DNA of 64,000 bases from Arenicella xantha (GTDB taxonomy: Bacteria; Pseudomonadota; Gammaproteobacteria; Arenicellales; Arenicellaceae): contig NZ_QNRT01000001.1 in the NCBI RefSeq assembly GCF_003315245.1, positions 874,963-938,962 on the forward strand. The letters run 5' to 3'. The translations under genes were made by a program, and so were the position numbers. Positions 1 through 64,000 of this stretch are shown here, in pieces. Each line of letters starts with the position of its first letter. Positions within the stretch are counted from its first letter, which is position 1. The notes below the pieces were generated by a model that saw only the letters and a program-made list of their open reading frames with translations, was not told where the DNA came from and made no database searches.

Positions 1-153
1 CAAATAATAGTCCAATAATAGTTCGCATAAGGATCTCACAAGTAAGCCAATTACTGCGTATTGTACCGCGCTCACGGCGAATATGTATCAAGATCCACGG
101 TTTCGACACACAGCCTATACATGCCATTGGAATCACTGAGTTACACTAGGCCA

Positions 154-1482
154 ATGGATAATGAAAAATCAAAAGAAAAAGCGATCCCGAGATCTCGATT
201 CGGACGCTTTAGTCGCGTGGCACGGATGGCTGGCGGCGTGGCTGCCGGTATGCTCGGCGAAGGCGCGCGCCAACTAGGCCAAGGCAATCGCCCGAAAATG
301 AGCGATCTCTTGCTGACCCCGGCCAATGCCAAACGAGTCGCCAAACAGCTATCGACCATGCGAGGTGCGGCTATGAAAGTCGGCCAATTGCTGTCGATGG
401 AAACCAGCGATTTTTTGCCACAGGAGCTTTCGGACATTCTGGCACAGCTGCGCGACAAAGCCTTTACCATGCCCAAGAAGCAGTTACTGGCTGCCTTACA
501 AAATGCCTACGGTGACAACTGGCAAGCCAAATTTACCGAGTTCGACTATCAACCCTTAGCTGCCGCCTCAATCGGCCAAGTCCACCGAGCAACAACTCTG
601 GACGGCGACAGTATCGTGTTGAAGGTGCAATACCCGGGCGTGGCCGAAAGTATTGACAGCGATGTCGACAACATCGCCACCTTGTTGCGCGTAACCAAGC
701 TACTACCCAAGCATATGGACATCAGCCAATTGCTGGCTGATGCTAAGACACAGCTGCACGAAGAAGCCGATTACCTTCGAGAGGCTGAGCACCTAAGTGC
801 GTTCTATACGCTGCTGCAGGATGACCACGATTATTGCGTTCCAAAGCTCTACCCCGAATTGAGTACTAAGCAAATTTTGGCAATGGAATACGTCGACGGA
901 ACGCCAATTGAAACGCTGGGCGACATTGACCCTGCTGACGTAGACCGCTTAGCCAGCAAACTGTTTGCACTGACATTTCGAGAATTGTTTGAGTTACGCA
1001 CAATGCAGACCGATGCCAACTTTGCTAACTATCAGTATCAGCGCCTGCCAAAAAAAATCGTCTTATTGGATTTTGGTGCCACACGTTCATTCAGTAAAAA
1101 ATTCACCATAGACTATAAACGCCTATTGCGGGCGGTAGTCAGCCATGATGAAGATGCGATCCTCAAGGCCGCTGACAGATTAGGCTATCAAGCGAGTAGT
1201 GCACCAATTGAATATCAACGTTTTTTGATCGCACTGTTTAGTGTGGCACTAGAGCCATTAGCTCACCAAGGTCTTTATGATTTCGCCACGGCTAGGTTAT
1301 CAGAGCGCCTCTCTGAACTCACTGATGAGGTTTACGGTTTTAAGGAGTTTTGGCAAACCCCGCCCACCGATATCCTGTACTTACACCGTAAACTGGGCGG
1401 TGTATTCATGTTAGCAACGCGGCTCAAGGCCCGCGTTAATGCGCATGCCCTGCTCGAGCCGTATCTACAACGACTCGACTGA
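154..1482 (+). CDS. ABC1/UbiB/AarF-family atypical kinase
   Basis: This 442-residue protein belongs to the UbiB/ABC1 atypical kinase family, whose members support ubiquinone biosynthesis or lipid homeostasis. The family signature KVGQ is at about residues 75-78. The alanine-rich loop AAASIGQVHRA is at 137-147, the putative ATP-binding lysine is in VLKVQYPG near 157, and a QTDANF segment near 285 precedes the metal-binding DFG at 306-308. No C-terminal transmembrane helices like those of E. coli UbiB are visible, so it is more like the soluble AarF/ABC1 proteins. An in-frame TTG at 61 and ATG at 121 exist, but the ATG at 154 begins the conserved basic N-terminus. The gene ends 8 bp from the convergent CsgG-like gene. 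The substrate is unknown. Confidence 0.85.
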   Translation: MDNEKSKEKAIPRSRFGRFSRVARMAGGVAAGMLGEGARQLGQGNRPKMSDLLLTPANAKRVAKQLSTMRGAAMKVGQLLSMETSDFLPQELSDILAQLRDKAFTMPKKQLLAALQNAYGDNWQAKFTEFDYQPLAAASIGQVHRATTLDGDSIVLKVQYPGVAESIDSDVDNIATLLRVTKLLPKHMDISQLLADAKTQLHEEADYLREAEHLSAFYTLLQDDHDYCVPKLYPELSTKQILAMEYVDGTPIETLGDIDPADVDRLASKLFALTFRELFELRTMQTDANFANYQYQRLPKKIVLLDFGATRSFSKKFTIDYKRLLRAVVSHDEDAILKAADRLGYQASSAPIEYQRFLIALFSVALEPLAHQGLYDFATARLSERLSELTDEVYGFKEFWQTPPTDILYLHRKLGGVFMLATRLKARVNAHALLEPYLQRLD

Positions 1483-1490
1483 TTCTCGAA

Positions 1491-2357
1491 CTAATTACCA
1501 GAAGCCAGCAATTTGCCTTTCTGGCCACGTACTAATTGATCCGTACCGTTAAGCGCTTGAGCAATCGAAAAACGCGTGTCGGTGGACATGATTTGTAGTG
1601 TCGCAATCGGGCTAGCACCAGTATTATCATCGTTTTTTATGGCATCCATGGGCACCGCTTTTCCTGATGGGTAAACTAAAACAGTGTCTCCTTGTGCCAA
1701 CAGACCATCGCCGTAGTTAAGCATGATGTTGCCTAACTCATCAATACGAATCACGCTTAGCGGAAATACCGCGGCCACCATTTTTGCCACCAAATCATCC
1801 ACACCCTTTTGAATTGCTTGGTCTAAGATATTAGACGCACTACCATCACTCGCACTGGCAGTACGTTTTGACACTTGTGACGAAATACTCGAACTGAAGT
1901 CAACTGCGCGATCAGCCACGCCATGCAGCGTAAATTCCAAGTCAATTAAACCTATTGCATTCTCAGGGTCGGTAGCGCTTTTCTTAAACAAACCGAATTC
2001 AGTGACCTTGGTCGTTAGAATGTAGTCTAAGCCGGCTTGGTGAAAGTCAGAACCGGCATAGGTTTTATTGTAAAAACCATCTAGGCTAAGGCCTTGCTTC
2101 TGTAACTTTTGAGTTAATTCAGAATACGGCAGAACATTGAATTTTCGCGTCTTAGTGAGCGCTTCATTCAAACGTGAGGTAATCGCTGCGACCACGTTCT
2201 GCTCTGCTTGCGCATCGACATCAACTGTCGGAGCAAACCCAACGTCACCAACACCAATGGCACCGACAGTCTGCGCCATAACCGGAGCGACGCCGACAAG
2301 GCCTATTGAGACTGCGCACAAAAGCCTAACAACCAACCAAAAAAAATATTTTTTCAT
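1491..2357 (-). CDS. CsgG-like exported protein
   Basis: A 288-residue exported protein. A signal peptide (MKKYFF start, hydrophobic core, VMAQ cleavage region) is followed by a section with the style of the CsgG/penicillin-binding-protein activator fold: GVGDVGFAPTVD, then NEALTKTRKFNVLPYSEL, then a YILTTKVTEFG strand. CsgG-family proteins act in the periplasm or outer membrane in secretion or envelope assembly. No curli genes (csgA, csgB, csgE, csgF) are nearby, so a curli role is not supported. The reading frame runs 56 codons further upstream, but the ATG at 2357 is placed directly at a typical signal peptide. The protein has no lipobox cysteine, unlike classical CsgG. The family assignment is from overall resemblance and is moderate. 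Confidence 0.6.
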   Translation of the reverse strand: MKKYFFWLVVRLLCAVSIGLVGVAPVMAQTVGAIGVGDVGFAPTVDVDAQAEQNVVAAITSRLNEALTKTRKFNVLPYSELTQKLQKQGLSLDGFYNKTYAGSDFHQAGLDYILTTKVTEFGLFKKSATDPENAIGLIDLEFTLHGVADRAVDFSSSISSQVSKRTASASDGSASNILDQAIQKGVDDLVAKMVAAVFPLSVIRIDELGNIMLNYGDGLLAQGDTVLVYPSGKAVPMDAIKNDDNTGASPIATLQIMSTDTRFSIAQALNGTDQLVRGQKGKLLASGN

Positions 2358-2795
2358 TGTAAACAGTCCAGCCCAATCCAGTAAGTGAGGGCGAAGCCTC
2401 GTGAAGTGATTACGCATGTTTAGCACGCATCCAACAGTGACCGTGCGGCTTTCATGCGTTGCAAAATATAGCACTGAGACAAAATATTTGCATCTGCTAA
2501 ACCTTGCCAGTACACGTAATACCACAAAAATTGACAGTGTTTGACACCACGCTAATCAGCACCGCATTGTCTCAGTTAAATCCACGTGATATACCATTCA
2601 AATTGAGAGATATGACGCTAAGCTTGCACTAGCTAATTTAGAAGGTCGTTGACTCGTCCATTGTAAATAAGCAACTATATGCCCGTAACACAAGAGCCGT
2701 TGAGAGCATAAGCGGCTCAACCATAAGCAGCTTACCGAACACGGGTAAGCACCAAACTACTAAGCTATTTAATCAAGCCACTAAACCACACGCAG
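2358..2795. other. Intergenic region between divergent genes with hairpins
   Basis: About 440 bases separate the divergent CsgG-like and TAXI-protein genes. The left two thirds shows no gene. Near the TAXI gene are two inverted repeats: GAGCCG at 2694-2699 pairing with CGGCTC at 2713-2718 (an alternative pairing uses GTTGAG/CTCAAC), and GCTTACC at 2730-2736 pairing with GGTAAGC at 2744-2750. They lie 46-100 bases before the TAXI start codon, where they would fall in its 5' leader or promoter. No known riboswitch is recognised. Confidence 0.4.
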
Positions 2796-3851
2796 ATGCC
2801 CATATCAACTAAATCCAGTTGGCGCCGTAAATCGCTAACAATTCTCGGTTCAAAACGCATCAAACTAGGGCGCACCGTTAGGTTCACCATCTTGTGTTTA
2901 CTGATGGTATTAAGCTGGACGAACGCACAATCTGCCGCCCCCAAACCAGAGTTTATAGTCATCGGAACGGGCGGCTTAACCGGCGTATATTACCCAGCCG
3001 GCGGTGCAATTTGTCGCATCGTAAACCGCTACCGAAAGGAACAAGGAATTCGCTGCTCAGTGGAAAGCACACGCGGCTCAGTTGCTAACCTAAACACCTT
3101 AGGCGACGGCGACATCGACCTTGCAATTGCCCAGTCTGATACGCAATATCATGCCTATAACGGTACCGACGTATTCACTAAATACGGGGCCAATAAAAAC
3201 CTGCGCACGGTATTCAACCTACACGCTGAACCGTTCACCGTCGTGGCAAGTGAGCGGTCAGGTATCAAGACCTTTGATGATCTTAAAGGTAAGCGGGTTA
3301 ATATTGGTCGACCAGGGTCTGGTCAACGCCAAACCATGAATGCCTTGATGCGTGCTAAGGGTTGGACTTCCGAAGATTTCGCGTCGGTACACGAGCTCAC
3401 GTCAATCGATCACTCGCGCGCGCTGTGCGACGACATCATTGACGCCTTCGTTTACTCGGTTGGTCATCCAGCCGGATCCATAAAGGAAGCCGCAAATGGA
3501 TGCAAAATCCGCTTAATACCAGTAACTGGTGAAGCGGTAGATAGCTTAATTAACAGCAATCGTTATTACCAGCGTATGCGCATTGCTGGCGACATGTATC
3601 GAGGAAACAAGCAGGACACCGAAACCATTGGGGTTAGAGCATCGTTGATTGCATCTCAAGCTATTTCGCCTGACCTTATCTATTTGCTAGTGAAAGACGT
3701 ATTCGAAAATTTAGGCGCGATGCAAAAAATGCATCCGGCATTTAAATCGCTTGAAGCAGCTGAAATGGCTCCAAGCAACCCGCTGGTGCCCCTGCATGAT
3801 GGTGCAAAACGCTACTTTAGTGAAACGGGCATGCTGCCTGGTGAGTCGTAG
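2796..3851 (+). CDS. TAXI-family TRAP transporter solute-binding protein
   Basis: A 351-residue periplasmic binding protein of the TAXI (TRAP-associated extracytoplasmic immunogenic) family. After a long basic N-region there is a signal peptide (TVRFTILCLLMVLSW, cleavage near TNAQSAA). The mature start carries the family hallmark IGTGGLTGVYYPAGGAIC, then ESTRGSVANL and GDIDLAIAQSD, and later the ligand-pocket segment GKRVNIGRPGSG. TAXI proteins deliver small organic acids or amino acids to a fused DctQM-type membrane component. No such permease gene is in the window, so the partner is elsewhere or the protein has another role. There is no clear Shine-Dalgarno sequence before the ATG. Its last 40 bases overlap the convergent lipoprotein gene. 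Confidence 0.88.
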   Translation: MPISTKSSWRRKSLTILGSKRIKLGRTVRFTILCLLMVLSWTNAQSAAPKPEFIVIGTGGLTGVYYPAGGAICRIVNRYRKEQGIRCSVESTRGSVANLNTLGDGDIDLAIAQSDTQYHAYNGTDVFTKYGANKNLRTVFNLHAEPFTVVASERSGIKTFDDLKGKRVNIGRPGSGQRQTMNALMRAKGWTSEDFASVHELTSIDHSRALCDDIIDAFVYSVGHPAGSIKEAANGCKIRLIPVTGEAVDSLINSNRYYQRMRIAGDMYRGNKQDTETIGVRASLIASQAISPDLIYLLVKDVFENLGAMQKMHPAFKSLEAAEMAPSNPLVPLHDGAKRYFSETGMLPGES

Positions 3852-4765
3852 ATTGTATGCTTTAGCTGATTCAGAGTGTTTGAACCAAGCTGAATATCAG
3901 TTGTCGATAACTCCCTAAACAAAGCCGCGTAGTCAAGCACTCCTTGCACGGCATCAATCTGCTCGGCATTAGTTAGGTCCTGCAGCAAGTAATTCATCAT
4001 GCCATAGCTAACAACGAAATTATGCTCCCAAGCATCGGGGACTGACTCGCTCGGTGGGCGTTCTGCAACTTTCCATTGTGCCAAAAATCGCGCTCGAAAC
4101 TCGCTTGGATTTTCGCCCTTGTCGGTTAGTAACTCGGTAAAGCTAGTATGGTTTTGAATCATGGATGCGATATTTTGCTCAGCATAGTCGTGACGATTCT
4201 GTAGCATGGTGCGAGCTTGTTTGAGTTGCGATGACGAACGCTTGATGCCAATTGCCTTAAATATCTGCTTAGTCCCCTTAATAATTTTATCGTGTCGATC
4301 ATCAGCCGTTTGATCTTGGCGCTCCGCCAAACTCTCAGAAAAGTCCTCGCTTAAACGATCCAACACTTGCTGAGTTTGTTGGGAATCTAAGCTATACGCT
4401 AAGTCCGCCAAGCGGTAAACCACATCAGGTGCTTGCGACAGCACCATGGGATCCTCCAAGAACAATACGAAGTCACGCCAGGTTGTTTCTGACAAACGCC
4501 CGTTTCTCTCCAAATCCGCCGCCGTTTGCTCGAGATGCTTCACCAGCAAAGGCAACCTATTAGAACGCACCCAGTTAGCCGTGTCGCGCGCAAACAATTC
4601 AATCTCACGATCCTGCTCAGCAGTAAAATCGGCATAAGCGCTAAACTCATCTACAATCTTGTCTTCCAAACCATTGACCGTGCGCTTAATAAAAAATTCA
4701 GCCACACCACAGGCAGACAAAAAAATCAGAAGAACGACGATCACAGAGAGCTTTAATTGGTTCAT
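3812..4765 (-). CDS. DUF6279-like lipoprotein
   Basis: A 317-residue predicted lipoprotein with a short signal peptide ending in the lipobox LSAC (Cys at residue 19). The mature part is almost wholly helical, acidic and glutamine-rich, with repeated heptad-like stretches and segments such as FSAYADFTAEQDREIELFAR. This resembles the DUF6279 lipoproteins common in gammaproteobacteria; their function is unknown. The absence of Asp at +2 of the lipobox suggests outer-membrane sorting. It converges with the TAXI binding-protein gene and overlaps its 3' end by 40 bases, so read-through transcripts of the two would be complementary there. Confidence 0.72.
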   Translation of the reverse strand: MNQLKLSVIVVLLIFLSACGVAEFFIKRTVNGLEDKIVDEFSAYADFTAEQDREIELFARDTANWVRSNRLPLLVKHLEQTAADLERNGRLSETTWRDFVLFLEDPMVLSQAPDVVYRLADLAYSLDSQQTQQVLDRLSEDFSESLAERQDQTADDRHDKIIKGTKQIFKAIGIKRSSSQLKQARTMLQNRHDYAEQNIASMIQNHTSFTELLTDKGENPSEFRARFLAQWKVAERPPSESVPDAWEHNFVVSYGMMNYLLQDLTNAEQIDAVQGVLDYAALFRELSTTDIQLGSNTLNQLKHTIYDSPGSMPVSLK

Positions 4766-4835
4766 TTTCGGATAGTAGCACCGGCGCGTGATCGCCCATT
4801 TAGGGTTGTGAACATTTAATCAACGCGTGCGTTGA

Positions 4836-6041
4836 TTAAGCCGCATAGACCGGCAGTAGCGACAACATCGAGAGCACCTTAAGTAGAGCAATCAACAGCC
4901 CGGCTGCAACTACCAACCGTGATGCGGCACTCCAACCGAAACGGCGCCCATGCATCAGTGCCGGCAACACAAAAAAGCTAAAGGCCACCATCAATCCGGC
5001 ATACCCGATTGCCGAAACGAAGCCATAGGGAAATATGAAACTCAATAAAGCCGGTGGAACAAACGTCACCAACCCGGTCTTGAACCGCCCCGCTATGCCC
5101 GCTTGCCAGTGCAATAGATCCCCAACAAAGTGAAACAGACTCAAGCCAATACTCAAAAAGGACGTCACAATCGCAAATCGAGAAAACCAAGCTAGCGCTG
5201 CGCCGGCTGGCCCGGTTGATGATTCGGACCGTATAGCGGCCACCAAATCACCGACATTGCCTCCTTGCTCAATCACCGGCAAGTAGGCTGACCTCGGCAA
5301 AGCACCGAAGGTGATTAGCAACCACAATACATACACAACGAGAACCAGCAAAGTACCATAAAACAAGCTATTGACTACCGCCTTTGGTCGCTCAGGATAA
5401 TACTTCACTAAGCTTGGCACGAGCCCACCACAGGCGAATGCAGTCACCAGCACCGGCAACGCGGCCCAGCTGTAGTTGAATAGTTCTGGTGACAACTGGC
5501 CGACATCCAATCTAGCCAGTTGCACATGGTCAAGCAGTGAGTAATTCGCACTAGCAAATGCCACAACCATGCCCACTAGCAGCACCGAGCTTATACGACT
5601 CACCAACGTCGTCCCCATGCTCACTAGCAATGCCAACACCAGCGCAAATACTAAGCTCAACGAACGTCTCGGCAAACTCGGCACATCACGTCCAAAGGTC
5701 TGTAACAAATGCTCAGTGATGCTTGCCCCGGCAGTCATATAGGCATACAGCAAAATGAACAAAATAAACGCAATTGATACGCTATTCGACCAAGCTAGCC
5801 CTTGCCCTAACACGCGCTTGGTTAGAGTATAAAAACTTGTACCAGCGGGAAACAACATATTGACGTCTGCCAATAAGCGCGCTGCCAAATAGGTGATACC
5901 CCAGACAAACAGCATGGCAAGTACAGCCCAATTAAACCACATGCCCGAAGACACAATCGGCAAGGCGAACATGCCGGCACCAATCGCGCCTCCCACCACC
6001 AAGGCCACGCCATGCCAAATAGGCTTTTCGCTTAATTTCAT
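4836..6041 (-). CDS. Aromatic amino acid permease (HAAAP family, TyrP/Mtr-like)
   Basis: A 401-residue inner-membrane transporter with about 11 hydrophobic helices. The N-terminus, KPIWHGVALVVGGAIGAGMF, contains the GxxIGAGMFALP signature of the hydroxy/aromatic amino acid permeases (TyrP, Mtr, TnaB), which import tyrosine or tryptophan with protons. Length matches E. coli TyrP (about 400). It also has the family segment ACGGLVPSLVKYYPERPK. Whether it prefers Tyr or Trp cannot be told from sequence. It stands alone, downstream of nothing on its strand, and is divergent from the alanine/glycine symporter gene. Confidence 0.85.
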   Translation of the reverse strand: MKLSEKPIWHGVALVVGGAIGAGMFALPIVSSGMWFNWAVLAMLFVWGITYLAARLLADVNMLFPAGTSFYTLTKRVLGQGLAWSNSVSIAFILFILLYAYMTAGASITEHLLQTFGRDVPSLPRRSLSLVFALVLALLVSMGTTLVSRISSVLLVGMVVAFASANYSLLDHVQLARLDVGQLSPELFNYSWAALPVLVTAFACGGLVPSLVKYYPERPKAVVNSLFYGTLLVLVVYVLWLLITFGALPRSAYLPVIEQGGNVGDLVAAIRSESSTGPAGAALAWFSRFAIVTSFLSIGLSLFHFVGDLLHWQAGIAGRFKTGLVTFVPPALLSFIFPYGFVSAIGYAGLMVAFSFFVLPALMHGRRFGWSAASRLVVAAGLLIALLKVLSMLSLLPVYAA

Positions 6042-6223
6042 TGCGCTAGCTTACCGCCTAACCACGTCGCCTCCAACCAGTTTGTTAGCATGGCTAACTA
6101 GCATATTTTTAAGCACGCAATAGCGGATCTAAGCGACTGTTACTTCACTCAGTTTTCGATCCCACTCACTCCACGGTATGATGCTCTCAGACCTTCCAAC
6201 CGATCAGCGGAACCGAATACATT

Positions 6224-7630
6224 ATGCTTAATCAAATTATTGCCCTAGTAAACGATGTGCTATGGGGGCAGTGGCAAGTTCTCATCGTGCTGTTAGTACT
6301 GGCAGGTCTTTGGTTTAGCATCTCGCTTGGAGCCATTCAAATTCGGCACTTTGGTCATATGTTTGCGCTGATTCGCAACAGTACCGGCTCAGATAAAGAC
6401 GGCATTAGCTCGTTCCAAGCTTTGTGCACTAGCTTGTCGGCACGAGTCGGCACCGGCAATCTCGCTGGCGTCGCACTAGCGATCTCTGTCGGCGGTGCTG
6501 GTGCGGTGTTCTGGATGTGGGTTATTGCTTTACTCGGCATGGCAACCGGCTTTGCCGAAAGCTTACTCGCACAAGTCTACAAAGTGCGCGACAGTCATAA
6601 GGAGTTTCGCGGCGGCCCTGCTTACTACATTGAAATGGGGCTCGGGAAGCGCTGGCTGGCGGTCTTGTTCTCTATTTGCCTGTTCTTGGGCTACGGTCTA
6701 TTTTTTAGCGCCATGCAAGCCAATACCATAGCGGATGCCTTAAACAACGCCTATGGAGTTAATACGCTCTACTCCGGAATAGTCATCACTGCGGTGGCTG
6801 GGGCTATTGTCATTGGCGGACTACGCACCATCGCGCGCTTCGCTGAGCTAGTCGTTCCCGTCATGGGCGTGCTGTATGTGATTACTGCCCTCGGTGTCAC
6901 ACTGATGAATATCAGCTTGGTGCCTGAAATGCTCGGCAATATCATAAGTTCAGCGTTCGGCTTACAAGAAGCCGGTGCTGGGGCACTTGGCGCCGCCATT
7001 AAAGCAGGCATCCAGCGTGGACTGTATTCCAACGAAGCTGGGTCCGGCAGCGCTCCACACGCGGCGGCCGGTGCATCGCCCAATCCCAATCATCCAGCCA
7101 CACAAGGGTTTATTCAAATGCTTGGCGTGTTTTTTGACACCATTATTTTATGCACCTGCACGGCTGTGATTATCCTATTGGCTGGTGACATTCCAAGCGG
7201 CAATATGACGGGCATTCGACTCACGCAAGAGGCGATGACCCATCACATTGGTGGTTATGGTCTACACTTTGTATCACTAGCCATTACCCTATTTGCATTT
7301 ACCTCAGTGGTAGCAAATTACGCTTATGCACAAAGCAATTTACGCGTGTTCCGGCTCGACAATAAATTCGGCAATGCCGGATATACAGTGGCTTACCTAA
7401 GCATGGTGTTATGGGGGTCAGGAGCAACCCTAAAAGAAGTCTGGGCCGCCGCCGATATGGCGCTTGGCCTAATGACGGTTGTCAATGTAACAGCCTTAGT
7501 ACTGTTAACACCGACCATTGTTGCGGTATCGCGAGACTATTTCTCGCAACACGCACAAGGCCTAAAACCCACATTCGACAAAACCAAATGCCCGGTACAA
7601 GGTGACACCGAACCCGGCATTTGGAACTAG
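6224..7630 (+). CDS. Alanine/glycine:cation symporter (AGCS family)
   Basis: A 468-residue sodium-coupled symporter for alanine and/or glycine. Family hallmarks are visible: SFQALCTSLSARVGTGNLAG near residue 65-85, RGGPAYYIEMGLG near 130, GIQRGLYSNEAGSGSAPHAA near 265, and many transmembrane helices. Length fits the AlsT/DagA family (about 450-500). The SSFQAL...GTGNLAGVA region forms the substrate and Na+ site in characterised members. It is divergent from the aromatic permease gene, with 182 bases between them, and ends 45 bases from the convergent nucleoside transporter gene. No glycine riboswitch is visible in the leader. Confidence 0.92.
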   Translation: MLNQIIALVNDVLWGQWQVLIVLLVLAGLWFSISLGAIQIRHFGHMFALIRNSTGSDKDGISSFQALCTSLSARVGTGNLAGVALAISVGGAGAVFWMWVIALLGMATGFAESLLAQVYKVRDSHKEFRGGPAYYIEMGLGKRWLAVLFSICLFLGYGLFFSAMQANTIADALNNAYGVNTLYSGIVITAVAGAIVIGGLRTIARFAELVVPVMGVLYVITALGVTLMNISLVPEMLGNIISSAFGLQEAGAGALGAAIKAGIQRGLYSNEAGSGSAPHAAAGASPNPNHPATQGFIQMLGVFFDTIILCTCTAVIILLAGDIPSGNMTGIRLTQEAMTHHIGGYGLHFVSLAITLFAFTSVVANYAYAQSNLRVFRLDNKFGNAGYTVAYLSMVLWGSGATLKEVWAAADMALGLMTVVNVTALVLLTPTIVAVSRDYFSQHAQGLKPTFDKTKCPVQGDTEPGIWN

Positions 7631-7675
7631 CCCCAAAACTCAAGCGCTTATGAGAGAGAGCGAGACCGCCGGAGA

Positions 7676-8935
7676 CTAACTTAAGGTCAATACCCCTATC
7701 ACGCTGGCGGTCATACATGTAGCCAAAGTACCACTAACGATACTTAATAGTCCTAATTGAGTAATCTCTTTGCGACGCTCTGGCGCCATGGCCGACAGCC
7801 CACCGATCAAGATCCCGAGACTTCCAAAATTGGCAAAACCGCAAAGGGCGTAACTGATCACCAAATCACTGCGTGGACTCAATGCGTCAGCGGGCAGTTG
7901 GCTCTGTTGAATAAATGCCAAAAATTCATTGAATATGGTTTTAACGCCCATCAAGGTTCCCGCCGTTGGCGCTTCATCCCAAGGAATACCCATCAACCAA
8001 CATAATGGTGCCATGATCCAACCAAGAACACGCTCCAAAGACAGCGGCGCTCCAGCATAGTCGGGGAATAAGCCCAACATAGAGTTAGTCAGTGTGACCA
8101 AGGCAATGAAAGTAATAATTAATGCCAAAATACCCAGCATCATCTGCATGGCGCTGACCGCACCTTGGGTTATGGCGTCCATCGGACCGGAATAGTCGAA
8201 AGCCACCTCGGCATCCGATGAGGTCGGTTCACCATTTTGCGGCACCATCGTGAGCGAAATCATGACCGCCGCTGGCACACTCATAATCGACGCAGTCAAA
8301 ATGTGGCCCACGGCATTCGAAATCACCTCATTGAGAAAGGTGGCATACAAAACCAACACAGTACCGGCAACCGTTGACATGCCGAGCGTCATCACCATAA
8401 AAAGCTCTGAATTGCTCAATTTTTTAATACTGTTGCGGATAAATAGCGGAGCTTCGATCATACCGATAAATATATTTGCCGCACCAGACAAGGCCACTGC
8501 GCCGCCAATGTTCAAAGTTCGCGTAAATATTTTTGCCAGTCCTTCAATTATCAACGGTAAAATTCGCCAATGCGACAACAATGCGGTCAGCGCGCCAATC
8601 ACGATAATCAATGGAAATGCCTGAAAAGCAAGAATATAGCTGGTGCCTGGCCGCAGCTCATCAAACGGTAAATCACCACCACCAAGATAACCAAACACAA
8701 AAGAAGTTCCCGCTGTAGTAGCCGCTTGCAAGGCTAACACGGCTTGGTTCATTGCGCCGAACAGCGCTTGAAACAACGGCAACTTAAGGAATACCAGGGC
8801 TAATACCACTTGGAGGCATACCGCGGCGAGCCATAATTTGACATTGATGCGTCGTTGACCACGGCAAAATAGCAGTGCGATCAAAGGGAACGCAACGAGG
8901 CCCAATGCGCTTTGAAGATTTGGAAGGTAGTCCAT
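7676..8935 (-). CDS. Concentrative nucleoside transporter (NupC/CNT family), copy 1
   Basis: A 419-residue inner-membrane nucleoside importer of the CNT family, which uses H+ or Na+ gradients. Typical segments include GTSFVFGYLGGGDLPFDE, GGAVALSGAANIFIGMIEAP (the conserved substrate-site helix hairpin), KLSNSELFMVMTLGMSTVAG and MGVKTIFNEFLAF, ending in ISYALCGFANFGSLGILIGG. A paralogue with the same architecture lies at 13530-14759. This copy is divergent from the Oar-like TonB-dependent receptor, suggesting joint control from the shared 262-base intergenic region. The start has no strong Shine-Dalgarno sequence. Confidence 0.92.
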   Translation of the reverse strand: MDYLPNLQSALGLVAFPLIALLFCRGQRRINVKLWLAAVCLQVVLALVFLKLPLFQALFGAMNQAVLALQAATTAGTSFVFGYLGGGDLPFDELRPGTSYILAFQAFPLIIVIGALTALLSHWRILPLIIEGLAKIFTRTLNIGGAVALSGAANIFIGMIEAPLFIRNSIKKLSNSELFMVMTLGMSTVAGTVLVLYATFLNEVISNAVGHILTASIMSVPAAVMISLTMVPQNGEPTSSDAEVAFDYSGPMDAITQGAVSAMQMMLGILALIITFIALVTLTNSMLGLFPDYAGAPLSLERVLGWIMAPLCWLMGIPWDEAPTAGTLMGVKTIFNEFLAFIQQSQLPADALSPRSDLVISYALCGFANFGSLGILIGGLSAMAPERRKEITQLGLLSIVSGTLATCMTASVIGVLTLS

Positions 8936-9197
8936 TCGAGAGTGTCGTCATATTGGAGAAGGGCCAACTTTACTTTGCTTTGGCCAAGCTCACAACAAAT
9001 AAGCGTGATATGCCCGATATCTGATTATAAGTATTACCCCAGGTTATTAGACGCGCTGTAACTTTTCTGCAACACTTCGCATGTATAAAAACAACAATTA
9101 ACGCCCACGTTAAATTTAGTTCATACACTCTCTGTTGTTTTTTGAGTGTTTCCACGTCAACGCAACCGGACTCACTATCGTCCAGAGGTCGCTTATC

Positions 9198-12100
9198 ATG
9201 TCGCATAGACTTGCCATTGGCTTTTCTAAAGCCTTAACCTTAATCGTGCTTGGTCTGTTTACGACCGCTGCTCTTGCGCAGAGCACAACATCCTCAATCC
9301 GCGGAAAACTGCTGGATACCAGCGGTAATCCAGTCAGCAACGCCGAAGTAGTAGTTACTGACCAACGTACTGGCTCAACTCGCCGGGTAAGCTCGAACGA
9401 CTCCGGTACGTTCTTCGCTTCAAACCTAGTTGTTGGTGGTCCTTACAAAGTATCTATCAATGGCAGCAAAACTGTTGAAGTAGAGAACATCGCTCTTGGC
9501 GATATCTACCAATTGAATATCGACGACCTTCCAGTTGCAGGCGCTGCCGCCAGCACCATGGAAGAAGTCGTAGTGACAGGTAAATCGCTTGGACTCGAAG
9601 ATGTAGCTTCAGGCCCATCAGCCGTGTTCTCTTTATACGACCTTGAAACAGCTGTCGCTTTCGACCGTGACATCAAAGACGTATTCAGCAACGACCCACG
9701 CATCAATTTGGATGACTCAAGCCGCGGCGCCGGCGTTAACTGTGCGGGTAAAAACCCACGCTTTAACGGTATTTCGATCGATGGCGTTTCACAAAATGAC
9801 CGCTTCGGTTTAAACAGCAACGGCTACGCAACAGCGAATGGTCAGCCATTTCCGTTTGACGCGATATCACAAGTATCGGTAGAACTAGCGCCATTTGACG
9901 TCACTTACGGTGGCTTCTCAGCTTGCGCGATCAACGCGGTAACTAAGTCAGGTAGCAACGAGTGGTTTGGTAATGCGTTCTACGAATATTCAAGCGACAG
10001 CTTTCGTGGCGATCGCATTGATGTCGACGGACAACAAATCGACGTCGGTGGCGGCCAAGACTACACCGAAGAGACCTTAGGTTTCACTCTTGGTGGTCCA
10101 GTTATTAAAGACAAGTTGTTCTTCTTCCTTTCTTACGAACAAGAAGAGTCTCCTCGCTTTACTGCACAGGGCTACAACGGATCAGGCAATGGTTCAGAGC
10201 GCGACTGGTTAAGTGAAGCTGACTACAGCCGAATTCTTAATGCCGCGCAAAGCATTTACGGTTATGACCCAGGTGGTCAACCTGGTGAAGGCTTAAACGA
10301 TGTTGACAAGTTATTGGCCCGCCTAGATTGGGACATTAACGACCAACACCGTATGTCGTTGATTTATAACCAATTCGAAGGCTTCGAAGATCGTGCTTCT
10401 GACGGCGATTCTTACGAATTTGAATTCTCAAATCACTTCTACCGTAAAGGCAGCGATCTCAGCACCACCGTGTTGAAATTGAACTCGCAGTGGACAGACA
10501 CTTTATCAACTGAGTTGTTCATCGGCCGCAATGAGTTAGAAGACTCACAAGTTACCGTTGGCGACCCAGATTTCGCTGACTTCCAAATCAGCATCAATCG
10601 CGATGTGGTTTACCTTGGTGCGGATGACTCACGTCAAGCCAACGCATTAAACTACTCATCTGATTTAATCAAATTCAACTTGCAATATTTAGCTGGTGAT
10701 CACGTGATTACTGCTGGTTTTGAACAAGATGAGTTAGACGTATTCAACCAGTTCGTGCAACATTCACGCGGCGGTGAGTACGACTTCTTCGACGATTCAT
10801 TCGATGGCGGCTTAAGCGGTATTGAAAAGTTTGAGCAAGGCTTACCTGATCGCATCTACTACGGTAGCGCCGGTGGCAGCAATGATGCCAACGATGCAGC
10901 GGCCAGCTTCACAACAACTAAGCGTTCACTGTTCATTCAAGATGAGTATTTCTTTGATGACTTAGGCTTAACCGTTGTTGGTGGCTTACGTTATGAAAAA
11001 TTCAGCATTGATGACCGCCCTGTATTCAACCCTGCTTTCACCGCAGCCAACGGCGTTGCTAACAATGCCAACATTGACGGCGTTGACCTGTTAATGCCAC
11101 GTTTGGGCTTCACTTGGGACCTCACCGATACAACTACTCTACGTGGTGGTGTTGGGGTATTCGCAGGCGGCAATCCAAACGTTTGGATTTCAAACTCGTA
11201 TAGCAACGATGGTATTACCAACGTTCAATTACAACGCTCATTTGACGACTCAATATTCAACCTTCCGTTGAGCGGCGCGGGTCGCCCTGGTTTCGACGTA
11301 CCACAATCGATGGTTGATGAAGTAGCTAACACTTCTGTTGATTCAGCGGCTACCAGCAACTTGGCATTGGTTGATCCAAACTACGAGCAGCCAAACGAGT
11401 TGAAATTCGCGATTGGTGCAACGTTTGATGTGTCTGATGAACTTTCAATCGACACTGATCTTTTGTATTCGAAGCAACGTGATTCAGCAGTTTATGTTGA
11501 CTTATCGCAAGATGTAGTTGGCCGTACTCAATACGGCGCGCCGATTTATGCAAGCGTACGTGGCAGTGACAACTACATGCTGACTAACTCAAGCAACGAT
11601 GCCAACTCATACACCTTATCGGTAGCATTGCGTCAAGCCTTTGAGTCAGGTGCCGAACTAAGCTTAGGTTATGCGTACAGCGAAGCTGAAGACGTAGCGG
11701 GCATGAACTCCTCAGTCGCAGGCTCTAACTTTGACGGTGTTGCTACTAGCAACCCGAATAACGTTGAAGCTGGCATCTCGGAGTACAATACTCAGCACCG
11801 CTTGACTATGAAATTCAACACCGAGAAAAACTTTTTCGGCAATTTGAATACACGCTTCTCAGTCTACGGCGTATTAAAAGAAGGCCAAGGCACTAGCTAC
11901 ACAATGAGCAATACCGGCCTTGAAGACAATGGGTTCGGAAATCGCCAGTTGTTATATGTACCTCGCACAAATGATACTGCGGTACTGTATGGCGAAGGGT
12001 TTGATCGTGCTTCTTTCGATGCATTCATTGCCTCTGAAGGTTTGGCTCGCGGACAATTTGTTGGTCGTAACGAAGCTGACTCAAAAGCCAGTGCTCGCCT

Positions 12101-12365
12101 CGACTTACGAATTGATCAAGAGCTACCAAGCATTGGTGGTTTCGAGCCGCGTTTGTACCTAAAAGTTAACAACCTTCTAAACATGTTAAACAACAGCTGG
12201 GGCGCTCAATATGACGCTCAATTCGTTAGCGAACAAGCCGTTGAAACCAGCGTGAATAGCGATGGTCAATTAGTATTCGAACGATTCGCTGATCCGTCTA
12301 CTAGCGTACTTATCGAAGATTTCTCAGTATGGGAAGCTCGTGTTGGTATTGAAGTAAAGTTCTAA
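9198..12365 (+). CDS. Oar-like TonB-dependent receptor with N-terminal carboxypeptidase-regulatory-like domain
   Basis: A 1055-residue outer-membrane receptor. The ATG at 9198 is preceded by AGAGGT at good spacing and begins a signal peptide cleaved near ALAQ; an earlier in-frame ATG at 9135 is not needed. Residues about 30-110 form a CarboxypepD-regulatory-like beta-sandwich (SIRGKLLDTSGNPVSNAEV). A plug domain follows from MEEVVVTGKS, then a 22-strand barrel ending in the aromatic terminus VGIEVKF. This is the Oar/OmpA-related class of TonB-dependent transporters, which import large or scarce ligands with energy from TonB-ExbBD. The flanking nucleoside transporters and the phytase/esterase-like exported protein hint at nucleosides, nucleotides or phosphate esters as ligands, but this is inference. 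A strong intrinsic terminator follows. Confidence 0.9.
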   Translation: MSHRLAIGFSKALTLIVLGLFTTAALAQSTTSSIRGKLLDTSGNPVSNAEVVVTDQRTGSTRRVSSNDSGTFFASNLVVGGPYKVSINGSKTVEVENIALGDIYQLNIDDLPVAGAAASTMEEVVVTGKSLGLEDVASGPSAVFSLYDLETAVAFDRDIKDVFSNDPRINLDDSSRGAGVNCAGKNPRFNGISIDGVSQNDRFGLNSNGYATANGQPFPFDAISQVSVELAPFDVTYGGFSACAINAVTKSGSNEWFGNAFYEYSSDSFRGDRIDVDGQQIDVGGGQDYTEETLGFTLGGPVIKDKLFFFLSYEQEESPRFTAQGYNGSGNGSERDWLSEADYSRILNAAQSIYGYDPGGQPGEGLNDVDKLLARLDWDINDQHRMSLIYNQFEGFEDRASDGDSYEFEFSNHFYRKGSDLSTTVLKLNSQWTDTLSTELFIGRNELEDSQVTVGDPDFADFQISINRDVVYLGADDSRQANALNYSSDLIKFNLQYLAGDHVITAGFEQDELDVFNQFVQHSRGGEYDFFDDSFDGGLSGIEKFEQGLPDRIYYGSAGGSNDANDAAASFTTTKRSLFIQDEYFFDDLGLTVVGGLRYEKFSIDDRPVFNPAFTAANGVANNANIDGVDLLMPRLGFTWDLTDTTTLRGGVGVFAGGNPNVWISNSYSNDGITNVQLQRSFDDSIFNLPLSGAGRPGFDVPQSMVDEVANTSVDSAATSNLALVDPNYEQPNELKFAIGATFDVSDELSIDTDLLYSKQRDSAVYVDLSQDVVGRTQYGAPIYASVRGSDNYMLTNSSNDANSYTLSVALRQAFESGAELSLGYAYSEAEDVAGMNSSVAGSNFDGVATSNPNNVEAGISEYNTQHRLTMKFNTEKNFFGNLNTRFSVYGVLKEGQGTSYTMSNTGLEDNGFGNRQLLYVPRTNDTAVLYGEGFDRASFDAFIASEGLARGQFVGRNEADSKASARLDLRIDQELPSIGGFEPRLYLKVNNLLNMLNNSWGAQYDAQFVSEQAVETSVNSDGQLVFERFADPSTSVLIEDFSVWEARVGIEVKF

Positions 12366-12391
12366 TCTCACTTTACTGTATGTTTAAAAGA

Positions 12392-12419
12392 GGGTCAGCG
12401 TTCGCTGGCCCTTTTTTTT
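12392..12419 (+). terminator. Intrinsic terminator after the Oar-like receptor
   Basis: GGGTCAGCG at 12392-12400 pairs with CGCTGGCCC at 12403-12411 (one G-U pair, tiny loop) and is followed by eight T at 12412-12419. This would separate the receptor from the downstream exported protein. Confidence 0.9.
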
Positions 12420-12467
12420 GACTGCACGTATTTCGACACAAGCAACTGGCTGTTGTATTAAAATTTA

Positions 12468-13514
12468 ATGATGAAATTAAGAACCTTACTGATCGCTACC
12501 CTACTTTGCGTAACCACCTTATCAATATCAATCGCTGCACCGGAAAGCGCAGTCACGTTGATCCCATTAGCAGCACCCTTGGATCGGCCCGATGCTGAAA
12601 TCTCTGGCCTAGCTTGGTGTGGCGACACGCTAATCGTCATGCCACAGTATCCCGACCGACTGTCAGGCGATGAAGAAAGCCATTTTTTCGGAATCGATAA
12701 GGCCGACATCTACGCTTACCTTAACGGCGAGTCATCAACACCACTGCGTGCCACGCCAATAACACTCATTGAAGGCGACTTACGCAAACGCGTGCCTATT
12801 TTTGACGGCTATGAGGCGCTCGCTTGCGATGACAATCAATTGTGGCTAAGCATCGAGGCCGTTAACTTACTGTCTGTGTACCAAGGTTACGTGGTGAAAG
12901 CCAATATCAGCTTAAACGACCCAACTCCACACATAACGATAGACTCCAAGCAGCTATGGAATATTGATTCGGCTAGTCGTATGCACAACATGGGCGAAGA
13001 AGCGATGCTGTTAGCCCATGGAAAAGTGATTACGTTTCATGAAATTAACGACCCGCGTTTAGTCAAATCAGCCCGCGCATCAGTGATTGATCCAAGCACT
13101 GCACAACAAAGCCATATTGACTTCCCACACCTACCATTTCGCGTCACCGACAGTACAGCCCTAGATCAAAATAATCGGTTTTGGCTGATGAACTATAAGT
13201 ACAGTGGTGACAAATTCAGCCGCTCAGCAAGAGATCCTCTAGTTGAACAATACGGTGAAGGCGCAACGCATGCGGAATTTTATAATGTCGAACGACTAGT
13301 AGAATTTGAGCTCACGGCGCACGGGATCACTCGGCTACAACAGCCGCCGATCCAGCTGCAAATGTTGGGCAAAGAAGGCCGCAACTGGGAAGGTTTAGTG
13401 CGGCTGGACGATATCGGCTTTTTAGTCGCGACCGACAAACATCCAGCAACTCTATTTGGTTTTATCGCGCTACCAAGCCCTAGCCAAGTGAAGACCAAGC
13501 CAAGCTCGGACTAG
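12468..13514 (+). CDS. Exported phytase/esterase-like beta-propeller protein
   Basis: A 348-residue exported protein with a signal peptide (LRTLLIATLLCVTTLSISIAA). The mature part has repeated short beta-strand segments with tryptophans and aspartates (EISGLAWCGDTLIVMPQYPD, GYEALACDDNQLWLSIE, NWEGLVRLDDIGFLVATDKHP). This is like the esterase-like-activity-of-phytase and related beta-propeller families. EALACD and NWEGLV are reminiscent of that family's GxEGL repeats. I cannot identify catalytic residues, so the function is tentative: a periplasmic phosphoesterase or binding protein. ATG codons at 12468 and 12471 are both possible, and there is no clear ribosome-binding site. It follows the receptor terminator and converges with the second nucleoside transporter. 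Confidence 0.55.
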   Translation: MMKLRTLLIATLLCVTTLSISIAAPESAVTLIPLAAPLDRPDAEISGLAWCGDTLIVMPQYPDRLSGDEESHFFGIDKADIYAYLNGESSTPLRATPITLIEGDLRKRVPIFDGYEALACDDNQLWLSIEAVNLLSVYQGYVVKANISLNDPTPHITIDSKQLWNIDSASRMHNMGEEAMLLAHGKVITFHEINDPRLVKSARASVIDPSTAQQSHIDFPHLPFRVTDSTALDQNNRFWLMNYKYSGDKFSRSARDPLVEQYGEGATHAEFYNVERLVEFELTAHGITRLQQPPIQLQMLGKEGRNWEGLVRLDDIGFLVATDKHPATLFGFIALPSPSQVKTKPSSD

Positions 13515-13529
13515 CAACATCAGTAACGC

Positions 13530-14759
13530 TTAGGCCAACGACAAAAAGAAACCCGCAATGGCCGCACTCATTAAGTTTGCCATAAATGCGGCGGATACTG
13601 CGCGCAACCCCATTCTGGCTACATCTGAGCGCCGATGTGGCGCTATTGTTGCGAGCCCACCGAGCAATATGGCAATCGAAGAAAAATTAGCGAAACCACA
13701 CAAGGCAAACGTAATGACCGCTTTCGAATGTGCACTTAGTGCATCAGCCTGCTCCGCAAAGCCGACGAATGCTATAAATTCATTAAGCACCAATTTCTGA
13801 CCAATCAAACTGCCGGCTACCGAGCTCTCTTCCCACGGCACGCCCAACAAAAAGGCTACTGGCTTAAACAGCACGCCAAGCACCAACTGCATCGACAGTT
13901 CCGGCATACCGGCTAAACCGCCAACCCAGCCGAGCAAACCATTGAGCATTGCGATTAGCGCAACAAAGGCTATCAACATCGCACCAATATTAACCGCCAG
14001 CTGCAAACCCGCTGCCGCGCCACCGGCGGCGGCATCAATAACATTAGCGTATTGATCATGCTCTTCTTTGATTACTTCTTCATGATCATTCACTTCAGTC
14101 GTTTCCGGCATCAGTAGCTTAGCCATCAAAAAGCCACCAGGCGCTGCCATAAAGCTAGCTGCCAACAAATACTTCATCTCAACGCCAAGCGCAACGTAGC
14201 CCGCTAACACCGACCCAGCCACGGTTGCCATTCCACCAACCATAACGGCAAACAATTCAGAGTTGCTCATCTTGCCAACAAACGGCTTGATCACCAATGG
14301 TGCTTCGGTTTGACTAACAAATATATTGGCCGTCGCTGACATTGATTCAGCACGACTGGTGCCCAATAACTTTTGCAGCGCACCACCAATGGCGCGAATA
14401 ATCCATCCCATAATGCCGATGTAGTACAGCACTGACACCAAGCTTGAGAAAAATATGATGATAGGTAAAACCTGAAACGCAAACACGAATCCAATATTGG
14501 GGCTGCCGCTGCTTCCCAAGTTACCAAATAGGAAGCTGATACCTGATTGAGCATAGCCGAGCACACCAGACACGCCACCAGAGATGCTTTCCAGCACCGA
14601 CTTCCCAAAAGGGAAGTACAGCGCAAACGCGCCGATCAAAAACTGTAGCAAGAATGCCACCACTATGGTGCGCCAGTTAATCGAACTCCGATACTTGGAA
14701 AATACGATCGCCACGAGCAACAACGTAGCGATACCCAACAAACTAATCAATGTGGTCAA
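13530..14759 (-). CDS. Concentrative nucleoside transporter (NupC/CNT family), copy 2
   Basis: A 409-residue CNT-family nucleoside importer. It shares the diagnostic segments of copy 1: SATANIFVSQTEAPLVIKPF, KMSNSELFAVMVGGMATVAG, IGQKLVLNEFIAFVGF and ITFALCGFANFSSIAILLGG. Sequence in the substrate hairpin differs (FVSQTEAP against FIGMIEAP), so the two copies may differ in substrate range: the QTEAP form is the one seen in characterised pyrimidine/purine CNTs. It lies 29 bases downstream of uridine kinase on the same strand, almost certainly co-transcribed, coupling uptake to phosphorylation. Confidence 0.93.
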   Translation of the reverse strand: MTTLISLLGIATLLLVAIVFSKYRSSINWRTIVVAFLLQFLIGAFALYFPFGKSVLESISGGVSGVLGYAQSGISFLFGNLGSSGSPNIGFVFAFQVLPIIIFFSSLVSVLYYIGIMGWIIRAIGGALQKLLGTSRAESMSATANIFVSQTEAPLVIKPFVGKMSNSELFAVMVGGMATVAGSVLAGYVALGVEMKYLLAASFMAAPGGFLMAKLLMPETTEVNDHEEVIKEEHDQYANVIDAAAGGAAAGLQLAVNIGAMLIAFVALIAMLNGLLGWVGGLAGMPELSMQLVLGVLFKPVAFLLGVPWEESSVAGSLIGQKLVLNEFIAFVGFAEQADALSAHSKAVITFALCGFANFSSIAILLGGLATIAPHRRSDVARMGLRAVSAAFMANLMSAAIAGFFLSLA

Positions 14760-14788
14760 TGCAGCATCCTCTGAAATTTTTTATTTAC

Positions 14789-15418
14789 TCAATTGGCAAG
14801 CGTCGATCGAATATTATGTTTGACCATATCGATTGCAACTCGGTTTTTACCGCCGCCGGTAACTACGATATCAGCATGCTGCTTACAGGGCTCAATAAAT
14901 TCATAATACATTGGCCGCACCGTGTTTTCGTACTGCTCGGCGATAGAATCAAAACTCCGGCCGCGCTCACGCATATCGCGCTCAATTCGACGCAACAGAC
15001 ACACATCAAGCGGGGTATCTATAAAAGCTTTAATGTCAAAGAAATCGCGCAATGCCGGGTTAGTTAACAGCAAGATCCCCTCAACGATGACCACGCCAGC
15101 CGGTGGAACGCGGCGCGTATTGAGCGAGCGATTATGCTGCGTGAAATCATAAATTGGCACATCGATTGCTTCGCCGGCCCGCAGTGATTCAAGATGCGAT
15201 AACAATAAATCATGCTCAAATGCATCAGGATGATCATAATTGGTTTTTTCGCGTAGCTTAACCGGCAAATGGCTCTGGTCACGATAGTACGCATCCTCTT
15301 CAAGCACAGCCAACGAACTGCCACCGAGTTCGGCGCTTAACTCGTTATAGACCGTTTGCGTGAATAATGTTTTGCCGGAAGCGGATGCCCCAACAATGGC
15401 AATGATGGATTGGGCCAA
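14789..15418 (-). CDS. udk: Uridine kinase
   Basis: A 209-residue cytosolic kinase that phosphorylates uridine and cytidine to UMP and CMP in pyrimidine salvage. The P-loop GASASGKT is at about residues 10-17, the substrate segment YDHPDAFEHDLL near 80, IPIYDFTQHNRS-like substrate-binding loop near 105, and RRIERDMRERGRS near 165. Length matches E. coli Udk (213). Translation appears to begin at TTG (15416-15418), since a perfect AGGAGG lies five bases upstream (15424-15429) and no ATG fits the conserved N-terminus. It is the first gene of a udk - nupC-like unit. Confidence 0.93.
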   Translation of the reverse strand: MAQSIIAIVGASASGKTLFTQTVYNELSAELGGSSLAVLEEDAYYRDQSHLPVKLREKTNYDHPDAFEHDLLLSHLESLRAGEAIDVPIYDFTQHNRSLNTRRVPPAGVVIVEGILLLTNPALRDFFDIKAFIDTPLDVCLLRRIERDMRERGRSFDSIAEQYENTVRPMYYEFIEPCKQHADIVVTGGGKNRVAIDMVKHNIRSTLAN

Positions 15419-15494
15419 CCCAACCTCCTAAATAACTGCGTTTGTGACGTGGGGCTAACCTTATCATGAGTCACCCTTTCAATTAATACTTAGC

Positions 15495-17171
15495 TCACTC
15501 AATCACACCCGAAACACCAATTCCTCGAGGATCGGATGCAGCGTCGGTGTCTCCTAAGCGGTGATGAATCAATTGCACGTCACCAAATTCCCAAGCATGA
15601 GGCTCTACTCTATATCCCCTTTCAATTAATTCAGTGCGTGTCGACTCAGGTAGTGGAAAGCGAATACTGGTGGTTACCAACTCGGGCGGTAACAATTGAT
15701 GATGAAAGCGACTCGCACTGACAGCGTCAGTCGCGCTCATATCATTATCGATTACATTGACGATCCCTTGGAATACCGAGGTGAAGATAGTCGATCCGCC
15801 GGGCGTGCCAACCACCACACGCACGCCCGTGTCGTCGAGCAGAATAGTTGGACTCATCGACGACAACATGCGCTTAGCCGGTTGTATCTCATTAGCCGAC
15901 CCACCAACGACCCCATATACATTGGCGACCCCTGGCTTAATGCTAAAGTCATCCATCTCGTTATTAAGCAAAAACCCCGCGCCTTCAACGACCACGCCGC
16001 TGCCGTAGCTCCAGTTAATTGTGTAAGTATTAGATACTGCATTGCCCCACTGATCCATAATCGAGTAGTGCGTGGTACTCGGCGGCTCCAAGCCTGGTAC
16101 AACCGACTCAAGCTGACTAATGGTGTCGAGCTGAACTTCGCTCGCACGTGCTTCAATATAGGCGTCGCTAATGAGCTGCTTAATTGGCACATCGACAAAG
16201 TCTGGATCGCCAAAATACTGCGCACGATCGGCAAATACTCGCTTCTCCATTTCGGCGATTAAGTGCACATATTGTGGAGAATTGAGCGACAACTTATCGA
16301 ACTCAGGATCTAGCAATGCCTTCATCTTAAGTAACTGTATGACCGCAAAACCGCCGGAACTCGGTGGTGGTGCCGTAACGACTTCAAACTCTCGCCAATT
16401 AGCCACCAATGGTTCGCGCCACACAGATTGATATCCGATTAAATCTTGTTCGGTGATCAAACCACCATCACGAACAGATTGCGCGACAATCATCCGGGCA
16501 GTTTCTCCTGAGTAAAAATCCGCTGGGCCATGCTGGGCAATACGCTGCAAGACCTTAGCTAACTCCGGCTGCACAAACTTGCCCGCTTGCTGCATAGCAC
16601 CAAAGTGCTCGGCAAAATTAACCTGTCCATCAAACCACTCAATGGCATCCTTAACTTCACCGGCTGTTTGCGGATGGACATCAAAACCTTGCTCTGCAAG
16701 TTGAATCGCAGGTTCTAACAAGCGTTGCCACGGCAAACGCCCAAACCTCTGATGTGCTCGCCACAGACCATCAACGGTGCCTGGCACACCGGCGGCTCGT
16801 ATCCCAACCAAACTAGCACGATCGACCACTTCGCCAGTCGCATCCAAATACATGTCTCGATGCGCTGCCAACGGCGCTTTTTCACGATAATCCAAGAAAT
16901 AGTTCTGACCCTCGAAGCGAGTCAGAAGAAATCCACCGCCACCAATATTACCAGCCTCAGGAAACGTGACCGCCAGCGTGAAGCCAGCAGCGACAGCGGC
17001 ATCTATCGCATTACCACCTTCGCGCAGCACCGCCTCGACCACCTGTGCGGAATATTTGTCTGGCATCGCATAAGCCGCCGCTTGAGTCTGCTGTCGGTCA
17101 ACTGGCTGGGATACACAGGCAGAAAGCGCAAGTGCAATTAGAGATATACAGAAAAAATGTAGACGGAGCAT
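15495..17171 (-). CDS. ggt: Gamma-glutamyltransferase, predicted lipoprotein
   Basis: A 558-residue gamma-glutamyltransferase (glutathione hydrolase), an N-terminal nucleophile enzyme that cleaves glutathione and other gamma-glutamyl compounds outside the cytoplasm. The pro-enzyme self-cleaves before the catalytic threonine, here Thr366 in STTHYSIMD. Also visible are GGNAIDAAVAAGF near 53, the RxxPGTVDGLWRAH segment near 129, the lid-region PPPSSGG near 268, and the small-subunit SSMSPTIL and GTPGGSTI motifs. The signal peptide ends in LALSAC (Cys19), a lipobox, so the enzyme is probably membrane-anchored rather than free in the periplasm as in E. coli. No strong ribosome-binding site precedes the ATG. 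Confidence 0.93.
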   Translation of the reverse strand: MLRLHFFCISLIALALSACVSQPVDRQQTQAAAYAMPDKYSAQVVEAVLREGGNAIDAAVAAGFTLAVTFPEAGNIGGGGFLLTRFEGQNYFLDYREKAPLAAHRDMYLDATGEVVDRASLVGIRAAGVPGTVDGLWRAHQRFGRLPWQRLLEPAIQLAEQGFDVHPQTAGEVKDAIEWFDGQVNFAEHFGAMQQAGKFVQPELAKVLQRIAQHGPADFYSGETARMIVAQSVRDGGLITEQDLIGYQSVWREPLVANWREFEVVTAPPPSSGGFAVIQLLKMKALLDPEFDKLSLNSPQYVHLIAEMEKRVFADRAQYFGDPDFVDVPIKQLISDAYIEARASEVQLDTISQLESVVPGLEPPSTTHYSIMDQWGNAVSNTYTINWSYGSGVVVEGAGFLLNNEMDDFSIKPGVANVYGVVGGSANEIQPAKRMLSSMSPTILLDDTGVRVVVGTPGGSTIFTSVFQGIVNVIDNDMSATDAVSASRFHHQLLPPELVTTSIRFPLPESTRTELIERGYRVEPHAWEFGDVQLIHHRLGDTDAASDPRGIGVSGVIE

Positions 17172-17239
17172 AGGCGTAGCGTAAGCATTTTCAAAAATCT
17201 AAGGATCTTCAAAAATACTCTAATAGCTAGAAATGGCAA

Positions 17240-18265
17240 CTACTCTTTGGGCAAATATCCTTGTAGGCCGGTAAAACTGTCCACTACACATCGTTGCTTT
17301 TTACCGAGCTCACCTAGATTAAACCTCGGCGCTTTAGCCGAATCGACTTGGTAGCTCATGTCCGAGAACTCATCGACAAATTCCTTATTAGTCGCCCGCA
17401 CACGGCGAGTACGACTAGAAAACTCAGCGATCGCGATGGGCGACAAATTCTGGCTAAAACGCGCAAAGCCTAAAAATCTAAGGTGTTCTTCTAACCAGCG
17501 ATCACTCTCGGCCAAACAAGCGTTAAACACGCTATGCAACACATGATCAAGCTCCAAATTTTGACACACGAAGGTAATCTGGCGACCCATCAAATCGTTA
17601 AAGTGTGATGTTGGAGAACCGGAAACCAGAATTATCGACAGTACGTAAGCGCTGCTAATCGCTGCGATTTCAGACAACTCAATTTGACAACCATCTATGC
17701 TGACACGGCTGAGTAAATCCTTTAACGCGTCGGGCCCATCTAAACGCTGCTTAGCGGATTTCAGCACATCACTATTACCGGCCATCAGCGGCAAGTCTTG
17801 ATGACAATTAAACGGCGTCGCCTTAGCACCGGCCACCGCCCGGACAACGAAAAGCTCCCGCAACTCATGCTCCCGAGCTTTCTTTACCGCTAACAAAGCG
17901 GTTTGTACGATTTCGGAAGTAGGCGTGCTCGGCTCGATCAACCAACGTCGGCCATAGACGATTTTTGGCTCATTGCTTGCGACTCCTTGCCGCGGGTAGT
18001 TTTCAACGCCGAGTACGCCAACAACTATGAACAACAATCCTGAATCCTGTCCGGCAAAAAGCAAATAGTCTTTTGGTAATGATATTTCTGCTAAGACATT
18101 TTCAAGGTTTTCCAACGTTCGCTCAACCTTGAGAAACTGCTGAGGCACCGCCATCGCCCCATTTTGCAAACGGATTGTTGGCGCACAGTTAAGCGGCGTC
18201 TCGCCAAACCGGTTTGGTTGTGGCAGAGATGTGGGTCGTACAGTTTTAAATAGTGGCACACTCAT
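17240..18265 (-). CDS. Hypothetical protein, unrecognised
   Basis: A 341-residue, probably cytosolic protein that I do not recognise. The start is the ATG at 18265, because GGAG lies six bases upstream; the four codons before it are not needed. It has no signal peptide or transmembrane helix. A central segment has a mixed alpha/beta look (YLLFAGQDSGLLFIVVGVLG, then IVYGRRWLIEPSTPTSEIVQ, then KKAREHELRELFVVRA), and the C-terminal third is rich in Arg and Phe. It sits alone downstream of a 455-base gap containing paired TTGTGAAA repeats. Its codon use looks like that of its neighbours, so I see no sign of recent transfer. Confidence 0.7.
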   Translation of the reverse strand: MSVPLFKTVRPTSLPQPNRFGETPLNCAPTIRLQNGAMAVPQQFLKVERTLENLENVLAEISLPKDYLLFAGQDSGLLFIVVGVLGVENYPRQGVASNEPKIVYGRRWLIEPSTPTSEIVQTALLAVKKAREHELRELFVVRAVAGAKATPFNCHQDLPLMAGNSDVLKSAKQRLDGPDALKDLLSRVSIDGCQIELSEIAAISSAYVLSIILVSGSPTSHFNDLMGRQITFVCQNLELDHVLHSVFNACLAESDRWLEEHLRFLGFARFSQNLSPIAIAEFSSRTRRVRATNKEFVDEFSDMSYQVDSAKAPRFNLGELGKKQRCVVDSFTGLQGYLPKE

Positions 18266-18720
18266 GATGCACTCCAAGACCTAGAAACAGGCTGAATTAT
18301 CACGATTGATTCTTAAATATTTGTGAAAGTGGCCAACTAATTGTGAAACTTTCACCGTTTTTCTGGAAAACCTAACAATACTAGGTGTCAACATGGTGCC
18401 AATCAAGATGATCTAGGTAGCCATGATCGCTCTCGACATGACCACCTCCTCTAATAGTCAGGCGCCTCATAATTCAGATAGCAGCAACAACACAAAAAAA
18501 GAGTTTAATCACATAGCTAAACTGGTTTTCAGTTCCGCAGAATTTAAGTGTAACGTGCGCAATACCGCCGATTAACGCTTTGCGAAAGCTCAACTTGATA
18601 TACCTTACTATTTCACTAAATCCGGTAACTGTATTTGCCAGAAGGCGATTTGTCATACACAATGTCTTGCTGAAAATTACTTGATCGACACCGCTTGAGT
18701 TAACTTAAAGGACACATTCC
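18266..18720. promoter_or_regulatory. Intergenic region with spaced TTGTGAAA direct repeats
   Basis: This region separates the divergent hypothetical gene (18265, minus) and the oxidoreductase gene (18721, plus). TTGTGAAA occurs at 18321-18328 and again at 18341-18348, exactly 20 bases apart (two helical turns). GTGAAAGT (18323-18330) and ACTTTCAC (18348-18355) also form an inverted repeat. This pattern, 56-90 bases upstream of the hypothetical gene, is consistent with a dimeric regulator site. The rest of the region (18356-18720) shows no gene or RNA that I can support. Confidence 0.35.
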
Positions 18721-19851
18721 ATGAACACAATGCATCAACTTTTCTCGACTATCACCGCCGACGGTGAGCTGCAATTTGCGCTTTTAGAGCGCGATATCCC
18801 CACGCCTAAAGCCCACGAGGTGGTGGTTAAAATAGAAGCGGCTCCGATAAACCCATCTGATATGTGGCCGATGTTTGGCCCAGCTGATTTATCGCAAGCC
18901 AAATTGACCTTTGATGCCAATGAGCGCGCAATGACTGCACCATTGTTTCCAGGTATGGCCGCTCGCGTCCACTCACGGCTAGATCAAACTTTACCAGTCG
19001 GCAATGAAGGCGCGGGTACAGTGATCGCCACCGGCGACAGCGACGCGGCGCAAGCCCTGATGGGCAAGACCGTGGGCATCATTTCTGGGGCAACCTATGC
19101 CACTTATTGCTGCGTGCCAGCACAAGCCTGTATTGCACATCATGACAGCACTACTGCGGAACAAGCAGCGTCTTCATTTGTAAATCCGCTTACCGCACTT
19201 GGCATGGTCGACACTATGCGAATGGAAGGTCATTCCGCCATTGTGCATACCGCGGCTGCTTCGAGTTTAGGCCAAATGCTCAACAAAATTTGCCAAGCTG
19301 AAGATGTGCCACTGGTAAACGTTGTGCGTAAAGCTGAGCAAGTCGAGATTCTTAAAAATCTTGGCGCAAAGCATATCGTTAACTCCAGTGATGAGACCTT
19401 CAAAAAAGATTTGTATAAGGCAATTGACGCGACCGGCGCGACATTGGCATTTGACGCAATCGGCGGCGGTGACTTAGTCAGCGATATCTTAAGCGCCATG
19501 GAACGCTCCGGCAGCAAAGATATTAAAGGCTTTAACACTTACGGGTCACCTGATCATAAACAAGCCTATATATACGGTGGACTGGACTTTTCGCCAACTG
19601 TTTTAAATCGCGCTTACGGTATGTCATGGGGCGTAGGTGGATGGTTACTCATGCGCTTTTTGTCTAAGCTTCAACCGAATCGCATTATGGAACTACACAA
19701 ACGAGTCGCGGATGAAATCAATACGACATTTGCTAACCCGTTCACTGCGGAACTAAGCTTTAAGGAAGCGATGGATCCCGCTACCGCGATTAAGTACAAC
19801 GCCAAGAAAACTGGTGAAAAATACTTCATCAATCCAGCCAAAGATTTATAG
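18721..19851 (+). CDS. Zinc-binding-type alcohol dehydrogenase / quinone oxidoreductase (MDR superfamily)
   Basis: A 376-residue medium-chain dehydrogenase/reductase. It has the GroES-like N-terminal domain (AHEVVVKIEAAPINPSDM, typical of quinone reductases and trans-2-enoyl-CoA reductases), a GNEGAGTVIATG turn, and a Rossmann domain with HTAAASSLGQMLNKICQ and DEVKNLGAKHIVN-like cofactor segments near residues 175-220. The catalytic zinc ligands of true alcohol dehydrogenases are not apparent, favouring an NAD(P)H-dependent quinone or enone reductase. AAAGGA lies upstream of the ATG at suitable spacing. It appears monocistronic and is followed by a perfect hairpin. The substrate cannot be inferred. 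Confidence 0.85.
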   Translation: MNTMHQLFSTITADGELQFALLERDIPTPKAHEVVVKIEAAPINPSDMWPMFGPADLSQAKLTFDANERAMTAPLFPGMAARVHSRLDQTLPVGNEGAGTVIATGDSDAAQALMGKTVGIISGATYATYCCVPAQACIAHHDSTTAEQAASSFVNPLTALGMVDTMRMEGHSAIVHTAAASSLGQMLNKICQAEDVPLVNVVRKAEQVEILKNLGAKHIVNSSDETFKKDLYKAIDATGATLAFDAIGGGDLVSDILSAMERSGSKDIKGFNTYGSPDHKQAYIYGGLDFSPTVLNRAYGMSWGVGGWLLMRFLSKLQPNRIMELHKRVADEINTTFANPFTAELSFKEAMDPATAIKYNAKKTGEKYFINPAKDL

Positions 19852-19860
19852 TTTTTTTGT

Positions 19861-19884
19861 AACGAGGGGCACTCGCCCCTCGTT
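19861..19884 (+). terminator. Perfect hairpin after the oxidoreductase gene
   Basis: AACGAGGGGC (19861-19870) and GCCCCTCGTT (19875-19884) form a perfect 10-bp stem with loop ACTC, nine bases after the stop codon. No T-run follows the stem; a run of seven T precedes it. It may act as a transcript-stabilising or weak terminator hairpin. Confidence 0.5.
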
Positions 19885-20436
19885 GTCAGTTAGTACCCCC
19901 TCCTAATTCATTGTCTGCACGGCTCTACCGCCTAAGTAAACGCTCCGCCATCTCTGCATATCGCATCGCCAGAGCACGAACTACCCACGTCTGAGTACAC
20001 TGTTCGACCAGTCGATGTAGCCGGCACCAACTCGAATTCTCAAAGCTCAATAACGGTGCATCAAGCGACAAACATGAACCAATATTGTGCAACCACCCCT
20101 CCATATGCCGCAAGTCCATTTGATTGTGTCTTATTTATATGATAAAACAGATGAATCAGTCATTGAATGCATTGAGAGAGCCGCTTGTTTTACCTTGTTA
20201 TGAGGTGAGCAATTTAGAGCAGCCAAAATGCTTGTCGATGATTGATATGACTAAAACTAATCTGAGAGGAATTAGTTTTTAGACATTGGTACGCAGAAAA
20301 CAAGGCGTCTTTCGGGAGAGGAAATTCATAACTAGGCATTCCACCTAAGGTGGCCTCCTCGCTGCTCGAAACCTCGTTCGCTGTTGCCGCAATCAATTTC
20401 TGAACACAGACATTCTTAAATCAAAGGAGCACAGTT
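19885..20436. other. Intergenic region upstream of the second TonB-dependent receptor
   Basis: About 550 bases without a convincing gene. A 64-codon minus-strand frame (19925-20119) has no recognisable motif and no ribosome-binding site. At 20253-20261 and 20271-20279, AAAACTAAT and ATTAGTTTT form a perfect 9-bp inverted repeat with a nine-base loop. It lies about 160 bases before the receptor start and is a candidate operator or leader hairpin. A good AAGGAG is present just before the receptor ATG. Confidence 0.35.
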
Positions 20437-23211
20437 ATGCAAAACAATCGTACTCACAGCAAGCGCAAAGCCCTCACCAGAACGGCTATCGCTATCGCTG
20501 TTTCGGGCGCCATCCCAATGATGGCACCGCAAACCGCGTCAGCTCAAGCCGAGGCGTTAGAAGAAATCGTCGTTACCGGCATTCGAAGCAGTATTAAGCG
20601 CGCACAAGACATCAAGCGTGATGCGTCTGGCGTAGTCGATTCAATCGCTGCGGAAGATCTAGGTAAATTCCCCGACCTCAATGTGGCTGAATCATTACAA
20701 CGTATTCCAGGGGTTTCTATAGATCGTTCTGCTGGTGAAGGCCAGCAAGTGACCGTGCGAGGCCTTGGCCCTCAGTTCAACACAGTTCTTATGAACGGAC
20801 GCCAAATTGCTACTGATTCGGGCGGCCGAGAGTTCAATTTCGATGTCCTAGCTTCCGAGCAAATTACTGGTGCGGATGTATACAAAAGCGGTAACTCGAC
20901 CTTGCAAGAAGGCGGCATCGGCGCAACCATTAATTTGAAGACAGCACGACCGCTGGATACCCCTGGTTTGCAAGTGGCCGGTTCGGTTAAAGCGATCTAT
21001 GAAAGCTTGTCAGAAGACACAACACCAGCGGCCTCAGTTCTTATCAGCAACACCTTCGCAGATGACACTGTGGGCGTTGCCTTAGCGGTAAGTCACCAAG
21101 AGCGAAATGTTCAAACCAACGGCATCGGCACCGCTGGCTGGCGCTCTGGACAGACAATCTCGAATCGCAATGATGGCGTATTATTCGAGAACGCCTATAT
21201 TCCGCGTAACTGGGACCAAATTGTCGATCAACAAGAACGTACCCGCACCAATGCCAGTTTGGTATTGCAGTACGCACCATCAGACGACCTAACCATCACT
21301 CTTGATGGTTTCCAATCTAAGTTTGAAGTCGACTCTTTAGTAACTGACTTAGCATCGTGGTTTGAGCCTGATCGAGTAGGCAGTGGTACGATTGACCCAA
21401 CTACCGGCACGCTTCTGAGCTTTACACAAGGCGTTGGCTTACACCAAGGATCAGGCGACCCAGCCAGTGATTTCGTGTCCTCTACACGTAATAGCCGAGA
21501 CTCTACCACCGACGGTTTTGGTTTAAACGTAGATTGGGCTATAAATGATAAGCTAACCGGAACACTCGACGTATCAACTTCGTCAGCTGAAAATGATCAA
21601 GCTGGTCGAAACCGTTTCAATGTTGTCGGCATTATCAACAGCTACTCATTTAACGGTAACCCTGGTGGCATTGCGACAGTCCAACATGATGGCTTTGAAA
21701 ACGGCTCGCTACCAAGCGAAGACCGCACTCGCATGCACTACAACGAGAAAAGTGGCACCACCAACCAAGACGAAATCGACCAAGTTAAACTCGATTTCGT
21801 GTATGACATGGACTCAGACATCGTCCAAAGCATCAAATTTGGTGCTGCATCCACGTCACGTGAAAACAGTCGCTTTCAAATCACTGGCAGTCAGTGTGCT
21901 TTTTGCGGTTATCAAGTGGCCGCTCCCAATAGCACGATTGGGCTAGCTCCATTTACTGTTGAAAATTTCTTCCCTGGCTTGATCGACACATTTTATAGCT
22001 ATGATGGTGATGCCTACATAGATTATCTAGCGTCGACCGGTAACCCAATCGTTCCTACTCTGCAAAATAACCGCTTCACGATTAATGAAGATGTAACTGC
22101 CTTGTATGCCGATGTTACTTTCAATCTCGCTGTAGGAGAAATGCCGTTAACCCTAAATGTTGGTGGTCGCTACGCCGAAACTGACATAGACGTAACCGCG
22201 GTACAAAGCTTTGTTAGTGACGTGGTGCCAACCAGTGATTTAACGTTGTTCGCCAATCGATTTGGTCCAGCAACCGACATTACTGAAAGCGGTAAGTACG
22301 ATCACTTTTTACCTAACATTAACGCTAAGTTAGAGCTCAATGATTCAATGCTGTTGCGCTTTGCCGCGTACGAGTCGTTAACACGACCAACACTGTCACA
22401 ACTGTCTCCGGCAACAACGTTTAATGAGCCTCGTCGCCAAAACTTGACAGCTCAAGGCGGTAACCAAGCGTTAGAGCCATTTGAGTCGACAAACTTTGAC
22501 TTCGGATTTGAATGGTACTACGGCGACAGCAACGTATTCTCTGCCGTGTATTTCAACAAAGATGTTGGTAACTTTATAACCACTCTAACCGGCTCTGAAA
22601 CATTCATTCTAGCTGACCGGAGTGCCGCCAATGGCTTCCGTTGTGCCGACGCATTGTGCGCACCAGGCGCTTTAATTCCCGGACAAGACTTTGTCGCTAC
22701 TACTGAAGAATTAATCGGCGAATCAGAAGTGTATACCGTGGCACGCCCACAAAATGGCAAGTCAGCTAAGGTTGATGGCTTTGAAATCGCGATTACTCAC
22801 CTGTTTGACAATGGCTTCGGCATCTCAGCTAACGCCACCTTTGTTGATAGCAACGTTAGCTTGGGTAGCGACACCACTGAGCGTTTCGCATTAGAAGGTC
22901 TCGGCGATTCTCAAAACCTGATCGTGTTCTACGAAGCTGATAGCTGGCAGGCTCGAATAGCCTATAACAATCGTGAGGCGTTCTTGCGTCAAATCGACAA
23001 TGGCTTCAATGGCGAGCCGGTTAACACCAGTGATTTTGGTCAAGTCGACATCAGCGCGAGCTATGATATCAACGACATGCTAACCGTATTCTTCGAAGGC
23101 ATTAACGTCACCGAAGAAGAGTTGGTGCAAACCGGCCGATTCGCAGTACAAACCTTCAATATTCAGGACAACGGATCGCGTTATGCGGTTGGTATCCGAG
23201 GTAAGTTCTAG
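20437..23211 (+). CDS. TonB-dependent receptor (Caulobacter/Xanthomonas-type)
   Basis: A 924-residue outer-membrane receptor. GGAG lies seven bases before the ATG. The N-terminus has a signal peptide (cleavage near ASAQA), a TonB-box-like ALEEIVVTGIRSSI, then the plug with KFPDLNVAESLQRIPGVSID and VTVRGLGPQFNTVLMNGRQ. The barrel ends in YAVGIRGKF with the terminal Phe. This subclass (TonB-Xanth-Caul type) imports oligosaccharides or aromatic compounds in aquatic bacteria. It is followed by a terminator and then by a halogenase-like flavoprotein, SapC and a BamE-like protein, a grouping often seen with this receptor class. The ligand is not identifiable from sequence. Confidence 0.92.
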   Translation: MQNNRTHSKRKALTRTAIAIAVSGAIPMMAPQTASAQAEALEEIVVTGIRSSIKRAQDIKRDASGVVDSIAAEDLGKFPDLNVAESLQRIPGVSIDRSAGEGQQVTVRGLGPQFNTVLMNGRQIATDSGGREFNFDVLASEQITGADVYKSGNSTLQEGGIGATINLKTARPLDTPGLQVAGSVKAIYESLSEDTTPAASVLISNTFADDTVGVALAVSHQERNVQTNGIGTAGWRSGQTISNRNDGVLFENAYIPRNWDQIVDQQERTRTNASLVLQYAPSDDLTITLDGFQSKFEVDSLVTDLASWFEPDRVGSGTIDPTTGTLLSFTQGVGLHQGSGDPASDFVSSTRNSRDSTTDGFGLNVDWAINDKLTGTLDVSTSSAENDQAGRNRFNVVGIINSYSFNGNPGGIATVQHDGFENGSLPSEDRTRMHYNEKSGTTNQDEIDQVKLDFVYDMDSDIVQSIKFGAASTSRENSRFQITGSQCAFCGYQVAAPNSTIGLAPFTVENFFPGLIDTFYSYDGDAYIDYLASTGNPIVPTLQNNRFTINEDVTALYADVTFNLAVGEMPLTLNVGGRYAETDIDVTAVQSFVSDVVPTSDLTLFANRFGPATDITESGKYDHFLPNINAKLELNDSMLLRFAAYESLTRPTLSQLSPATTFNEPRRQNLTAQGGNQALEPFESTNFDFGFEWYYGDSNVFSAVYFNKDVGNFITTLTGSETFILADRSAANGFRCADALCAPGALIPGQDFVATTEELIGESEVYTVARPQNGKSAKVDGFEIAITHLFDNGFGISANATFVDSNVSLGSDTTERFALEGLGDSQNLIVFYEADSWQARIAYNNREAFLRQIDNGFNGEPVNTSDFGQVDISASYDINDMLTVFFEGINVTEEELVQTGRFAVQTFNIQDNGSRYAVGIRGKF

Positions 23212-23219
23212 CGCAAATC

Positions 23220-23298
23220 AGTGACGGTCGCCTAAGACACGACCGTCACTACTAGAAAGTCTAGTTGGCCCGCGCAGCTCCTACGCGGGCCTTTTTTT
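23220..23298 (+). terminator. Double hairpin and intrinsic terminator after the receptor
   Basis: A first perfect hairpin pairs AGTGACGGTCG (23220-23230) with CGACCGTCACT (23240-23250). A second, true terminator pairs GGCCCGCG (23267-23274) with CGCGGGCC (23284-23291), followed by seven T at 23292-23298. A small ACTAG/CTAGT stem lies between them. The tandem layout suggests strong reduction of read-through into the halogenase-like gene. Confidence 0.88.
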
Positions 23299-23384
23299 AT
23301 GGTAACTTTTCGCGTAATCAATATCCTTAATCCCGTAGTATTGGGCAGCATGAACGATTGTCGAGAATCAACACGAGTTTAGCC

Positions 23385-24908
23385 ATGTCAAAAGAAATAA
23401 AATCGATTGCCATTATCGGTGGCGGCACCGCTGGTTGGCTAACTGCCGCTATTATTGCCGCGCATCATAAAAGCAATGATCCCAATGCGCTAAAAGTCAC
23501 ATTGGTTGAAGCCTCGGATATTCCAACCGTGGGGGTCGGCGAAGGCACCTGGCCGACCATGAAGAACACGATTCATCGTATTGGCCTTAAAGAGAGCGAG
23601 TTGTTCGCCAAATGTCATGCTGCGTTTAAACAAGGCGGCAAATTCGTCGACTGGGTTCACGGGAATGGTGACTTCTACTACCATCCATTTACCGTTCCAT
23701 TGGGCTACGGTCGCATTGATTTAGCACCCTATGTTTCGCAAATCGAGGACTTTGCCATCGAGTCCAACTTTCAGCACCACATTTGCGAAGCTGGACTCGC
23801 GCCCCGATCATTGTCGGAAGGCGAATATCAAGGCCAATGTAATTACGCCTATCATTTAGACGCCGGCGCATTTGCCCAAGTGCTAAAAGAGTTCTGCAAG
23901 AATGAACTAAACGTCGCTCACCAAATCGGCACGGTTGGCGATGTCACACTTGGCAATGACGGCGCTATCGAATCGGTTTTATTAAATGATGGAGGCACAG
24001 TATCGGCGGACCTGTATGTCGATTGCACAGGATTCAGCTCACTGTTACTCGGAAAACACTTAAACGTGCCATTCGTATCCGCCGACCAATATTTGTTTAA
24101 CGATTCAGCCTTATCCGCGCATATTCCGTACACCGATGAACAAGATCCGATCGTAACTCACACGGTTGCGACCGCGCAAAACGCCGGTTGGATCTGGGAC
24201 ATAGGCTTGACTCACCGTCGCGGGGTTGGACATGTGTACGCCAGCGAGTATTTAAGTGACGATGAAGCTGAAGCTAATTTACGCCGCTACTTAGGCCCTC
24301 AGAGCGACCAACTAAGCGCCCGAAAAATATCCTTTAGCTCTGGACACCGAGCGCAGTTTTGGAAAAAGAATTGTGTCGCCGTAGGCATGTCAGCAGGTTT
24401 TGTCGAACCGCTTGAGGCTACCGCGATCATGTTGGTCGAGGTGGCGGCGCGATACATCGCTGAAAACTTACCGCCCGACACCAGCATCATGCGTATTACT
24501 GAAAAACGCTTCAATGAACAGATGGACTATCGCTGGCGACGCATCATAGATTTCTTAAAGCTTCATTACATGCTCACGAAAAGAACCGAACCGTATTGGC
24601 AAGCACACACTGAAAGCGATAGTATTCCAGACTCGCTGAAAGAAGACTTAGAGATTTGGGGCCACCGCGGTCCGGTCAACTCTGACTTTGACAGTGCGGT
24701 GGAGTTGTTTCCCGCCGCGAGCTATCAGTACGTGATGTATGGAATGGGGTTCAAACCTGACTTTTCTCGACAGGCGTACTTGTATCAGGAGCAACAGAAA
24801 GCCCAGCGTATCATGCAGCAGAACCGGCAAATTACCGAACAAATGCTTAAGTCGCTGCCGGCCCACCGCGATCTAATTGATCGTTGGATGGCCAGTACAC
24901 AACGCTAA
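23385..24908 (+). CDS. Flavin-dependent tryptophan-halogenase-like protein
   Basis: A 507-residue protein of the flavin-dependent tryptophan halogenase family. It shows the FAD-binding GGGTAGW at residues 12-18, the GVGEGTWPTM segment near 50, and the lysine-containing AAFKQGGKF that corresponds to the region of the catalytic lysine in PrnA/RebH. The family motif WxWxIP appears as WIWDIG, with Gly replacing Pro. Members with this variant that sit beside TonB-dependent receptors and SapC have no proven halogenation substrate as far as I know. The ATG at 23385 is preferred to the in-frame TTG at 23358 because the FAD motif then sits at the usual distance. It is followed 42 bases later by sapC, probably in one transcript. 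Confidence 0.88.
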   Translation: MSKEIKSIAIIGGGTAGWLTAAIIAAHHKSNDPNALKVTLVEASDIPTVGVGEGTWPTMKNTIHRIGLKESELFAKCHAAFKQGGKFVDWVHGNGDFYYHPFTVPLGYGRIDLAPYVSQIEDFAIESNFQHHICEAGLAPRSLSEGEYQGQCNYAYHLDAGAFAQVLKEFCKNELNVAHQIGTVGDVTLGNDGAIESVLLNDGGTVSADLYVDCTGFSSLLLGKHLNVPFVSADQYLFNDSALSAHIPYTDEQDPIVTHTVATAQNAGWIWDIGLTHRRGVGHVYASEYLSDDEAEANLRRYLGPQSDQLSARKISFSSGHRAQFWKKNCVAVGMSAGFVEPLEATAIMLVEVAARYIAENLPPDTSIMRITEKRFNEQMDYRWRRIIDFLKLHYMLTKRTEPYWQAHTESDSIPDSLKEDLEIWGHRGPVNSDFDSAVELFPAASYQYVMYGMGFKPDFSRQAYLYQEQQKAQRIMQQNRQITEQMLKSLPAHRDLIDRWMASTQR

Positions 24909-24950
24909 TAACGAACAAGCACAACAATAACAAACGGATGAGACACAGCC

Positions 24951-25709
24951 ATGGCTGAACTAAAAGAACTAAACCCCAAAGATCACGGCAACCTCAAGGT
25001 AGCGCCCAATTGCGCAATCAAGGTGGCACAAAAACAGCATTTAATTAACCTAAAAGTTAATGAAATTGGCCATGCTATGACAAGCTTCCCAGTGTTTCTT
25101 ACTCGCGTAAGCGACCAAAGCGATTGGGCGATCTCAGCGATTACTAGTTTTGAAATCGATTCCAACCTATTTGTCAAAGATGACGCCTGGCAAGCTAGTT
25201 ACCAACCTACTGGCATGCAGACTTACCCATTTTTCTTGATGAATTCGCCGAGCGAAAAGGGGCAATTCACAATGGGTATCGACGAAACCAACCCGGCCTT
25301 TAACACTGAAGACGGTCAGTCTTTATTCGAAGAAAATGACAAGGCAACTGAATACCTAAGTCAAGTTACCGCACAACTTCAGAACGACATCAAAAACGAG
25401 ATACACAGCTATCGATTTATGCAGAAACTCGATGAGCTGGGACTAATAAAACCGATGGATTTACTAGTTTTCTATAACGAAGGTGCGGTAAATACTCTAA
25501 AAGGATTACACACAATTGATGAAGAGAAATTGCAAACCATGGACATCAGCGCAATTGACGACCTTCGCACGAGTGGCTACCTCGGCCCGGTATACGGCTT
25601 GTTAATGTCAATTTTTCAGCTTAATGCAATGATCAAGCGACATAACGAGTACGGCGATCTACGCCGCGTTGGCCAAGTCAAACTAGAAGCGCCAAAACCA
25701 AGTGCCTAA
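24951..25709 (+). CDS. SapC family protein
   Basis: A 252-residue protein of the SapC family, named after a Campylobacter S-layer-linked gene but of unclear function. Recognisable segments are ALNPKDHGNL-like N-terminus (KELNPKDHGNLKV), GHAMTSFPVFLTR, YQPTGMQTYPFFL and the C-terminal GYLGPVYGLLMSIFQLNAM. There is no signal peptide. In many aquatic Proteobacteria this family is encoded beside a TonB-dependent receptor and tryptophan-halogenase-like proteins, as here. This suggests a shared role in uptake or modification of a receptor ligand, which is inference. Spacing of 42 bases to the preceding gene and 75 to the next supports an operon. Confidence 0.88.
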   Translation: MAELKELNPKDHGNLKVAPNCAIKVAQKQHLINLKVNEIGHAMTSFPVFLTRVSDQSDWAISAITSFEIDSNLFVKDDAWQASYQPTGMQTYPFFLMNSPSEKGQFTMGIDETNPAFNTEDGQSLFEENDKATEYLSQVTAQLQNDIKNEIHSYRFMQKLDELGLIKPMDLLVFYNEGAVNTLKGLHTIDEEKLQTMDISAIDDLRTSGYLGPVYGLLMSIFQLNAMIKRHNEYGDLRRVGQVKLEAPKPSA

Positions 25710-25784
25710 CATTTGCAATGAGCCTGGCGTGGATCTCACACCAGTCTCGCTTGCTCACGACATCACCGTAACCGGAGAACCTTA

Positions 25785-26351
25785 ATGACCAAATTATACG
25801 GCAACCTTTTTTCTCGACGCGCAATCCTACTTGGGCTGACATCCCTCTTTATGCTGGGCGGTTCATCATCACTGTACGCAAAAGTAAGCGTCGGACAGCA
25901 ATATTTCACTCAGTACAATATTTGGGTAGAGAAAGAAAAGCATGTCACTACCAATTACAGTCGCGGCGAACTGATTCCGCTCAACACGGCTGTTACAGTA
26001 GAGTCAATCGGCGGAAAGACCATGGTGTTGGACGTTGATGGCCGCAAGATTATGATCGAAAACGTAAGAAAATTTACCTTGCGGGATATTAAGCAAATAG
26101 CCGAAGAAATGCTGGCACCGAACAAGGTCTCACTTGCGTCGTTTGCAAAAGACCGCCAATTGGACATCCAAAGCGGCATATTACGGCTTGGCATGTCAAA
26201 AGAACAAGCCATTATGACTCGAGGTTATCCACCAAGACACAAAACACCAACCACGAATGCCAACCAATGGGTCTATTGGACTAGCCGCTTCGTACAACTT
26301 ACCATCGTTTTTGAAAACGGCAAGTTAACGCGCGGACGCGGCCTGTACTAA
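25785..26351 (+). CDS. Exported protein with C-terminal BamE/SmpA-like fold
   Basis: A 188-residue exported protein. The N-terminus has a signal peptide with a twin-arginine-like pair (FSRRAILLGLTSLFML), cleavage near SLYAK. Residues about 35-85 look like a small beta domain (GELIPLNTAVTVESIGGKTM). The C-terminal 55 residues (LRLGMSKEQAIMTRGYPPRH, then NQWVYW, then QLTIVFENGKL) match the pattern of the SmpA/BamE fold: short helix with GMSKEQ, then paired strands. BamE-like domains are protein-binding modules in the envelope. CCGGAGAACC before the ATG is a reasonable ribosome-binding site. Its function in this cluster is unknown. Confidence 0.6.
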   Translation: MTKLYGNLFSRRAILLGLTSLFMLGGSSSLYAKVSVGQQYFTQYNIWVEKEKHVTTNYSRGELIPLNTAVTVESIGGKTMVLDVDGRKIMIENVRKFTLRDIKQIAEEMLAPNKVSLASFAKDRQLDIQSGILRLGMSKEQAIMTRGYPPRHKTPTTNANQWVYWTSRFVQLTIVFENGKLTRGRGLY

Positions 26352-26667
26352 GCAAAGCAGGTGTTTATTTGGATCAACACCCTATTGCACTAGTGCTTAC
26401 AGGAATGAGCCTATCAAGTGATATCTTCCGATAGGCTCACTTCCGGCGCACGCATAAAATCACATTTTTATAGACCGCTAATTACTTAACGCGGTCGAGT
26501 TAACTATTACCCCGCCAAGCAATAAGGCGACGTCATTAGCTAATAATTTGCGCTTAGTACGTCGGAGACAAATTGTCCAATAATCGACCATAAAGCGCGG
26601 CTTTTTCATCCTTTCTACTAAAAAGCCCCTTACAATGACGGCTCACAAGAATTTCACGAGATAACTC
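26352..26667. other. Intergenic region with one perfect hairpin
   Basis: This 316-base gap holds a perfect 10-bp inverted repeat, TGAGCCTATC (26406-26415) with GATAGGCTCA (26430-26439), with a 14-base loop. No T-run follows, so it is either a factor-dependent terminator hairpin or a transcript end-stabiliser for the receptor cluster. I see no gene in the remainder. The promoter for the SDR gene should lie in its right half. Confidence 0.4.
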
Positions 26668-27546
26668 ATGACAGATTACAACGGTAAGACGGCCGTCATC
26701 AGTGGCGGCGCTGAAGGGATAGGCTTAAGTATTGCAGTCGCGCTGGGCGAGCAAGGGATGAATATTGTATTGGGCGACATCGATCCGGCTCAACTAGCGT
26801 TAGCGGAAGAAACCTTAAGCAAACAAGGCGTACCAGTGTTGGTACTAGAAATGGATGTCACCAAGCCCCAGGACTGGCAGCGCGTAACAGAACAAGCTAT
26901 CGAACGCTTCGGAAAAATTCACATGCTGGTGAACAACGCTGGCGTTAGTGGCGCACCAGGTCCCATTGAGCACACCAAGCATGATGACTGGCGTTGGGTT
27001 ATTGACACAAATTTAATGGGCGTAGTCTATGGCGCCGAGAGCGTCGTACCGTTAATCAAGCAACACGGTGAAGGTGGTTGGCTTATCAATGTTGCGTCGA
27101 TGGCAGGCATGATGGGCGTACCATATGCCAACGCTTATACGGCCACCAAGGTCGCCGTGGTAGGTATGTCCGAATCTTGGTATGCCGAATTGAAAAAGCA
27201 CAATATCCACGTGTCCGTACTTTGCCCAGCCTTTGTACAAACTCGGATCCATTTGTCGCACCGCAATCGGCAGACCCAGTATAAAGATGATGCACCACGC
27301 TCTGAACGTAGCTCAGGTGGCAAAAACCAAGCTCAAGAATTAGTTGAAAACGGCATCCCTGTGGAAATCGTTGGTAAGCGCGTCGTCGAAGCGCTGAATG
27401 CCAATGAACTGTATATATTCACACACCCTAGTCATCGAGAGATTACTAAACAACGGGCAGAGGCAATTGACGCAGCGTTTGCACGCGCAGCCGACAGTCC
27501 GTTACTACAAGACATTGACGATCAACCGATCTTTAGTTTCGAGTAA
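26668..27546 (+). CDS. Short-chain dehydrogenase/reductase (SDR)
   Basis: A 292-residue NAD(P)-dependent oxidoreductase of the classical SDR family. The cofactor motif is SGGAEGIG (TGxxxGIG type) at about residues 12-19, followed by an acidic residue after the second strand (LGDID) that favours NAD(H), though this is weak evidence. The structural NNAGVSG motif is near 90, the catalytic Ser in NVASMAGMMG near 143, and the YTATK catalytic Tyr/Lys pair near 158. A C-terminal extension of about 40 residues beyond the common 250 is typical of the classical subgroup with a substrate lid. It stands alone, convergent with the regulator gene. The substrate is unknown. Confidence 0.9.
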   Translation: MTDYNGKTAVISGGAEGIGLSIAVALGEQGMNIVLGDIDPAQLALAEETLSKQGVPVLVLEMDVTKPQDWQRVTEQAIERFGKIHMLVNNAGVSGAPGPIEHTKHDDWRWVIDTNLMGVVYGAESVVPLIKQHGEGGWLINVASMAGMMGVPYANAYTATKVAVVGMSESWYAELKKHNIHVSVLCPAFVQTRIHLSHRNRQTQYKDDAPRSERSSGGKNQAQELVENGIPVEIVGKRVVEALNANELYIFTHPSHREITKQRAEAIDAAFARAADSPLLQDIDDQPIFSFE

Positions 27547-27573
27547 AGCCGAGGAATTAGAGTCAACCTTAGG

Positions 27574-27615
27574 CCAATAGCGTGACCAGCATTCTAAATG
27601 CCGTCACGCTAATGG
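27574..27615. terminator. Bidirectional hairpin between convergent genes
   Basis: TAGCGTGAC (27578-27586) pairs with GTCACGCTA (27603-27611), extended past one mismatch by CCA/TGG (27574-27576 with 27613-27615). Inside is a nested GCATT/AATGC stem. It lies between the SDR stop and the stop of the regulator gene, overlapping the first bases of neither conserved domain, and could terminate both transcripts. Confidence 0.55.
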
Positions 27616-27616
27616 T

Positions 27617-28537
27617 TTATGACTCTTTGTCTTGAACACTAATACCGTGTTTCTTAGCCATTGAATAAATGGTGGTGCGTTTCATGCCTAGAACTCTAGC
27701 CGTTTTTGAAACATTGTTACCGAAACGATCTAAGTTATGCTGCAACAACTGTCGCTCGAACTGATCTTTAGCCTCTTTTAAACTAACCTCATCGGACAAA
27801 TACTGGGTCGTAAGGTCGGCCACAATATTAGCTGTTAGGCGTCGTTCAGAAGGCTTAAGAAATCGACCGATATCAGTCAGACCATGCACCGTTTCACTAC
27901 GTAAGGTCAATATCAAAAATGCGCTGGAAGCCAACGGTATTATTAATGCTGCCGAAAAGTGAAAACCAAGCTGCATGATAACTAATACCGCAATACTAGC
28001 TAGCACCATAGGTAAAATGGCCACCACGCTATACAAGCACTGAATTTGTACCTGCTGCTTACTGGCCCGCAGGTATCCCCACCATAAGATACCCATAGCG
28101 GCAAAATACATAAACACGGTAAAAGCTTGGAAAACAAAATAATAGGGCCCGCGTACAGCGGTTATGGTGTAACCAATTGACTCCGCTCCAGCGACAATGA
28201 AATTCGTCATCAAGGATAACGCAGCCAACACCAACGCGACTACTACTAAGCTATAGGACAAAAACTTGGTTTGACCACGCGCACTGACTTCGAGCGCATA
28301 CAGCCCAATATAAGCAAGCGCAAAGAACGATACCGCGTAATAAACACGCAGCATATATTCAGACGCCATGCCACTGAACAAGCCAAGAATTACTAGCACC
28401 TCTGTGAGATTATGCAAGGCAAAAATACATACCATCGCCATGAAAATCCGAGAGGTACCTTGACCGTCGCGCGCTAAAAATATAACGGACAGCTTGAGCA
28501 ATAACGCCAGCATTGCTGGCAATACAAAATATTCCAT
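27617..28537 (-). CDS. Seven-helix membrane protein with C-terminal Fis-type helix-turn-helix
   Basis: A 306-residue predicted membrane-bound DNA-binding protein. Seven hydrophobic segments are visible at about residues 4-22, 31-53, 62-83, 92-113, 131-155, 165-187 and 190-212. This layout resembles the seven-helix sensor regions found in front of some histidine kinases. After a linker, residues about 255-300 form a Fis/NtrC-type DNA-binding domain (ERQLLQHNLDRFGNNVSKTA followed by RVLGMKRTTIYSMAKKHGI). There is no AAA+ sigma54-interaction domain and no kinase or receiver domain. The likely role is a one-component sensor that binds DNA from the membrane. It lies 30 bases downstream of the ketoacyl synthase III-like gene on the same strand, so the pair is probably co-transcribed and functionally linked. 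Confidence 0.75.
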   Translation of the reverse strand: MEYFVLPAMLALLLKLSVIFLARDGQGTSRIFMAMVCIFALHNLTEVLVILGLFSGMASEYMLRVYYAVSFFALAYIGLYALEVSARGQTKFLSYSLVVVALVLAALSLMTNFIVAGAESIGYTITAVRGPYYFVFQAFTVFMYFAAMGILWWGYLRASKQQVQIQCLYSVVAILPMVLASIAVLVIMQLGFHFSAALIIPLASSAFLILTLRSETVHGLTDIGRFLKPSERRLTANIVADLTTQYLSDEVSLKEAKDQFERQLLQHNLDRFGNNVSKTARVLGMKRTTIYSMAKKHGISVQDKES

Positions 28538-28567
28538 ACTAAATTGTCTTCCAAACCCGTATTTGTT

Positions 28568-29617
28568 TTACATTTGGTATCCAAACTCTCCTACAACTAA
28601 CCCTGAGCCCGAATGAATACCGCCAATACGATCTCCTTTACGCACCTTACCATTTTTTAGCAATTTGGCATAGTTAAGGGGGAAGGTTGCCGATGCAATG
28701 TTACCTAATTTGTGGTATGTCTTGATCATGCGCTGCTCCGGCACGGTGCTAAAAGTGGAAAACTTCTCAAATGGACGGCGACCAGTCTGGTGACTCAGCA
28801 CCCAGTCGAACTGATCCCAGCCCAGTTGCTGCAAAGTGTCATTAATGATGCGTCGATGCATCCAAATAGACGCTCCCACGATCGGCCCCATTTTCATCTG
28901 CCCTTCAATAGAACCGTCACCATTGACGCGATAAAAACATTTCTCAGCATGGGAACTGTCTGTCTTGGTATTAAACAGCTCAAACCCACAGTTCTCGCCA
29001 TAGCCAGCCTGCCCTAGGATCACCGCTCCACCAGCATCCCCGACCGACAACGCGCCAATAATATCCATCGCTTGGTCTTTGCTCAGATTAGTTTGGAGCT
29101 TTGCCATTGCCGCGCGTAACACGCGACTTGGAATCTCGCCGGTCACCACCAACGCGTAATCGGTCGATCCGCTTTTGATAAAGTGATTTGCAATCTCAAT
29201 ACCGTGCATAAAACCAAAGCATGCATTCGATACGTCGAACGCATGATCCGCCTTCAAGCCCAGCGCGCTTTGAATTGTATGCGCTGTCGCTGGTTCGGAT
29301 TGGTCACGCTCAATGCCACAGAAAATCACCAATCCTATTTTCGCAGGATCGAGATTGGGACAGTTTGCAATAGCTTCTCGAGCAGCAGGAATCGCTAATG
29401 TTGACGGTAATACGCCCGCCGGCGCCACTCGACGTTCTTTGATACCCATATCGTTTGCCATCCAGTCCAAACGAATACCGTAGCGTTGCTCAGATTGAAA
29501 CTCCTCAAAAAGGTGTGTTGACTTAACCACCTCATCAGGAAGATGCGTCCCTACAGATAGTATCTTGATGTTATTACTAAGTTTTTTTTGGAAACCAAAA
29601 GAAGAATGATAATTCAT
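28568..29617 (-). CDS. 3-oxoacyl-ACP synthase III (FabH)-like enzyme
   Basis: A 349-residue thiolase-fold enzyme of the ketoacyl synthase III class. The catalytic triad is recognisable: Cys133 in VSNACFGFMHG, His in LSHQTGRRPF, and Asn in GNIASATFPLNYAKLL. The C-terminus carries GDRIGGIHSGSGLVVGEFGY, the typical last strand and loop. The usual FabH residues around the CoA tunnel are divergent, which suggests a secondary role (acyl condensation to a special product) rather than fatty acid initiation. The start is ATG at 29617, with GAGG six bases upstream; the ORF's first four codons are not needed. It leads a two-gene unit with the seven-helix regulator. Confidence 0.82.
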   Translation of the reverse strand: MNYHSSFGFQKKLSNNIKILSVGTHLPDEVVKSTHLFEEFQSEQRYGIRLDWMANDMGIKERRVAPAGVLPSTLAIPAAREAIANCPNLDPAKIGLVIFCGIERDQSEPATAHTIQSALGLKADHAFDVSNACFGFMHGIEIANHFIKSGSTDYALVVTGEIPSRVLRAAMAKLQTNLSKDQAMDIIGALSVGDAGGAVILGQAGYGENCGFELFNTKTDSSHAEKCFYRVNGDGSIEGQMKMGPIVGASIWMHRRIINDTLQQLGWDQFDWVLSHQTGRRPFEKFSTFSTVPEQRMIKTYHKLGNIASATFPLNYAKLLKNGKVRKGDRIGGIHSGSGLVVGEFGYQM

Positions 29618-29791
29618 ATAAAACCTCACACATATTTAAAAATTGAATTAAATTGGAGGTTTACTGTAGCGTAACTAGACGATTTGACCGCTCAACCGAG
29701 AGTCGAACCGCAGATAATAATGTGAATTAAGGCGCCGAATACTGACGCGCTTTTTTAGTGCGCTGTAGAAGTCAGCGCAACAAGGCGAGCT

Positions 29792-30433
29792 TTAGAGAAT
29801 TAGACCCTCAGAGGATAGGTATTCTCGTAGATCATCAAACTGATCCAACACAGCAATAAGATCATTCCATTCATCAATATCATTCAAAGAATCTAGCTCA
29901 TGCAAAGACAATCCCAACGTTGCAGCCGACTGCATGGTTTGTGACAACACATCAGCAGTCCCCCATGGCTTATCTAAAAACAACGCATTCGCGGGCTGAG
30001 CTAGACCCAGCAAATAATAGCCACCATCGTCACTTGGTGCGATAACGGACTCGCCCTGTTGCAGTCGTTCAAATGCAGTGACATAGGTGGCCGCAGCCGT
30101 ATGCGGCGCATCACAACCCATCACCACCGCGGGGTAGCCAAAGGAATGTAATGCGTGACGCATTTTTTCGCCAAGATCGCCATCCGTTTGTACCGTCATG
30201 CGCACTGGGTAACGAGTCTGCATGGTTTCAAAAAAAGAATGGTGCTCATCCAGCCACACACTCAGATAAACCGACCCAGGCCAATGGCGAGTAGCAGCTT
30301 GAATGGATGCCTCCATCAGATAACTGGCTATGTACGCGGCTTGCTGTGCCGAACAATGTGATTGTAAACGCGTTTTCACCTTACCGGGAATCGGCGCTTT
30401 CGCGAACAGAATTAGCGGAATATCGGCATTCAT
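29792..30433 (-). CDS. TIGR04282-type glycosyltransferase (DUF2064)
   Basis: A 213-residue GT-A-fold nucleotidyl/glycosyltransferase of the family annotated as arsenosugar-biosynthesis glycosyltransferase TIGR04282. The N-terminal FAKAPIPGKVKTRL (nucleotide-binding loop), QTDGDLGEKM, MGCDAPH and SDDGGYYLLGL motifs are all present. The family name comes from neighbourhood with the radical-SAM arsenosugar enzyme ArsS in some genomes; no arsS or arsM is in this window, so the arsenic link is untested here. Its start overlaps the stop of the preceding glycosyltransferase gene by four bases (ATGA), indicating translational coupling. It is the last gene of the argG transcript. Confidence 0.88.
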   Translation of the reverse strand: MNADIPLILFAKAPIPGKVKTRLQSHCSAQQAAYIASYLMEASIQAATRHWPGSVYLSVWLDEHHSFFETMQTRYPVRMTVQTDGDLGEKMRHALHSFGYPAVVMGCDAPHTAAATYVTAFERLQQGESVIAPSDDGGYYLLGLAQPANALFLDKPWGTADVLSQTMQSAATLGLSLHELDSLNDIDEWNDLIAVLDQFDDLREYLSSEGLIL

Positions 30434-31146
30434 CGCGGGTCAAGGTAACGACGCTTAAGCACTTCGGGCGACACGCCAAAATAGAAAGCCAAACGAAATA
30501 GCCACATCTGCAACACGGTTTTTACTACCCCATGTTGTTGCCAACGTCGAGCGCTGGTGGTGACTTTCAGTTTTGAACAGTACGGTTTAACCGTTGATTT
30601 TAGCTGCTTACAAAACGCCACATCTTCCATTAGCGGCAGCTCAGGATATCTACCAATTTGCTCAAATAAACCACGTCTAATAAACAGCGCTTGATCGCCG
30701 GTTGCAATGCTAGTTAAGCGTGAACGGCCATTAATGAAAAAAGCAATAATTCGCATCGCGAGTAAGTCGCTATCAAACTGCACGTCGAAGCGGCCCCAAT
30801 CTTTGGCCTTTTTAACCTCGATCACGGCATTTGGTGGCAGTCGTGTATCTGCATGCAGAAACAATAAGACATCTTTACTCGCCACCGATGCACCGGCGTT
30901 CATTTGCTTGGCTCGCCCCATAGCACTATAAACTACGCGAAAATTAGCCGGTAATTCGACTAATAATTCGCGTGTTCCATCAGTGCTGCCACCATCAACC
31001 AATATGACTTGGTCAGCTTGCTGCTCAATCAAGTGTTCAAGCAAATACGGTAAGCTAGCTACTTCATTCAAAATTGGAACAATAATTGCCCAATTCTGCT
31101 GTCCGGCTATGTCGCGGCTGGGTTGATGCTTAACGTTTGGCACCAA
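30430..31146 (-). CDS. TIGR04283-type family 2 glycosyltransferase
   Basis: A 238-residue family 2 glycosyltransferase of the type named TIGR04283, the usual partner of TIGR04282. Motifs are [47 protein letters not shown] (DxD-like aspartates) and [13 protein letters not shown] near 170. The C-terminus has a hydrophobic stretch followed by basic residues ([20 protein letters not shown]). The likely start is TTG at 31146 or GTG three bases later, so it overlaps the end of argG by 17 bases. Coupling of these genes to argG is unusual. Sugar donor and acceptor are unknown. Confidence 0.87.
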
Positions 31147-32335
31147 TCCGTAAACGTAGCGCGTTTAACTTAATGAAGCCCTCAGCATCAGCTTGATTGT
31201 ACGCGCCCTCGTCATCTTCAAAGGTGGCGATGCGCTCATCAAACAACGAGTCTTTTTCTGATTGGCGACCAGCAATAGACACATTTCCTTTATACAATTT
31301 AACCCGAACCGTGCCGTTCACGTGTCGTTGCGATGCATCGATCATAGTCTGCATCATTTCTCGCTCAGGGCTCCACCAATAACCGTTATAGATCATCGAC
31401 GCGTATTTCGGCATCAATTCATCTTTAAGGTGCGCAACTTCACGATCAAGAGTGAGCGACTCGATGGCACGATGCGCGCGTAGCATGATGGTTCCTGCAG
31501 GGGTTTCATAACAGCCACGCGACTTCATACCAACGTAACGATTCTCAACGATATCATCGCGCCCGATGCCATGCTCACCGCCGACTTTGTTCAACCACTC
31601 CATCACCGCCGAAGGTGACTTAGGCCGACCATTAATCGCCACGATATCGCCTTGCGAAAATTCCAGCTCAACATATTGCGCTTGATCCGGCGCTTCTTCG
31701 GGAGAAACGGTCCAGCGCCACATATCTGATTCTGCTTCCGCCCAAGGGTCTTCCAGGATCCCGCCCTCATAGGAAATGTGTAACAAATTTGCATCCATCG
31801 AATACTGCGACTTGCCGTCAGCTTTTTTCTCAACCGAGATATTGTGTTGCGCGGCATAACTCATCAACTTTTCACGCGAATTGAGATCCCACATGCGCCA
31901 CGGAGCAATAATTTTGATATCCGGTCTTAAGGCATACGCACCGAGCTCAAAGCGCACTTGATCATTACCCTTGCCTGTTGCGCCATGCGATATAGCATCA
32001 GCACCAGTTTCATTGGCAATTTCGATCAAACGCTTGGCAATAAGTGGGCGAGCAATTGAGGTGCCGAGTCGATACTCACCTTCATAGATGGCATTGGCAC
32101 GCATCATTGGATACACATAGTCGCGCGCAAACTCCTCACGCAGGTCATCAATATAAATGCTCTTAACCCCCATCGCTTCTGCTTTCGCACGCGCTGGCTC
32201 AACCTCTTCTCCTTGGCCAATATCAGCCGTAAAGGTAACCACCTCACAATCGTACTCTTCCTGAAGCCATTTCAAGATAATCGACGTATCGAGGCCGCCA
32301 GAGTAAGCGAGGACAACTTTTTTAATATCAGACAT
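31130..32335 (-). CDS. argG: Argininosuccinate synthase
   Basis: A 401-residue cytosolic enzyme that joins citrulline and aspartate with ATP to form argininosuccinate in arginine biosynthesis. The ATP-binding P-loop-like AYSGGLDTS is at residues 10-18. The segments [14 protein letters not shown] (near 115-128), [12 protein letters not shown] and [18 protein letters not shown] are all as in the family. Length matches the type I enzymes (about 400). It is divergent from the PuuD-like gene and transcribed away from argD-argF, which lie 1 kb further on the other strand, so the pathway genes share a neighbourhood but not a transcript. Confidence 0.97.
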
Positions 32336-32522
32336 GATTTGAGTGTTGGATTAAAGGTCTTATAGAACCGCGTAGTGTCTGGTTTTATACCAAAAAGGTC
32401 AAGCCGCTGCAGGCTTGATGCTAAGACAAGCCGTGCGCAAATCACTAAAACCGTGTATAAAAAGGGGCGGTAGCTACACAAATGTGCAGATTGCCTAACA
32501 AAATAATAACTCACCACCAAAT

Positions 32523-32542
32523 TTGGTTTATGCATAAACCAA
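32523..32542. promoter_or_regulatory. Perfect 20-bp palindrome upstream of the PuuD-like gene
   Basis: TTGGTTTATG and CATAAACCAA form an uninterrupted 20-bp palindrome centred 30 bases upstream of the ATG at 32562. A GAGGG ribosome-binding site follows at 32550-32554. Symmetry without a loop favours a protein operator over an RNA hairpin. It lies in the gap between argG and the PuuD-like gene, so it could also control argG. Confidence 0.55.
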
Positions 32543-32561
32543 CTATTACGAGGGTAATGAC

Positions 32562-33188
32562 ATGATGGAAGAACTCAATTTTATTGCACGATGGGGGCAT
32601 TTACTGTTCGGCATCACTTGGATCGGCATGTTGTACTACTTCAATTTTGTACAAGGCGGCTACTTTAAAAATGCCAGCCCTGAAGGACTCTCTGATGCAA
32701 AAGCCAAACTTGCTCCTAGCGCCTTATGGTGGTTCCGATGGGGCGCCATGTTTACTTTTATCACCGGTCTGTACTTACTACACACGATAAGCGCATCACT
32801 AAAATTCAATGAGTACATTATCGTTGGCGCCACACTCGGAACGTTAATGTTCCTCAACGTTTGGATAATTATCTGGCCGGCACAACAAATCGCGCTTGGT
32901 ATGAAATCAGGAGATGGTCCCGCCGCCGGCGCCAAAGCGCTCCTCGCATCGCGCACCAACACCTTATTTTCCGCGCCTATGGCTTATTTCATGCTGGCGT
33001 CGGCGCACAAAGCACAAATGCCAACTGAAGGCTTGAGCAATGGATTATGGGCCGCTCTAGCAATCGTGATATTGCTCGAAGTGAACGCCATTTTCGGCAA
33101 ACAGGGACCATTAGCGTCGGTTGCCGGCGTGGTTCATATGAGCTTATTGCTAACTGCTGCACTGGCTGGCGTACTGTACTTTTTGTAA
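32562..33188 (+). CDS. PuuD-like urate hydroxylase membrane domain protein
   Basis: A 208-residue membrane protein matching the N-terminal membrane region of PuuD-type urate hydroxylases (urate oxidase N-terminal family). The diagnostic start is ARWGHLLFGITWIGMLYYFN, followed by WWFRWGAMFTFITG, NVWIIIWPAQQIALG, a FSAPMAYFMLAS helix and VHMSLLLTAALAG. About six helices are visible. Full PuuD has an extra C-terminal cytochrome c domain with CxxCH; this protein lacks it, so electrons would need another carrier, or the protein has a different role. No other purine-degradation gene is nearby. The GAGGG at 32550-32554 supports the ATG at 32562. Confidence 0.78.
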   Translation: MMEELNFIARWGHLLFGITWIGMLYYFNFVQGGYFKNASPEGLSDAKAKLAPSALWWFRWGAMFTFITGLYLLHTISASLKFNEYIIVGATLGTLMFLNVWIIIWPAQQIALGMKSGDGPAAGAKALLASRTNTLFSAPMAYFMLASAHKAQMPTEGLSNGLWAALAIVILLEVNAIFGKQGPLASVAGVVHMSLLLTAALAGVLYFL

Positions 33189-33250
33189 AGCACGCATTTG
33201 GGGTTTTCAAATTCCGCTCAGACCGAGTAAACTCGGTAAAACCTGACGAT

Positions 33251-33279
33251 AAAAGCGCCTACGGGCGCTTTTATTTTTT
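33251..33279 (+). terminator. Intrinsic terminator after the PuuD-like gene
   Basis: AAAAGCGCC (33251-33259) pairs with GGCGCTTTT (33264-33272) around a TACG loop, and six T follow at 33274-33279. It lies 63 bases after the stop and 42 before the argD-like start. Confidence 0.9.
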
Positions 33280-33320
33280 GTCTTGGCGATTCCAATCGAT
33301 GACTATCAGCCACCAATATC

Positions 33321-34538
33321 ATGCTAAGAAACTTAATTAATAAATTCCGCAAAGAAACCAAAAAAGCTTATCCCGAACCCGCGCTAATGAATGCCTATGC
33401 GCGCTTACCTGTGAGCTTTGTGCGCGGCGAAGCATGCACACTGTGGGATGCCGACGGTAAACAATACCTCGACGCTCTAGGCGGAATAGCGGTTACCTTT
33501 CTCGGCCACTGTCATCCGCGAATTAGCCAAACCATTTCATTGCAAGCCACCAAGTTACTGCACACAAGCAACCTGTTTCACATTCAAGAACAAGCTCAGC
33601 TTGGTGAAAAATTTTGCAAGATTTCTGGCATGGATAAAGTCTTCTTTGGGAACTCCGGAGCCGAGGCCAATGAAGCCGCTATTAAAATTGCACGTTTACA
33701 TGCGCGCACTAAAGGCATCGAACGACCAGCTATTATCACCATGAATCACGCATTTCACGGTCGCACAATGGCAACTTTGTCTGCCTCAGGCAATCCGAAT
33801 ATTCAACGCGGATTTGAACCGCTAGTGGAAGAATTTATTCATGTTGAATTCAACAACATTGACGCTATTAGCGCCTATGCCAGCAATCCCAATGTGGTAG
33901 CTGTCATGCTGGAACCGATTCAAGGCGAAGGCGGCATCTTGGTGCCTGATGCGGGTTACTTGGCGGCAGTACGCGAGATTTGCGACCAACACGGTTGGCT
34001 GCTTATTTTGGATGAGATTCAAACTGGCATAGGCCGTACCGGAAAATGGTTTGCGCATCAGCATGAGGGTATCCAGCCCGACGTTTTGACCAGTGCCAAG
34101 GCTCTCGGCAATGGTATTCCTATTGGCGCTTGTGCCGCGCGCGGTTCGGCAGCCGAACTTATCGGCCCAGGCTCACATGGTACAACCTTTGGCGGCAACC
34201 CGTTCGCCAGTCAGGTTGGAAACGCTGTGATCGATATTATTACCGAAGAGAACTTAATCGAGCGCGCAGACCAAATCGGATGCTATTTAAAGAAACAGCT
34301 GCAACAGCATCTCGGAATAATCGAAAAAGTCGTCGACATTCGAGGACGAGGACTCATGCTCGGCATCGAGTTAGACAATGCTTACCCAAATCTAGCCATG
34401 ACCTTCCTAGAACAAGGTTTAGTCGTCAACATTACTGGCGCTGGCAAAGTTATTCGACTACTCCCGTCAGTGCTCCTAACTGAAGCACAAGCCAAACAAA
34501 TCGCGGAAACGATTCGCGACGTAATTACTAGCCTGTAG
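33321..34538 (+). CDS. argD: Acetylornithine aminotransferase
   Basis: A 405-residue PLP-dependent class III aminotransferase. In arginine synthesis it transfers an amino group from glutamate to N-acetylglutamate semialdehyde. Visible are the N-terminal YLDALGGIAVTFLGHCHP, FFGNSGAEANEAAIKIARLH, the PLP-phosphate and ring-stacking MNHAFHGRT, the LILDEIQTGIGRTGKWFAHQ cofactor aspartate, and TSAKALGNGIPIGACAA with the Schiff-base lysine. Length is normal for ArgD (about 400). Placement 16 bases before argF strengthens the ArgD call over related 4-aminobutyrate or succinylornithine enzymes, though a dual role is common in the family. The start lacks a strong ribosome-binding site. Confidence 0.92.
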   Translation: MLRNLINKFRKETKKAYPEPALMNAYARLPVSFVRGEACTLWDADGKQYLDALGGIAVTFLGHCHPRISQTISLQATKLLHTSNLFHIQEQAQLGEKFCKISGMDKVFFGNSGAEANEAAIKIARLHARTKGIERPAIITMNHAFHGRTMATLSASGNPNIQRGFEPLVEEFIHVEFNNIDAISAYASNPNVVAVMLEPIQGEGGILVPDAGYLAAVREICDQHGWLLILDEIQTGIGRTGKWFAHQHEGIQPDVLTSAKALGNGIPIGACAARGSAAELIGPGSHGTTFGGNPFASQVGNAVIDIITEENLIERADQIGCYLKKQLQQHLGIIEKVVDIRGRGLMLGIELDNAYPNLAMTFLEQGLVVNITGAGKVIRLLPSVLLTEAQAKQIAETIRDVITSL

Positions 34539-34554
34539 TCAGCGGAGCACAACA

Positions 34555-35457
34555 ATGTCAGTACAACATTTTCTAACCCTAGACGATCTAGACGCGGCGA
34601 CCTTAGCGCAGCTTATTGATCGCGCTATCGAACTGAAAACCGAGTTCAAACAGGGCTTAGTTTACGAACCACTCCGCAATAAAAGTCTGGCGATGATATT
34701 CAGCAAGTCATCCACCAGAACACGCGTCTCGTTTGAAGTCGGCATGCGTCAACTCGGCGGCGGCTCACTTTACCTGAGCCCTAATGACACCCAAATTGGG
34801 CGCGGCGAACCGATCGAAGATACCGCCAGAGTGGTATCAAGCATGGTCGACGGCATTATGATTCGAACCGCATCGCATCATGATGTAGAAATTCTCGCCG
34901 CGCACTCTAGCGTACCGGTGATAAACGGCCTAACTGACGACTATCACCCTTGTCAATTGTTAGCTGATATTCAAACATTTCAAGAAACTCGTGGCAGCAT
35001 TCGAGGCGCCACCATCGCATGGGTTGGTGATGGTAATAACGTTTGTCATTCATTTATGAACGCCGCTCGAATTTTCGGATTCACGCTGCAAATCGCCACA
35101 CCAAAAGGCTTCGAACCAGATCAAGCTGTTACTGCATTGAACCATAACCACATTTCACTTAGCCATGACCCCAAGAACGCAGTAACCGGTGCCGACGCGG
35201 TAGTCACGGACACCTGGGCCAGTATGGGCCAAGAGTCTGAACGAGCTAAACGTGAAGCGGCGTTTGACGGCTATTGTGTTGACTCGAGCCTAATGGCATT
35301 GGCGCATAAAGATGCCTTGTTCATGCATTGCTTACCCGCGTATCGTGGACGAGAAGTCTCTATTGAGGTGATCGAAGGAGCACAAAGTGTGGTATTTCAA
35401 GAAGCAGAAAATCGACTGCATGCGCAAAAAGCCTTGTTAGAGCTACTACTCGCATAG
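34555..35457 (+). CDS. argF: Ornithine carbamoyltransferase
   Basis: A 300-residue cytosolic anabolic ornithine transcarbamylase that makes citrulline from ornithine and carbamoyl phosphate. Carbamoyl-phosphate-binding KSSTRTRVSFEVG is near residues 50-62, the HPCQ motif in DDYHPCQLLAD near 130, the ornithine-binding DTWASMGQE near 222, and HCLPAYRG near 260. Length is typical (about 305). GGAG lies seven bases before the ATG. It sits between argD and an ABC transporter ATPase that begins two bases after its stop, giving a tightly packed three-gene operon. Confidence 0.96.
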   Translation: MSVQHFLTLDDLDAATLAQLIDRAIELKTEFKQGLVYEPLRNKSLAMIFSKSSTRTRVSFEVGMRQLGGGSLYLSPNDTQIGRGEPIEDTARVVSSMVDGIMIRTASHHDVEILAAHSSVPVINGLTDDYHPCQLLADIQTFQETRGSIRGATIAWVGDGNNVCHSFMNAARIFGFTLQIATPKGFEPDQAVTALNHNHISLSHDPKNAVTGADAVVTDTWASMGQESERAKREAAFDGYCVDSSLMALAHKDALFMHCLPAYRGREVSIEVIEGAQSVVFQEAENRLHAQKALLELLLA

Positions 35458-35459
35458 AA

Positions 35460-36518
35460 ATGCCCGACTCCTTTCTTCAGGTAAACCAACTGAGTGCTGC
35501 ATACGACCAGCACGAAGTAGTCGTAAACAATGTCACCTTTGGCCTGAAAGAAGGTGAACTAGCATGCCTACTCGGCCCTAGCGGCTGCGGTAAGACGACT
35601 ATCTTAAGAGCCATCAGTGGTTTTCAGTCGATTCGCTCAGGCAGCATCTATTTAGATGGTCGGCTATTATCAGACGCCAAAACCTCAGTTCCACCAGAGC
35701 GCCGCAATGTAGGAATGGTATTCCAAGATCACGCGCTATTTCCGCACCTCACCATAGCCAACAATGTCGGCTTTGGTCTGCACCAACTAGCCCGCTCTGA
35801 GCGAGCACAACGAGTGGACGACATGCTTCATCTAGTGGGCATGGCTGATTATCGAAACCAATACCCTCATGAGCTTTCAGGTGGTCAGAGTCAGCGCATT
35901 GCGTTAGCGCGAGCATTGGCCCCACAACCGAAGCTGTTATTAATGGATGAGCCCTTTTCAAACCTAGATACCGCACTACGTGAAACCTTAGGCTATGAAG
36001 TACGCTCTCTGTTGAAAGAGTCCGGCATTACCGCCATTATGGTGACTCATGACCAACACGACGCATTTGCGTTAGGCGACCAAGTCGGTGTGATGGCCAA
36101 CGGCCAACTAATGCAATGGGATAGCTCCTTCGGCCTTTACCACGCGCCCAATAATCGCTTTGTGGCAAATTTTATTGGCGACGGTGTGTTTGTTCGAGGT
36201 CAAATGGTGGAAGACAATGTTGTCATCACAAACTTCGGTGAGGTCCGCGGTGAGAGTGTCAATCATCAACATATTGGCAAAGATGTCGACATGCTAATCC
36301 GCCCTGATGACGTTAAATATGCTCCTGAAAGCCCGATTCGCGCGCGCGTTACCCGCAAAGCATTTAAAGGTGCGCAAACGCTCTACACTATTGAAACAGA
36401 AAGCGGCGACACACTGCTTAGCTTGGTACCAAGCCATGACGACTACGAAATTGGTGACGTAATAGGCGTAAGCATAGAAGCCGACCACCTTGTCTGCTTC
36501 GAACAACAGCCGGCCTAA
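35460..36518 (+). CDS. ABC transporter ATP-binding protein (iron(III)/polyamine-type), orphan
   Basis: A 352-residue ABC ATPase of the importer class close to FbpC/PotA. Walker A is GPSGCGKTT near residue 40, the Q-loop VFQDHALFPHLT near 88, signature LSGGQSQRIALARALAP near 140, Walker B LLLMDEPFSNLD near 163 and the H-loop MVTHDQHDAF near 195. A TOBE-like domain fills residues about 240-340. Most relatives are encoded with a permease and binding protein; neither is in this window. It starts two bases after argF, so its translation is probably coupled to argF. A link to arginine-pathway physiology, such as citrulline, arginine or iron uptake, is possible but not shown. Confidence 0.88.
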   Translation: MPDSFLQVNQLSAAYDQHEVVVNNVTFGLKEGELACLLGPSGCGKTTILRAISGFQSIRSGSIYLDGRLLSDAKTSVPPERRNVGMVFQDHALFPHLTIANNVGFGLHQLARSERAQRVDDMLHLVGMADYRNQYPHELSGGQSQRIALARALAPQPKLLLMDEPFSNLDTALRETLGYEVRSLLKESGITAIMVTHDQHDAFALGDQVGVMANGQLMQWDSSFGLYHAPNNRFVANFIGDGVFVRGQMVEDNVVITNFGEVRGESVNHQHIGKDVDMLIRPDDVKYAPESPIRARVTRKAFKGAQTLYTIETESGDTLLSLVPSHDDYEIGDVIGVSIEADHLVCFEQQPA

Positions 36519-36538
36519 ACGAACCGCACGCGTAGAGC

Positions 36539-36757
36539 TTAGATCGCGATAGTCTGATTGAGTGCCATAGCGCCTGAAATCAGTGCCCGCCCCTTTGGTG
36601 CCTTGCAGCATCGAGCAACAGAATTTTCTGACTTAACAACACCACAGTCGTCACATGCTTGGAGTAGCGAACGCTGATTTATCGGATTCACTACGGTAAG
36701 CCAATTGTGTGAACGAGTTGCTTTGCGACGATTAAATTTTGCACTTAAAACGGTCAT
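36539..36757 (-). CDS. Small cysteine-containing hypothetical protein
   Basis: A 72-residue frame with a GGGGAG just upstream of its ATG (three-base spacing, closer than ideal). It contains ACDDCG and ARCCKAP, giving four cysteines in a CxxC...CC pattern that could bind zinc. The N-terminus is basic (KFNRRKATRSHNW). It lies 131 bases downstream of the VOC gene on the same strand and ends 20 bases from the convergent ABC ATPase gene. No family is recognised, and it may be non-coding. Confidence 0.35.
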   Translation of the reverse strand: MTVLSAKFNRRKATRSHNWLTVVNPINQRSLLQACDDCGVVKSENSVARCCKAPKGRALISGAMALNQTIAI

Positions 36758-36888
36758 AGTCTCCCCCTAATAATTAGTCTCTGACAGCACATCAACGAGT
36801 AATTACTTGTCAGTATAATGCAGCCATGTGACGCGCTCTTTACAGGCACATTTAAGGTTAGGGCTAAAGAGGAAAACTAATCGATACC

Positions 36889-37284
36889 TTAACCCTTAGA
36901 TAGCGGAGGATGGTAAAGAACTTGAACCACAGTCCCTTCAGGGTCATGACAATAGAAACTCCGCGCGCCGTCGCGGTGCGTTCTTGGTGCGGCTGCCATT
37001 TTAACTTTGTTCTCTAGTAGGAAATTATACCAAGCATCTACGTGCTCAATCTCATCCACAATTATGCCGGTGTGCGCCAAAACTTGCGCCTTGTCACCCG
37101 TGTTTTCCACCACGTGCAGCGCTAAGTTGTCGACACCGCTGCATAAATATACGTTTTCTTGATCGGGACGCCACTCTACATTAAATCCAAGCAGATCTAC
37201 GTAGAACGATTCGACCAAGGCAAGGTCAAGCACATTCAATGCGACATGTCGCATGCCAGCATGCGGAGGTCTAGTTAAGCTCAT
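36889..37284 (-). CDS. VOC (glyoxalase/bleomycin-resistance fold) family protein
   Basis: A 131-residue vicinal-oxygen-chelate protein. Two beta-alpha-beta-beta-beta modules can be seen, starting at MRHVALNVLDLALVESFYVD and at VLAHTGIIVDEIEHVDAWYN. Likely metal ligands are His in RHVALN, His in AHTGIIVD, and Glu in DPEGTVVQVLY near the C-terminus. Such small enzymes include glyoxalase I-like, extradiol dioxygenase-like and fosfomycin-resistance proteins; the substrate cannot be told. Its ATG overlaps the stop of the OsmC gene by four bases, so they are translationally coupled. Confidence 0.88.
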   Translation of the reverse strand: MSLTRPPHAGMRHVALNVLDLALVESFYVDLLGFNVEWRPDQENVYLCSGVDNLALHVVENTGDKAQVLAHTGIIVDEIEHVDAWYNFLLENKVKMAAAPRTHRDGARSFYCHDPEGTVVQVLYHPPLSKG

Positions 37285-37694
37285 TCGATAATCTCATGTG
37301 AATGGGTAATAGTGGCTGTTTTACCAAGCATAATCGATGCAGAACAGTACTTCTCAGCCGACAACTGCACCGCTTTCGCGACGGCTTTATCGGTTAAGCC
37401 TGTTCCACTAACTTTAAAATGAAGATGTATTTTGGTAAACACTTTCGGGTCGGTTTCAGCACGCTCGGCGTCCAACTCTGCGACGCAGCCAGTGACTTCT
37501 AAGCGCCGCTTTCGTAATATATGCACCACATCAAATGACGCGCAACCGCCCATACCAATCAGCAACACCTCCATCGGTCGTGCGCCCATATTCTCGCCAC
37601 CGTACTGTTCCGCACCGTCCATTTGAATGGTGTGACCTGTCCCTGATGTGGCTTTAAAGTTCACATTTTTCTGTAACTCAACGACTGCTTTCAT
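37281..37694 (-). CDS. OsmC/YhfA-family protein
   Basis: A 137-residue OsmC-fold protein. OsmC and Ohr relatives reduce organic hydroperoxides with two cysteines; here Cys in GMGGCASFDVVHIL near residue 51 and Cys in EKYCSASIML near 115 occupy the corresponding places. The overall pattern (MDGAEQYGGENMGARPMEVL) is closest to YhfA, whose role is less clear than that of Ohr. It lies 72 bases downstream of trpC on the same strand and overlaps the VOC gene by four bases. Confidence 0.9.
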   Translation of the reverse strand: MKAVVELQKNVNFKATSGTGHTIQMDGAEQYGGENMGARPMEVLLIGMGGCASFDVVHILRKRRLEVTGCVAELDAERAETDPKVFTKIHLHFKVSGTGLTDKAVAKAVQLSAEKYCSASIMLGKTATITHSHEIIE

Positions 37695-37766
37695 AATCTG
37701 GTATTCGCTTGTTATATTGTCGATCGTAGTAATAGGTTAGCTAGTAGTTTGGCCAACTCGGCTTAA

Positions 37767-38579
37767 CTAAAAGAACAGTTCATGCAAACGTTTGCCTGGT
37801 TCGTCAGCTCGCATAAACGCTTCTCCAACTAAGAAGCTGTTAACTTGATGGTCGCGCATCAATTGTACGTCTGCTGGCTCATGGATACCGCTTTCAGTCA
37901 CCACTAGCACGCCATCGGGGATTGAGCTTAGCAGATCAAGCGTAGTGTTTAGTGATGTGCTGAAGTTACGCAAGTCGCGATTATTAATGCCAATCATCGG
38001 CATATCGAGTTGCAGACCTCGGTGCAACTCTTCTTCATTGTGAACTTCAACCAACACGTCCATACCCAACTCTAACGCACGACCAGCCAAGTCCTGCATT
38101 AAGCCATCTTCCAAGGCCGCGACGATCAATAAAACACAATCGGCATCCATTGCTCGAGCTTCGTAGACTTGGTAGTCGTCTAACATAAAATCTTTGCGTA
38201 ACATCGGTAAGGTGCAAGCTTCGCGAGCCAACGCAAAGTAATCAGCAGAACCTTGAAAGAAGTGTTCGTCAGTCAACACCGACAAACACGCAGCACCATA
38301 TTTCTGATAACTTTCAGCAATCTGGGCTGGCCTAAAATCAGCACGAATCACACCTTTGCTAGGGCTCGCTTTCTTAACTTCAGCAATCACCGCAGAGTGC
38401 CCCTTTGCAACGGATTGATTCAAACTACTAACAAATCCGCGACATGGCCCCGTGTCATCAGCCTCAGATCGAACGTCCGCCAACGTGCGCTGACGCTTAG
38501 CATGCTCAACCTCTTGTTGTTTGTATGACATGATTTTGTCCAGCACATCAGAACCGGTCGACATAACGGCATGCGTCAT
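37767..38579 (-). CDS. trpC: Indole-3-glycerol-phosphate synthase
   Basis: A 270-residue TIM-barrel enzyme converting the anthranilate-derived CdRP to indole-3-glycerol phosphate. Motifs are [15 protein letters not shown] near residue 65, [34 protein letters not shown] near 122, [15 protein letters not shown], and [16 protein letters not shown] near 225. It is monofunctional (no TrpF fusion). The stop codon of trpD directly abuts its ATG (TAAATG), so it is co-translated as the last trp gene here; trpF, trpA and trpB are not in the window. Confidence 0.96.
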
Positions 38580-39620
38580 TTAAGCCCCCTGCTTTGCAGC
38601 ATTGGTTTCGTGATTGGTTGCCGCAATGTAGTTTTCTTTAGCCTGACGCGCTCGACCACTGTCAATCGAATTTGCCGCTTGCTGCACACCATCAGCAAGT
38701 GACTCTGCTAAGCCAGACACATAGATTCCAGCGCCGGCATTGAGTAAAACGATATCGCGAGCAGCACCAGGCTGCCCAGCTAATACTTGATCCACTAAGG
38801 CCAACGACTGTTCTGGGCTGTCGACCACGATCTGATCAATGCTTGCCGCGCTTAAACCAAAGTCACTTGGCTGCACCTGATAAGTTCTGATTGTGCCATT
38901 CGACAATTCGGTAATTTGGGTTGGAGCGCAAATGCTAATTTCATCCATACCATCATCCGAATGCACCACTAGCGCATGCTGACTCCCGAGATGCTGCAAT
39001 ACATGCGCCAAAATTTCTGTTAACAACGGCGAAAACACACCAACCACCTGACGTTTTACGCCAGCGGGATTGGTCAGCGGCCCCAGCACATTGAACAAAG
39101 TGCGAACCGCCATTTCTTTACGTGCCGCGATCGCATAACGCATCGCACTGTGATGCATTGGAGCGAACATAAAACCAACACCAGATTGCTCAATCACAGC
39201 GGCGACTTGGTTTGCATTTAGAGACAGGTTTGCACCGGCTTGCTCCAATAAGTCAGCACTGCCAGATTTACTGGAGACCGACCGATTACCGTGCTTGGCC
39301 ACACTAGCGCCAGCACCAGCAGCCACAAACGACGCGGCAGTCGAGACATTAAACGTACTCGTGCCGTCGCCACCGGTGCCAACTATGTCGATCAAATTAT
39401 CCGTATTCACCGACACTGCATCAGCCAAAGAGGCCATCACTTCAGCGGCAGCGGTTATTTCGTCTACCGTTTCACCCTTCATTCGCAGCCCAATAAGTAA
39501 GCCGCCTATCTGCGCATCAGTGCATTCGCCTGTCATAATTTGCTGCATAACGGATCGCATCTCAGCACGACTTAGAGAATGGCCATCAACGACCTGAGCG
39601 ATAGCGTGTTGAATGTTCAT
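38580..39620 (-). CDS. trpD: Anthranilate phosphoribosyltransferase
   Basis: A 346-residue enzyme that adds phosphoribose to anthranilate. The family's glycine-rich PRPP-binding [16 protein letters not shown] is near residues 85-100, [18 protein letters not shown] near 112, [12 protein letters not shown] near 158 and [12 protein letters not shown] near 180. Length is normal. Its start overlaps trpG by four bases. The C-terminal helix carries a short variable tail ([13 protein letters not shown]). Confidence 0.96.
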
Positions 39621-40228
39621 GATAAGCCACCGTTTACTGATGTTGGAATGGTTCTTACTGGTTCGGTTTGTTCGAGAAAATTCTTAAGTAAATCGTGCCC
39701 GTGCTCGGTCAGTATCGATTCAGGGTGAAACTGCACCCCTTCCACCGCCAGTTCTCGATGTCGCAACCCCATAATCTCACCGTCATCAGTCCACGCAGTT
39801 ACCTCTAAGCATGCAGGTAGCGAGGCTTGTTCGACCACCAAGGAATGATAGCGAGTGACAATATACGGATTCGGCAAGGAGTCAAAAACTCCCTCTCCTA
39901 TATGTTGTATTGCTGACGTTTTACCATGCATAATCTGCTTGGCATGAACCACCTTACCACCATACGCTTGGCCTATGCTTTGGTGCCCCAGGCAAACCCC
40001 CAGCAGAGGAATACGACCGGCAAAATGCGACACTGCCGCGAGCGATATACCGGCACCATCTGGCGTACATGGACCGGGGGACAGCACCACTCGATCTGGC
40101 TTTAGCGCATCTATCTCAGCCAGCGTGATTTCATCATTACGAAATGTCTTAACCTCTTCACCTAGCTCACCAAAGTATTGAACCAAGTTGTAGGTGAAAG
40201 AGTCGTAGTTGTCGATCATTACTAACAT
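39617..40228 (-). CDS. trpG: Anthranilate synthase component II (glutamine amidotransferase)
   Basis: A 203-residue class I glutamine amidotransferase providing ammonia to TrpE. The N-terminal [20 protein letters not shown] is diagnostic; [12 protein letters not shown], the nucleophile Cys in [13 protein letters not shown] near residue 79, and the His/Glu pair in [14 protein letters not shown] near 170 complete the catalytic set. It may also serve folate synthesis, as PabA-like proteins often do. It lies eight bases after trpE and overlaps trpD by four bases. Confidence 0.95.
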
Positions 40229-40236
40229 AACAGCTC

Positions 40237-41841
40237 CTAAACGCTTGGGCGTTTGTTAAACCCTAGACCTTGGGTTGCCATCTCGACAGCGCTCACCATG
40301 GCACGCGCCTTGTTGAGCGTTTCTTCCCATTCACTGGCTGGAACCGAGTCAGCCACAATTCCGGCGCCAGCTTGCACATTTAGCACACCGTCCTTAATCA
40401 CGGCTGTGCGGATCGCGATGGCGGTATCCATGTTGCCATTCCAGCCTAAATAGCCTACCGCACCTGAATAGATACCCCGTTTAATTGGCTCGAGCTCATG
40501 AATGATTTCCATCGCTCGAATCTTCGGTGCACCGCTGACAGTGCCTGCCGGAAACGTGGCTTTCAGCACATCAATCGCGTCATACTCTGGCTTAATCGTG
40601 CCATCGACATTTGACACTATGTGCATCACATGTGAGTACCGCTCAACTTGCATCTTCTCGGTTAAGCGCACCGAACCAATGGTGGCAATTCGCCCGACAT
40701 CATTGCGCCCTAGATCTATGAGCATTAAATGCTCTGCTAACTCTTTATCGTCATTGAGCAACTCGACCTCAAGCGCCTGGTCGGATTCCAGAGTATCTCC
40801 ACGATGCCGCGTGCCAGCGATCGGCCTAACCGTTACCGAATCGTCTTGTAGGCGCACCAATATTTCTGGCGACGAACCTACAATTTCAAAGCCACCCATG
40901 TCCATAAAATACATATAGGGCGACGGGTTGATGGTGCGTAATGCACGATACAGGTCAAAAGGTCGGCCAGCATACGGCACCGATAATCGCTGAGATAAAA
41001 CCACCTGCATAATGTCGCCGTCACGAATATAGTCGCGGCATCGATCAACCGCAGCCTCGAATTCCGGTTGACTGAAATGCAACTGATACTCGCTCTCTGT
41101 GGTGGTTTGCTCATTAGCCTTAACAACCGGTGCTGCAAAACTCGACGCCAAGCCTGCTACGCACGCATCCAAATGTGCTTCCGCTATGTCAAAGGCATTA
41201 TCCACCGATAAATCGGCCAAGGTCACCATAAAAATACGGCCTGACAAATTATCGAATACCAACACATCAGTAGACACCATTAACATAATATCTGGCGTAC
41301 CGATGGCATCCTCTTTGCTCGCTAAGTTGAGACGCGGCTCAATATGGCCGACTATTTCATAACCAAAGTATCCCACCAAGCCTCCCAACATATCTGGAGC
41401 GCCAGCCACATCGGCAACCTTAAACTGAGCTTGTAGCTCACGCACGGTCTCCAATGGGTCAGCCACACTACGTGACTCAGTAAGCTCTCCCTGTTCTTCA
41501 ACTTCAAGCTCGCAACCGAAAAAGCGGTAGACCTTATTGCACGGTAAGCCAATAATCGAGTATCGCCCCCATTTATCGCCACCTTGCACCGATTCAAATA
41601 GGTAAGTGTATGGCTGCGCCGCCAATTTCAGGTAAGTGCTAACTGGAGTATCTAAATCGGCTAACGTTTCGCGAATTACCGGCAGGTGGGTATAACCCTG
41701 CGCTCGCAACCGGTCGGCGCGCTGGTTAAACGCTTGACGCTCTTGATTCAACGGTGACGAAGCTTGAGATTGGTGCGGTGCATTAACCGACGTTGACGTA
41801 TCGCGGGGCACATTGTAGTGCAAGTTGGTATTGGAAGACAT
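40237..41841 (-). CDS. trpE: Anthranilate synthase component I
   Basis: A 534-residue enzyme forming anthranilate from chorismate. The regulatory domain begins with [20 protein letters not shown] near residue 53, then [17 protein letters not shown] near 82, a tryptophan-feedback loop. The catalytic part has [12 protein letters not shown] near 352, [12 protein letters not shown] near 382, [18 protein letters not shown] near 430 and [20 protein letters not shown] near 497. The N-terminus is about 38 residues longer than usual, rich in Ser, Gln and Asn, and unlike the family, so the true start could be further in, though no internal ATG fits. Upstream lies a predicted Trp-rich leader peptide and promoter. 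Confidence 0.95.
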
Positions 41842-41946
41842 GACAATAAATTCTCAGGAAAAGCAGCGGATATACACCGCAAAAAATCAAACAGGCCACC
41901 ACCTAAGTAGGGCACCGACCGCTCAGGCACAGCTAAGCGAAACGAA

Positions 41947-42018
41947 TTAGACTCGCCAGCTTCGCCAAGACTCTATTGTCTGGCAATGTTTGATCTGTAT
42001 GTTTACCTGATATTGCAT
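41947..42018 (-). CDS. Putative trp leader peptide (attenuation)
   Basis: A 23-codon frame between rpe and trpE begins at the ATG at 42018 and stops at 41947, 105 bases before trpE. Its end reads ESWRSWRV, with two tryptophan codons close to the stop. The stretch GGCGAAGCT across the Trp codons can pair, with one mismatch and one wobble, with AGCTGTGCC just downstream. The stem CGCTTAG/CTGAGCG is an alternative for the latter. A T-run lies further downstream (complement of 41881-41886). I could not find a clean terminator stem next to that T-run, and the ribosome-binding site is not obvious (AAGGA is 13 or more bases upstream). Layout and tryptophan position fit transcription attenuation. Confidence 0.5.
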   Translation of the reverse strand: MQYQVNIQIKHCQTIESWRSWRV

Positions 42019-42051
42019 GTATTTGAAATAAGGAAAATCCTTGTATTGCTA

Positions 42052-42080
42052 ATGATTGCTTGAGTTTTGGTCTAGGTCAA
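42052..42080 (-). promoter_or_regulatory. Predicted sigma70 promoter for the trp leader-trpEGDC operon
   Basis: On the minus strand, TTGACC (42075-42080) and AATCAT (42052-42057) are separated by exactly 17 bases. The -35 box matches consensus at five of six positions, the -10 at four. Transcription would start near 42045, giving a leader of about 200 bases that includes the predicted Trp-codon peptide. It lies just upstream of the region immediately following the rpe stop (rpe ends at 42098). Confidence 0.45.
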
Positions 42081-42097
42081 GTAATTCTGTATCAAGC

Positions 42098-42769
42098 CTA
42101 CACAGACTGCGCGATATTGGCACGCATTTCACTAATAACACTCGCATAGTCGTCCGCGTTAAAAATTGCCGAACCCGCCACAAACGTATCAGCACCTAAG
42201 GCCGCCAACTCGCCGATGTTATTCGCCTTTACACCGCCATCAACCTCGAGCCGAATCGAGCGCCCACTGGCATCGATTAGGGCGCGCGTGGCGACAATCT
42301 TGCGCTTTACGTGCTCAATAAAGGACTGCCCACCAAAGCCTGGATTGACTGACATCAGCAACACCATGTCAACTTTTTCGATGGCCCATTCCAAGATACT
42401 CAATGGAGTAGCCGGATTCAATACCAATCCGGCTTGGCAACCATGGCTCTTAATGAGCTGGAGGGTACGATCAACGTGCTTACTGGCTTCAGGATGGAAA
42501 GTAATCATCGATGCACCAGCATCAGCAAAATCGGGAATAATACGGTCTACCGGTTCCACCATTAAATGTACGTCGATAGGGGCTGTCACACCATGATCTC
42601 GCAAAGCCTGACAAATCATCGGCCCAATAGTTAAATTCGGCACATAATGATTATCCATAACATCGAAATGCACCCAGTCAGCACCCGCTGCCAACACATT
42701 ATCAACTTCTTCACCCAGGCGGGCAAAATTGGCGGATAAAATAGACGGCGCGATTACATAGTCGGTCAT
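42098..42769 (-). CDS. rpe: Ribulose-phosphate 3-epimerase
   Basis: A 223-residue TIM-barrel enzyme interconverting ribulose-5-phosphate and xylulose-5-phosphate. Recognisable: [34 protein letters not shown] (metal-binding His/Asp), [25 protein letters not shown] near 140 and [19 protein letters not shown] near 175. In Pseudomonas the phosphoglycolate phosphatase gph lies between rpe and trpE; here trpE follows directly. A TATAAT (complement of 42835-42840) with a T-G dinucleotide just upstream lies 66 bases before the start and is a likely -10 box, without a good -35. Confidence 0.96.
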
Positions 42770-42877
42770 GGCAAATTCTCTATCGATTCACTCAGCAATA
42801 ACATGCGAGCATGGGTTAGCTTAGTAGCGCGCCAATTATAACCAAGCCAGCGCTTTTTTTATCGCAAAAGTTAAGAT

Positions 42878-44206
42878 TTACTGTAAAAGCAAAAATAATG
42901 CCCCGTTGCCACGCACAATATTAAGCATCAGCACTTCCTTACCTTGAATGGCTTTGCGAAACGAATCCATATCTCTAACCGGCTTGCGATTGGCTGATAC
43001 GATTATATCGTTAGTTCGAACCCCGTGCTCCCAAGCAACACTGCCTCGTTCAACATTGCGAACCAATACACCTTCGCCAACACTGGTACTGACCTGTCGA
43101 GCATCAATATTGCCCAACGTAGCACCGTCAAGTTGATGGTGCACCATCGAGCCAGTATTAGAAGGTTTAGTCGATGACTCTAAGATCGGGCTGAGCGTAA
43201 CGCGCTGCCCCTGCCGTGCCACTGTTAACTCAAGCGTATCGCCAGCGAACTGCTGACCGACTAATGACCTTAAATCATTACCTCGGTAAATAGTTTGACT
43301 GCCAGCGGCCAAGATAACGTCACCCGGCGTCAAGCCTGCTTGCTCAGCACTGGAACCCGCAATGACATTGGTTATCACTGCACCGCCTAATTGTTTTATA
43401 TCAAAAGCACGCGCCAGATCAGGGGTTAAGTCTTGCACCTGAACCGCCAAAAATCCACGTTGCGGTGCGCCATATTTAACTAAATGCTCACCGATGCGCA
43501 ACGCCATATTGACCGGTGTCGAAAACCCTATTCGTGAACTACTCGCGGTTTGCGCGGTCTTTGCGGTATTCAAACCGACGAGTTTGCCATCAAGATCAAC
43601 CAATATTCCACTGCCAACGGCGGCATCACTTTGAATAAATTTGCGGTGTGGTTGCAGACTGTTACGTTGCGCCAACGCGCTAATCACGCCTGTCACCACA
43701 GTGTTCTGCTCCCCCAAAGGATCCCCAATTGATACAACAAAATCGCCAACCCGCATGAGGCTCGAGTCTCCAACCGGAATCGCAGATAGATCTTTGGCAT
43801 CGATTTCAAGAATTGCCACATCGGAAGCCAAATCACTGCCCACCACGCGCCCCTCAAGCTCACGACCATCGCTCAAGGTAACAGCCGCTGTATTGGTACC
43901 ACGCACACTGTGCTCATTAGTCAAAATCAGCCCATTGTCAGCATCGATCACAACTCCGAGGTGAAACGAATCGGTAGCTTGGATCCGGCGCTGGTCAAAA
44001 AATCGTCGAAAAAACGGGTCATCGAAGCGGTCGCGGCGACTCTGCACTCTAGCCGGAACCGAAATTCTAACCACGGCGGTCTGAACCCGCTCTATCATCG
44101 GCGCAAGAGACGGTAATGGCTGCCCCTCAACCGCGAGCGGCAATGCTGCGTTAGCGGTGAGCGAAACCAGCCACCCTAAATAACATAGAGCAATTAATGA
44201 TTTCAT
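42878..44206 (-). CDS. Do/DegQ-like periplasmic protease homologue with shortened serine loop
   Basis: A 442-residue exported protein of the Do/DegP/DegQ family, normally trypsin-like proteases and chaperones of the periplasm. There is a signal peptide (LIALCYLGWLVSLTANA), the family N-terminal segment DPFFRRFF, the trypsin-like domain with His99 in ILTNEHSV and Asp129 in SDVAILEI, and two PDZ domains (about residues 245-340 and 360-440). Where the family has the catalytic GNSGG, this protein has AAVGSGILV: about four residues are missing, leaving Ser199 in GSG. The GSG loop before His99 is also changed. The reading frame is intact with no frameshift, so this looks like a chaperone-like pseudoprotease or a protease with an altered active site. 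Confidence 0.88.
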   Translation of the reverse strand: MKSLIALCYLGWLVSLTANAALPLAVEGQPLPSLAPMIERVQTAVVRISVPARVQSRRDRFDDPFFRRFFDQRRIQATDSFHLGVVIDADNGLILTNEHSVRGTNTAAVTLSDGRELEGRVVGSDLASDVAILEIDAKDLSAIPVGDSSLMRVGDFVVSIGDPLGEQNTVVTGVISALAQRNSLQPHRKFIQSDAAVGSGILVDLDGKLVGLNTAKTAQTASSSRIGFSTPVNMALRIGEHLVKYGAPQRGFLAVQVQDLTPDLARAFDIKQLGGAVITNVIAGSSAEQAGLTPGDVILAAGSQTIYRGNDLRSLVGQQFAGDTLELTVARQGQRVTLSPILESSTKPSNTGSMVHHQLDGATLGNIDARQVSTSVGEGVLVRNVERGSVAWEHGVRTNDIIVSANRKPVRDMDSFRKAIQGKEVLMLNIVRGNGALFLLLQ

Positions 44207-44267
44207 ATTCTCTCTCTACAACTACGGATTACAGTGCGAGGTCTAATGCGTCACTCCTGAATCTCGG

Positions 44268-45173
44268 TTAACTCTTAGAATTTGCGATTCCGTTTGGCAC
44301 ATGCCCAGTTGGAACATGTTGCCGGGCCGAATCACAATGCCCTTCCTGATCGTCAAAAAAGATGTCGGCCCCAAACGTGCGAAGAAACTCGCCCTTGGGT
44401 AAGCCACCCAAAAAAACAGCCTCGTCAATTCGAATATTCCACGCCCGCAAAGTTCGAATAACACGCTCATGTGCCGGCGCAGAACGCGCCGTAATAATTG
44501 CAGTTCGAAGCGGCGATTCGTCGACCGAAAATTCAGATTGAATGCTGTGTAGTGCTGCCAACATGTTTCGGAATGGCCCGCCTGGAAGTGGTCGTTTAGC
44601 CGATTTTACTTCATGCCGTGAGAATTCCACCAAACCTTTCTGTTTGTAAATCTGCTCTGCTTCGTCGGAGAACACCACAGCATCGCCGTCAAAGGCAATG
44701 CTTAGCTGCGCATTATGATCAGCCGATTTATTAAAATTAGACGGCAGCATGGTGGCCGCGGCGAACCCTGCCGCCAAGGTGCTTGCCACATCGCGGGGAT
44801 CGCTCGATAAAAAGACATCCGCACCAAACGGCTCCACATATTTAAATGGGCTGCTGCCATTAGTAAACGCAGCGCGCGTAATAGGTAAGTTGTGCTGCTG
44901 AATCGAATTAAAGATTCGCAAACCCGTATCGGCAGAATTGCGTGACAGAAGAATCACTTCAACTCGCTCGCGAACTGGGCTGAGATCATTCAATTTGAGT
45001 AATTTTTGAACAAGTGGAAACGCAACACCAGGTTCTAGCAGGTCATTTTCCCGCTCTATTTGATATCGACAATAGGCTTGAATACCTTCTTGCTCAAAGA
45101 CCTTATGCCCTTCATCAAGATCAAACAACGCGCGCGACGAAATGGCAATCACCAACTTTTGCTCATCATTCAT
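44268..45173 (-). CDS. Cytosolic 5'-nucleotidase (PF06189-type)
   Basis: A 301-residue protein of the 5'-nucleotidase family that includes cytosolic IA-like enzymes, which dephosphorylate nucleoside monophosphates. Family segments are visible: LVIAISSRALFDLDEGHKVF near the start, VEVILLSRNSADTGLRIFNS, FTNGSSPFKYVEPFGADVFL, LSIAFDGDAVVFSDEAEQIY and FFDDQEGHC at the end. The ATG at 45173 is chosen; a GTG two codons upstream (45179) is an alternative, and both follow a GGGG-rich stretch. It precedes the Deg-family gene by 61 bases on the same strand. It could feed the nucleoside salvage genes seen earlier in the window, but they are far apart. Confidence 0.85.
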   Translation of the reverse strand: MNDEQKLVIAISSRALFDLDEGHKVFEQEGIQAYCRYQIERENDLLEPGVAFPLVQKLLKLNDLSPVRERVEVILLSRNSADTGLRIFNSIQQHNLPITRAAFTNGSSPFKYVEPFGADVFLSSDPRDVASTLAAGFAAATMLPSNFNKSADHNAQLSIAFDGDAVVFSDEAEQIYKQKGLVEFSRHEVKSAKRPLPGGPFRNMLAALHSIQSEFSVDESPLRTAIITARSAPAHERVIRTLRAWNIRIDEAVFLGGLPKGEFLRTFGADIFFDDQEGHCDSARQHVPTGHVPNGIANSKS

Positions 45174-45368
45174 CGGCACCCCACCCCATTTAATAATGCT
45201 GTTTTTCCTACCATTGAATCAGTGTATCAATATTGTTTAGTTCGCAAGCAAAGCTAACAAACTATTTAGAGTCCCGACACATTTCACGCAGTGCAAAATA
45301 GATACTCTATTTAATTTCACCTCAGCTAAGCATGTCAATAACATATTATGTGCGGCGCCCATGGGTAG

Positions 45369-46022
45369 TTAATCATCGACGCGCGGCTCTCTAAAGGTTT
45401 GCTCAGGATTCTTACCAACCTGCGTTTTACAAAATGCGATGACTTGGCTCTGGTCAGTTTTAAAGTCAGCCAATGGCGGGCGCGGCGGCAAGATGGTAAA
45501 TGTCTTATTTTGAAAACAAGGACCCGCCACCACAATCGGCACATTGGCTTTCTTAGCTAAATAGTAATAGCCACTCTTTAACGTTTCCTGATAGCCACGC
45601 GTTCCCTCTGGTGTTATCAGCAAACGTAATCCATCCGCTTGTTCGAAGCGCTCGGTCATCGAGTCAACAAAATTTGTGCGCTTACGACGATTGATCGGCT
45701 CGACTCCCAGAAACCGACAGAGATAATTCAACGGCCAGATGAAAAATGCATCTTTGGCAAAGATCTTCACATTGAGATCCAGCGCATGGATCGCCAACCA
45801 ACCATAAACGAAGTCCCAATTGCTGGTGTGCGGAACCGCCACAAAGATATACTTTTCGTCCACTGGCGGGTCGCCAATAATCCGCCAGCCAAGCAGCTTG
45901 AACAAGATATAGTGGCAAATTCTCTGTTTCACATTACTCAACTTGTTTGTATTGGCGCGACGCGCAATCGCCCATAATAAAACAATTTTCCGATCTACGG
46001 CAGTCAAGTTGCGACACAACAA
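45369..46022 (-). CDS. PlsC-family acyltransferase
   Basis: A 217-residue protein of the lysophosphatidic acid acyltransferase superfamily. The catalytic H(x4)D motif is HTSNWDF near residue 65, and the second motif ITPEGTRGYQETLKSGYYYL is near 138. It is shorter than classic PlsC and lacks an obvious long membrane anchor, resembling the small acyltransferases of glycerophospholipid or ornithine-lipid metabolism. The start is uncertain: a TTG at 46022 opens the frame but no good ribosome-binding site is near, and an internal TTG or GTG near KLSNVKQR is possible. It follows dinB by 23 bases on the same strand. Confidence 0.8.
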   Translation of the reverse strand: MLCRNLTAVDRKIVLLWAIARRANTNKLSNVKQRICHYILFKLLGWRIIGDPPVDEKYIFVAVPHTSNWDFVYGWLAIHALDLNVKIFAKDAFFIWPLNYLCRFLGVEPINRRKRTNFVDSMTERFEQADGLRLLITPEGTRGYQETLKSGYYYLAKKANVPIVVAGPCFQNKTFTILPPRPPLADFKTDQSQVIAFCKTQVGKNPEQTFREPRVDD

Positions 46023-46045
46023 GATTTACTTGCTGAATCATCTAA

Positions 46046-47143
46046 TTAAAACAAGCCGAGCTGGGAACTTTCACGCACCTCGACAATCGCCAGCGAGCCT
46101 TGCTCTGGGTCATGTTTCACCAAATTGGACAGCGTGATACCAATTAATCGAATCGGACGATGCCCAGCCTCAGTTCGGCGTAATAGCTCAGGCAAGGTCC
46201 CAGTAATATCTGACACACTAACAAATACGCTCGCCGTAGTTTTGCTGCGTGTATTGAGCTGAAAATCCGAGTAACGCAGCTTTAACGTCAAGGTCCGTGC
46301 GGCCAGTTGCTTAGCCTCAAGTGTCGACTCCAAGCTAGCCGCGATAGTTTGCAAGGTCTGCCAGATAAACTGTTTATCAACCACGTCGCCACTAAACGTG
46401 GTTTCCTGACCGATCGACTTACGCGTTCGATGCGCTCTAACCGGTCGCTCATCAATACCTCGAGCTACGCGATAATAATACGCTCCAGCTTGACCAAACT
46501 CAGTCTGCAATTCCACCTCGGTACGTGAGCGCAAATCGGCGCCAGTAAAAATACCTAAGCGCTGCATTTTTTGTTCGGTAACCTTACCCACTCCAAAAAA
46601 TTTTCGAATCGGCAATTGCTGTATAAACGCGTCAGCGTGCTCTGGTCGAATAACATAGAGGCCATCAGGCTTATCCATATCAGAAGCAATCTTGGCTAAA
46701 AACTTGTTGTATGAAATACCGGCCGACGCGGTCAAATCAACAGTCGACTTAATGTCCTGCTTGATTCTTTGCGCCACTGCGGTAGCCGACCCTAAGGCCG
46801 CCGCTCGCTCCGTTACATCTAAATAGGCTTCATCTAGTGATAACGGTTCAATCATGCTGGTGTACTGCTTGAACACCTCATGAATACCAGCAGACGCCTG
46901 ACGATACGCATCGAACCTAGGCGGCACAAAGATCGCGTCTTTACACAACTTTACCGCACGCGACGACGGCATCGCCGAATGCACGCCAAACTGTCTGGCC
47001 TCATAGCTGCACGCCGCAACAACGCCACGACTCTCCGGCTTACCGCCCACAATGACTGGCTTGCCGCGCAATTCTGGAAAGTCCCGTTGCTCCACCGATG
47101 CAAAGAAAGCATCCATGTCGATGTGTACAATTTTGCGAGTCAC
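46046..47143 (-). CDS. dinB: DNA polymerase IV (translesion Y-family polymerase)
   Basis: A 365-residue Y-family polymerase. The catalytic aspartates are in HIDMDAFFASVEQ near residue 8 and LSLDEAYLDVT near 103. ACSYEARQFGVHSAMPS near 45-60, SAGISYNKFLAKIASDMDKP near 140, GVGKVTEQKMQRLGI (HhH) near 182 and the little-finger domain from RKSIGQETTF onward are normal. It ends with SQLGLF, whose QxxLF part fits a clamp-binding motif. It starts with GTG at 47143, 13 bases after ung, so it is probably in a ung - dinB - acyltransferase unit and co-expressed with base repair. No LexA box was identified. Confidence 0.95.
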   Translation of the reverse strand: MTRKIVHIDMDAFFASVEQRDFPELRGKPVIVGGKPESRGVVAACSYEARQFGVHSAMPSSRAVKLCKDAIFVPPRFDAYRQASAGIHEVFKQYTSMIEPLSLDEAYLDVTERAAALGSATAVAQRIKQDIKSTVDLTASAGISYNKFLAKIASDMDKPDGLYVIRPEHADAFIQQLPIRKFFGVGKVTEQKMQRLGIFTGADLRSRTEVELQTEFGQAGAYYYRVARGIDERPVRAHRTRKSIGQETTFSGDVVDKQFIWQTLQTIAASLESTLEAKQLAARTLTLKLRYSDFQLNTRSKTTASVFVSVSDITGTLPELLRRTEAGHRPIRLIGITLSNLVKHDPEQGSLAIVEVRESSQLGLF

Positions 47144-47156
47144 CGGCTAGCCTAGC

Positions 47157-47843
47157 TCATTGAATCTGCCAATTGATGGCAGCCTTACCATGCTGGACTA
47201 AATAATTGTTAGCCTGCGAAAAATGCCGACACCCTATAAAACCTCGATGTGCAGATAACGGTGAAGGATGCGGAGCGGTTAGCACTAAATGACGCTGCCG
47301 GTCGATGACTTGCCCCTTTTTCTGCGCATACGCACCCCACAACAAAAACACCACATGTTCGCACCGCTGGTTAACTACATTAATCACGCGATCGGTAAAT
47401 TGCTCCCAACCCTTGCCCTGATGGCTTGCAGCACGCCCCTGCTCAACGGTCAGCACCGAGTTTAACAACAGCACGCCTTGTTTAGCCCATTCAGTTAGAT
47501 TGCCGTGTGATGGATAGTCACACGCCATATCAGTCGTCAGCTCCTTATACATATTCCGTAGTGATGGCGGAATCGCTACGCCTGGCGGCACACTGAAACT
47601 TAAGCCATGAGCTTGACCGGGCCCGTGATACGGATCTTGTCCAAGGATGACCACCCGGACATCGTCCAGCGGCGTCGCATTAAATGCAGAAAAAATATCA
47701 GCACCACTCGGGTAGATCACTTTACCACTGGCTTTAGCCTCTCGAAGAAATGCTGAAAGCAGCTCCATATAGGGCTGCTCAAACTCACCCTTCAACGCTC
47801 TAAGCCACTGATCTTCAAGCTTAATTTCTCTATCAATCATCAT
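47157..47843 (-). CDS. ung: Uracil-DNA glycosylase
   Basis: A 228-residue family 1 uracil-DNA glycosylase that removes uracil from DNA to start base-excision repair. The water-activating motif is [18 protein letters not shown] near residue 66, then [12 protein letters not shown] near 126 and the DNA-intercalating [13 protein letters not shown] near 192. Length is as in E. coli Ung (229). Two adjacent ATG codons are possible starts. It is the first gene of a three-gene stretch on the minus strand and is upstream of dinB. Confidence 0.97.
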
Positions 47844-48164
47844 AAAAAGCGAATTAATGACACCGTATTTATTAACATTAGGTAAGAACTCGAAGGAAAT
47901 ATCCAGTAGCTAACAATCGTCACTAATAATAAATAATCCATCGCTCTCGCAGAAATCCTAGTTTACAGCAGTTTTTTACTCAAACTACGCGCCATTGCCT
48001 GTCTAACAATTCGTTCATAAATCAAGAATATGAATTAACGAAACTTAAGTCTCATTGAGCCGCAAATGTACCCATCCTAAAATTGCATCGATTGCCAGCC
48101 TACCCTATTAATCGCTGCAATCATAAAAACTACCCACTACCACAAATAATCAGGAGTAATTCCT
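47844..48164. other. AT-rich intergenic region between divergent genes
   Basis: A 321-base AT-rich gap between ung (minus) and the small exported protein (plus). An imperfect inverted repeat, TTCGTT (48010-48015) with AACGAA (48037-48042), is visible, extended by CATA/TATG. No gene or structured RNA is supported. Confidence 0.35.
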
Positions 48165-48461
48165 ATGTCAAATAAAAACCCAGTTCTGCCCAACTTCCTC
48201 AAGGTATTGACCGTTGCGACCTTCGCCTTGATCGGCTTGGCAAGCTACGCTGGTCAGCATGAATCTGAACAAAAGCCCAAACAAGAGCGAATTGTTGAAT
48301 TAAAAGAGATGACCAATACCGACCATAAATTAGCTCCAGTAGAGAGTCGTAAATTAACTGATGCCGACGCGGCTAAGGCCGAAGATGCACTCGCTGAGGA
48401 CATCAACGCAGCCACCAAGAAGCTCAATGAAGAACCGCAAACTTGGAATACTGATGATTAA
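48165..48461 (+). CDS. Small exported hypothetical protein
   Basis: A 98-residue protein with AGGAG before the ATG. A signal peptide (FLKVLTVATFALIGLASYA) is followed by a charged, hydrophilic mature part of about 69 residues with a predicted helix (DADAAKAEDALAEDINAATK) and a Trp near the end. It has no cysteine or known motif. It is followed by a strong terminator, suggesting a well-expressed, monocistronic periplasmic protein of unknown function. Confidence 0.7.
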   Translation: MSNKNPVLPNFLKVLTVATFALIGLASYAGQHESEQKPKQERIVELKEMTNTDHKLAPVESRKLTDADAAKAEDALAEDINAATKKLNEEPQTWNTDD

Positions 48462-48519
48462 GCTGTGACGCAAATTTTAAAACGCTATTGAAAATTGAAA
48501 TGCGATTTAGTATCACTCG

Positions 48520-48543
48520 AAGCCCGGCATCGCCGGGCTTTTT
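48520..48543 (+). terminator. Intrinsic terminator after the small exported protein
   Basis: AAGCCCGGC (48520-48528) pairs with GCCGGGCTT (48532-48540) with a three-base loop, followed by TTT. The T-run is short but the stem is very stable. Confidence 0.85.
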
Positions 48544-48635
48544 AACGCCCAGCTAATGAAGCGCAATACACACCTTAGGCTATACTGAGGCGTAACGAAT
48601 CTCACTCAACAACCCAAAATTAGGAAATAACTATC

Positions 48636-49112
48636 ATGATCAAAATTGGCGACTCTATTCCTGCAGCAAGCATTACCACAATCGACAAAGATGGTCAGGC
48701 AAGCACTAGCGCTGAACTGTTTTTTGCCAATAAAAAAGTCGTGCTGTTTGCACTTCCTGGTGCGTTTACACCAACTTGCTCTGAGGCACACCTGCCTGGA
48801 TTTGTAGTTAAATATGATGACTTCATTGCAAAAGGCATTGACGTGGTAGCCTGCTTATCGGTAAACGACGCGTTTGTCATGAAGGCTTGGCAAGCAAGTC
48901 AGAATGCCGAGAACCTCACTATGATTGCCGATGGTGGAGCAGCCCTGACTGAAGCTTTAGGGCTCACTCTGAATACCGGCGATTTCGGTGGCGTACGTTC
49001 GCAACGCTACTCCATGATGGTAGACAATGGCGTAGTCACTCAGCTTAATGTAGAACCTGCAAATGGCTTTGAGGTCAGCGACGCAGAGACAATCTTAGGA
49101 CAACTGACATAA
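48636..49112 (+). CDS. Peroxiredoxin (Prx5/glutaredoxin-dependent type)
   Basis: A 158-residue peroxiredoxin of the Prx5 group that reduces hydrogen peroxide and alkyl hydroperoxides. The peroxidatic cysteine is Cys48 in PGAFTPTCSEAHLPGF, a signature of this group. A second cysteine (ACLSVND, near 72) lies where some Prx5 proteins have their additional thiol. Length and start (MIKIGDSIPAASI) match the group. AGGA lies about ten bases before the ATG. It is flanked by terminators, so it is probably monocistronic. Confidence 0.93.
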   Translation: MIKIGDSIPAASITTIDKDGQASTSAELFFANKKVVLFALPGAFTPTCSEAHLPGFVVKYDDFIAKGIDVVACLSVNDAFVMKAWQASQNAENLTMIADGGAALTEALGLTLNTGDFGGVRSQRYSMMVDNGVVTQLNVEPANGFEVSDAETILGQLT

Positions 49113-49130
49113 CACTGTAGTTGAACTGAT

Positions 49131-49160
49131 GATCGACCAGCTAATCGCTGCTGGTCGATC
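49131..49160. terminator. Hairpin between convergent peroxiredoxin and aldo/keto reductase genes
   Basis: GATCGACCAGC (49131-49141) pairs perfectly with GCTGGTCGATC (49150-49160) around an eight-base loop. It is 18 bases after the peroxiredoxin stop and 23 from the stop of the convergent gene. Downstream is T-rich only loosely (CACTTTACTTT). Confidence 0.65.
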
Positions 49161-49183
49161 TCACTTTACTTTGTTTGAGCCAA

Positions 49184-50236
49184 CTAAAACGGTTGAGGGA
49201 AACGTTTTATGACGCCGTCAATATCCGCCAAAACCTCGGCCGAGAGCGCGACTGAGTAAGCATCTAAGTCCTCGGCCAACTGCTCCATTGAGGTTGCGCC
49301 AATAATGGTTGAGGTTACACCAGCTAATTGATAAACCCACGCTAAAGACAATTGCACTAAACTCAGATCATGCTGGTCTGCAACTTCTTTATACGCCGCA
49401 ATCGCTTCGTGCGAATGAGCAGTGTCGCGGAAAATGCCATTACGCTGCTGCATCGTCCAACGACATCCAGCCGGTTTCGCGCCATTTGCATATTTACCTG
49501 ACAACGCACCACCAGCCAACGGCGACCACGGCAGATAGGCCACATCGTTAAACACACAGTTTTCAATTAAATACGGCCAATCCTTAAGATGCAATAAGCT
49601 AAATTCATTTTGAATTGACACCATTTTGGGTAAGTCATGCAACTCGGCTAGCCGCAAATACTCACTGATGCCCCATGGTGTATCGTCGGACAAACCTATA
49701 TGGCGGATCTTACCAGCCTGCATCATTTCATCGAGTGCCTGCAATATTTCCAATAACCCGGCACGCTCTTGCTCAATATCGGTGTCAGTTGGGTCAACCT
49801 GACCTGGCCAATGCTTAGAAAAGTGTGGCGACATACGGTTCGGCCAGTGCAACTGATACAGATCAATATAGTCGGTTTGCAGACGCCGTAGCGACCCGTC
49901 TACAGCCTGCCTAATCGCATCGCCGTCAATCTTACCGCCATCGCGAATCCACGGAATTCCAACACCAGCAATTTTTGTCGCCAGCACGAATTCATCACGG
50001 CGACTCTTGTTTGTCGCTATCCAGTTGCCAATATAGGTTTCCGTCAACCCTGAGGTTTCCTTGCTAGGCGGCACCGCGTACATCTCTGCGGTATCAATGA
50101 AATTTATACCGCGCTCTAAAGCATAATCGATCTGCGCAAACGCTTCATCTTGTGTATTTTGGTTACCCCAGGTCATCGACCCAAGGCATACTTCACTGAC
50201 CTGTAAATCGCTGCTTCCGAGTTTTACGGTTTTCAT
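49184..50236 (-). CDS. Aldo/keto reductase (Tas-like)
   Basis: A 350-residue NADP(H)-dependent aldo/keto reductase. The catalytic tetrad residues are visible: Asp and Tyr in FIDTAEMYAVPP near residue 53-58, Lys in EFVLATKIAG near 87, and His in LYQLHWPNR near 125. The length and IQNEFSLLHLKDW and TSTIIGATSMEQLAEDL segments resemble E. coli Tas. The ORF extends 23 codons further upstream, but the ATG at 50236 (MKTVKLGSSDLQVSEVCLG) fits the family start. It overlaps nothing, lying 50 bases downstream of the helicase gene. Substrate is unknown. Confidence 0.92.
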   Translation of the reverse strand: MKTVKLGSSDLQVSEVCLGSMTWGNQNTQDEAFAQIDYALERGINFIDTAEMYAVPPSKETSGLTETYIGNWIATNKSRRDEFVLATKIAGVGIPWIRDGGKIDGDAIRQAVDGSLRRLQTDYIDLYQLHWPNRMSPHFSKHWPGQVDPTDTDIEQERAGLLEILQALDEMMQAGKIRHIGLSDDTPWGISEYLRLAELHDLPKMVSIQNEFSLLHLKDWPYLIENCVFNDVAYLPWSPLAGGALSGKYANGAKPAGCRWTMQQRNGIFRDTAHSHEAIAAYKEVADQHDLSLVQLSLAWVYQLAGVTSTIIGATSMEQLAEDLDAYSVALSAEVLADIDGVIKRFPQPF

Positions 50237-50286
50237 TCGTTGCTGTTCTCTATGGTTAGTTGTAGTAGCGGCAAATCGGTATGTGA

Positions 50287-53200
50287 TTAGCCTGAAAAAT
50301 CCCAAACACGCATTTGCTGTAAGAGCGGAAAGTATACTGCCAGCTTGATTGGCCTAGTGTCAATTTGACGCATCAGCGCACCATACTTTTCAAGCTGCGG
50401 CCGATGTCGCTGTGCAACCTGTTCATCAACAAAGCTGGCGAGATCAGAACGATTAGTGTCGGTACTTTTGTAATCAACAATCCAGCGTACGCCATGTTGA
50501 TCAACAAAGGTACGATCTAGTCGATAAGTATTAACCATGCCATCTTCATACGCCGCAATAGCGTATTCGTTGTTTGCGATGGCATAGTCATCAAACAAAA
50601 AGTGCGCATCCGAGTCTTGTTGAATCGCCTTAACTCCGTTTTCCAGACGCCGTAACGCCATACTGAGTCGGTCCTCTGGCACACGCAGCGACAGTAATTC
50701 TGCTCGCCAACGCCTACGGAGTAATTCATCTACCTCGGCAGTCAATACCGAGTGTCGATTAAACTGCAACCAATCATGCAACACAATACCAACCCCTGTT
50801 GCAACCTGAGTCGCCCACTCATACTCGACTTGCTCGTCCGGCGCTGAAGGCTGAGCATGCAAACGCGTAGCCACCTGCCAATCAACCGAAGAGGCAAGAT
50901 TTGGTGAATAATCAGATGGCAAACGATACAGTGTTTGATCCATGTCAGTGTCCGTCACCTGAGGCGACGGCGTACCAGATTCAGATAACTGAAAATGTGG
51001 CTCAAGCGCGCCCCAAACCGTACTTAATAAGCTATTTTTAGCAGGCGCACGCACATCGTTAGTCTTTGGATCTAATTTAACTTTAGCCGATAGAATGAGC
51101 TTGCTCTCAGCCCGTGTACAAGCCACGTACATTAAGCGAATTGCTTCATTTGAATCTCGTTTAGATTCAAGTTTACGCAAATAATCATAATGACTTCCAG
51201 AGTCTTGTTGAGCACTAAAGGGGGCCAACAATAAGCGCGAGTCGCCGTCATCATCTTGGTGCTCCGCCCACATCAACACGTCTTTGTCACTGCTACGTGC
51301 ACTCCGACTTAAACATGGCAAAATGACCGTGTGATACTGCAAGCCTTTAGACTTATGCATGGTCGATACCACAACACGAGCCTTGCTTTCGCCGCGCGCG
51401 ACCTGAGGACGAGCATAAAGTTTGGCCATTGCCTCTTCTAACTCTCGCATCGACGGCAAATCGCCGCCACGTTGCAACGAATCAATCAGCTCAAATACCG
51501 TATCAATATCTTCACTGGTCGCCTCAAACCCTGTGGCTTCACCACCCAGCTGATGCCAAGCCCAACGAGTTAAGCCAGCCAAAGAAACCTGTTGACGTTG
51601 CGCCATTACTTCGAGCATTACCGACTTAAATCGGGTCAAACGCGATCGAGACTCAGCGTTCAGCAACGCGAAATCAAGATTTAACAGCTGCTCCCAAACG
51701 GTTGGTTCCGGACGGTCACTAAGGTGTTTCAATTCGACCAGACTCAAACCACACCAAGGCCCACGTAATAGCGACAACCAACTAACACGATCATCGTCAC
51801 GACAAATTGCTTTACACAAAGACATTACATCGATTACCGCGGGCAACGCATGCAGTGGCTGAATATCGACGCCGAGATAATGAATGTCGGCCTGTTGCAA
51901 GGCCGGCAACAAGGTATTCAACTGAGTTCGGGTACGAACCAAAATCGCCACTTGCGCCTTGTCGTCGGGCAACGCGTTAATCGCCGCTTGAACTTGCTCA
52001 ACAATCAGCGTCGCCTCATGTGCATCATCAAGCGTCAGCAAATAGTCAACTTGAGGGCCGCTTTGCTGACGATCGCAACTCGCCGCTGAATAGGTGATCG
52101 CACCAGTAAGCACATTATTCCGATTCGGAAAGCTATGCTGAAACGTATGATTAAACCAACTAACAAGATCCGACGAAGAACGGAAATTCTCACTTAACGT
52201 AAGCGCTTCAATTGCAATATTAGGAAACAGCCGGGTTTGGTCGTTATCAGCCACCTGTAAAAACAGGCTCACGTCTGCCTCTCGAAAACGATAGATTGAT
52301 TGCATTGGGTCGCCAACTAAAAACAAGGTCTTAGGCGGACTTTCATCAATCTCCCAACCTGCGGTTAAGCGCTTTAATAATTCTATTTGTCCATGTGACG
52401 TGTCTTGAAATTCATCGACTAGAATGTGCTGCAAGTGTGTGTCTAACCGCAAGCCCAAATCCGTGGGGTTTTCCAATTCTCGCAACGCCAAATTGGCGCG
52501 CTGCGTGACCTCGCTGTGGTCACATTCCCCGCTAGCTCGAAATCGCAACTGTAGAAATCCGGCCAACGCTTTCAGCACCAATTCAAGTGATTGCAACTGC
52601 TGCCAATCAGTTAACGATAATTCTGAATCGGGCAGCGTCTGCACATCCAGCAGAGCTAAGGCGAGCGCGGGGTCATCACTAACATTCTTTAAAACCGCTA
52701 ACATTTGCTCTCGTTGGTCTGACTTAGCTTCAAACCCGAGTGTGATATTGACCGTTTTACGAAAGTTTTCACCGGTCAATAATAAATGGCAAACTGCCTT
52801 CCAATGACTAATCGTCAAGTCATCAGCAGATGTTAAATCAAGCAGGCTATCCAGTGGTGATCCTGGGCCATACTTTTCAATGCGCTTAGCCGCGGCTTCC
52901 GCGCCTAGTCGAACTAAGTCCGCAAGCACACCATAAGGCAGCGCTTCACGCACGCGGTCAATCGTGCCGCATTCTACTTGATACCATGCGGACTCTACCT
53001 CTGAACGCATCGCCAGCAGATCTCCTTGCACTAAATGACGCAACCATTGGTCTCGCTTTGCCAGCATGGAGGTGAACAGGCGACGCGCTTTATCGTAATT
53101 AAAATCGAGTTCCAAAAGAACCGCTTGCAAGGCCGACGCAACACTCGATTCTGGCTCCAACAGCTCCGCAAATAGCTGTTCAATGGCTGCCGCATAATGT

Positions 53201-53643
53201 ACATCGGCACGGTCGGTAGTACGCGGGCGATCCCCCAAACGACTAAGCCATGGCATACTGCCGGTAAGCTTGGCACAAAATGCGTCGATCGTAAGAATCT
53301 GCAATTGATAGGGCGCGTCAAGCAGCTGCCAGCCTTGCTGTTGGTCTCGAGCTAAAACGGCTTTCGCCAAATCCAAACCTTGTTGATCAAAAGCATTGTC
53401 GGCCTCCTCGCCGTGAGCCGCGTCACTCAACAGCTCCATCAACCTAGCGCGCATTTCAGCGGTAGCTTTTCGCGTAAAGGTAATCGCTAACACTTGTTGA
53501 GGCTGATCGACACGCGCCAACAATGTCAATAAACGATACACCAATAAGCCTGTCTTACCTGACCCTGCCGGCGCTTGCACAATGAACGAACGCTCTGGGT
53601 CGAGCGCATCCTGACGTGCTTGATAGTCATTAATCATCGGCAT
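50287..53643 (-). CDS. AddA/RecB-like UvrD-family helicase-nuclease
   Basis: An 1118-residue protein of the exonuclease V class: a UvrD-type helicase fused to a C-terminal PD-(D/E)XK nuclease. Walker A APAGSGKT is at about residues 25-32, ITFTRKATAEMRARLMEL (motif Ia region) near 55, ILVDEFQDTSHGQ (motif II) near 407, VGDPMQSIYRFREA near 447, VVSTMHKSKGLQY near 758 and VACTRAESKLIL near 847. The nuclease motif WIVDYKSTDTNRSD is near 1050. It probably pairs with the upstream gene in processing double-strand breaks for recombination. Its start overlaps that gene's stop by 14 bases. ATG at 53643 is preceded by a possible GTG at 53646. Confidence 0.88.
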   Translation of the reverse strand: MPMINDYQARQDALDPERSFIVQAPAGSGKTGLLVYRLLTLLARVDQPQQVLAITFTRKATAEMRARLMELLSDAAHGEEADNAFDQQGLDLAKAVLARDQQQGWQLLDAPYQLQILTIDAFCAKLTGSMPWLSRLGDRPRTTDRADVHYAAAIEQLFAELLEPESSVASALQAVLLELDFNYDKARRLFTSMLAKRDQWLRHLVQGDLLAMRSEVESAWYQVECGTIDRVREALPYGVLADLVRLGAEAAAKRIEKYGPGSPLDSLLDLTSADDLTISHWKAVCHLLLTGENFRKTVNITLGFEAKSDQREQMLAVLKNVSDDPALALALLDVQTLPDSELSLTDWQQLQSLELVLKALAGFLQLRFRASGECDHSEVTQRANLALRELENPTDLGLRLDTHLQHILVDEFQDTSHGQIELLKRLTAGWEIDESPPKTLFLVGDPMQSIYRFREADVSLFLQVADNDQTRLFPNIAIEALTLSENFRSSSDLVSWFNHTFQHSFPNRNNVLTGAITYSAASCDRQQSGPQVDYLLTLDDAHEATLIVEQVQAAINALPDDKAQVAILVRTRTQLNTLLPALQQADIHYLGVDIQPLHALPAVIDVMSLCKAICRDDDRVSWLSLLRGPWCGLSLVELKHLSDRPEPTVWEQLLNLDFALLNAESRSRLTRFKSVMLEVMAQRQQVSLAGLTRWAWHQLGGEATGFEATSEDIDTVFELIDSLQRGGDLPSMRELEEAMAKLYARPQVARGESKARVVVSTMHKSKGLQYHTVILPCLSRSARSSDKDVLMWAEHQDDDGDSRLLLAPFSAQQDSGSHYDYLRKLESKRDSNEAIRLMYVACTRAESKLILSAKVKLDPKTNDVRAPAKNSLLSTVWGALEPHFQLSESGTPSPQVTDTDMDQTLYRLPSDYSPNLASSVDWQVATRLHAQPSAPDEQVEYEWATQVATGVGIVLHDWLQFNRHSVLTAEVDELLRRRWRAELLSLRVPEDRLSMALRRLENGVKAIQQDSDAHFLFDDYAIANNEYAIAAYEDGMVNTYRLDRTFVDQHGVRWIVDYKSTDTNRSDLASFVDEQVAQRHRPQLEKYGALMRQIDTRPIKLAVYFPLLQQMRVWDFSG

Positions 53644-56386
53644 CACCTAATAGCTTGCCAGCCGCAATTCGTAACTGAGAAACACGACAAATTGCGTGCA
53701 AGTCACAGTAATTGCAAACTTGTTCATCAATCGGGTTAACCGATGCCTGCCCTGCCAAAAAATCAGCGGCCAACTGGGTCAACAGTTGCGGCCAAACCGA
53801 ACGTCGCTCCTGCCACTTCTGCTGCAAATCGTTTTGTGGCTTCTTCGCCTCGCGAAAGATTCCGGTTTCTGACAATTCCACGAACTTGTGATCTCCTTGG
53901 CGCACCGACGCAAAGGCAATCCCCGAGGTTTGCTTTTCTTTTTCGGCATCCAAAGCCAATACATATAGCGGCATTTGCGGACTTCGCAGGCGATCCTCAA
54001 GCCAATCATTGCGGTTCACATTGCCGGTTTTGTAATCGATAATCACGCTGCGCCCTGCGTCGGTCAAATCAACACGGTCGATGATGTAGTCGAATGCAAT
54101 ACCGCCAATATTTCCACGCCTAGGCTGCTCTCGCTCCACCACCGAAAATGGTTCAGGCCGAGCGGACTCCAGCGCTAACCATTCCACCAATAGTCGTAGC
54201 AGGCGAGGCGTTTCGAGCCGTAATAGCTGGAGTTTCTCAGCATTCAATTCAAGCTCATTGTTCTCTAACACTTGTTCAATCAGCGACGCCACTAAACGCG
54301 CGCGCTCATCAACCGGCATTTGATTCAAAGTTCTCTGGGTTTGGAGTTGCGCCCATAGCTTATCAAGCAGGTGATGCACGACATTGCCACGATCCAAATT
54401 ATCTAAACCAAACTCAGCATCATCCTGTGATTGACACTGCAGCTGATGCGTGGCGTATGCCTTGAACGCGCACTGTGACTGATTTTCGAAAATTCTCGAC
54501 CCACCTTTAGGCGATAAAGCGGCACGCCAAGGCAAACCTTGAACATCGACAAACGGTTCCAGCTCAACCTCGCTTTGCGCCACAGGAGAATCCCCTTCTA
54601 TTGACAAAGGAGCGGCTTTAGCAACAAACATCGCATCACGAAATCTAGCGGCGGGGCCCATTTCGATATCACTATCTTGATCCGCGCTGCGTGCGAAACT
54701 CACGATACGTTCATCGGCACACTCAAGCAGATGATCTAACACCTGAAACGCGTGCTGTGAGCCATTGCGTGTACCCCCTGATGGATGACCACTATCAGCC
54801 AGTAAACGCGCCGGAATAAACGCATCAGCCTTCGGTGCGGGCGGGTAATCTTGATGCATGCCGGTAACAATACACAAGTCTACCTCATGGCCCACCGCCT
54901 CCAGCACACCGGAAATAACGATTGGCGATGCCGCACTCTTCGGTAGAAACACGGTATTCCTCGCCATTTGCTGAATCAACTCGAGAGCCCGTGACAAACC
55001 CGCCCGATGCTGCACGGTCGCCAAGCCTGCAAACTCTTCCAATAACGCAATCCAACGTTGATGCAATTGATACTGAACACTGTTCATCGTCTGATCTAGG
55101 GTACTGGTTTGCCAACCCCATGAACGCAACCAATTAGAAAATTCAGCAGTCCAAGCGCCAAACTCAAGTGCGGCATACCCTAATGTTTGTTTCTTCTCCG
55201 CCAAAGCCCCTTGGATCAGTTGACGCTGAGCCACAAGATCACGTAACTGTGCTTCTAATAGATCGGCTTGTGGCCGCTGATGAACAGACAGAGCGGCTTT
55301 ACACTGCGCATACAAATCCGGCAAGTGATCAAACATAACTTGATGAAATCGCTGTCGCTTTAACCACCGCTCAAATACACGACACTCTTCGCGATGCATC
55401 ACGCACAGACCAACGAATTGGTTGCGCAATAAATAGCTTAAGTCAGTTACCGAAACGCGGTTTTTAATGAGCGTCAATAGGCTGAGTGCAGTCTCGATGG
55501 CCGGCCATTCATGCAGCGTGAGGCCGAGACTAAACCGATAGATATTACTGTTCTGCTGCACTTGTAACGGCGACAAATCAGGATAAAACACCGATCTTGC
55601 TAACTCCTCCACTGCCGCTTGACGATGCTGAAGATCGGGCACCACAATGCTTACATGGGAGTCGGGGCTAGATTCCAAACGATGCCGAGCAGTCTTTAGC
55701 GCCGATAGAATTTCGTTCTGAACAGTTGGAAATTGAAGGAAATCCTGCGTTCGGCAAGACTTGGTCGGACGCTGATAGTCGACACTAATACCTTGGATCT
55801 TCGCTTGCTCTAGGTGGGCTTTCTGCGCATCGGTGATTAAGTCATACGAAACCCAAATCATCTGCGAATAGGGAATGTCACAGTCAATCTGGTGCAACGC
55901 AGCAACCAACATGCTCTCGTCAATCAACCCTCGTTTTTGCAGCTTTTGCTGGTAATCATCAAGCCACACTAAAAACTGTTCGGTGTCTGCCACATGATCT
56001 TGCGCTATGGATTCGGGCGCTACATTCCAATCATGCATTAAACGCCAACTGCGCTGCACCGCCCTCGCCGTCTGCTGAACATTGAGAAGCGTTAAGGCTT
56101 GCTCATCACGTCGCGATTGTTCAATAATTTGCGTCCAAACTAGCAACGATTGCTGGGCTGAAATTAGGCTCAGCGCACCTTGTGTCGATGCCAACTGCTT
56201 ACGATTGGTCTGCCATAATGCCCGCAGATAGTCATTCCAAACCAGAATCGACGGAGCTTCCCATACCGAGCGCCCATCCGCCAAATGCTGACGAGCTAGC
56301 CGCTCATTGAGTGATGTCACCAAACTTCGCGTTGGCGCTACAATCACAGTGGTTTTATCGAGTTTTGAAAGCCAGTTATCGTCCAT
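53630..56386 (-). CDS. AddB-like PD-(D/E)XK nuclease with predicted Fe-S cluster
   Basis: A 918-residue protein resembling AddB and the family called probable DNA repair protein TIGR03623. The N-terminal part looks like a degenerate helicase (VIVAPTRSLVTSLNERLA). The C-terminal nuclease shows DYIIDRVD, then VIIDYKTG (catalytic Asp and Lys), near residues 780-800. Cysteines placed as in AddB - one in NQSQCAFKAYA near 635 and three in VCNYCDLHAIC near 895 - would hold a 4Fe-4S cluster that staples the nuclease domain. With the downstream helicase-nuclease it forms a RecBCD-like pair for double-strand break repair; no recC or recD is present here. Confidence 0.82.
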   Translation of the reverse strand: MDDNWLSKLDKTTVIVAPTRSLVTSLNERLARQHLADGRSVWEAPSILVWNDYLRALWQTNRKQLASTQGALSLISAQQSLLVWTQIIEQSRRDEQALTLLNVQQTARAVQRSWRLMHDWNVAPESIAQDHVADTEQFLVWLDDYQQKLQKRGLIDESMLVAALHQIDCDIPYSQMIWVSYDLITDAQKAHLEQAKIQGISVDYQRPTKSCRTQDFLQFPTVQNEILSALKTARHRLESSPDSHVSIVVPDLQHRQAAVEELARSVFYPDLSPLQVQQNSNIYRFSLGLTLHEWPAIETALSLLTLIKNRVSVTDLSYLLRNQFVGLCVMHREECRVFERWLKRQRFHQVMFDHLPDLYAQCKAALSVHQRPQADLLEAQLRDLVAQRQLIQGALAEKKQTLGYAALEFGAWTAEFSNWLRSWGWQTSTLDQTMNSVQYQLHQRWIALLEEFAGLATVQHRAGLSRALELIQQMARNTVFLPKSAASPIVISGVLEAVGHEVDLCIVTGMHQDYPPAPKADAFIPARLLADSGHPSGGTRNGSQHAFQVLDHLLECADERIVSFARSADQDSDIEMGPAARFRDAMFVAKAAPLSIEGDSPVAQSEVELEPFVDVQGLPWRAALSPKGGSRIFENQSQCAFKAYATHQLQCQSQDDAEFGLDNLDRGNVVHHLLDKLWAQLQTQRTLNQMPVDERARLVASLIEQVLENNELELNAEKLQLLRLETPRLLRLLVEWLALESARPEPFSVVEREQPRRGNIGGIAFDYIIDRVDLTDAGRSVIIDYKTGNVNRNDWLEDRLRSPQMPLYVLALDAEKEKQTSGIAFASVRQGDHKFVELSETGIFREAKKPQNDLQQKWQERRSVWPQLLTQLAADFLAGQASVNPIDEQVCNYCDLHAICRVSQLRIAAGKLLGDADD

Positions 56387-56430
56387 CTACAGAGTGTAGC
56401 ATTGGCAAGCAGGGGCGAAACTAGCAGGAC

Positions 56431-56459
56431 AAAAAAAAGCGACCCGAAGGTCGCTTTTT
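56431..56459 (-). terminator. Intrinsic terminator after cytochrome c4
   Basis: AAAAAGCGACC (56434-56444) pairs with GGTCGCTTTTT (56449-56459) around CGAA. On the minus strand the stem is followed by a T-run (complement of the A-run at 56431-56438). It separates cytochrome c4 from the nuclease genes, so they are different transcripts. Confidence 0.9.
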
Positions 56460-56480
56460 ACTATCAAAGACACGTAGTGC

Positions 56481-57101
56481 TTAACGTAAACCAGCCATGT
56501 AAGCAGACAGCTCTTTGATTTGTTGTTCCGACAGACCAAATGCCACCATCGCCATAATTTGATTATGACCGGCACGGTCGCCTTTTTTGAAGCTTAACAA
56601 TTGTTGCTCCAAATATTCTTTATGCTGACCGGCAACACGTGGGTAGTGAATAGAAATACCATGTCCACTTGGACCATGACATCCCATACATGCGGAAATA
56701 CCACGATCAGCATAGCCGCCACGATACAAGCGCTCACCAGCCGCGGCCATTTCAACGTCAGCCTCAGTCAAGTTAACCTGAGTGCTTGGCGTTAATGTTG
56801 CGTAATACGCATCCAAATCAGCCATATCTTCATCCGACAAGCCAGCAGCTTGCGCCATCATAATCGGATTTTTACGTTCGCCAGTTTTAAACGCTTTTAA
56901 TTGGCCACGAATATATCCGGGTACCTGACCAGCCAAATGAGGATTGGCCGGCAGCGAGCTAACGCCAGCAACACCATGGCATGCGGCACAGACGCCAGCT
57001 TTTGCCTTGCCTGCTTCGGCATCGCCAGCGGCTGTGGCTACATGTGTAAAGGCGCTGCCTGACAACGTGATGCCAGCAATAACCAGTAATTTTTTCAACA
57101 T
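56481..57101 (-). CDS. Cytochrome c4 (dihaem)
   Basis: A 206-residue periplasmic dihaem cytochrome that passes electrons to terminal oxidases. The signal peptide is LLVIAGITLSGSAFTHVATA. Haem-binding CAACH is near residue 38 and CMGCH near 137, each half about 90 residues, as in cytochrome c4. Axial methionine candidates are in NPIMMAQAAGLSDEDMADL and NQIMAMVAFGLSEQ. Length (about 200) fits. GGAG lies eight bases before the ATG. The position next to engB and polA is the same as in Pseudomonas, supporting a gammaproteobacterial origin. Confidence 0.95.
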   Translation of the reverse strand: MLKKLLVIAGITLSGSAFTHVATAAGDAEAGKAKAGVCAACHGVAGVSSLPANPHLAGQVPGYIRGQLKAFKTGERKNPIMMAQAAGLSDEDMADLDAYYATLTPSTQVNLTEADVEMAAAGERLYRGGYADRGISACMGCHGPSGHGISIHYPRVAGQHKEYLEQQLLSFKKGDRAGHNQIMAMVAFGLSEQQIKELSAYMAGLR

Positions 57102-57244
57102 TGACGAGTCTCCAATACTAGGCTCAGGGTATGCATTTGTTAGTGGCGGGTTTTATATCATGCCACAACCGCGCCCTCAAGGGCAGCTGTGCGTTTTAAC
57201 ACAATTTTAGCTACTCGAGAAAGTCAGCGTCCGAGGCCACTTTT

Positions 57245-57253
57245 TGCTACAAT
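57245..57253 (+). promoter_or_regulatory. Extended -10 promoter directly before engB, possibly leaderless
   Basis: TGCTACAAT (57245-57253) is an extended -10 (TGnTATAAT-type). The engB ATG is at 57260, only six bases after the -10 box, so transcription would start at or within one or two bases of the ATG. No purine-rich ribosome-binding site is present in the short gap (CCGCCG), and no good -35 box is seen. Confidence 0.45.
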
Positions 57254-57259
57254 CCGCCG

Positions 57260-57901
57260 ATGTCAGAACAACCAAAAAATAACGGCAGCAATCTCGCCGA
57301 CTTGCCCGCCATTTTGCGCGACCCCGAATTTATACTAGGGGCGGCCGAACCACATCAATTCCCCAAAGATGAATTGGTCGAAGTAGCCTTCGCCGGGCGA
57401 TCTAATGTAGGCAAGTCCAGTGCGATTAACGCGATTTGTAATCGCCGTAAGTTGGCAAGAACCAGCAAACAGCCGGGCCGCACACAACAAATCAACTTTT
57501 TCACAATGGGCGAATCTGCAAGATTAGTGGATTTACCCGGCTATGGTTTTGCTCAAGTACCACTATCAGTAAAGAAAAAGTGGGAAATCACCATTCAAGA
57601 GTACTTAGCCAAGCGCGATAATTTGATCGTTTTGGTATTGCTGATGGATATTAGGCATCCGCTAACCGATCTCGATTGGCAGATGATCAAATGGGCAAGC
57701 GAGGCTGAACTACCGACACAAATTCTACTTACCAAGGCTGACAAATATAAGCGTGGCAAAGTAGCATCGGTCGTTCTGAGTGTCGAAAAAGCTTTAAAAG
57801 TACTCCCAGGTCAGTTTGGCGTCGAAGCGTTTTCGTCACAGTCTTTCCTTGGTGTTAACGCAATGCGAGCGCAGTTGGATGAGTGGGTTAACCCAACGTA
57901 A
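57260..57901 (+). CDS. engB: Ribosome biogenesis GTPase EngB/YsxC
   Basis: A 213-residue TRAFAC-class GTPase needed for large-subunit ribosome assembly. G1 is GRSNVGKSS near residues 45-53, the switch region ARTSKQPGRTQQINFFTMG near 70-88, G3 DLPGYGFA near 94-101, G4 LLTKADKYKRG near 155-165, and G5 AFSSQSFLG near 190. Length is as usual (about 200). It has no obvious ribosome-binding site and an extended -10 box ends six bases before its ATG, suggesting a leaderless transcript. It is followed by a long repeat-rich convergent region. Confidence 0.95.
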   Translation: MSEQPKNNGSNLADLPAILRDPEFILGAAEPHQFPKDELVEVAFAGRSNVGKSSAINAICNRRKLARTSKQPGRTQQINFFTMGESARLVDLPGYGFAQVPLSVKKKWEITIQEYLAKRDNLIVLVLLMDIRHPLTDLDWQMIKWASEAELPTQILLTKADKYKRGKVASVVLSVEKALKVLPGQFGVEAFSSQSFLGVNAMRAQLDEWVNPT

Positions 57902-58040
57902 TGAGAAAGAAGCAACAAATTGCAATATCCGTCTTGAATAAGCGACGCTTTTGAATTATCTTTCAGTTCGACCAGAATTTTAGTGCGAAGCCAGTGTCTA
58001 CATACATTTCTAGACAAACTGTCTAAGTACCACACCGAAT

Positions 58041-58116
58041 TGCCTAGGGCAGGCTGTCCCCCCAAACGACATCCCCTTGGAATACCTCACACACGGTATT
58101 TCGCCTGTCCTAGGCA
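58041..58116. repeat. Three-way-junction-like inverted repeat element
   Basis: TGCCTAGGGCAGGC (58041-58054) pairs with GCCTGTCCTAGGCA (58103-58116), 14 pairs with one G-U. Inside the stem are two small hairpins: TGTC (58055-58058) with GACA (58068-58071), and AATACC (58081-58086) with GGTATT (58095-58100). Together they give a three-way junction. It may be a REP/MITE-like element with terminal inverted repeats, or a structured RNA or transcription terminator shared by the two convergent genes. No T-run follows either end. Confidence 0.6.
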
Positions 58117-58156
58117 TCTTATTCTGCCATTCCTCTTTCCACATCCTTAAAAAATT

Positions 58157-58271
58157 AGCTAACGGCTCTTTATTTAGCCAGCTAACGGCTCTTTATCTAA
58201 CTAGCTAACGGCTCTTTATCTAACTAGCTAACGGCTCTTTATCTAACTAGCTAACGGCTTTCAATCTAATA
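58157..58271. repeat. Five-copy 23-bp tandem repeat array
   Basis: The unit AGCTAACGGCTCTTTATCTA plus ACT repeats head to tail at 58157, 58180, 58203, 58226 and 58249. Copies 2-4 are (nearly) identical; copy 1 ends with a variant TATTTAGCC and copy 5 is degenerate (AACGGCTTTCAATC). The 23-base period, near two helical turns, keeps each copy on one face of the DNA. There are no unique spacers, so it is not a CRISPR array. It may be a minisatellite or a set of protein-binding sites. Confidence 0.9.
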
Positions 58272-58323
58272 GCTTGCTGCACTATAGCTAGTCGACTCAA
58301 GACTCCCTTCTAGTCACTCAATC

Positions 58324-59568
58324 CTACTGCTTACCTTCATACACGATTCGCCATTGCCCATCTGCTTGTCGCTGCCAGAACTGCTGCTTATTTGATGAAT
58401 TAGAGAAATTACTGCTGTCGTAGCCCTGAATAAAATTAACCACAAACATGTCCTTTACGCCAGGATAAGCAAACAAGCCTGTAACCTCGAGCGACAACTT
58501 AACGTAAGTTTTCGCTTTATTAACCTGTCGTTTGCGCGCGGCCCATTGGCTAAAATTACCGCGCCCAAAATTAAAATCTTTTTCAGCGTAATGCGACAGA
58601 AACGCATCCGTATCCAACGATTCCCAATCAGCCTCCCACTTAGCCAACACGGCTAGCATGGCCGCTTGGCGATTCGCCAATTGCTCGGCAGTGAGCCACT
58701 CAACTTGATCACTCAATAGCACCGGCGTGCGCTGCTCGACACTAATAAATTGAGCAACATCCAACAAATCATCATTACTCAACACAAAACACCCTTCACT
58801 CGACCAAGGCGAGCGCGCATAAGTGTCCGATGGCGTTCCATGCAGCCAAATACCGTAGCCAGTGCGCCCTAAGAAGCGGTCATACTTATTCGGATAATCT
58901 ACCGGGAACGCGCCTTTGCCATATAAATCCGGTAAGGCCTTACCTTCAATATGCCGAATAACCTGATAGAGCCCTACTGGAGTTTTATTATCGCCTTCAA
59001 CCTCCTTGCCAAACCCCTGCGACCCCATGGTCAAATAATAGTCGCGTACTAATTTAGGCTGGCCGTCAATATTTTGATACACATACAGTCGACCCTTAGC
59101 TAAATCAGCCACAAGGGCATGCTGGTGCTGGCCCATCATGAGCAAGTTGGCGGGCCATTTAGTGTGCTCTTCAGCATTCACAACGTGACCATGCTGCCAT
59201 CGATTACGCAATTGATGCAGCAAACCCTGTGATGTTTCACTCGGTAACTCAGACGTCTTACCGAGCGATGCTTCGTCGCCTGCTAGCGCAGCGAGCACCT
59301 CGGCACGAAGCAAGTACCCAACGCGACTTTTGGGGAAATCCTTGAGGTGTTTATCGGCCCGGCTCAAGGCAAGATCTAGGTCTCGATTCCGAATTGCTTC
59401 GACAATCGCTAACACACTAGGCTCATATTCAGCGCTAGCTTGAAGCGCATGAAGACTTGCCAATTTATCTGGAATTACCTCGGTCGCGGCTATTGCTTGC
59501 ACCGACATCGCTAGCAGCCCAGCAACCAGTAAACACCACATACTACGCTTCGCGACAGATCCGATCAT
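58324..59568 (-). CDS. L,D-transpeptidase (YkuD) with NTF2-like C-terminal domain
   Basis: A 414-residue exported murein L,D-transpeptidase-type protein. A signal peptide (MSVQAIAA) precedes a TPR-like helical region (about residues 35-110). The YkuD domain runs from LLMMGQHQHALVADLAKGRL to about residue 290, with the conserved YGIWLHGTP and the catalytic cysteine in SSEGCFVLSNDD. The last 105 residues (LAKWEADWESLDTDAFLSHY onward) form an NTF2/SnoaL-like domain similar to that of the next gene upstream. Such proteins cross-link peptidoglycan or tether proteins to it, or belong to the catalytic Cds6-like group. Its start overlaps the preceding gene's stop by four bases. Confidence 0.85.
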   Translation of the reverse strand: MIGSVAKRSMWCLLVAGLLAMSVQAIAATEVIPDKLASLHALQASAEYEPSVLAIVEAIRNRDLDLALSRADKHLKDFPKSRVGYLLRAEVLAALAGDEASLGKTSELPSETSQGLLHQLRNRWQHGHVVNAEEHTKWPANLLMMGQHQHALVADLAKGRLYVYQNIDGQPKLVRDYYLTMGSQGFGKEVEGDNKTPVGLYQVIRHIEGKALPDLYGKGAFPVDYPNKYDRFLGRTGYGIWLHGTPSDTYARSPWSSEGCFVLSNDDLLDVAQFISVEQRTPVLLSDQVEWLTAEQLANRQAAMLAVLAKWEADWESLDTDAFLSHYAEKDFNFGRGNFSQWAARKRQVNKAKTYVKLSLEVTGLFAYPGVKDMFVVNFIQGYDSSNFSNSSNKQQFWQRQADGQWRIVYEGKQ

Positions 59569-60806
59569 CCCGACACCGTTTGCTCACTGACGATTTTGGC
59601 ACGCGACCAATCGCCATTCTCCACTTCAAAAACTAAGCGCTTACGCACCGTTTCATCAAAAGTTCTAGAACGATAATGCTGCGTGAACGTCACTGAAAAC
59701 TGACTTCCCAAATCGCTGACAACAAAATCGGACACGTTAACCGTTATCTCGTCGTTGCCGGCGAATCGAGTTTCGTTTTGCTGCAACCAATCCTGATGAC
59801 TAACAAACTGCCCCGGCGAATAGTTCGCCGCGTAAAACCGGATATAGGCCGACATATCACTCGCGCCCCAAGCCCGAGCCCAACCGCGTACTTGCTCAAT
59901 AGCGGCATCATCTCGGCGCGCCGCATCTGCGCCTAATTTGTTGCCAATATTGAGGTCAGCGACACTCGCGGACTCGGCAACCGCTGCCGCAGAAATGACC
60001 GGTGGCAACTCAGAGCGCGGCGACGGCGCAGCACGATCACTTGATGCCAATTGTGCTTTTACCATCTCATCAGCTTGTTGGTCCAGCAACCGTTGCTGCT
60101 GCTCGACTTGTGCCTTGAGCGCGTCTAAGGCCGCCTGATGCTCCCGCTGTTGAGCGCTAAGTTGCGACTGCAATGCCGCAACCTCGCCAGACAGTCGACG
60201 CTCTAACTGGCTAGGCTGATCAGGAATTGGCGCACTTTCCAACTTCGGCGACGCTACGCTTGTCGCTGCAGACTTGCGCATTAACGTCGGCATGCTAGCG
60301 ACAATCTCTAACTCTATGGCCTTGGGCTGCGTATCGGTTTTAGCGCTGTCGAGCGCCTTGCGGTAAGCATCGGCTGCCAAGGCACCGTGCACCTGCCGTA
60401 ACGAATTATACAAACTGGCCGATACCGAGTCTTGCTGCAAGCCTGTGAGCAACACTTCCCGCGCTTGCTCAAGCCGCCCTTGACGAGCAAGTACCGCCGC
60501 AAGATTCACATACAAGGCTTGCACCCGAGGGTACGACTGCACTAAAGACTTTAATGATTTTTCGGCGGATGCCCATTGCTTGGCTTCAATCTGTAGCACC
60601 GCTGCATCGAAACCACTGAGTAACTCTGCATCCAGAACCGAATTATCAGACTCAACAGACTGTGCAGACGCACTGGCAATGGTCATCGTCAAGGGCTCGA
60701 CCAAATCCTGCCGCTCAACTAATTTAACCGAGCTCGCTGGCTGACTGGCATACCAAATCAAATAGATGGCGACACCGGCCAAACAAATTATGACTTTCTT
60801 ACTCAT
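59565..60806 (-). CDS. TPR and NTF2-like domain envelope protein
   Basis: A 413-residue protein anchored at the N-terminus by one hydrophobic segment (VIICLAGVAIYLIWYAS). Then come TPR-like repeats (AAVLQIEAKQWASAEKSLKS, RLEQAREVLLTGLQQDS), a Gln/Ala-rich coiled-coil stretch about residues 200-255, and a C-terminal NTF2/SnoaL-like domain beginning AIEQVRGWARAWGASDMSAY. The same C-terminal domain ends the next gene. The ATG at 60806 is used; a GTG at 60821 is an alternative. It overlaps the transpeptidase gene by four bases, so the two proteins are probably made together and may form a complex on the peptidoglycan. I do not know its exact function. Confidence 0.75.
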   Translation of the reverse strand: MSKKVIICLAGVAIYLIWYASQPASSVKLVERQDLVEPLTMTIASASAQSVESDNSVLDAELLSGFDAAVLQIEAKQWASAEKSLKSLVQSYPRVQALYVNLAAVLARQGRLEQAREVLLTGLQQDSVSASLYNSLRQVHGALAADAYRKALDSAKTDTQPKAIELEIVASMPTLMRKSAATSVASPKLESAPIPDQPSQLERRLSGEVAALQSQLSAQQREHQAALDALKAQVEQQQRLLDQQADEMVKAQLASSDRAAPSPRSELPPVISAAAVAESASVADLNIGNKLGADAARRDDAAIEQVRGWARAWGASDMSAYIRFYAANYSPGQFVSHQDWLQQNETRFAGNDEITVNVSDFVVSDLGSQFSVTFTQHYRSRTFDETVRKRLVFEVENGDWSRAKIVSEQTVSG

Positions 60807-60949
60807 TCTAGGATTACCCACACAGTCACTCGACGCGATTTCAAATTAGACCCGTGTTAGCGGCTCTCAAGCCGCGAGTCTAAACGATCACCAACCTAGT
60901 GTCAGCGCTTGCACGCAGTCGCCAATGAACTGTAATCATTCATTCATAT

Positions 60950-63655
60950 TTAATGGGCAAGCGCCCAGTTTTTTCCTTGGCCAATATCGACCACAAGCGG
61001 CACATCTAATTGCGTAACGCCCTGCATAATCGCTCTGACTTGATCAACACAAGCATCAATGACATCTGCCGCGACCTCAAACACCAATTCATCATGCACT
61101 TGCATGACCATCTTAATGTCAGAGTCAGCGCCCGCGATCCATTGGTCGACCTCAATCATCGCCAACTTAATGATATCTGCGGCGGTACCCTGCATAGGTG
61201 CATTAATCGCTGTACGCTCAGCATACTGTCGCACGTTGTGATTCTTCGAATTAATATCCGGCAGGTACAAGCGACGCCCAAACACAGTCTCGACAAAGCC
61301 CGTTTCATGCGCAAACTCACGCGTTGAATCCATGTATTCTTTGACGCCTGGATACTGTGCGAAATATTGATCGATATAGCTCTGTGCTTGCTTACGCTCA
61401 ACATTTAGCTGTTTAGCTAAACCAAACGCCGACATGCCGTAGATCAAGCCAAAGTTAACCGCTTTTGAGTGACGCCGCTGCTCATCAGTCACATCCTCAA
61501 GCTCGACCGCAAAAATTTCCGCCGCGGTGGCCCGATGAATATCCAATCCGTGATTAAAAGCATGCACCAAGGTTTTATCGCCCGATAAGTGCGCCATTAT
61601 ACGTAACTCGATCTGTGAGTAATCCGCCGCCACAATTTGCTTACCAGCATCAGCAATAAACGCTTCGCGAATCCGTCGCCCTTCTTGCGTACGAATCGGT
61701 ATGTTTTGCAGATTTGGATCACTGGACGACAAGCGCCCAGTAGCAGTAACCGCTTGGTGATAAGAAGTATGCACTCGACCGGTTTTAGTATTGATCATAG
61801 TGGGAAGCTTATCGGTATAGGTCGACTTTAACTTCCCCAAACTTCGGTGCTCCAAGATTAACCTGGGTAACTCATGCTCAATCGCAAGCTCGTGCAACAC
61901 ATCTTCGGCCGTTGATGGCGCGCCTTTCGGCGTTTTCTTAAGCACCGGTAAGCCCATACGATCGTACAATATTTCTTGGATCTGCTTTGGTGACGCCAAA
62001 TTAAACTCGCCATCCGCCAACTCGTAAGCTCGCGCCTGTGCGGTTTGCATACTCATTGCTAATTGCTGACTTTGCTGCAGCAGCATATTGTCATCAATCA
62101 GCACACCGTTATCTTCAACCCGTGACAGCACACTAACTAATGGCATCTCAAATTGGGTAAAAATACGATGCAGACCCGGCTTACCGGTGAGAGTCGGCAT
62201 CATTGCATGGTGCAAGCGCAACGTAATATCGGCATCTTCCGCCGCATAATGCGACGCTGTCTCGATTTCCACCTGATCAAAGGTGATTTGCGATTTGCCC
62301 TTACCCGCCACAGCACTAAATGGCACCGGCGTGTGACCCAAATATGTCTCAGACAGCGTTCCCATGTCATGCCGAGAGCTAATGCTATCGAGCACATAGG
62401 ATTCAAGCATGGTATCAAACACAACACCTTTGAGTCGTATGTCGTAATTCGCCAACACACTCATGTCGTACTTTAAATTTTGCCCGATCTTAGGCAGATC
62501 AGGATCTTCCAATAAAGGCTTTAACTGCGCCAAAACCCAGTCACGGTCTAGCTGCTCTGGCGCGCCCATATACTGGTGAGCCACCGGCACGTAAGCCGCT
62601 TCGCCGACTTCAATCGCGAACGAAACGCCGACTAATTCGGCTTGTTGAGCATTGACCGAAGTAGTCTCAGTATCGAAGGCAAACCCTTCACTGTCACGTA
62701 AGCGGAGCAACCAAGCTTCAAAGTCGGCCTGCTTGAGAATCGTTGTGTACTCGCCCGCCTTAAATTCAGCTAACGGCGCACTCCCCGCTACACCAGCCTC
62801 GGCGCCCAACTCACTCAACCATTTTTTGAATTGCAATTGCTGGTAGATCTCGATTAACGAATCGTTATCTGCCTCGCCCTGCTTTAAATCAGCTAATGCT
62901 GGCTCAACATCGAGCTCACATCGAATCGTCACCAAGTCTTTAGACAACGGAAGTTGCGGGATAAATTCACGCAGATTTTCACCGACCTTGCCACCAATTC
63001 TCTCGGCATTCTCGACGACACCATCTAATGTTTTATACTCCGCCAACCATTTAACAGCTGTCTTTGGCCCCACCTTGGGCACGCCCGGTATATTGTCTGA
63101 GGTGTCGCCAGTAAGCGTAAGATAATCGATGATTTGGTCGGGCCGAACGCCAAATTTTTCAACCACGCCATCAGCATCCATAATGACTTTTTTCATGGTG
63201 TCGATCAGGTTGACCTTGTCATTCACGATCTGCGCTAAGTCTTTGTCGCCACTCGCCACCAGTACAGTCTGACCAGTCTCGCTCGCTTGCTTAGCGTAAG
63301 TACCGATCACATCGTCGGCCTCGACACCTGGAATCGCAACCAGCGGCAAGCCCATCGCTTTGATTCCACGATGTACATAGTCGATTTGGCTGCGTAGCTC
63401 ATCCGGCATTGACGGGCGATTCGCTTTATATTGGTCATACAGCTCATGGCGAAAGTTCTTACCTTTGGCATCGAATATCGCGACAATATTAGACTCTGGG
63501 TATTCGGTCATAAGACTCTTCACCATATTCATAATGCCGAAAACCGCACCAGTCGGTTGGCCAGAAGAGGTCTGCATTCGTTTAAGCTGCGGCACATAGA
63601 ATGCGCGGTACAGATAAGACGAGCCGTCGATAAGAATAAGCTGCGGTTGCTTCAT
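60950..63655 (-). CDS. polA: DNA polymerase I
   Basis: A 901-residue DNA polymerase I for repair and Okazaki fragment maturation. The 5' nuclease domain starts with LILIDGSSYLYRAFYVP and has GVEADDVIGTYA and VASGDKDLAQIV motifs with catalytic aspartates. The 3'-5' exonuclease segment FAFDTETTSVNAQ retains the DxE motif, so proofreading is likely. The polymerase has GRLSSSDPNLQNIPIRT, VAADYSQIELRIMAHLSGD, KAVNFGLIYGMSAFGLA and MQVHDELVFEV. The ATG at 63655 starts the conserved N-terminus; the ORF extends 47 codons upstream but that extension has no family similarity. Neighbours engB and cytochrome c4 match the Pseudomonas order. Confidence 0.97.
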   Translation of the reverse strand: MKQPQLILIDGSSYLYRAFYVPQLKRMQTSSGQPTGAVFGIMNMVKSLMTEYPESNIVAIFDAKGKNFRHELYDQYKANRPSMPDELRSQIDYVHRGIKAMGLPLVAIPGVEADDVIGTYAKQASETGQTVLVASGDKDLAQIVNDKVNLIDTMKKVIMDADGVVEKFGVRPDQIIDYLTLTGDTSDNIPGVPKVGPKTAVKWLAEYKTLDGVVENAERIGGKVGENLREFIPQLPLSKDLVTIRCELDVEPALADLKQGEADNDSLIEIYQQLQFKKWLSELGAEAGVAGSAPLAEFKAGEYTTILKQADFEAWLLRLRDSEGFAFDTETTSVNAQQAELVGVSFAIEVGEAAYVPVAHQYMGAPEQLDRDWVLAQLKPLLEDPDLPKIGQNLKYDMSVLANYDIRLKGVVFDTMLESYVLDSISSRHDMGTLSETYLGHTPVPFSAVAGKGKSQITFDQVEIETASHYAAEDADITLRLHHAMMPTLTGKPGLHRIFTQFEMPLVSVLSRVEDNGVLIDDNMLLQQSQQLAMSMQTAQARAYELADGEFNLASPKQIQEILYDRMGLPVLKKTPKGAPSTAEDVLHELAIEHELPRLILEHRSLGKLKSTYTDKLPTMINTKTGRVHTSYHQAVTATGRLSSSDPNLQNIPIRTQEGRRIREAFIADAGKQIVAADYSQIELRIMAHLSGDKTLVHAFNHGLDIHRATAAEIFAVELEDVTDEQRRHSKAVNFGLIYGMSAFGLAKQLNVERKQAQSYIDQYFAQYPGVKEYMDSTREFAHETGFVETVFGRRLYLPDINSKNHNVRQYAERTAINAPMQGTAADIIKLAMIEVDQWIAGADSDIKMVMQVHDELVFEVAADVIDACVDQVRAIMQGVTQLDVPLVVDIGQGKNWALAH

Positions 63656-63820
63656 TGTTGTATTTTCAAGTAGCTGGATCGATGAAATGAGCAGAATCAT
63701 TGGAGCGTTGACCGCTTCCGAATCTGTACGATTATGATACCATGATAGAACATCCAACTCGGGCCGCTTGCTCCGTTCCGGCGCAAAAAACGGCACGAGT
63801 TATTAAACGCGGAGCGTGCT

Positions 63821-64000
63821 ATGAAAAAACAACTTTTTATTGGATTGGTGCTAGCGCTATCAATCAATAGTGCGACGCAAGCTGAAACCGCGCGGCCGCC
63901 GGTATTGGGCCAAGAAACCAAAGGGGAGCCTGCGCCACAAGAAGAACTCAGCAACGTTGATCCAGCGCCAGAAGCAAAAACAGAAAGCACCCAATCTGCG
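63821..64000 (+). CDS. Exported protein, 5' part (DUF2782-like by position)
   Basis: The first 60 codons of an exported protein, cut by the window end. GGAG lies six to seven bases before the ATG. A signal peptide (KKQLFIGLVLALSINSATQA) leads into a Pro/Glu-rich start (RPPVLGQETKGEP). In Pseudomonas a DUF2782 protein is encoded next to polA in this position; the part visible here is compatible but not diagnostic. It is divergent from polA. Confidence 0.6.
   Translation, partial: MKKQLFIGLVLALSINSATQAETARPPVLGQETKGEPAPQEELSNVDPAPEAKTESTQSA

Follow-up and report, generated by a model that had tools for sequence, protein, structure and literature searches.

What is the role of a ketoacyl-synthase gene whose neighbour encodes a seven-helix membrane protein ending in a DNA-binding domain? 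The window, a stretch of 64,000 nucleotides from Arenicella xantha (Arenicellales, Gammaproteobacteria; genome size 4.4 Mb), carries such a pair as two minus-strand genes with 30 bases between them. The preferred reading, to which a probability of roughly 0.57 is given, is a lipid-signal circuit of the membrane one-component type: what the synthase makes would be sensed in the membrane by a receptor that contacts DNA itself. The circuit is probably autoinducing. The features of the locus are as follows.

28568..29617, minus strand: synthase (P0001), ketoacyl-synthase III of the glutamate (OleA-like) class, putative signal synthase, 349 residues; Pfam, NCBIfam, trees
29294..29296, minus strand: codon of Glu108, the equivalent of OleA Glu117; alignment, invariant in 28 of 28 aligned relatives and in 56 of 56 pairs
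29219..29221, minus strand: codon of the nucleophile, Cys133; invariant in 28 of 28 aligned relatives and in 56 of 56 pairs
28790..28792, minus strand: codon of His276; invariant in 28 of 28, kept in 55 of 56 pairs (Tyr in L124)
28700..28702, minus strand: codon of Asn306; invariant in 28 of 28 and in 56 of 56 pairs
27617..28537, minus strand: receptor (P0002), seven-helix membrane one-component regulator with a Fis-type DNA-binding domain, putative receptor, 306 residues; Pfam, AlphaFold2, family alignments
27884..28525, minus strand: membrane bundle, receptor residues 5-218, with a probably external N-terminus and, separating helices 4 and 5, a beta hairpin (115-129); hydropathy and model
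27650..27781, minus strand: Fis-type three-helix domain, receptor residues 253-296; HTH_8 match and model
29656..29674, minus strand: TTACGCTACAGTAAACCTC, promoter-proximal element some 39 bases upstream of the start of the synthase gene, candidate site of the regulator
27574..27615, no strand assigned: hairpin found by RNA folding between the pair and a convergent SDR gene, probable shared terminator

The synthase frame is counted from an ATG; a GTG start 12 bases further upstream is also open. The hairpin folds with z scores of -4.93 on the minus and -5.89 on the plus strand, and the SDR gene, 26668-27546, lies beyond it from the pair. An earlier note had described two same-strand genes 30 bases apart, a FabH-like enzyme with Cys, His and Asn, and a protein with seven hydrophobic segments and a C-terminal Fis-type helix-turn-helix that lacks AAA+, kinase and receiver domains. 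The description is borne out in each part: the open reading frame coordinates agree, the enzyme has ACP_syn_III domains in Pfam and the three residues are invariant, hydropathy, Pfam and AlphaFold2 agree on the segments and the Fis-type domain, and the Pfam matches of the receptor up to E 1 are helix-turn-helix families only.

Occurrence and inheritance of the pair

A receptor match was found in 42 of 61 genomes (the host and 60 relatives), many of the matches lying in the Fis part only. The host carries a second, diverged pair on contig C2, with a synthase that is 58% identical over 330 residues and a receptor that is 39% identical. Scanned by pattern with the synthase alignment, 84,980 species genomes gave 229 related stretches, of which the best 80 were kept. 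Among these best 80, the class of the window synthase is taken to comprise 58 named loci (L082-L138 and L143), and the receptor gene adjoins the synthase gene in 54 of them, in 52 as the next gene on the same strand and in two convergently. The receptor is further away in L129 and absent in three loci: L104 is cut by a contig end, L117 has no receptor start in 429 bases and L107 has no receptor within the 5 kb examined. No receptor match was found in the other 22 of the best 80, which belong to Actinomycetes and Planctomycetota. The search for a conserved pair, proposed in the earlier note, found the pairing kept far beyond the genus.

The carriers among the best 80 of the 229 stretches are Arenicella, Marinomonas, Exilibacterium, Motiliproteus, Pseudomaricurvus and several lineages of metagenome-assembled genomes (MAGs). 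The isolates are Marinomonas transparens, Exilibacterium tricleocarpae (with three loci), Motiliproteus sp. MSK22-1, Pseudomaricurvus alkylphenolicus and strain IMCC1989; the other carriers are mostly gammaproteobacterial MAGs, a few being labelled otherwise. The synthase frame is broken in L137 and L143, and the catalytic His is missing in L124. In L116, L118 and L119 the synthase gene is flanked on its far side by a second, divergent receptor gene, and L133 consists of two units back to back.

Within the 18 genomes of the genus, every synthase of the paired class (25 of 25) has a receptor within 600 bases, and 7 of the 32 receptors are without an intact synthase. Not counted among the 25 is L104 in G001, cut by the contig end. 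Another 15 KASIII-like rows of the genus were left out before the count; 12 of them reach no more than 61 bits on the profile of the paired class and three do not match it, which places them in other classes, the paired synthases of Arenicella scoring 377-580 bits. The solo receptors are found in G004, G006 (twice), G008, G010, G017 and G003. The one in G004 is accompanied by a 94-residue synthase remnant, L065, the one in G017 has no synthase in 8.5 kb and the one in G003 is at a contig edge. The asymmetry between synthases and receptors recalls the LuxR solos. A single genome of the genus has up to three synthases and five receptors, and three of the 18 (G007, G014 and G016) have no full-length receptor, so that the system is dispensable.

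Synthase and receptor trees were compared over 56 pairs (52 of the named loci, both host pairs and two of G015). Their patristic distances correlate with r = 0.848; when partners were swapped among paralogues of the same genome, r averaged 0.804 and peaked at 0.837, and none of 2000 swaps was as high as the observed correlation. In Arenicella (25 pairs) r is 0.758; the shuffled mean is 0.167 and the maximum 0.691, again with none of 2000 as high. Each pair has moved as a unit through the duplications, without visible partner exchange. This co-segregation supports a functional matching of the partners, a pattern that simple linkage alone could also give.

The synthase

The synthase matches the Pfam families ACP_syn_III (1.2e-12) and ACP_syn_III_C (3.5e-12). 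Its best NCBIfam match, PRK09258 (NF006720, OleA), scores 180.9 bits, below the cut-off of 285; the fabH profile TIGR00747 gives 135.1 bits against a cut-off of 292.1, and the StlD/DarB profile 25.6 bits against 450, DarB having been compared by profiles only. The nearest solved sequences are 3row (8.3e-31) and its relatives, including 4kti, which we take to be OleA, the numbering of Glu117 being in agreement. Glu108 of the synthase aligns onto OleA Glu117, the number being counted from the catalytic Cys143 of OleA. The Cys-His-Asn triad and the catalytic Glu of OleA are thus all found in the synthase. In the photopyrone study, Glu105 of PpyS matches this OleA glutamate, and its exchange leads to the loss of photopyrone production (PMC4578411). 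Glu108 is therefore the equivalent of PpyS Glu105, and the analogy with PpyS drawn in the earlier note is strengthened.

The glutamate separates the enzyme from FabH. The same position is occupied by Phe in 20, Ile in one and Leu in one of 22 FabH-like controls, which are E. coli FabH (Phe) and L207-L227 (n = 21; Phe in 19, Ile in one, Leu in one). Of the 58 named loci, 54 were placed in a tree, L104, L129, L137 and L143 being left out. The maximum-likelihood tree was built from 73 of 108 sequences, including 36 of the 56 pairs. The paired synthases, with those of L107 and L117, form a clade of their own with an ultrafast bootstrap of 100. This clade groups with OleA (L200, which has OleC nearby in L231, and its close relative L199), L201, L206 and enzymes of Actinomycetes, Streptomyces among them, and Planctomycetota with a bootstrap of 47, which becomes 100 once the Ile-bearing L212 is included. 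E. coli FabH and the other FabH-like sequences fall outside the OleA-containing group. The glutamate also occurs in enzymes without a receptor, namely those of the Streptomyces and Planctomycetota loci and, in the stretches examined, of L201 and L206.

The synthase could stand in for FabH as the initiator of fatty-acid synthesis, the membrane protein then being its regulator. The distribution of KASIII enzymes would suit such a role: none of 21 genomes of the host's own family has a C-terminal-domain match above 75 bits, and 36 of 40 other genomes of the order have one of at least 121 bits. However, four genomes of the family, G014, G016, G019 and G020 (99, 81, 97 and 88% complete), have no KASIII C-terminal match at all, which indicates that the enzyme is dispensable. 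The host possesses FabF and FabB as well as a 631-residue FabY-like protein, which matches 4cw4, presumably P. aeruginosa FabY, over its length with 749 bits. FabY (PA5174) is described as an enzyme of fatty-acid synthesis (PMC5331053). With a FabY-like enzyme present, the synthase need not be the fatty-acid initiator. A housekeeping FabH was set aside on the profile score, the trees, Glu108 and the FabY-like protein, and a replacement FabH is regarded as very improbable.

OleA-type hydrocarbon synthesis, in which the enzyme would feed long-chain olefins and the regulator would be incidental, has in its favour that OleA is the best match among solved structures and shares the catalytic glutamate. 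However, the window synthase belongs to a separate clade, and its 180.9 bits on PRK09258 stand against 463-487 bits for members above the cut-off. The search for Ole partners covered OleC, with a query that scores 1007.6 bits to olefin beta-lactone synthetase; no OleC orthologue was found in the host genome, where the best match to confirmed OleC has 54.8 bits and 28% identity. Olefin synthesis was set aside on the PRK09258 score and the missing OleC, and is marginally less credible still than a replacement FabH.

The receptor and its longer relatives

The receptor matches HTH_8 (Fis) at residues 259-291 with 9.1e-9, and its Pfam matches up to E 1 all fall within residues 250-300. HisKA_7TM (PF16927, threshold 28.6 bits) does not match P0002; two of nine relatives scanned match it with 19.2 and 20.5 bits, both below the threshold. 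The alignment-averaged hydropathy has seven maxima. With loop limits set by the authors and segments of unequal length, the mean number of Lys and Arg residues is 2.27, 1.56, 2.44 and 4.62 in loops 1, 3, 5 and the tail, and 0.44, 1.11 and 0.73 in loops 2, 4 and 6. As most of the positive charge is in the odd-numbered loops and the tail, the N-terminus probably faces outwards, the Fis domain being in the cytoplasm.

An AlphaFold2 model based on 45 sequences (mean pLDDT 90.0, pTM 0.78) has helices at residues 5-23, 30-50, 57-84, 91-110, 133-157, 161-189 and 199-218. The modelled hairpin 115-129 is on the outer side, and a linker helix, 231-247, precedes the three helices within 253-296. The seven helices, whose topology the earlier note had wished to see predicted, pass both topology and structure prediction. 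Across the 45 sequences, the most distant of which has 17% identity, Glu46 is invariant and Gly117, Tyr133, Pro176, Glu261 and Ala280 are nearly so; a further set of 28 receptor sequences has Glu46 only nearly invariant. The seven-helix fold has a weak likeness to GPCRs (best E 1.8e-3, TM 0.44) and to one viral model (E 4e-4, TM 0.58), from which no homology is drawn.

In several lineages the receptors adjoining the synthase are longer. The receptor records of the named loci comprise 50 with fewer than 350 residues (some of which end at contig ends), five with 460-540 and eleven with 765-886. A form of 871 residues was modelled (mean pLDDT 76.1, pTM 0.43), and the domains follow one another in the order seven helices, mixed alpha/beta domain, long helix, receiver-like domain, AAA+-like domain and Fis. 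The predicted mixed alpha/beta domain is read as GAF-like. The cytoplasmic half of the model matches the structures of NtrX, NtrC1, LuxO and FleQ (best E 7.5e-10, TM to target about 0.4), and the same model matches the AAA+ domain of PspF (E 4.3e-5, TM to target 0.64). Relatives of this form also match profiles of sigma-54 activators, and most of these matches start in the second half of the AAA+ domain.

The Fis domain, and the receiver-like and AAA+-like folds of the longer relatives, are shared with the NtrC-family enhancer-binding proteins. Unlike these, none of 108 receptor records (a set with duplicates) has a Walker A or GAFTGA motif by pattern, the window protein has neither AAA+ nor receiver domain, and a seven-helix membrane domain has been added. 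The assignment of the receptor as an NtrC-family sigma-54 activator was dropped for lack of the AAA+ domain and of both motifs. As modelled, the receiver and AAA+ folds of the longer relatives are degenerate and of the NtrC type. The family looks like a membrane-fused NtrC-type protein in which the ATPase died and was then lost, the window receptor being the minimal form; we infer that the change went from the long receptor to the short one.

A membrane circuit and its alternatives

Two conserved elements upstream of the synthase genes are candidate binding sites of the regulator. TTACGCTACAGTAAACCTC is also present in the G005 and G015 orthologues and in part in that of G017; L046 lacks it. 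It has one site at up to three mismatches in the host genome, as has its control pattern. CAAMTGTYTRWTTTYCRTWAT, the clade-B element, is conserved upstream of one Arenicella sub-clade and differs from the element of the window pair. The 18 Arenicella genomes contain ten exact copies of it, one in each of ten genomes, all about 20-70 bases before a synthase of the paired class (in one case the cut synthase of G001). At up to two mismatches there are 27 sites in the 18 genomes, against five for the reversed-pattern control; the host genome has one exact site and nine with three mismatches, against three control sites. Thirteen of the 27 sites are at a pair, a solo receptor or an emptied locus, one of them a two-mismatch copy 134 bases before a solo receptor of G006. 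No recurring gene was seen by eye in the frames within 700 bases of the other 14. One-mismatch copies in G003 and G017 stand beside the same gene, and the 3 kb examined there contain no synthase and no receptor. A recurring target gene besides the pair was not found at the clade-B sites of the 18 genomes.

An inverted-repeat operator was also sought upstream and rejected, the best half-sites being no better than those of shuffled sequences: in group B the half-site was found in 4 of 10 regions (13 of 60 shuffles as good), in group A in 3 of 6 (25 of 60 as good), and in group C in 2 of 6 (60 of 60 as good). What is claimed is a conserved element, not a palindrome. Standard sigma-70 promoters in 27540-29800 numbered none, against 3.4 in shuffles.

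From these data we infer the product and its chemistry, its binding, its export, the DNA target and the direction of regulation as follows. The synthase would load one acyl thioester on Cys133, Glu108 would remove a proton and a second acyl thioester would be condensed, giving a hydrophobic beta-keto acid, a ketone or a pyrone-like compound. The product would be released or would partition into the membrane, and may be bound inside the seven-helix bundle of the receptor or at its outer face. Binding would alter the arrangement of the cytoplasmic Fis-type domains, probably their dimerisation. These domains would contact DNA directly, needing neither a phosphorelay nor a sigma-54 ATPase, and would do so at least at the pair's own promoter, which would result in autoinduction.

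The same parts could form a closed loop of lipid homeostasis, in which the receptor monitors the state or make-up of the membrane and tunes an acyl-condensing enzyme that makes a structural or storage lipid, without cell-cell communication. The few-mismatch promoter elements, found only at the pair or its relics and with no wider regulon, would suit such a loop, as would the SDR-like genes (cluster 3) near the pair in 7 of 41 neighbourhoods. However, several diverged pairs per genome fit signalling channels better, receptors persist where the synthase is gone, and co-segregation is specific to paralogues. The loop is thus considered unlikely, although of the alternatives it has the largest share of belief. 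The synthase could also make an antibiotic-like pyrone or keto-lipid, with the receptor as a pathway-specific regulator that does not sense density. PyrS of Pseudomonas makes pseudopyronines, which the photopyrone study calls antibiotics (PMC4578411), and Streptomyces and Planctomycetota enzymes are among the tree neighbours; against this, tailoring or export genes are not conserved beside the pair, no other family of reading frames recurring in more than 8 of the 41 neighbourhoods, and we hold such a pathway to be quite improbable. What favours signalling over lipid supply and antibiotic synthesis is that there are several diverged pairs, that some receptors stand alone, that the system is dispensable and that no tailoring genes are conserved. 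The earlier proposal of a self-contained autoinducer or lipid-sensing circuit accordingly stands as far as the conserved synthase-receptor pair expected of an autoinducer, the non-FabH synthase and the helices are concerned, the roles of the two partners being putative; its preference for an autoinducer has to concede a minor share of probability to closed lipid feedback.

Several known systems resemble the proposed signal circuit in part. PpyS/PluR of Photorhabdus (PMC4578411) likewise has a FabH-derived ketosynthase with an essential glutamate, a small lipid-derived signal and a dedicated transcription receptor, signal and receptor roles being putative here; PluR, however, is LuxR-like, whereas the present receptor spans the membrane with seven helices, bears a Fis-type domain and belongs to a conserved two-gene unit. 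In CqsA/CqsS and LqsA/LqsS the gene of an acyl-chain signal synthase is clustered with that of a polytopic membrane receptor; these synthases are related to PLP-dependent aminotransferases and the receptors are six-helix histidine kinases (PMC3376566), whereas here the DNA-binding domain is on the membrane protein itself. ToxR/CadC-type regulators are also membrane-anchored DNA-binding proteins that work without a phosphorelay. They are single-pass proteins with other DNA-binding folds, whereas a seven-helix bundle is the probable sensor here. No description of a synthase paired with a seven-helix receptor was found among the titles and opening lines of abstracts in the open-access literature, subscription papers and preprints being outside the scope of the search. 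A quorum sensing review of 2026 mentions photopyrones and dialkylresorcinols and gives no hit for 'transmembrane' or 'one-component' (PMC13220807). A signal synthase with its receptor is thus of a known kind; the build of the receptor and its pairing with an OleA-like class appear to be new.

A broader proposal, to which slightly less than an even chance is given, is that of a new class of cell-cell signalling. An OleA-like ketosynthase would make a hydrophobic keto-lipid or pyrone signal, and a seven-helix receptor, at once sensor and transcription factor, would detect it inside the membrane. The receptor would have arisen from a membrane-fused NtrC-family protein by stepwise removal of receiver, AAA+ and GAF domains; duplication would have produced parallel channels in Arenicella, and the solos may eavesdrop. 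If this is true, bacterial communication would include a signal-synthase/receptor pair of a new build, in which a protein with seven helices acts on DNA without an intermediary. The forms from 7TM-GAF-receiver-AAA+-Fis down to 7TM-Fis, each of them next to the same enzyme, would then show clearly how a sigma-54 activator lost its ATPase and turned into a membrane one-component switch. Both genes are small and could be tested in laboratory hosts.

A second pair in the genome, and other genes of the window

The genome of A. xantha carries a second synthase-receptor pair (G000:C2:1023923-1025962; loci L033 and L162). At what appears to be the same chromosomal place, the synthase is gone in the relative G006 (L190), and both genes are gone in G003 (L186) and G017 (L181). 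The gene run at 20437-25709 of the window encodes what we take, from sequence, to be a TonB-dependent receptor, a tryptophan-halogenase-like flavoprotein and a SapC-like protein.

Partners found apart and a second class of enzyme

At L232 (genome G096), a synthase of the glutamate class is found without a receptor and adjoins a 540-residue protein, which by its sequence looks GH3-like. Long seven-helix receptors without an adjoining synthase occur at L038 and L039, where the gene beside the receptor looks in both cases, judged by its sequence, like that of transcription terminator Rho. In one Arenicella MAG, a pair is adjoined by a divergently oriented ketoacyl synthase III of a different class (L098:3610-4860), which matches PRK07515 at 578 bits. 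Other genomes of the genus contain frames of similar length that score low on the profile of the paired class.

Doubled receptors and doubled units

Receptor genes stand in tandem in Exilibacterium tricleocarpae and Motiliproteus (L106 and L137), and the synthase frame of the Motiliproteus locus is split in two pieces. At L116, L118 and L119 a single synthase has a receptor on either side, and the two receptors are diverged, unlike L133, where two synthase-receptor units are arranged back-to-back. The arrangement at L116, L118 and L119 suggests that one product has two outputs.
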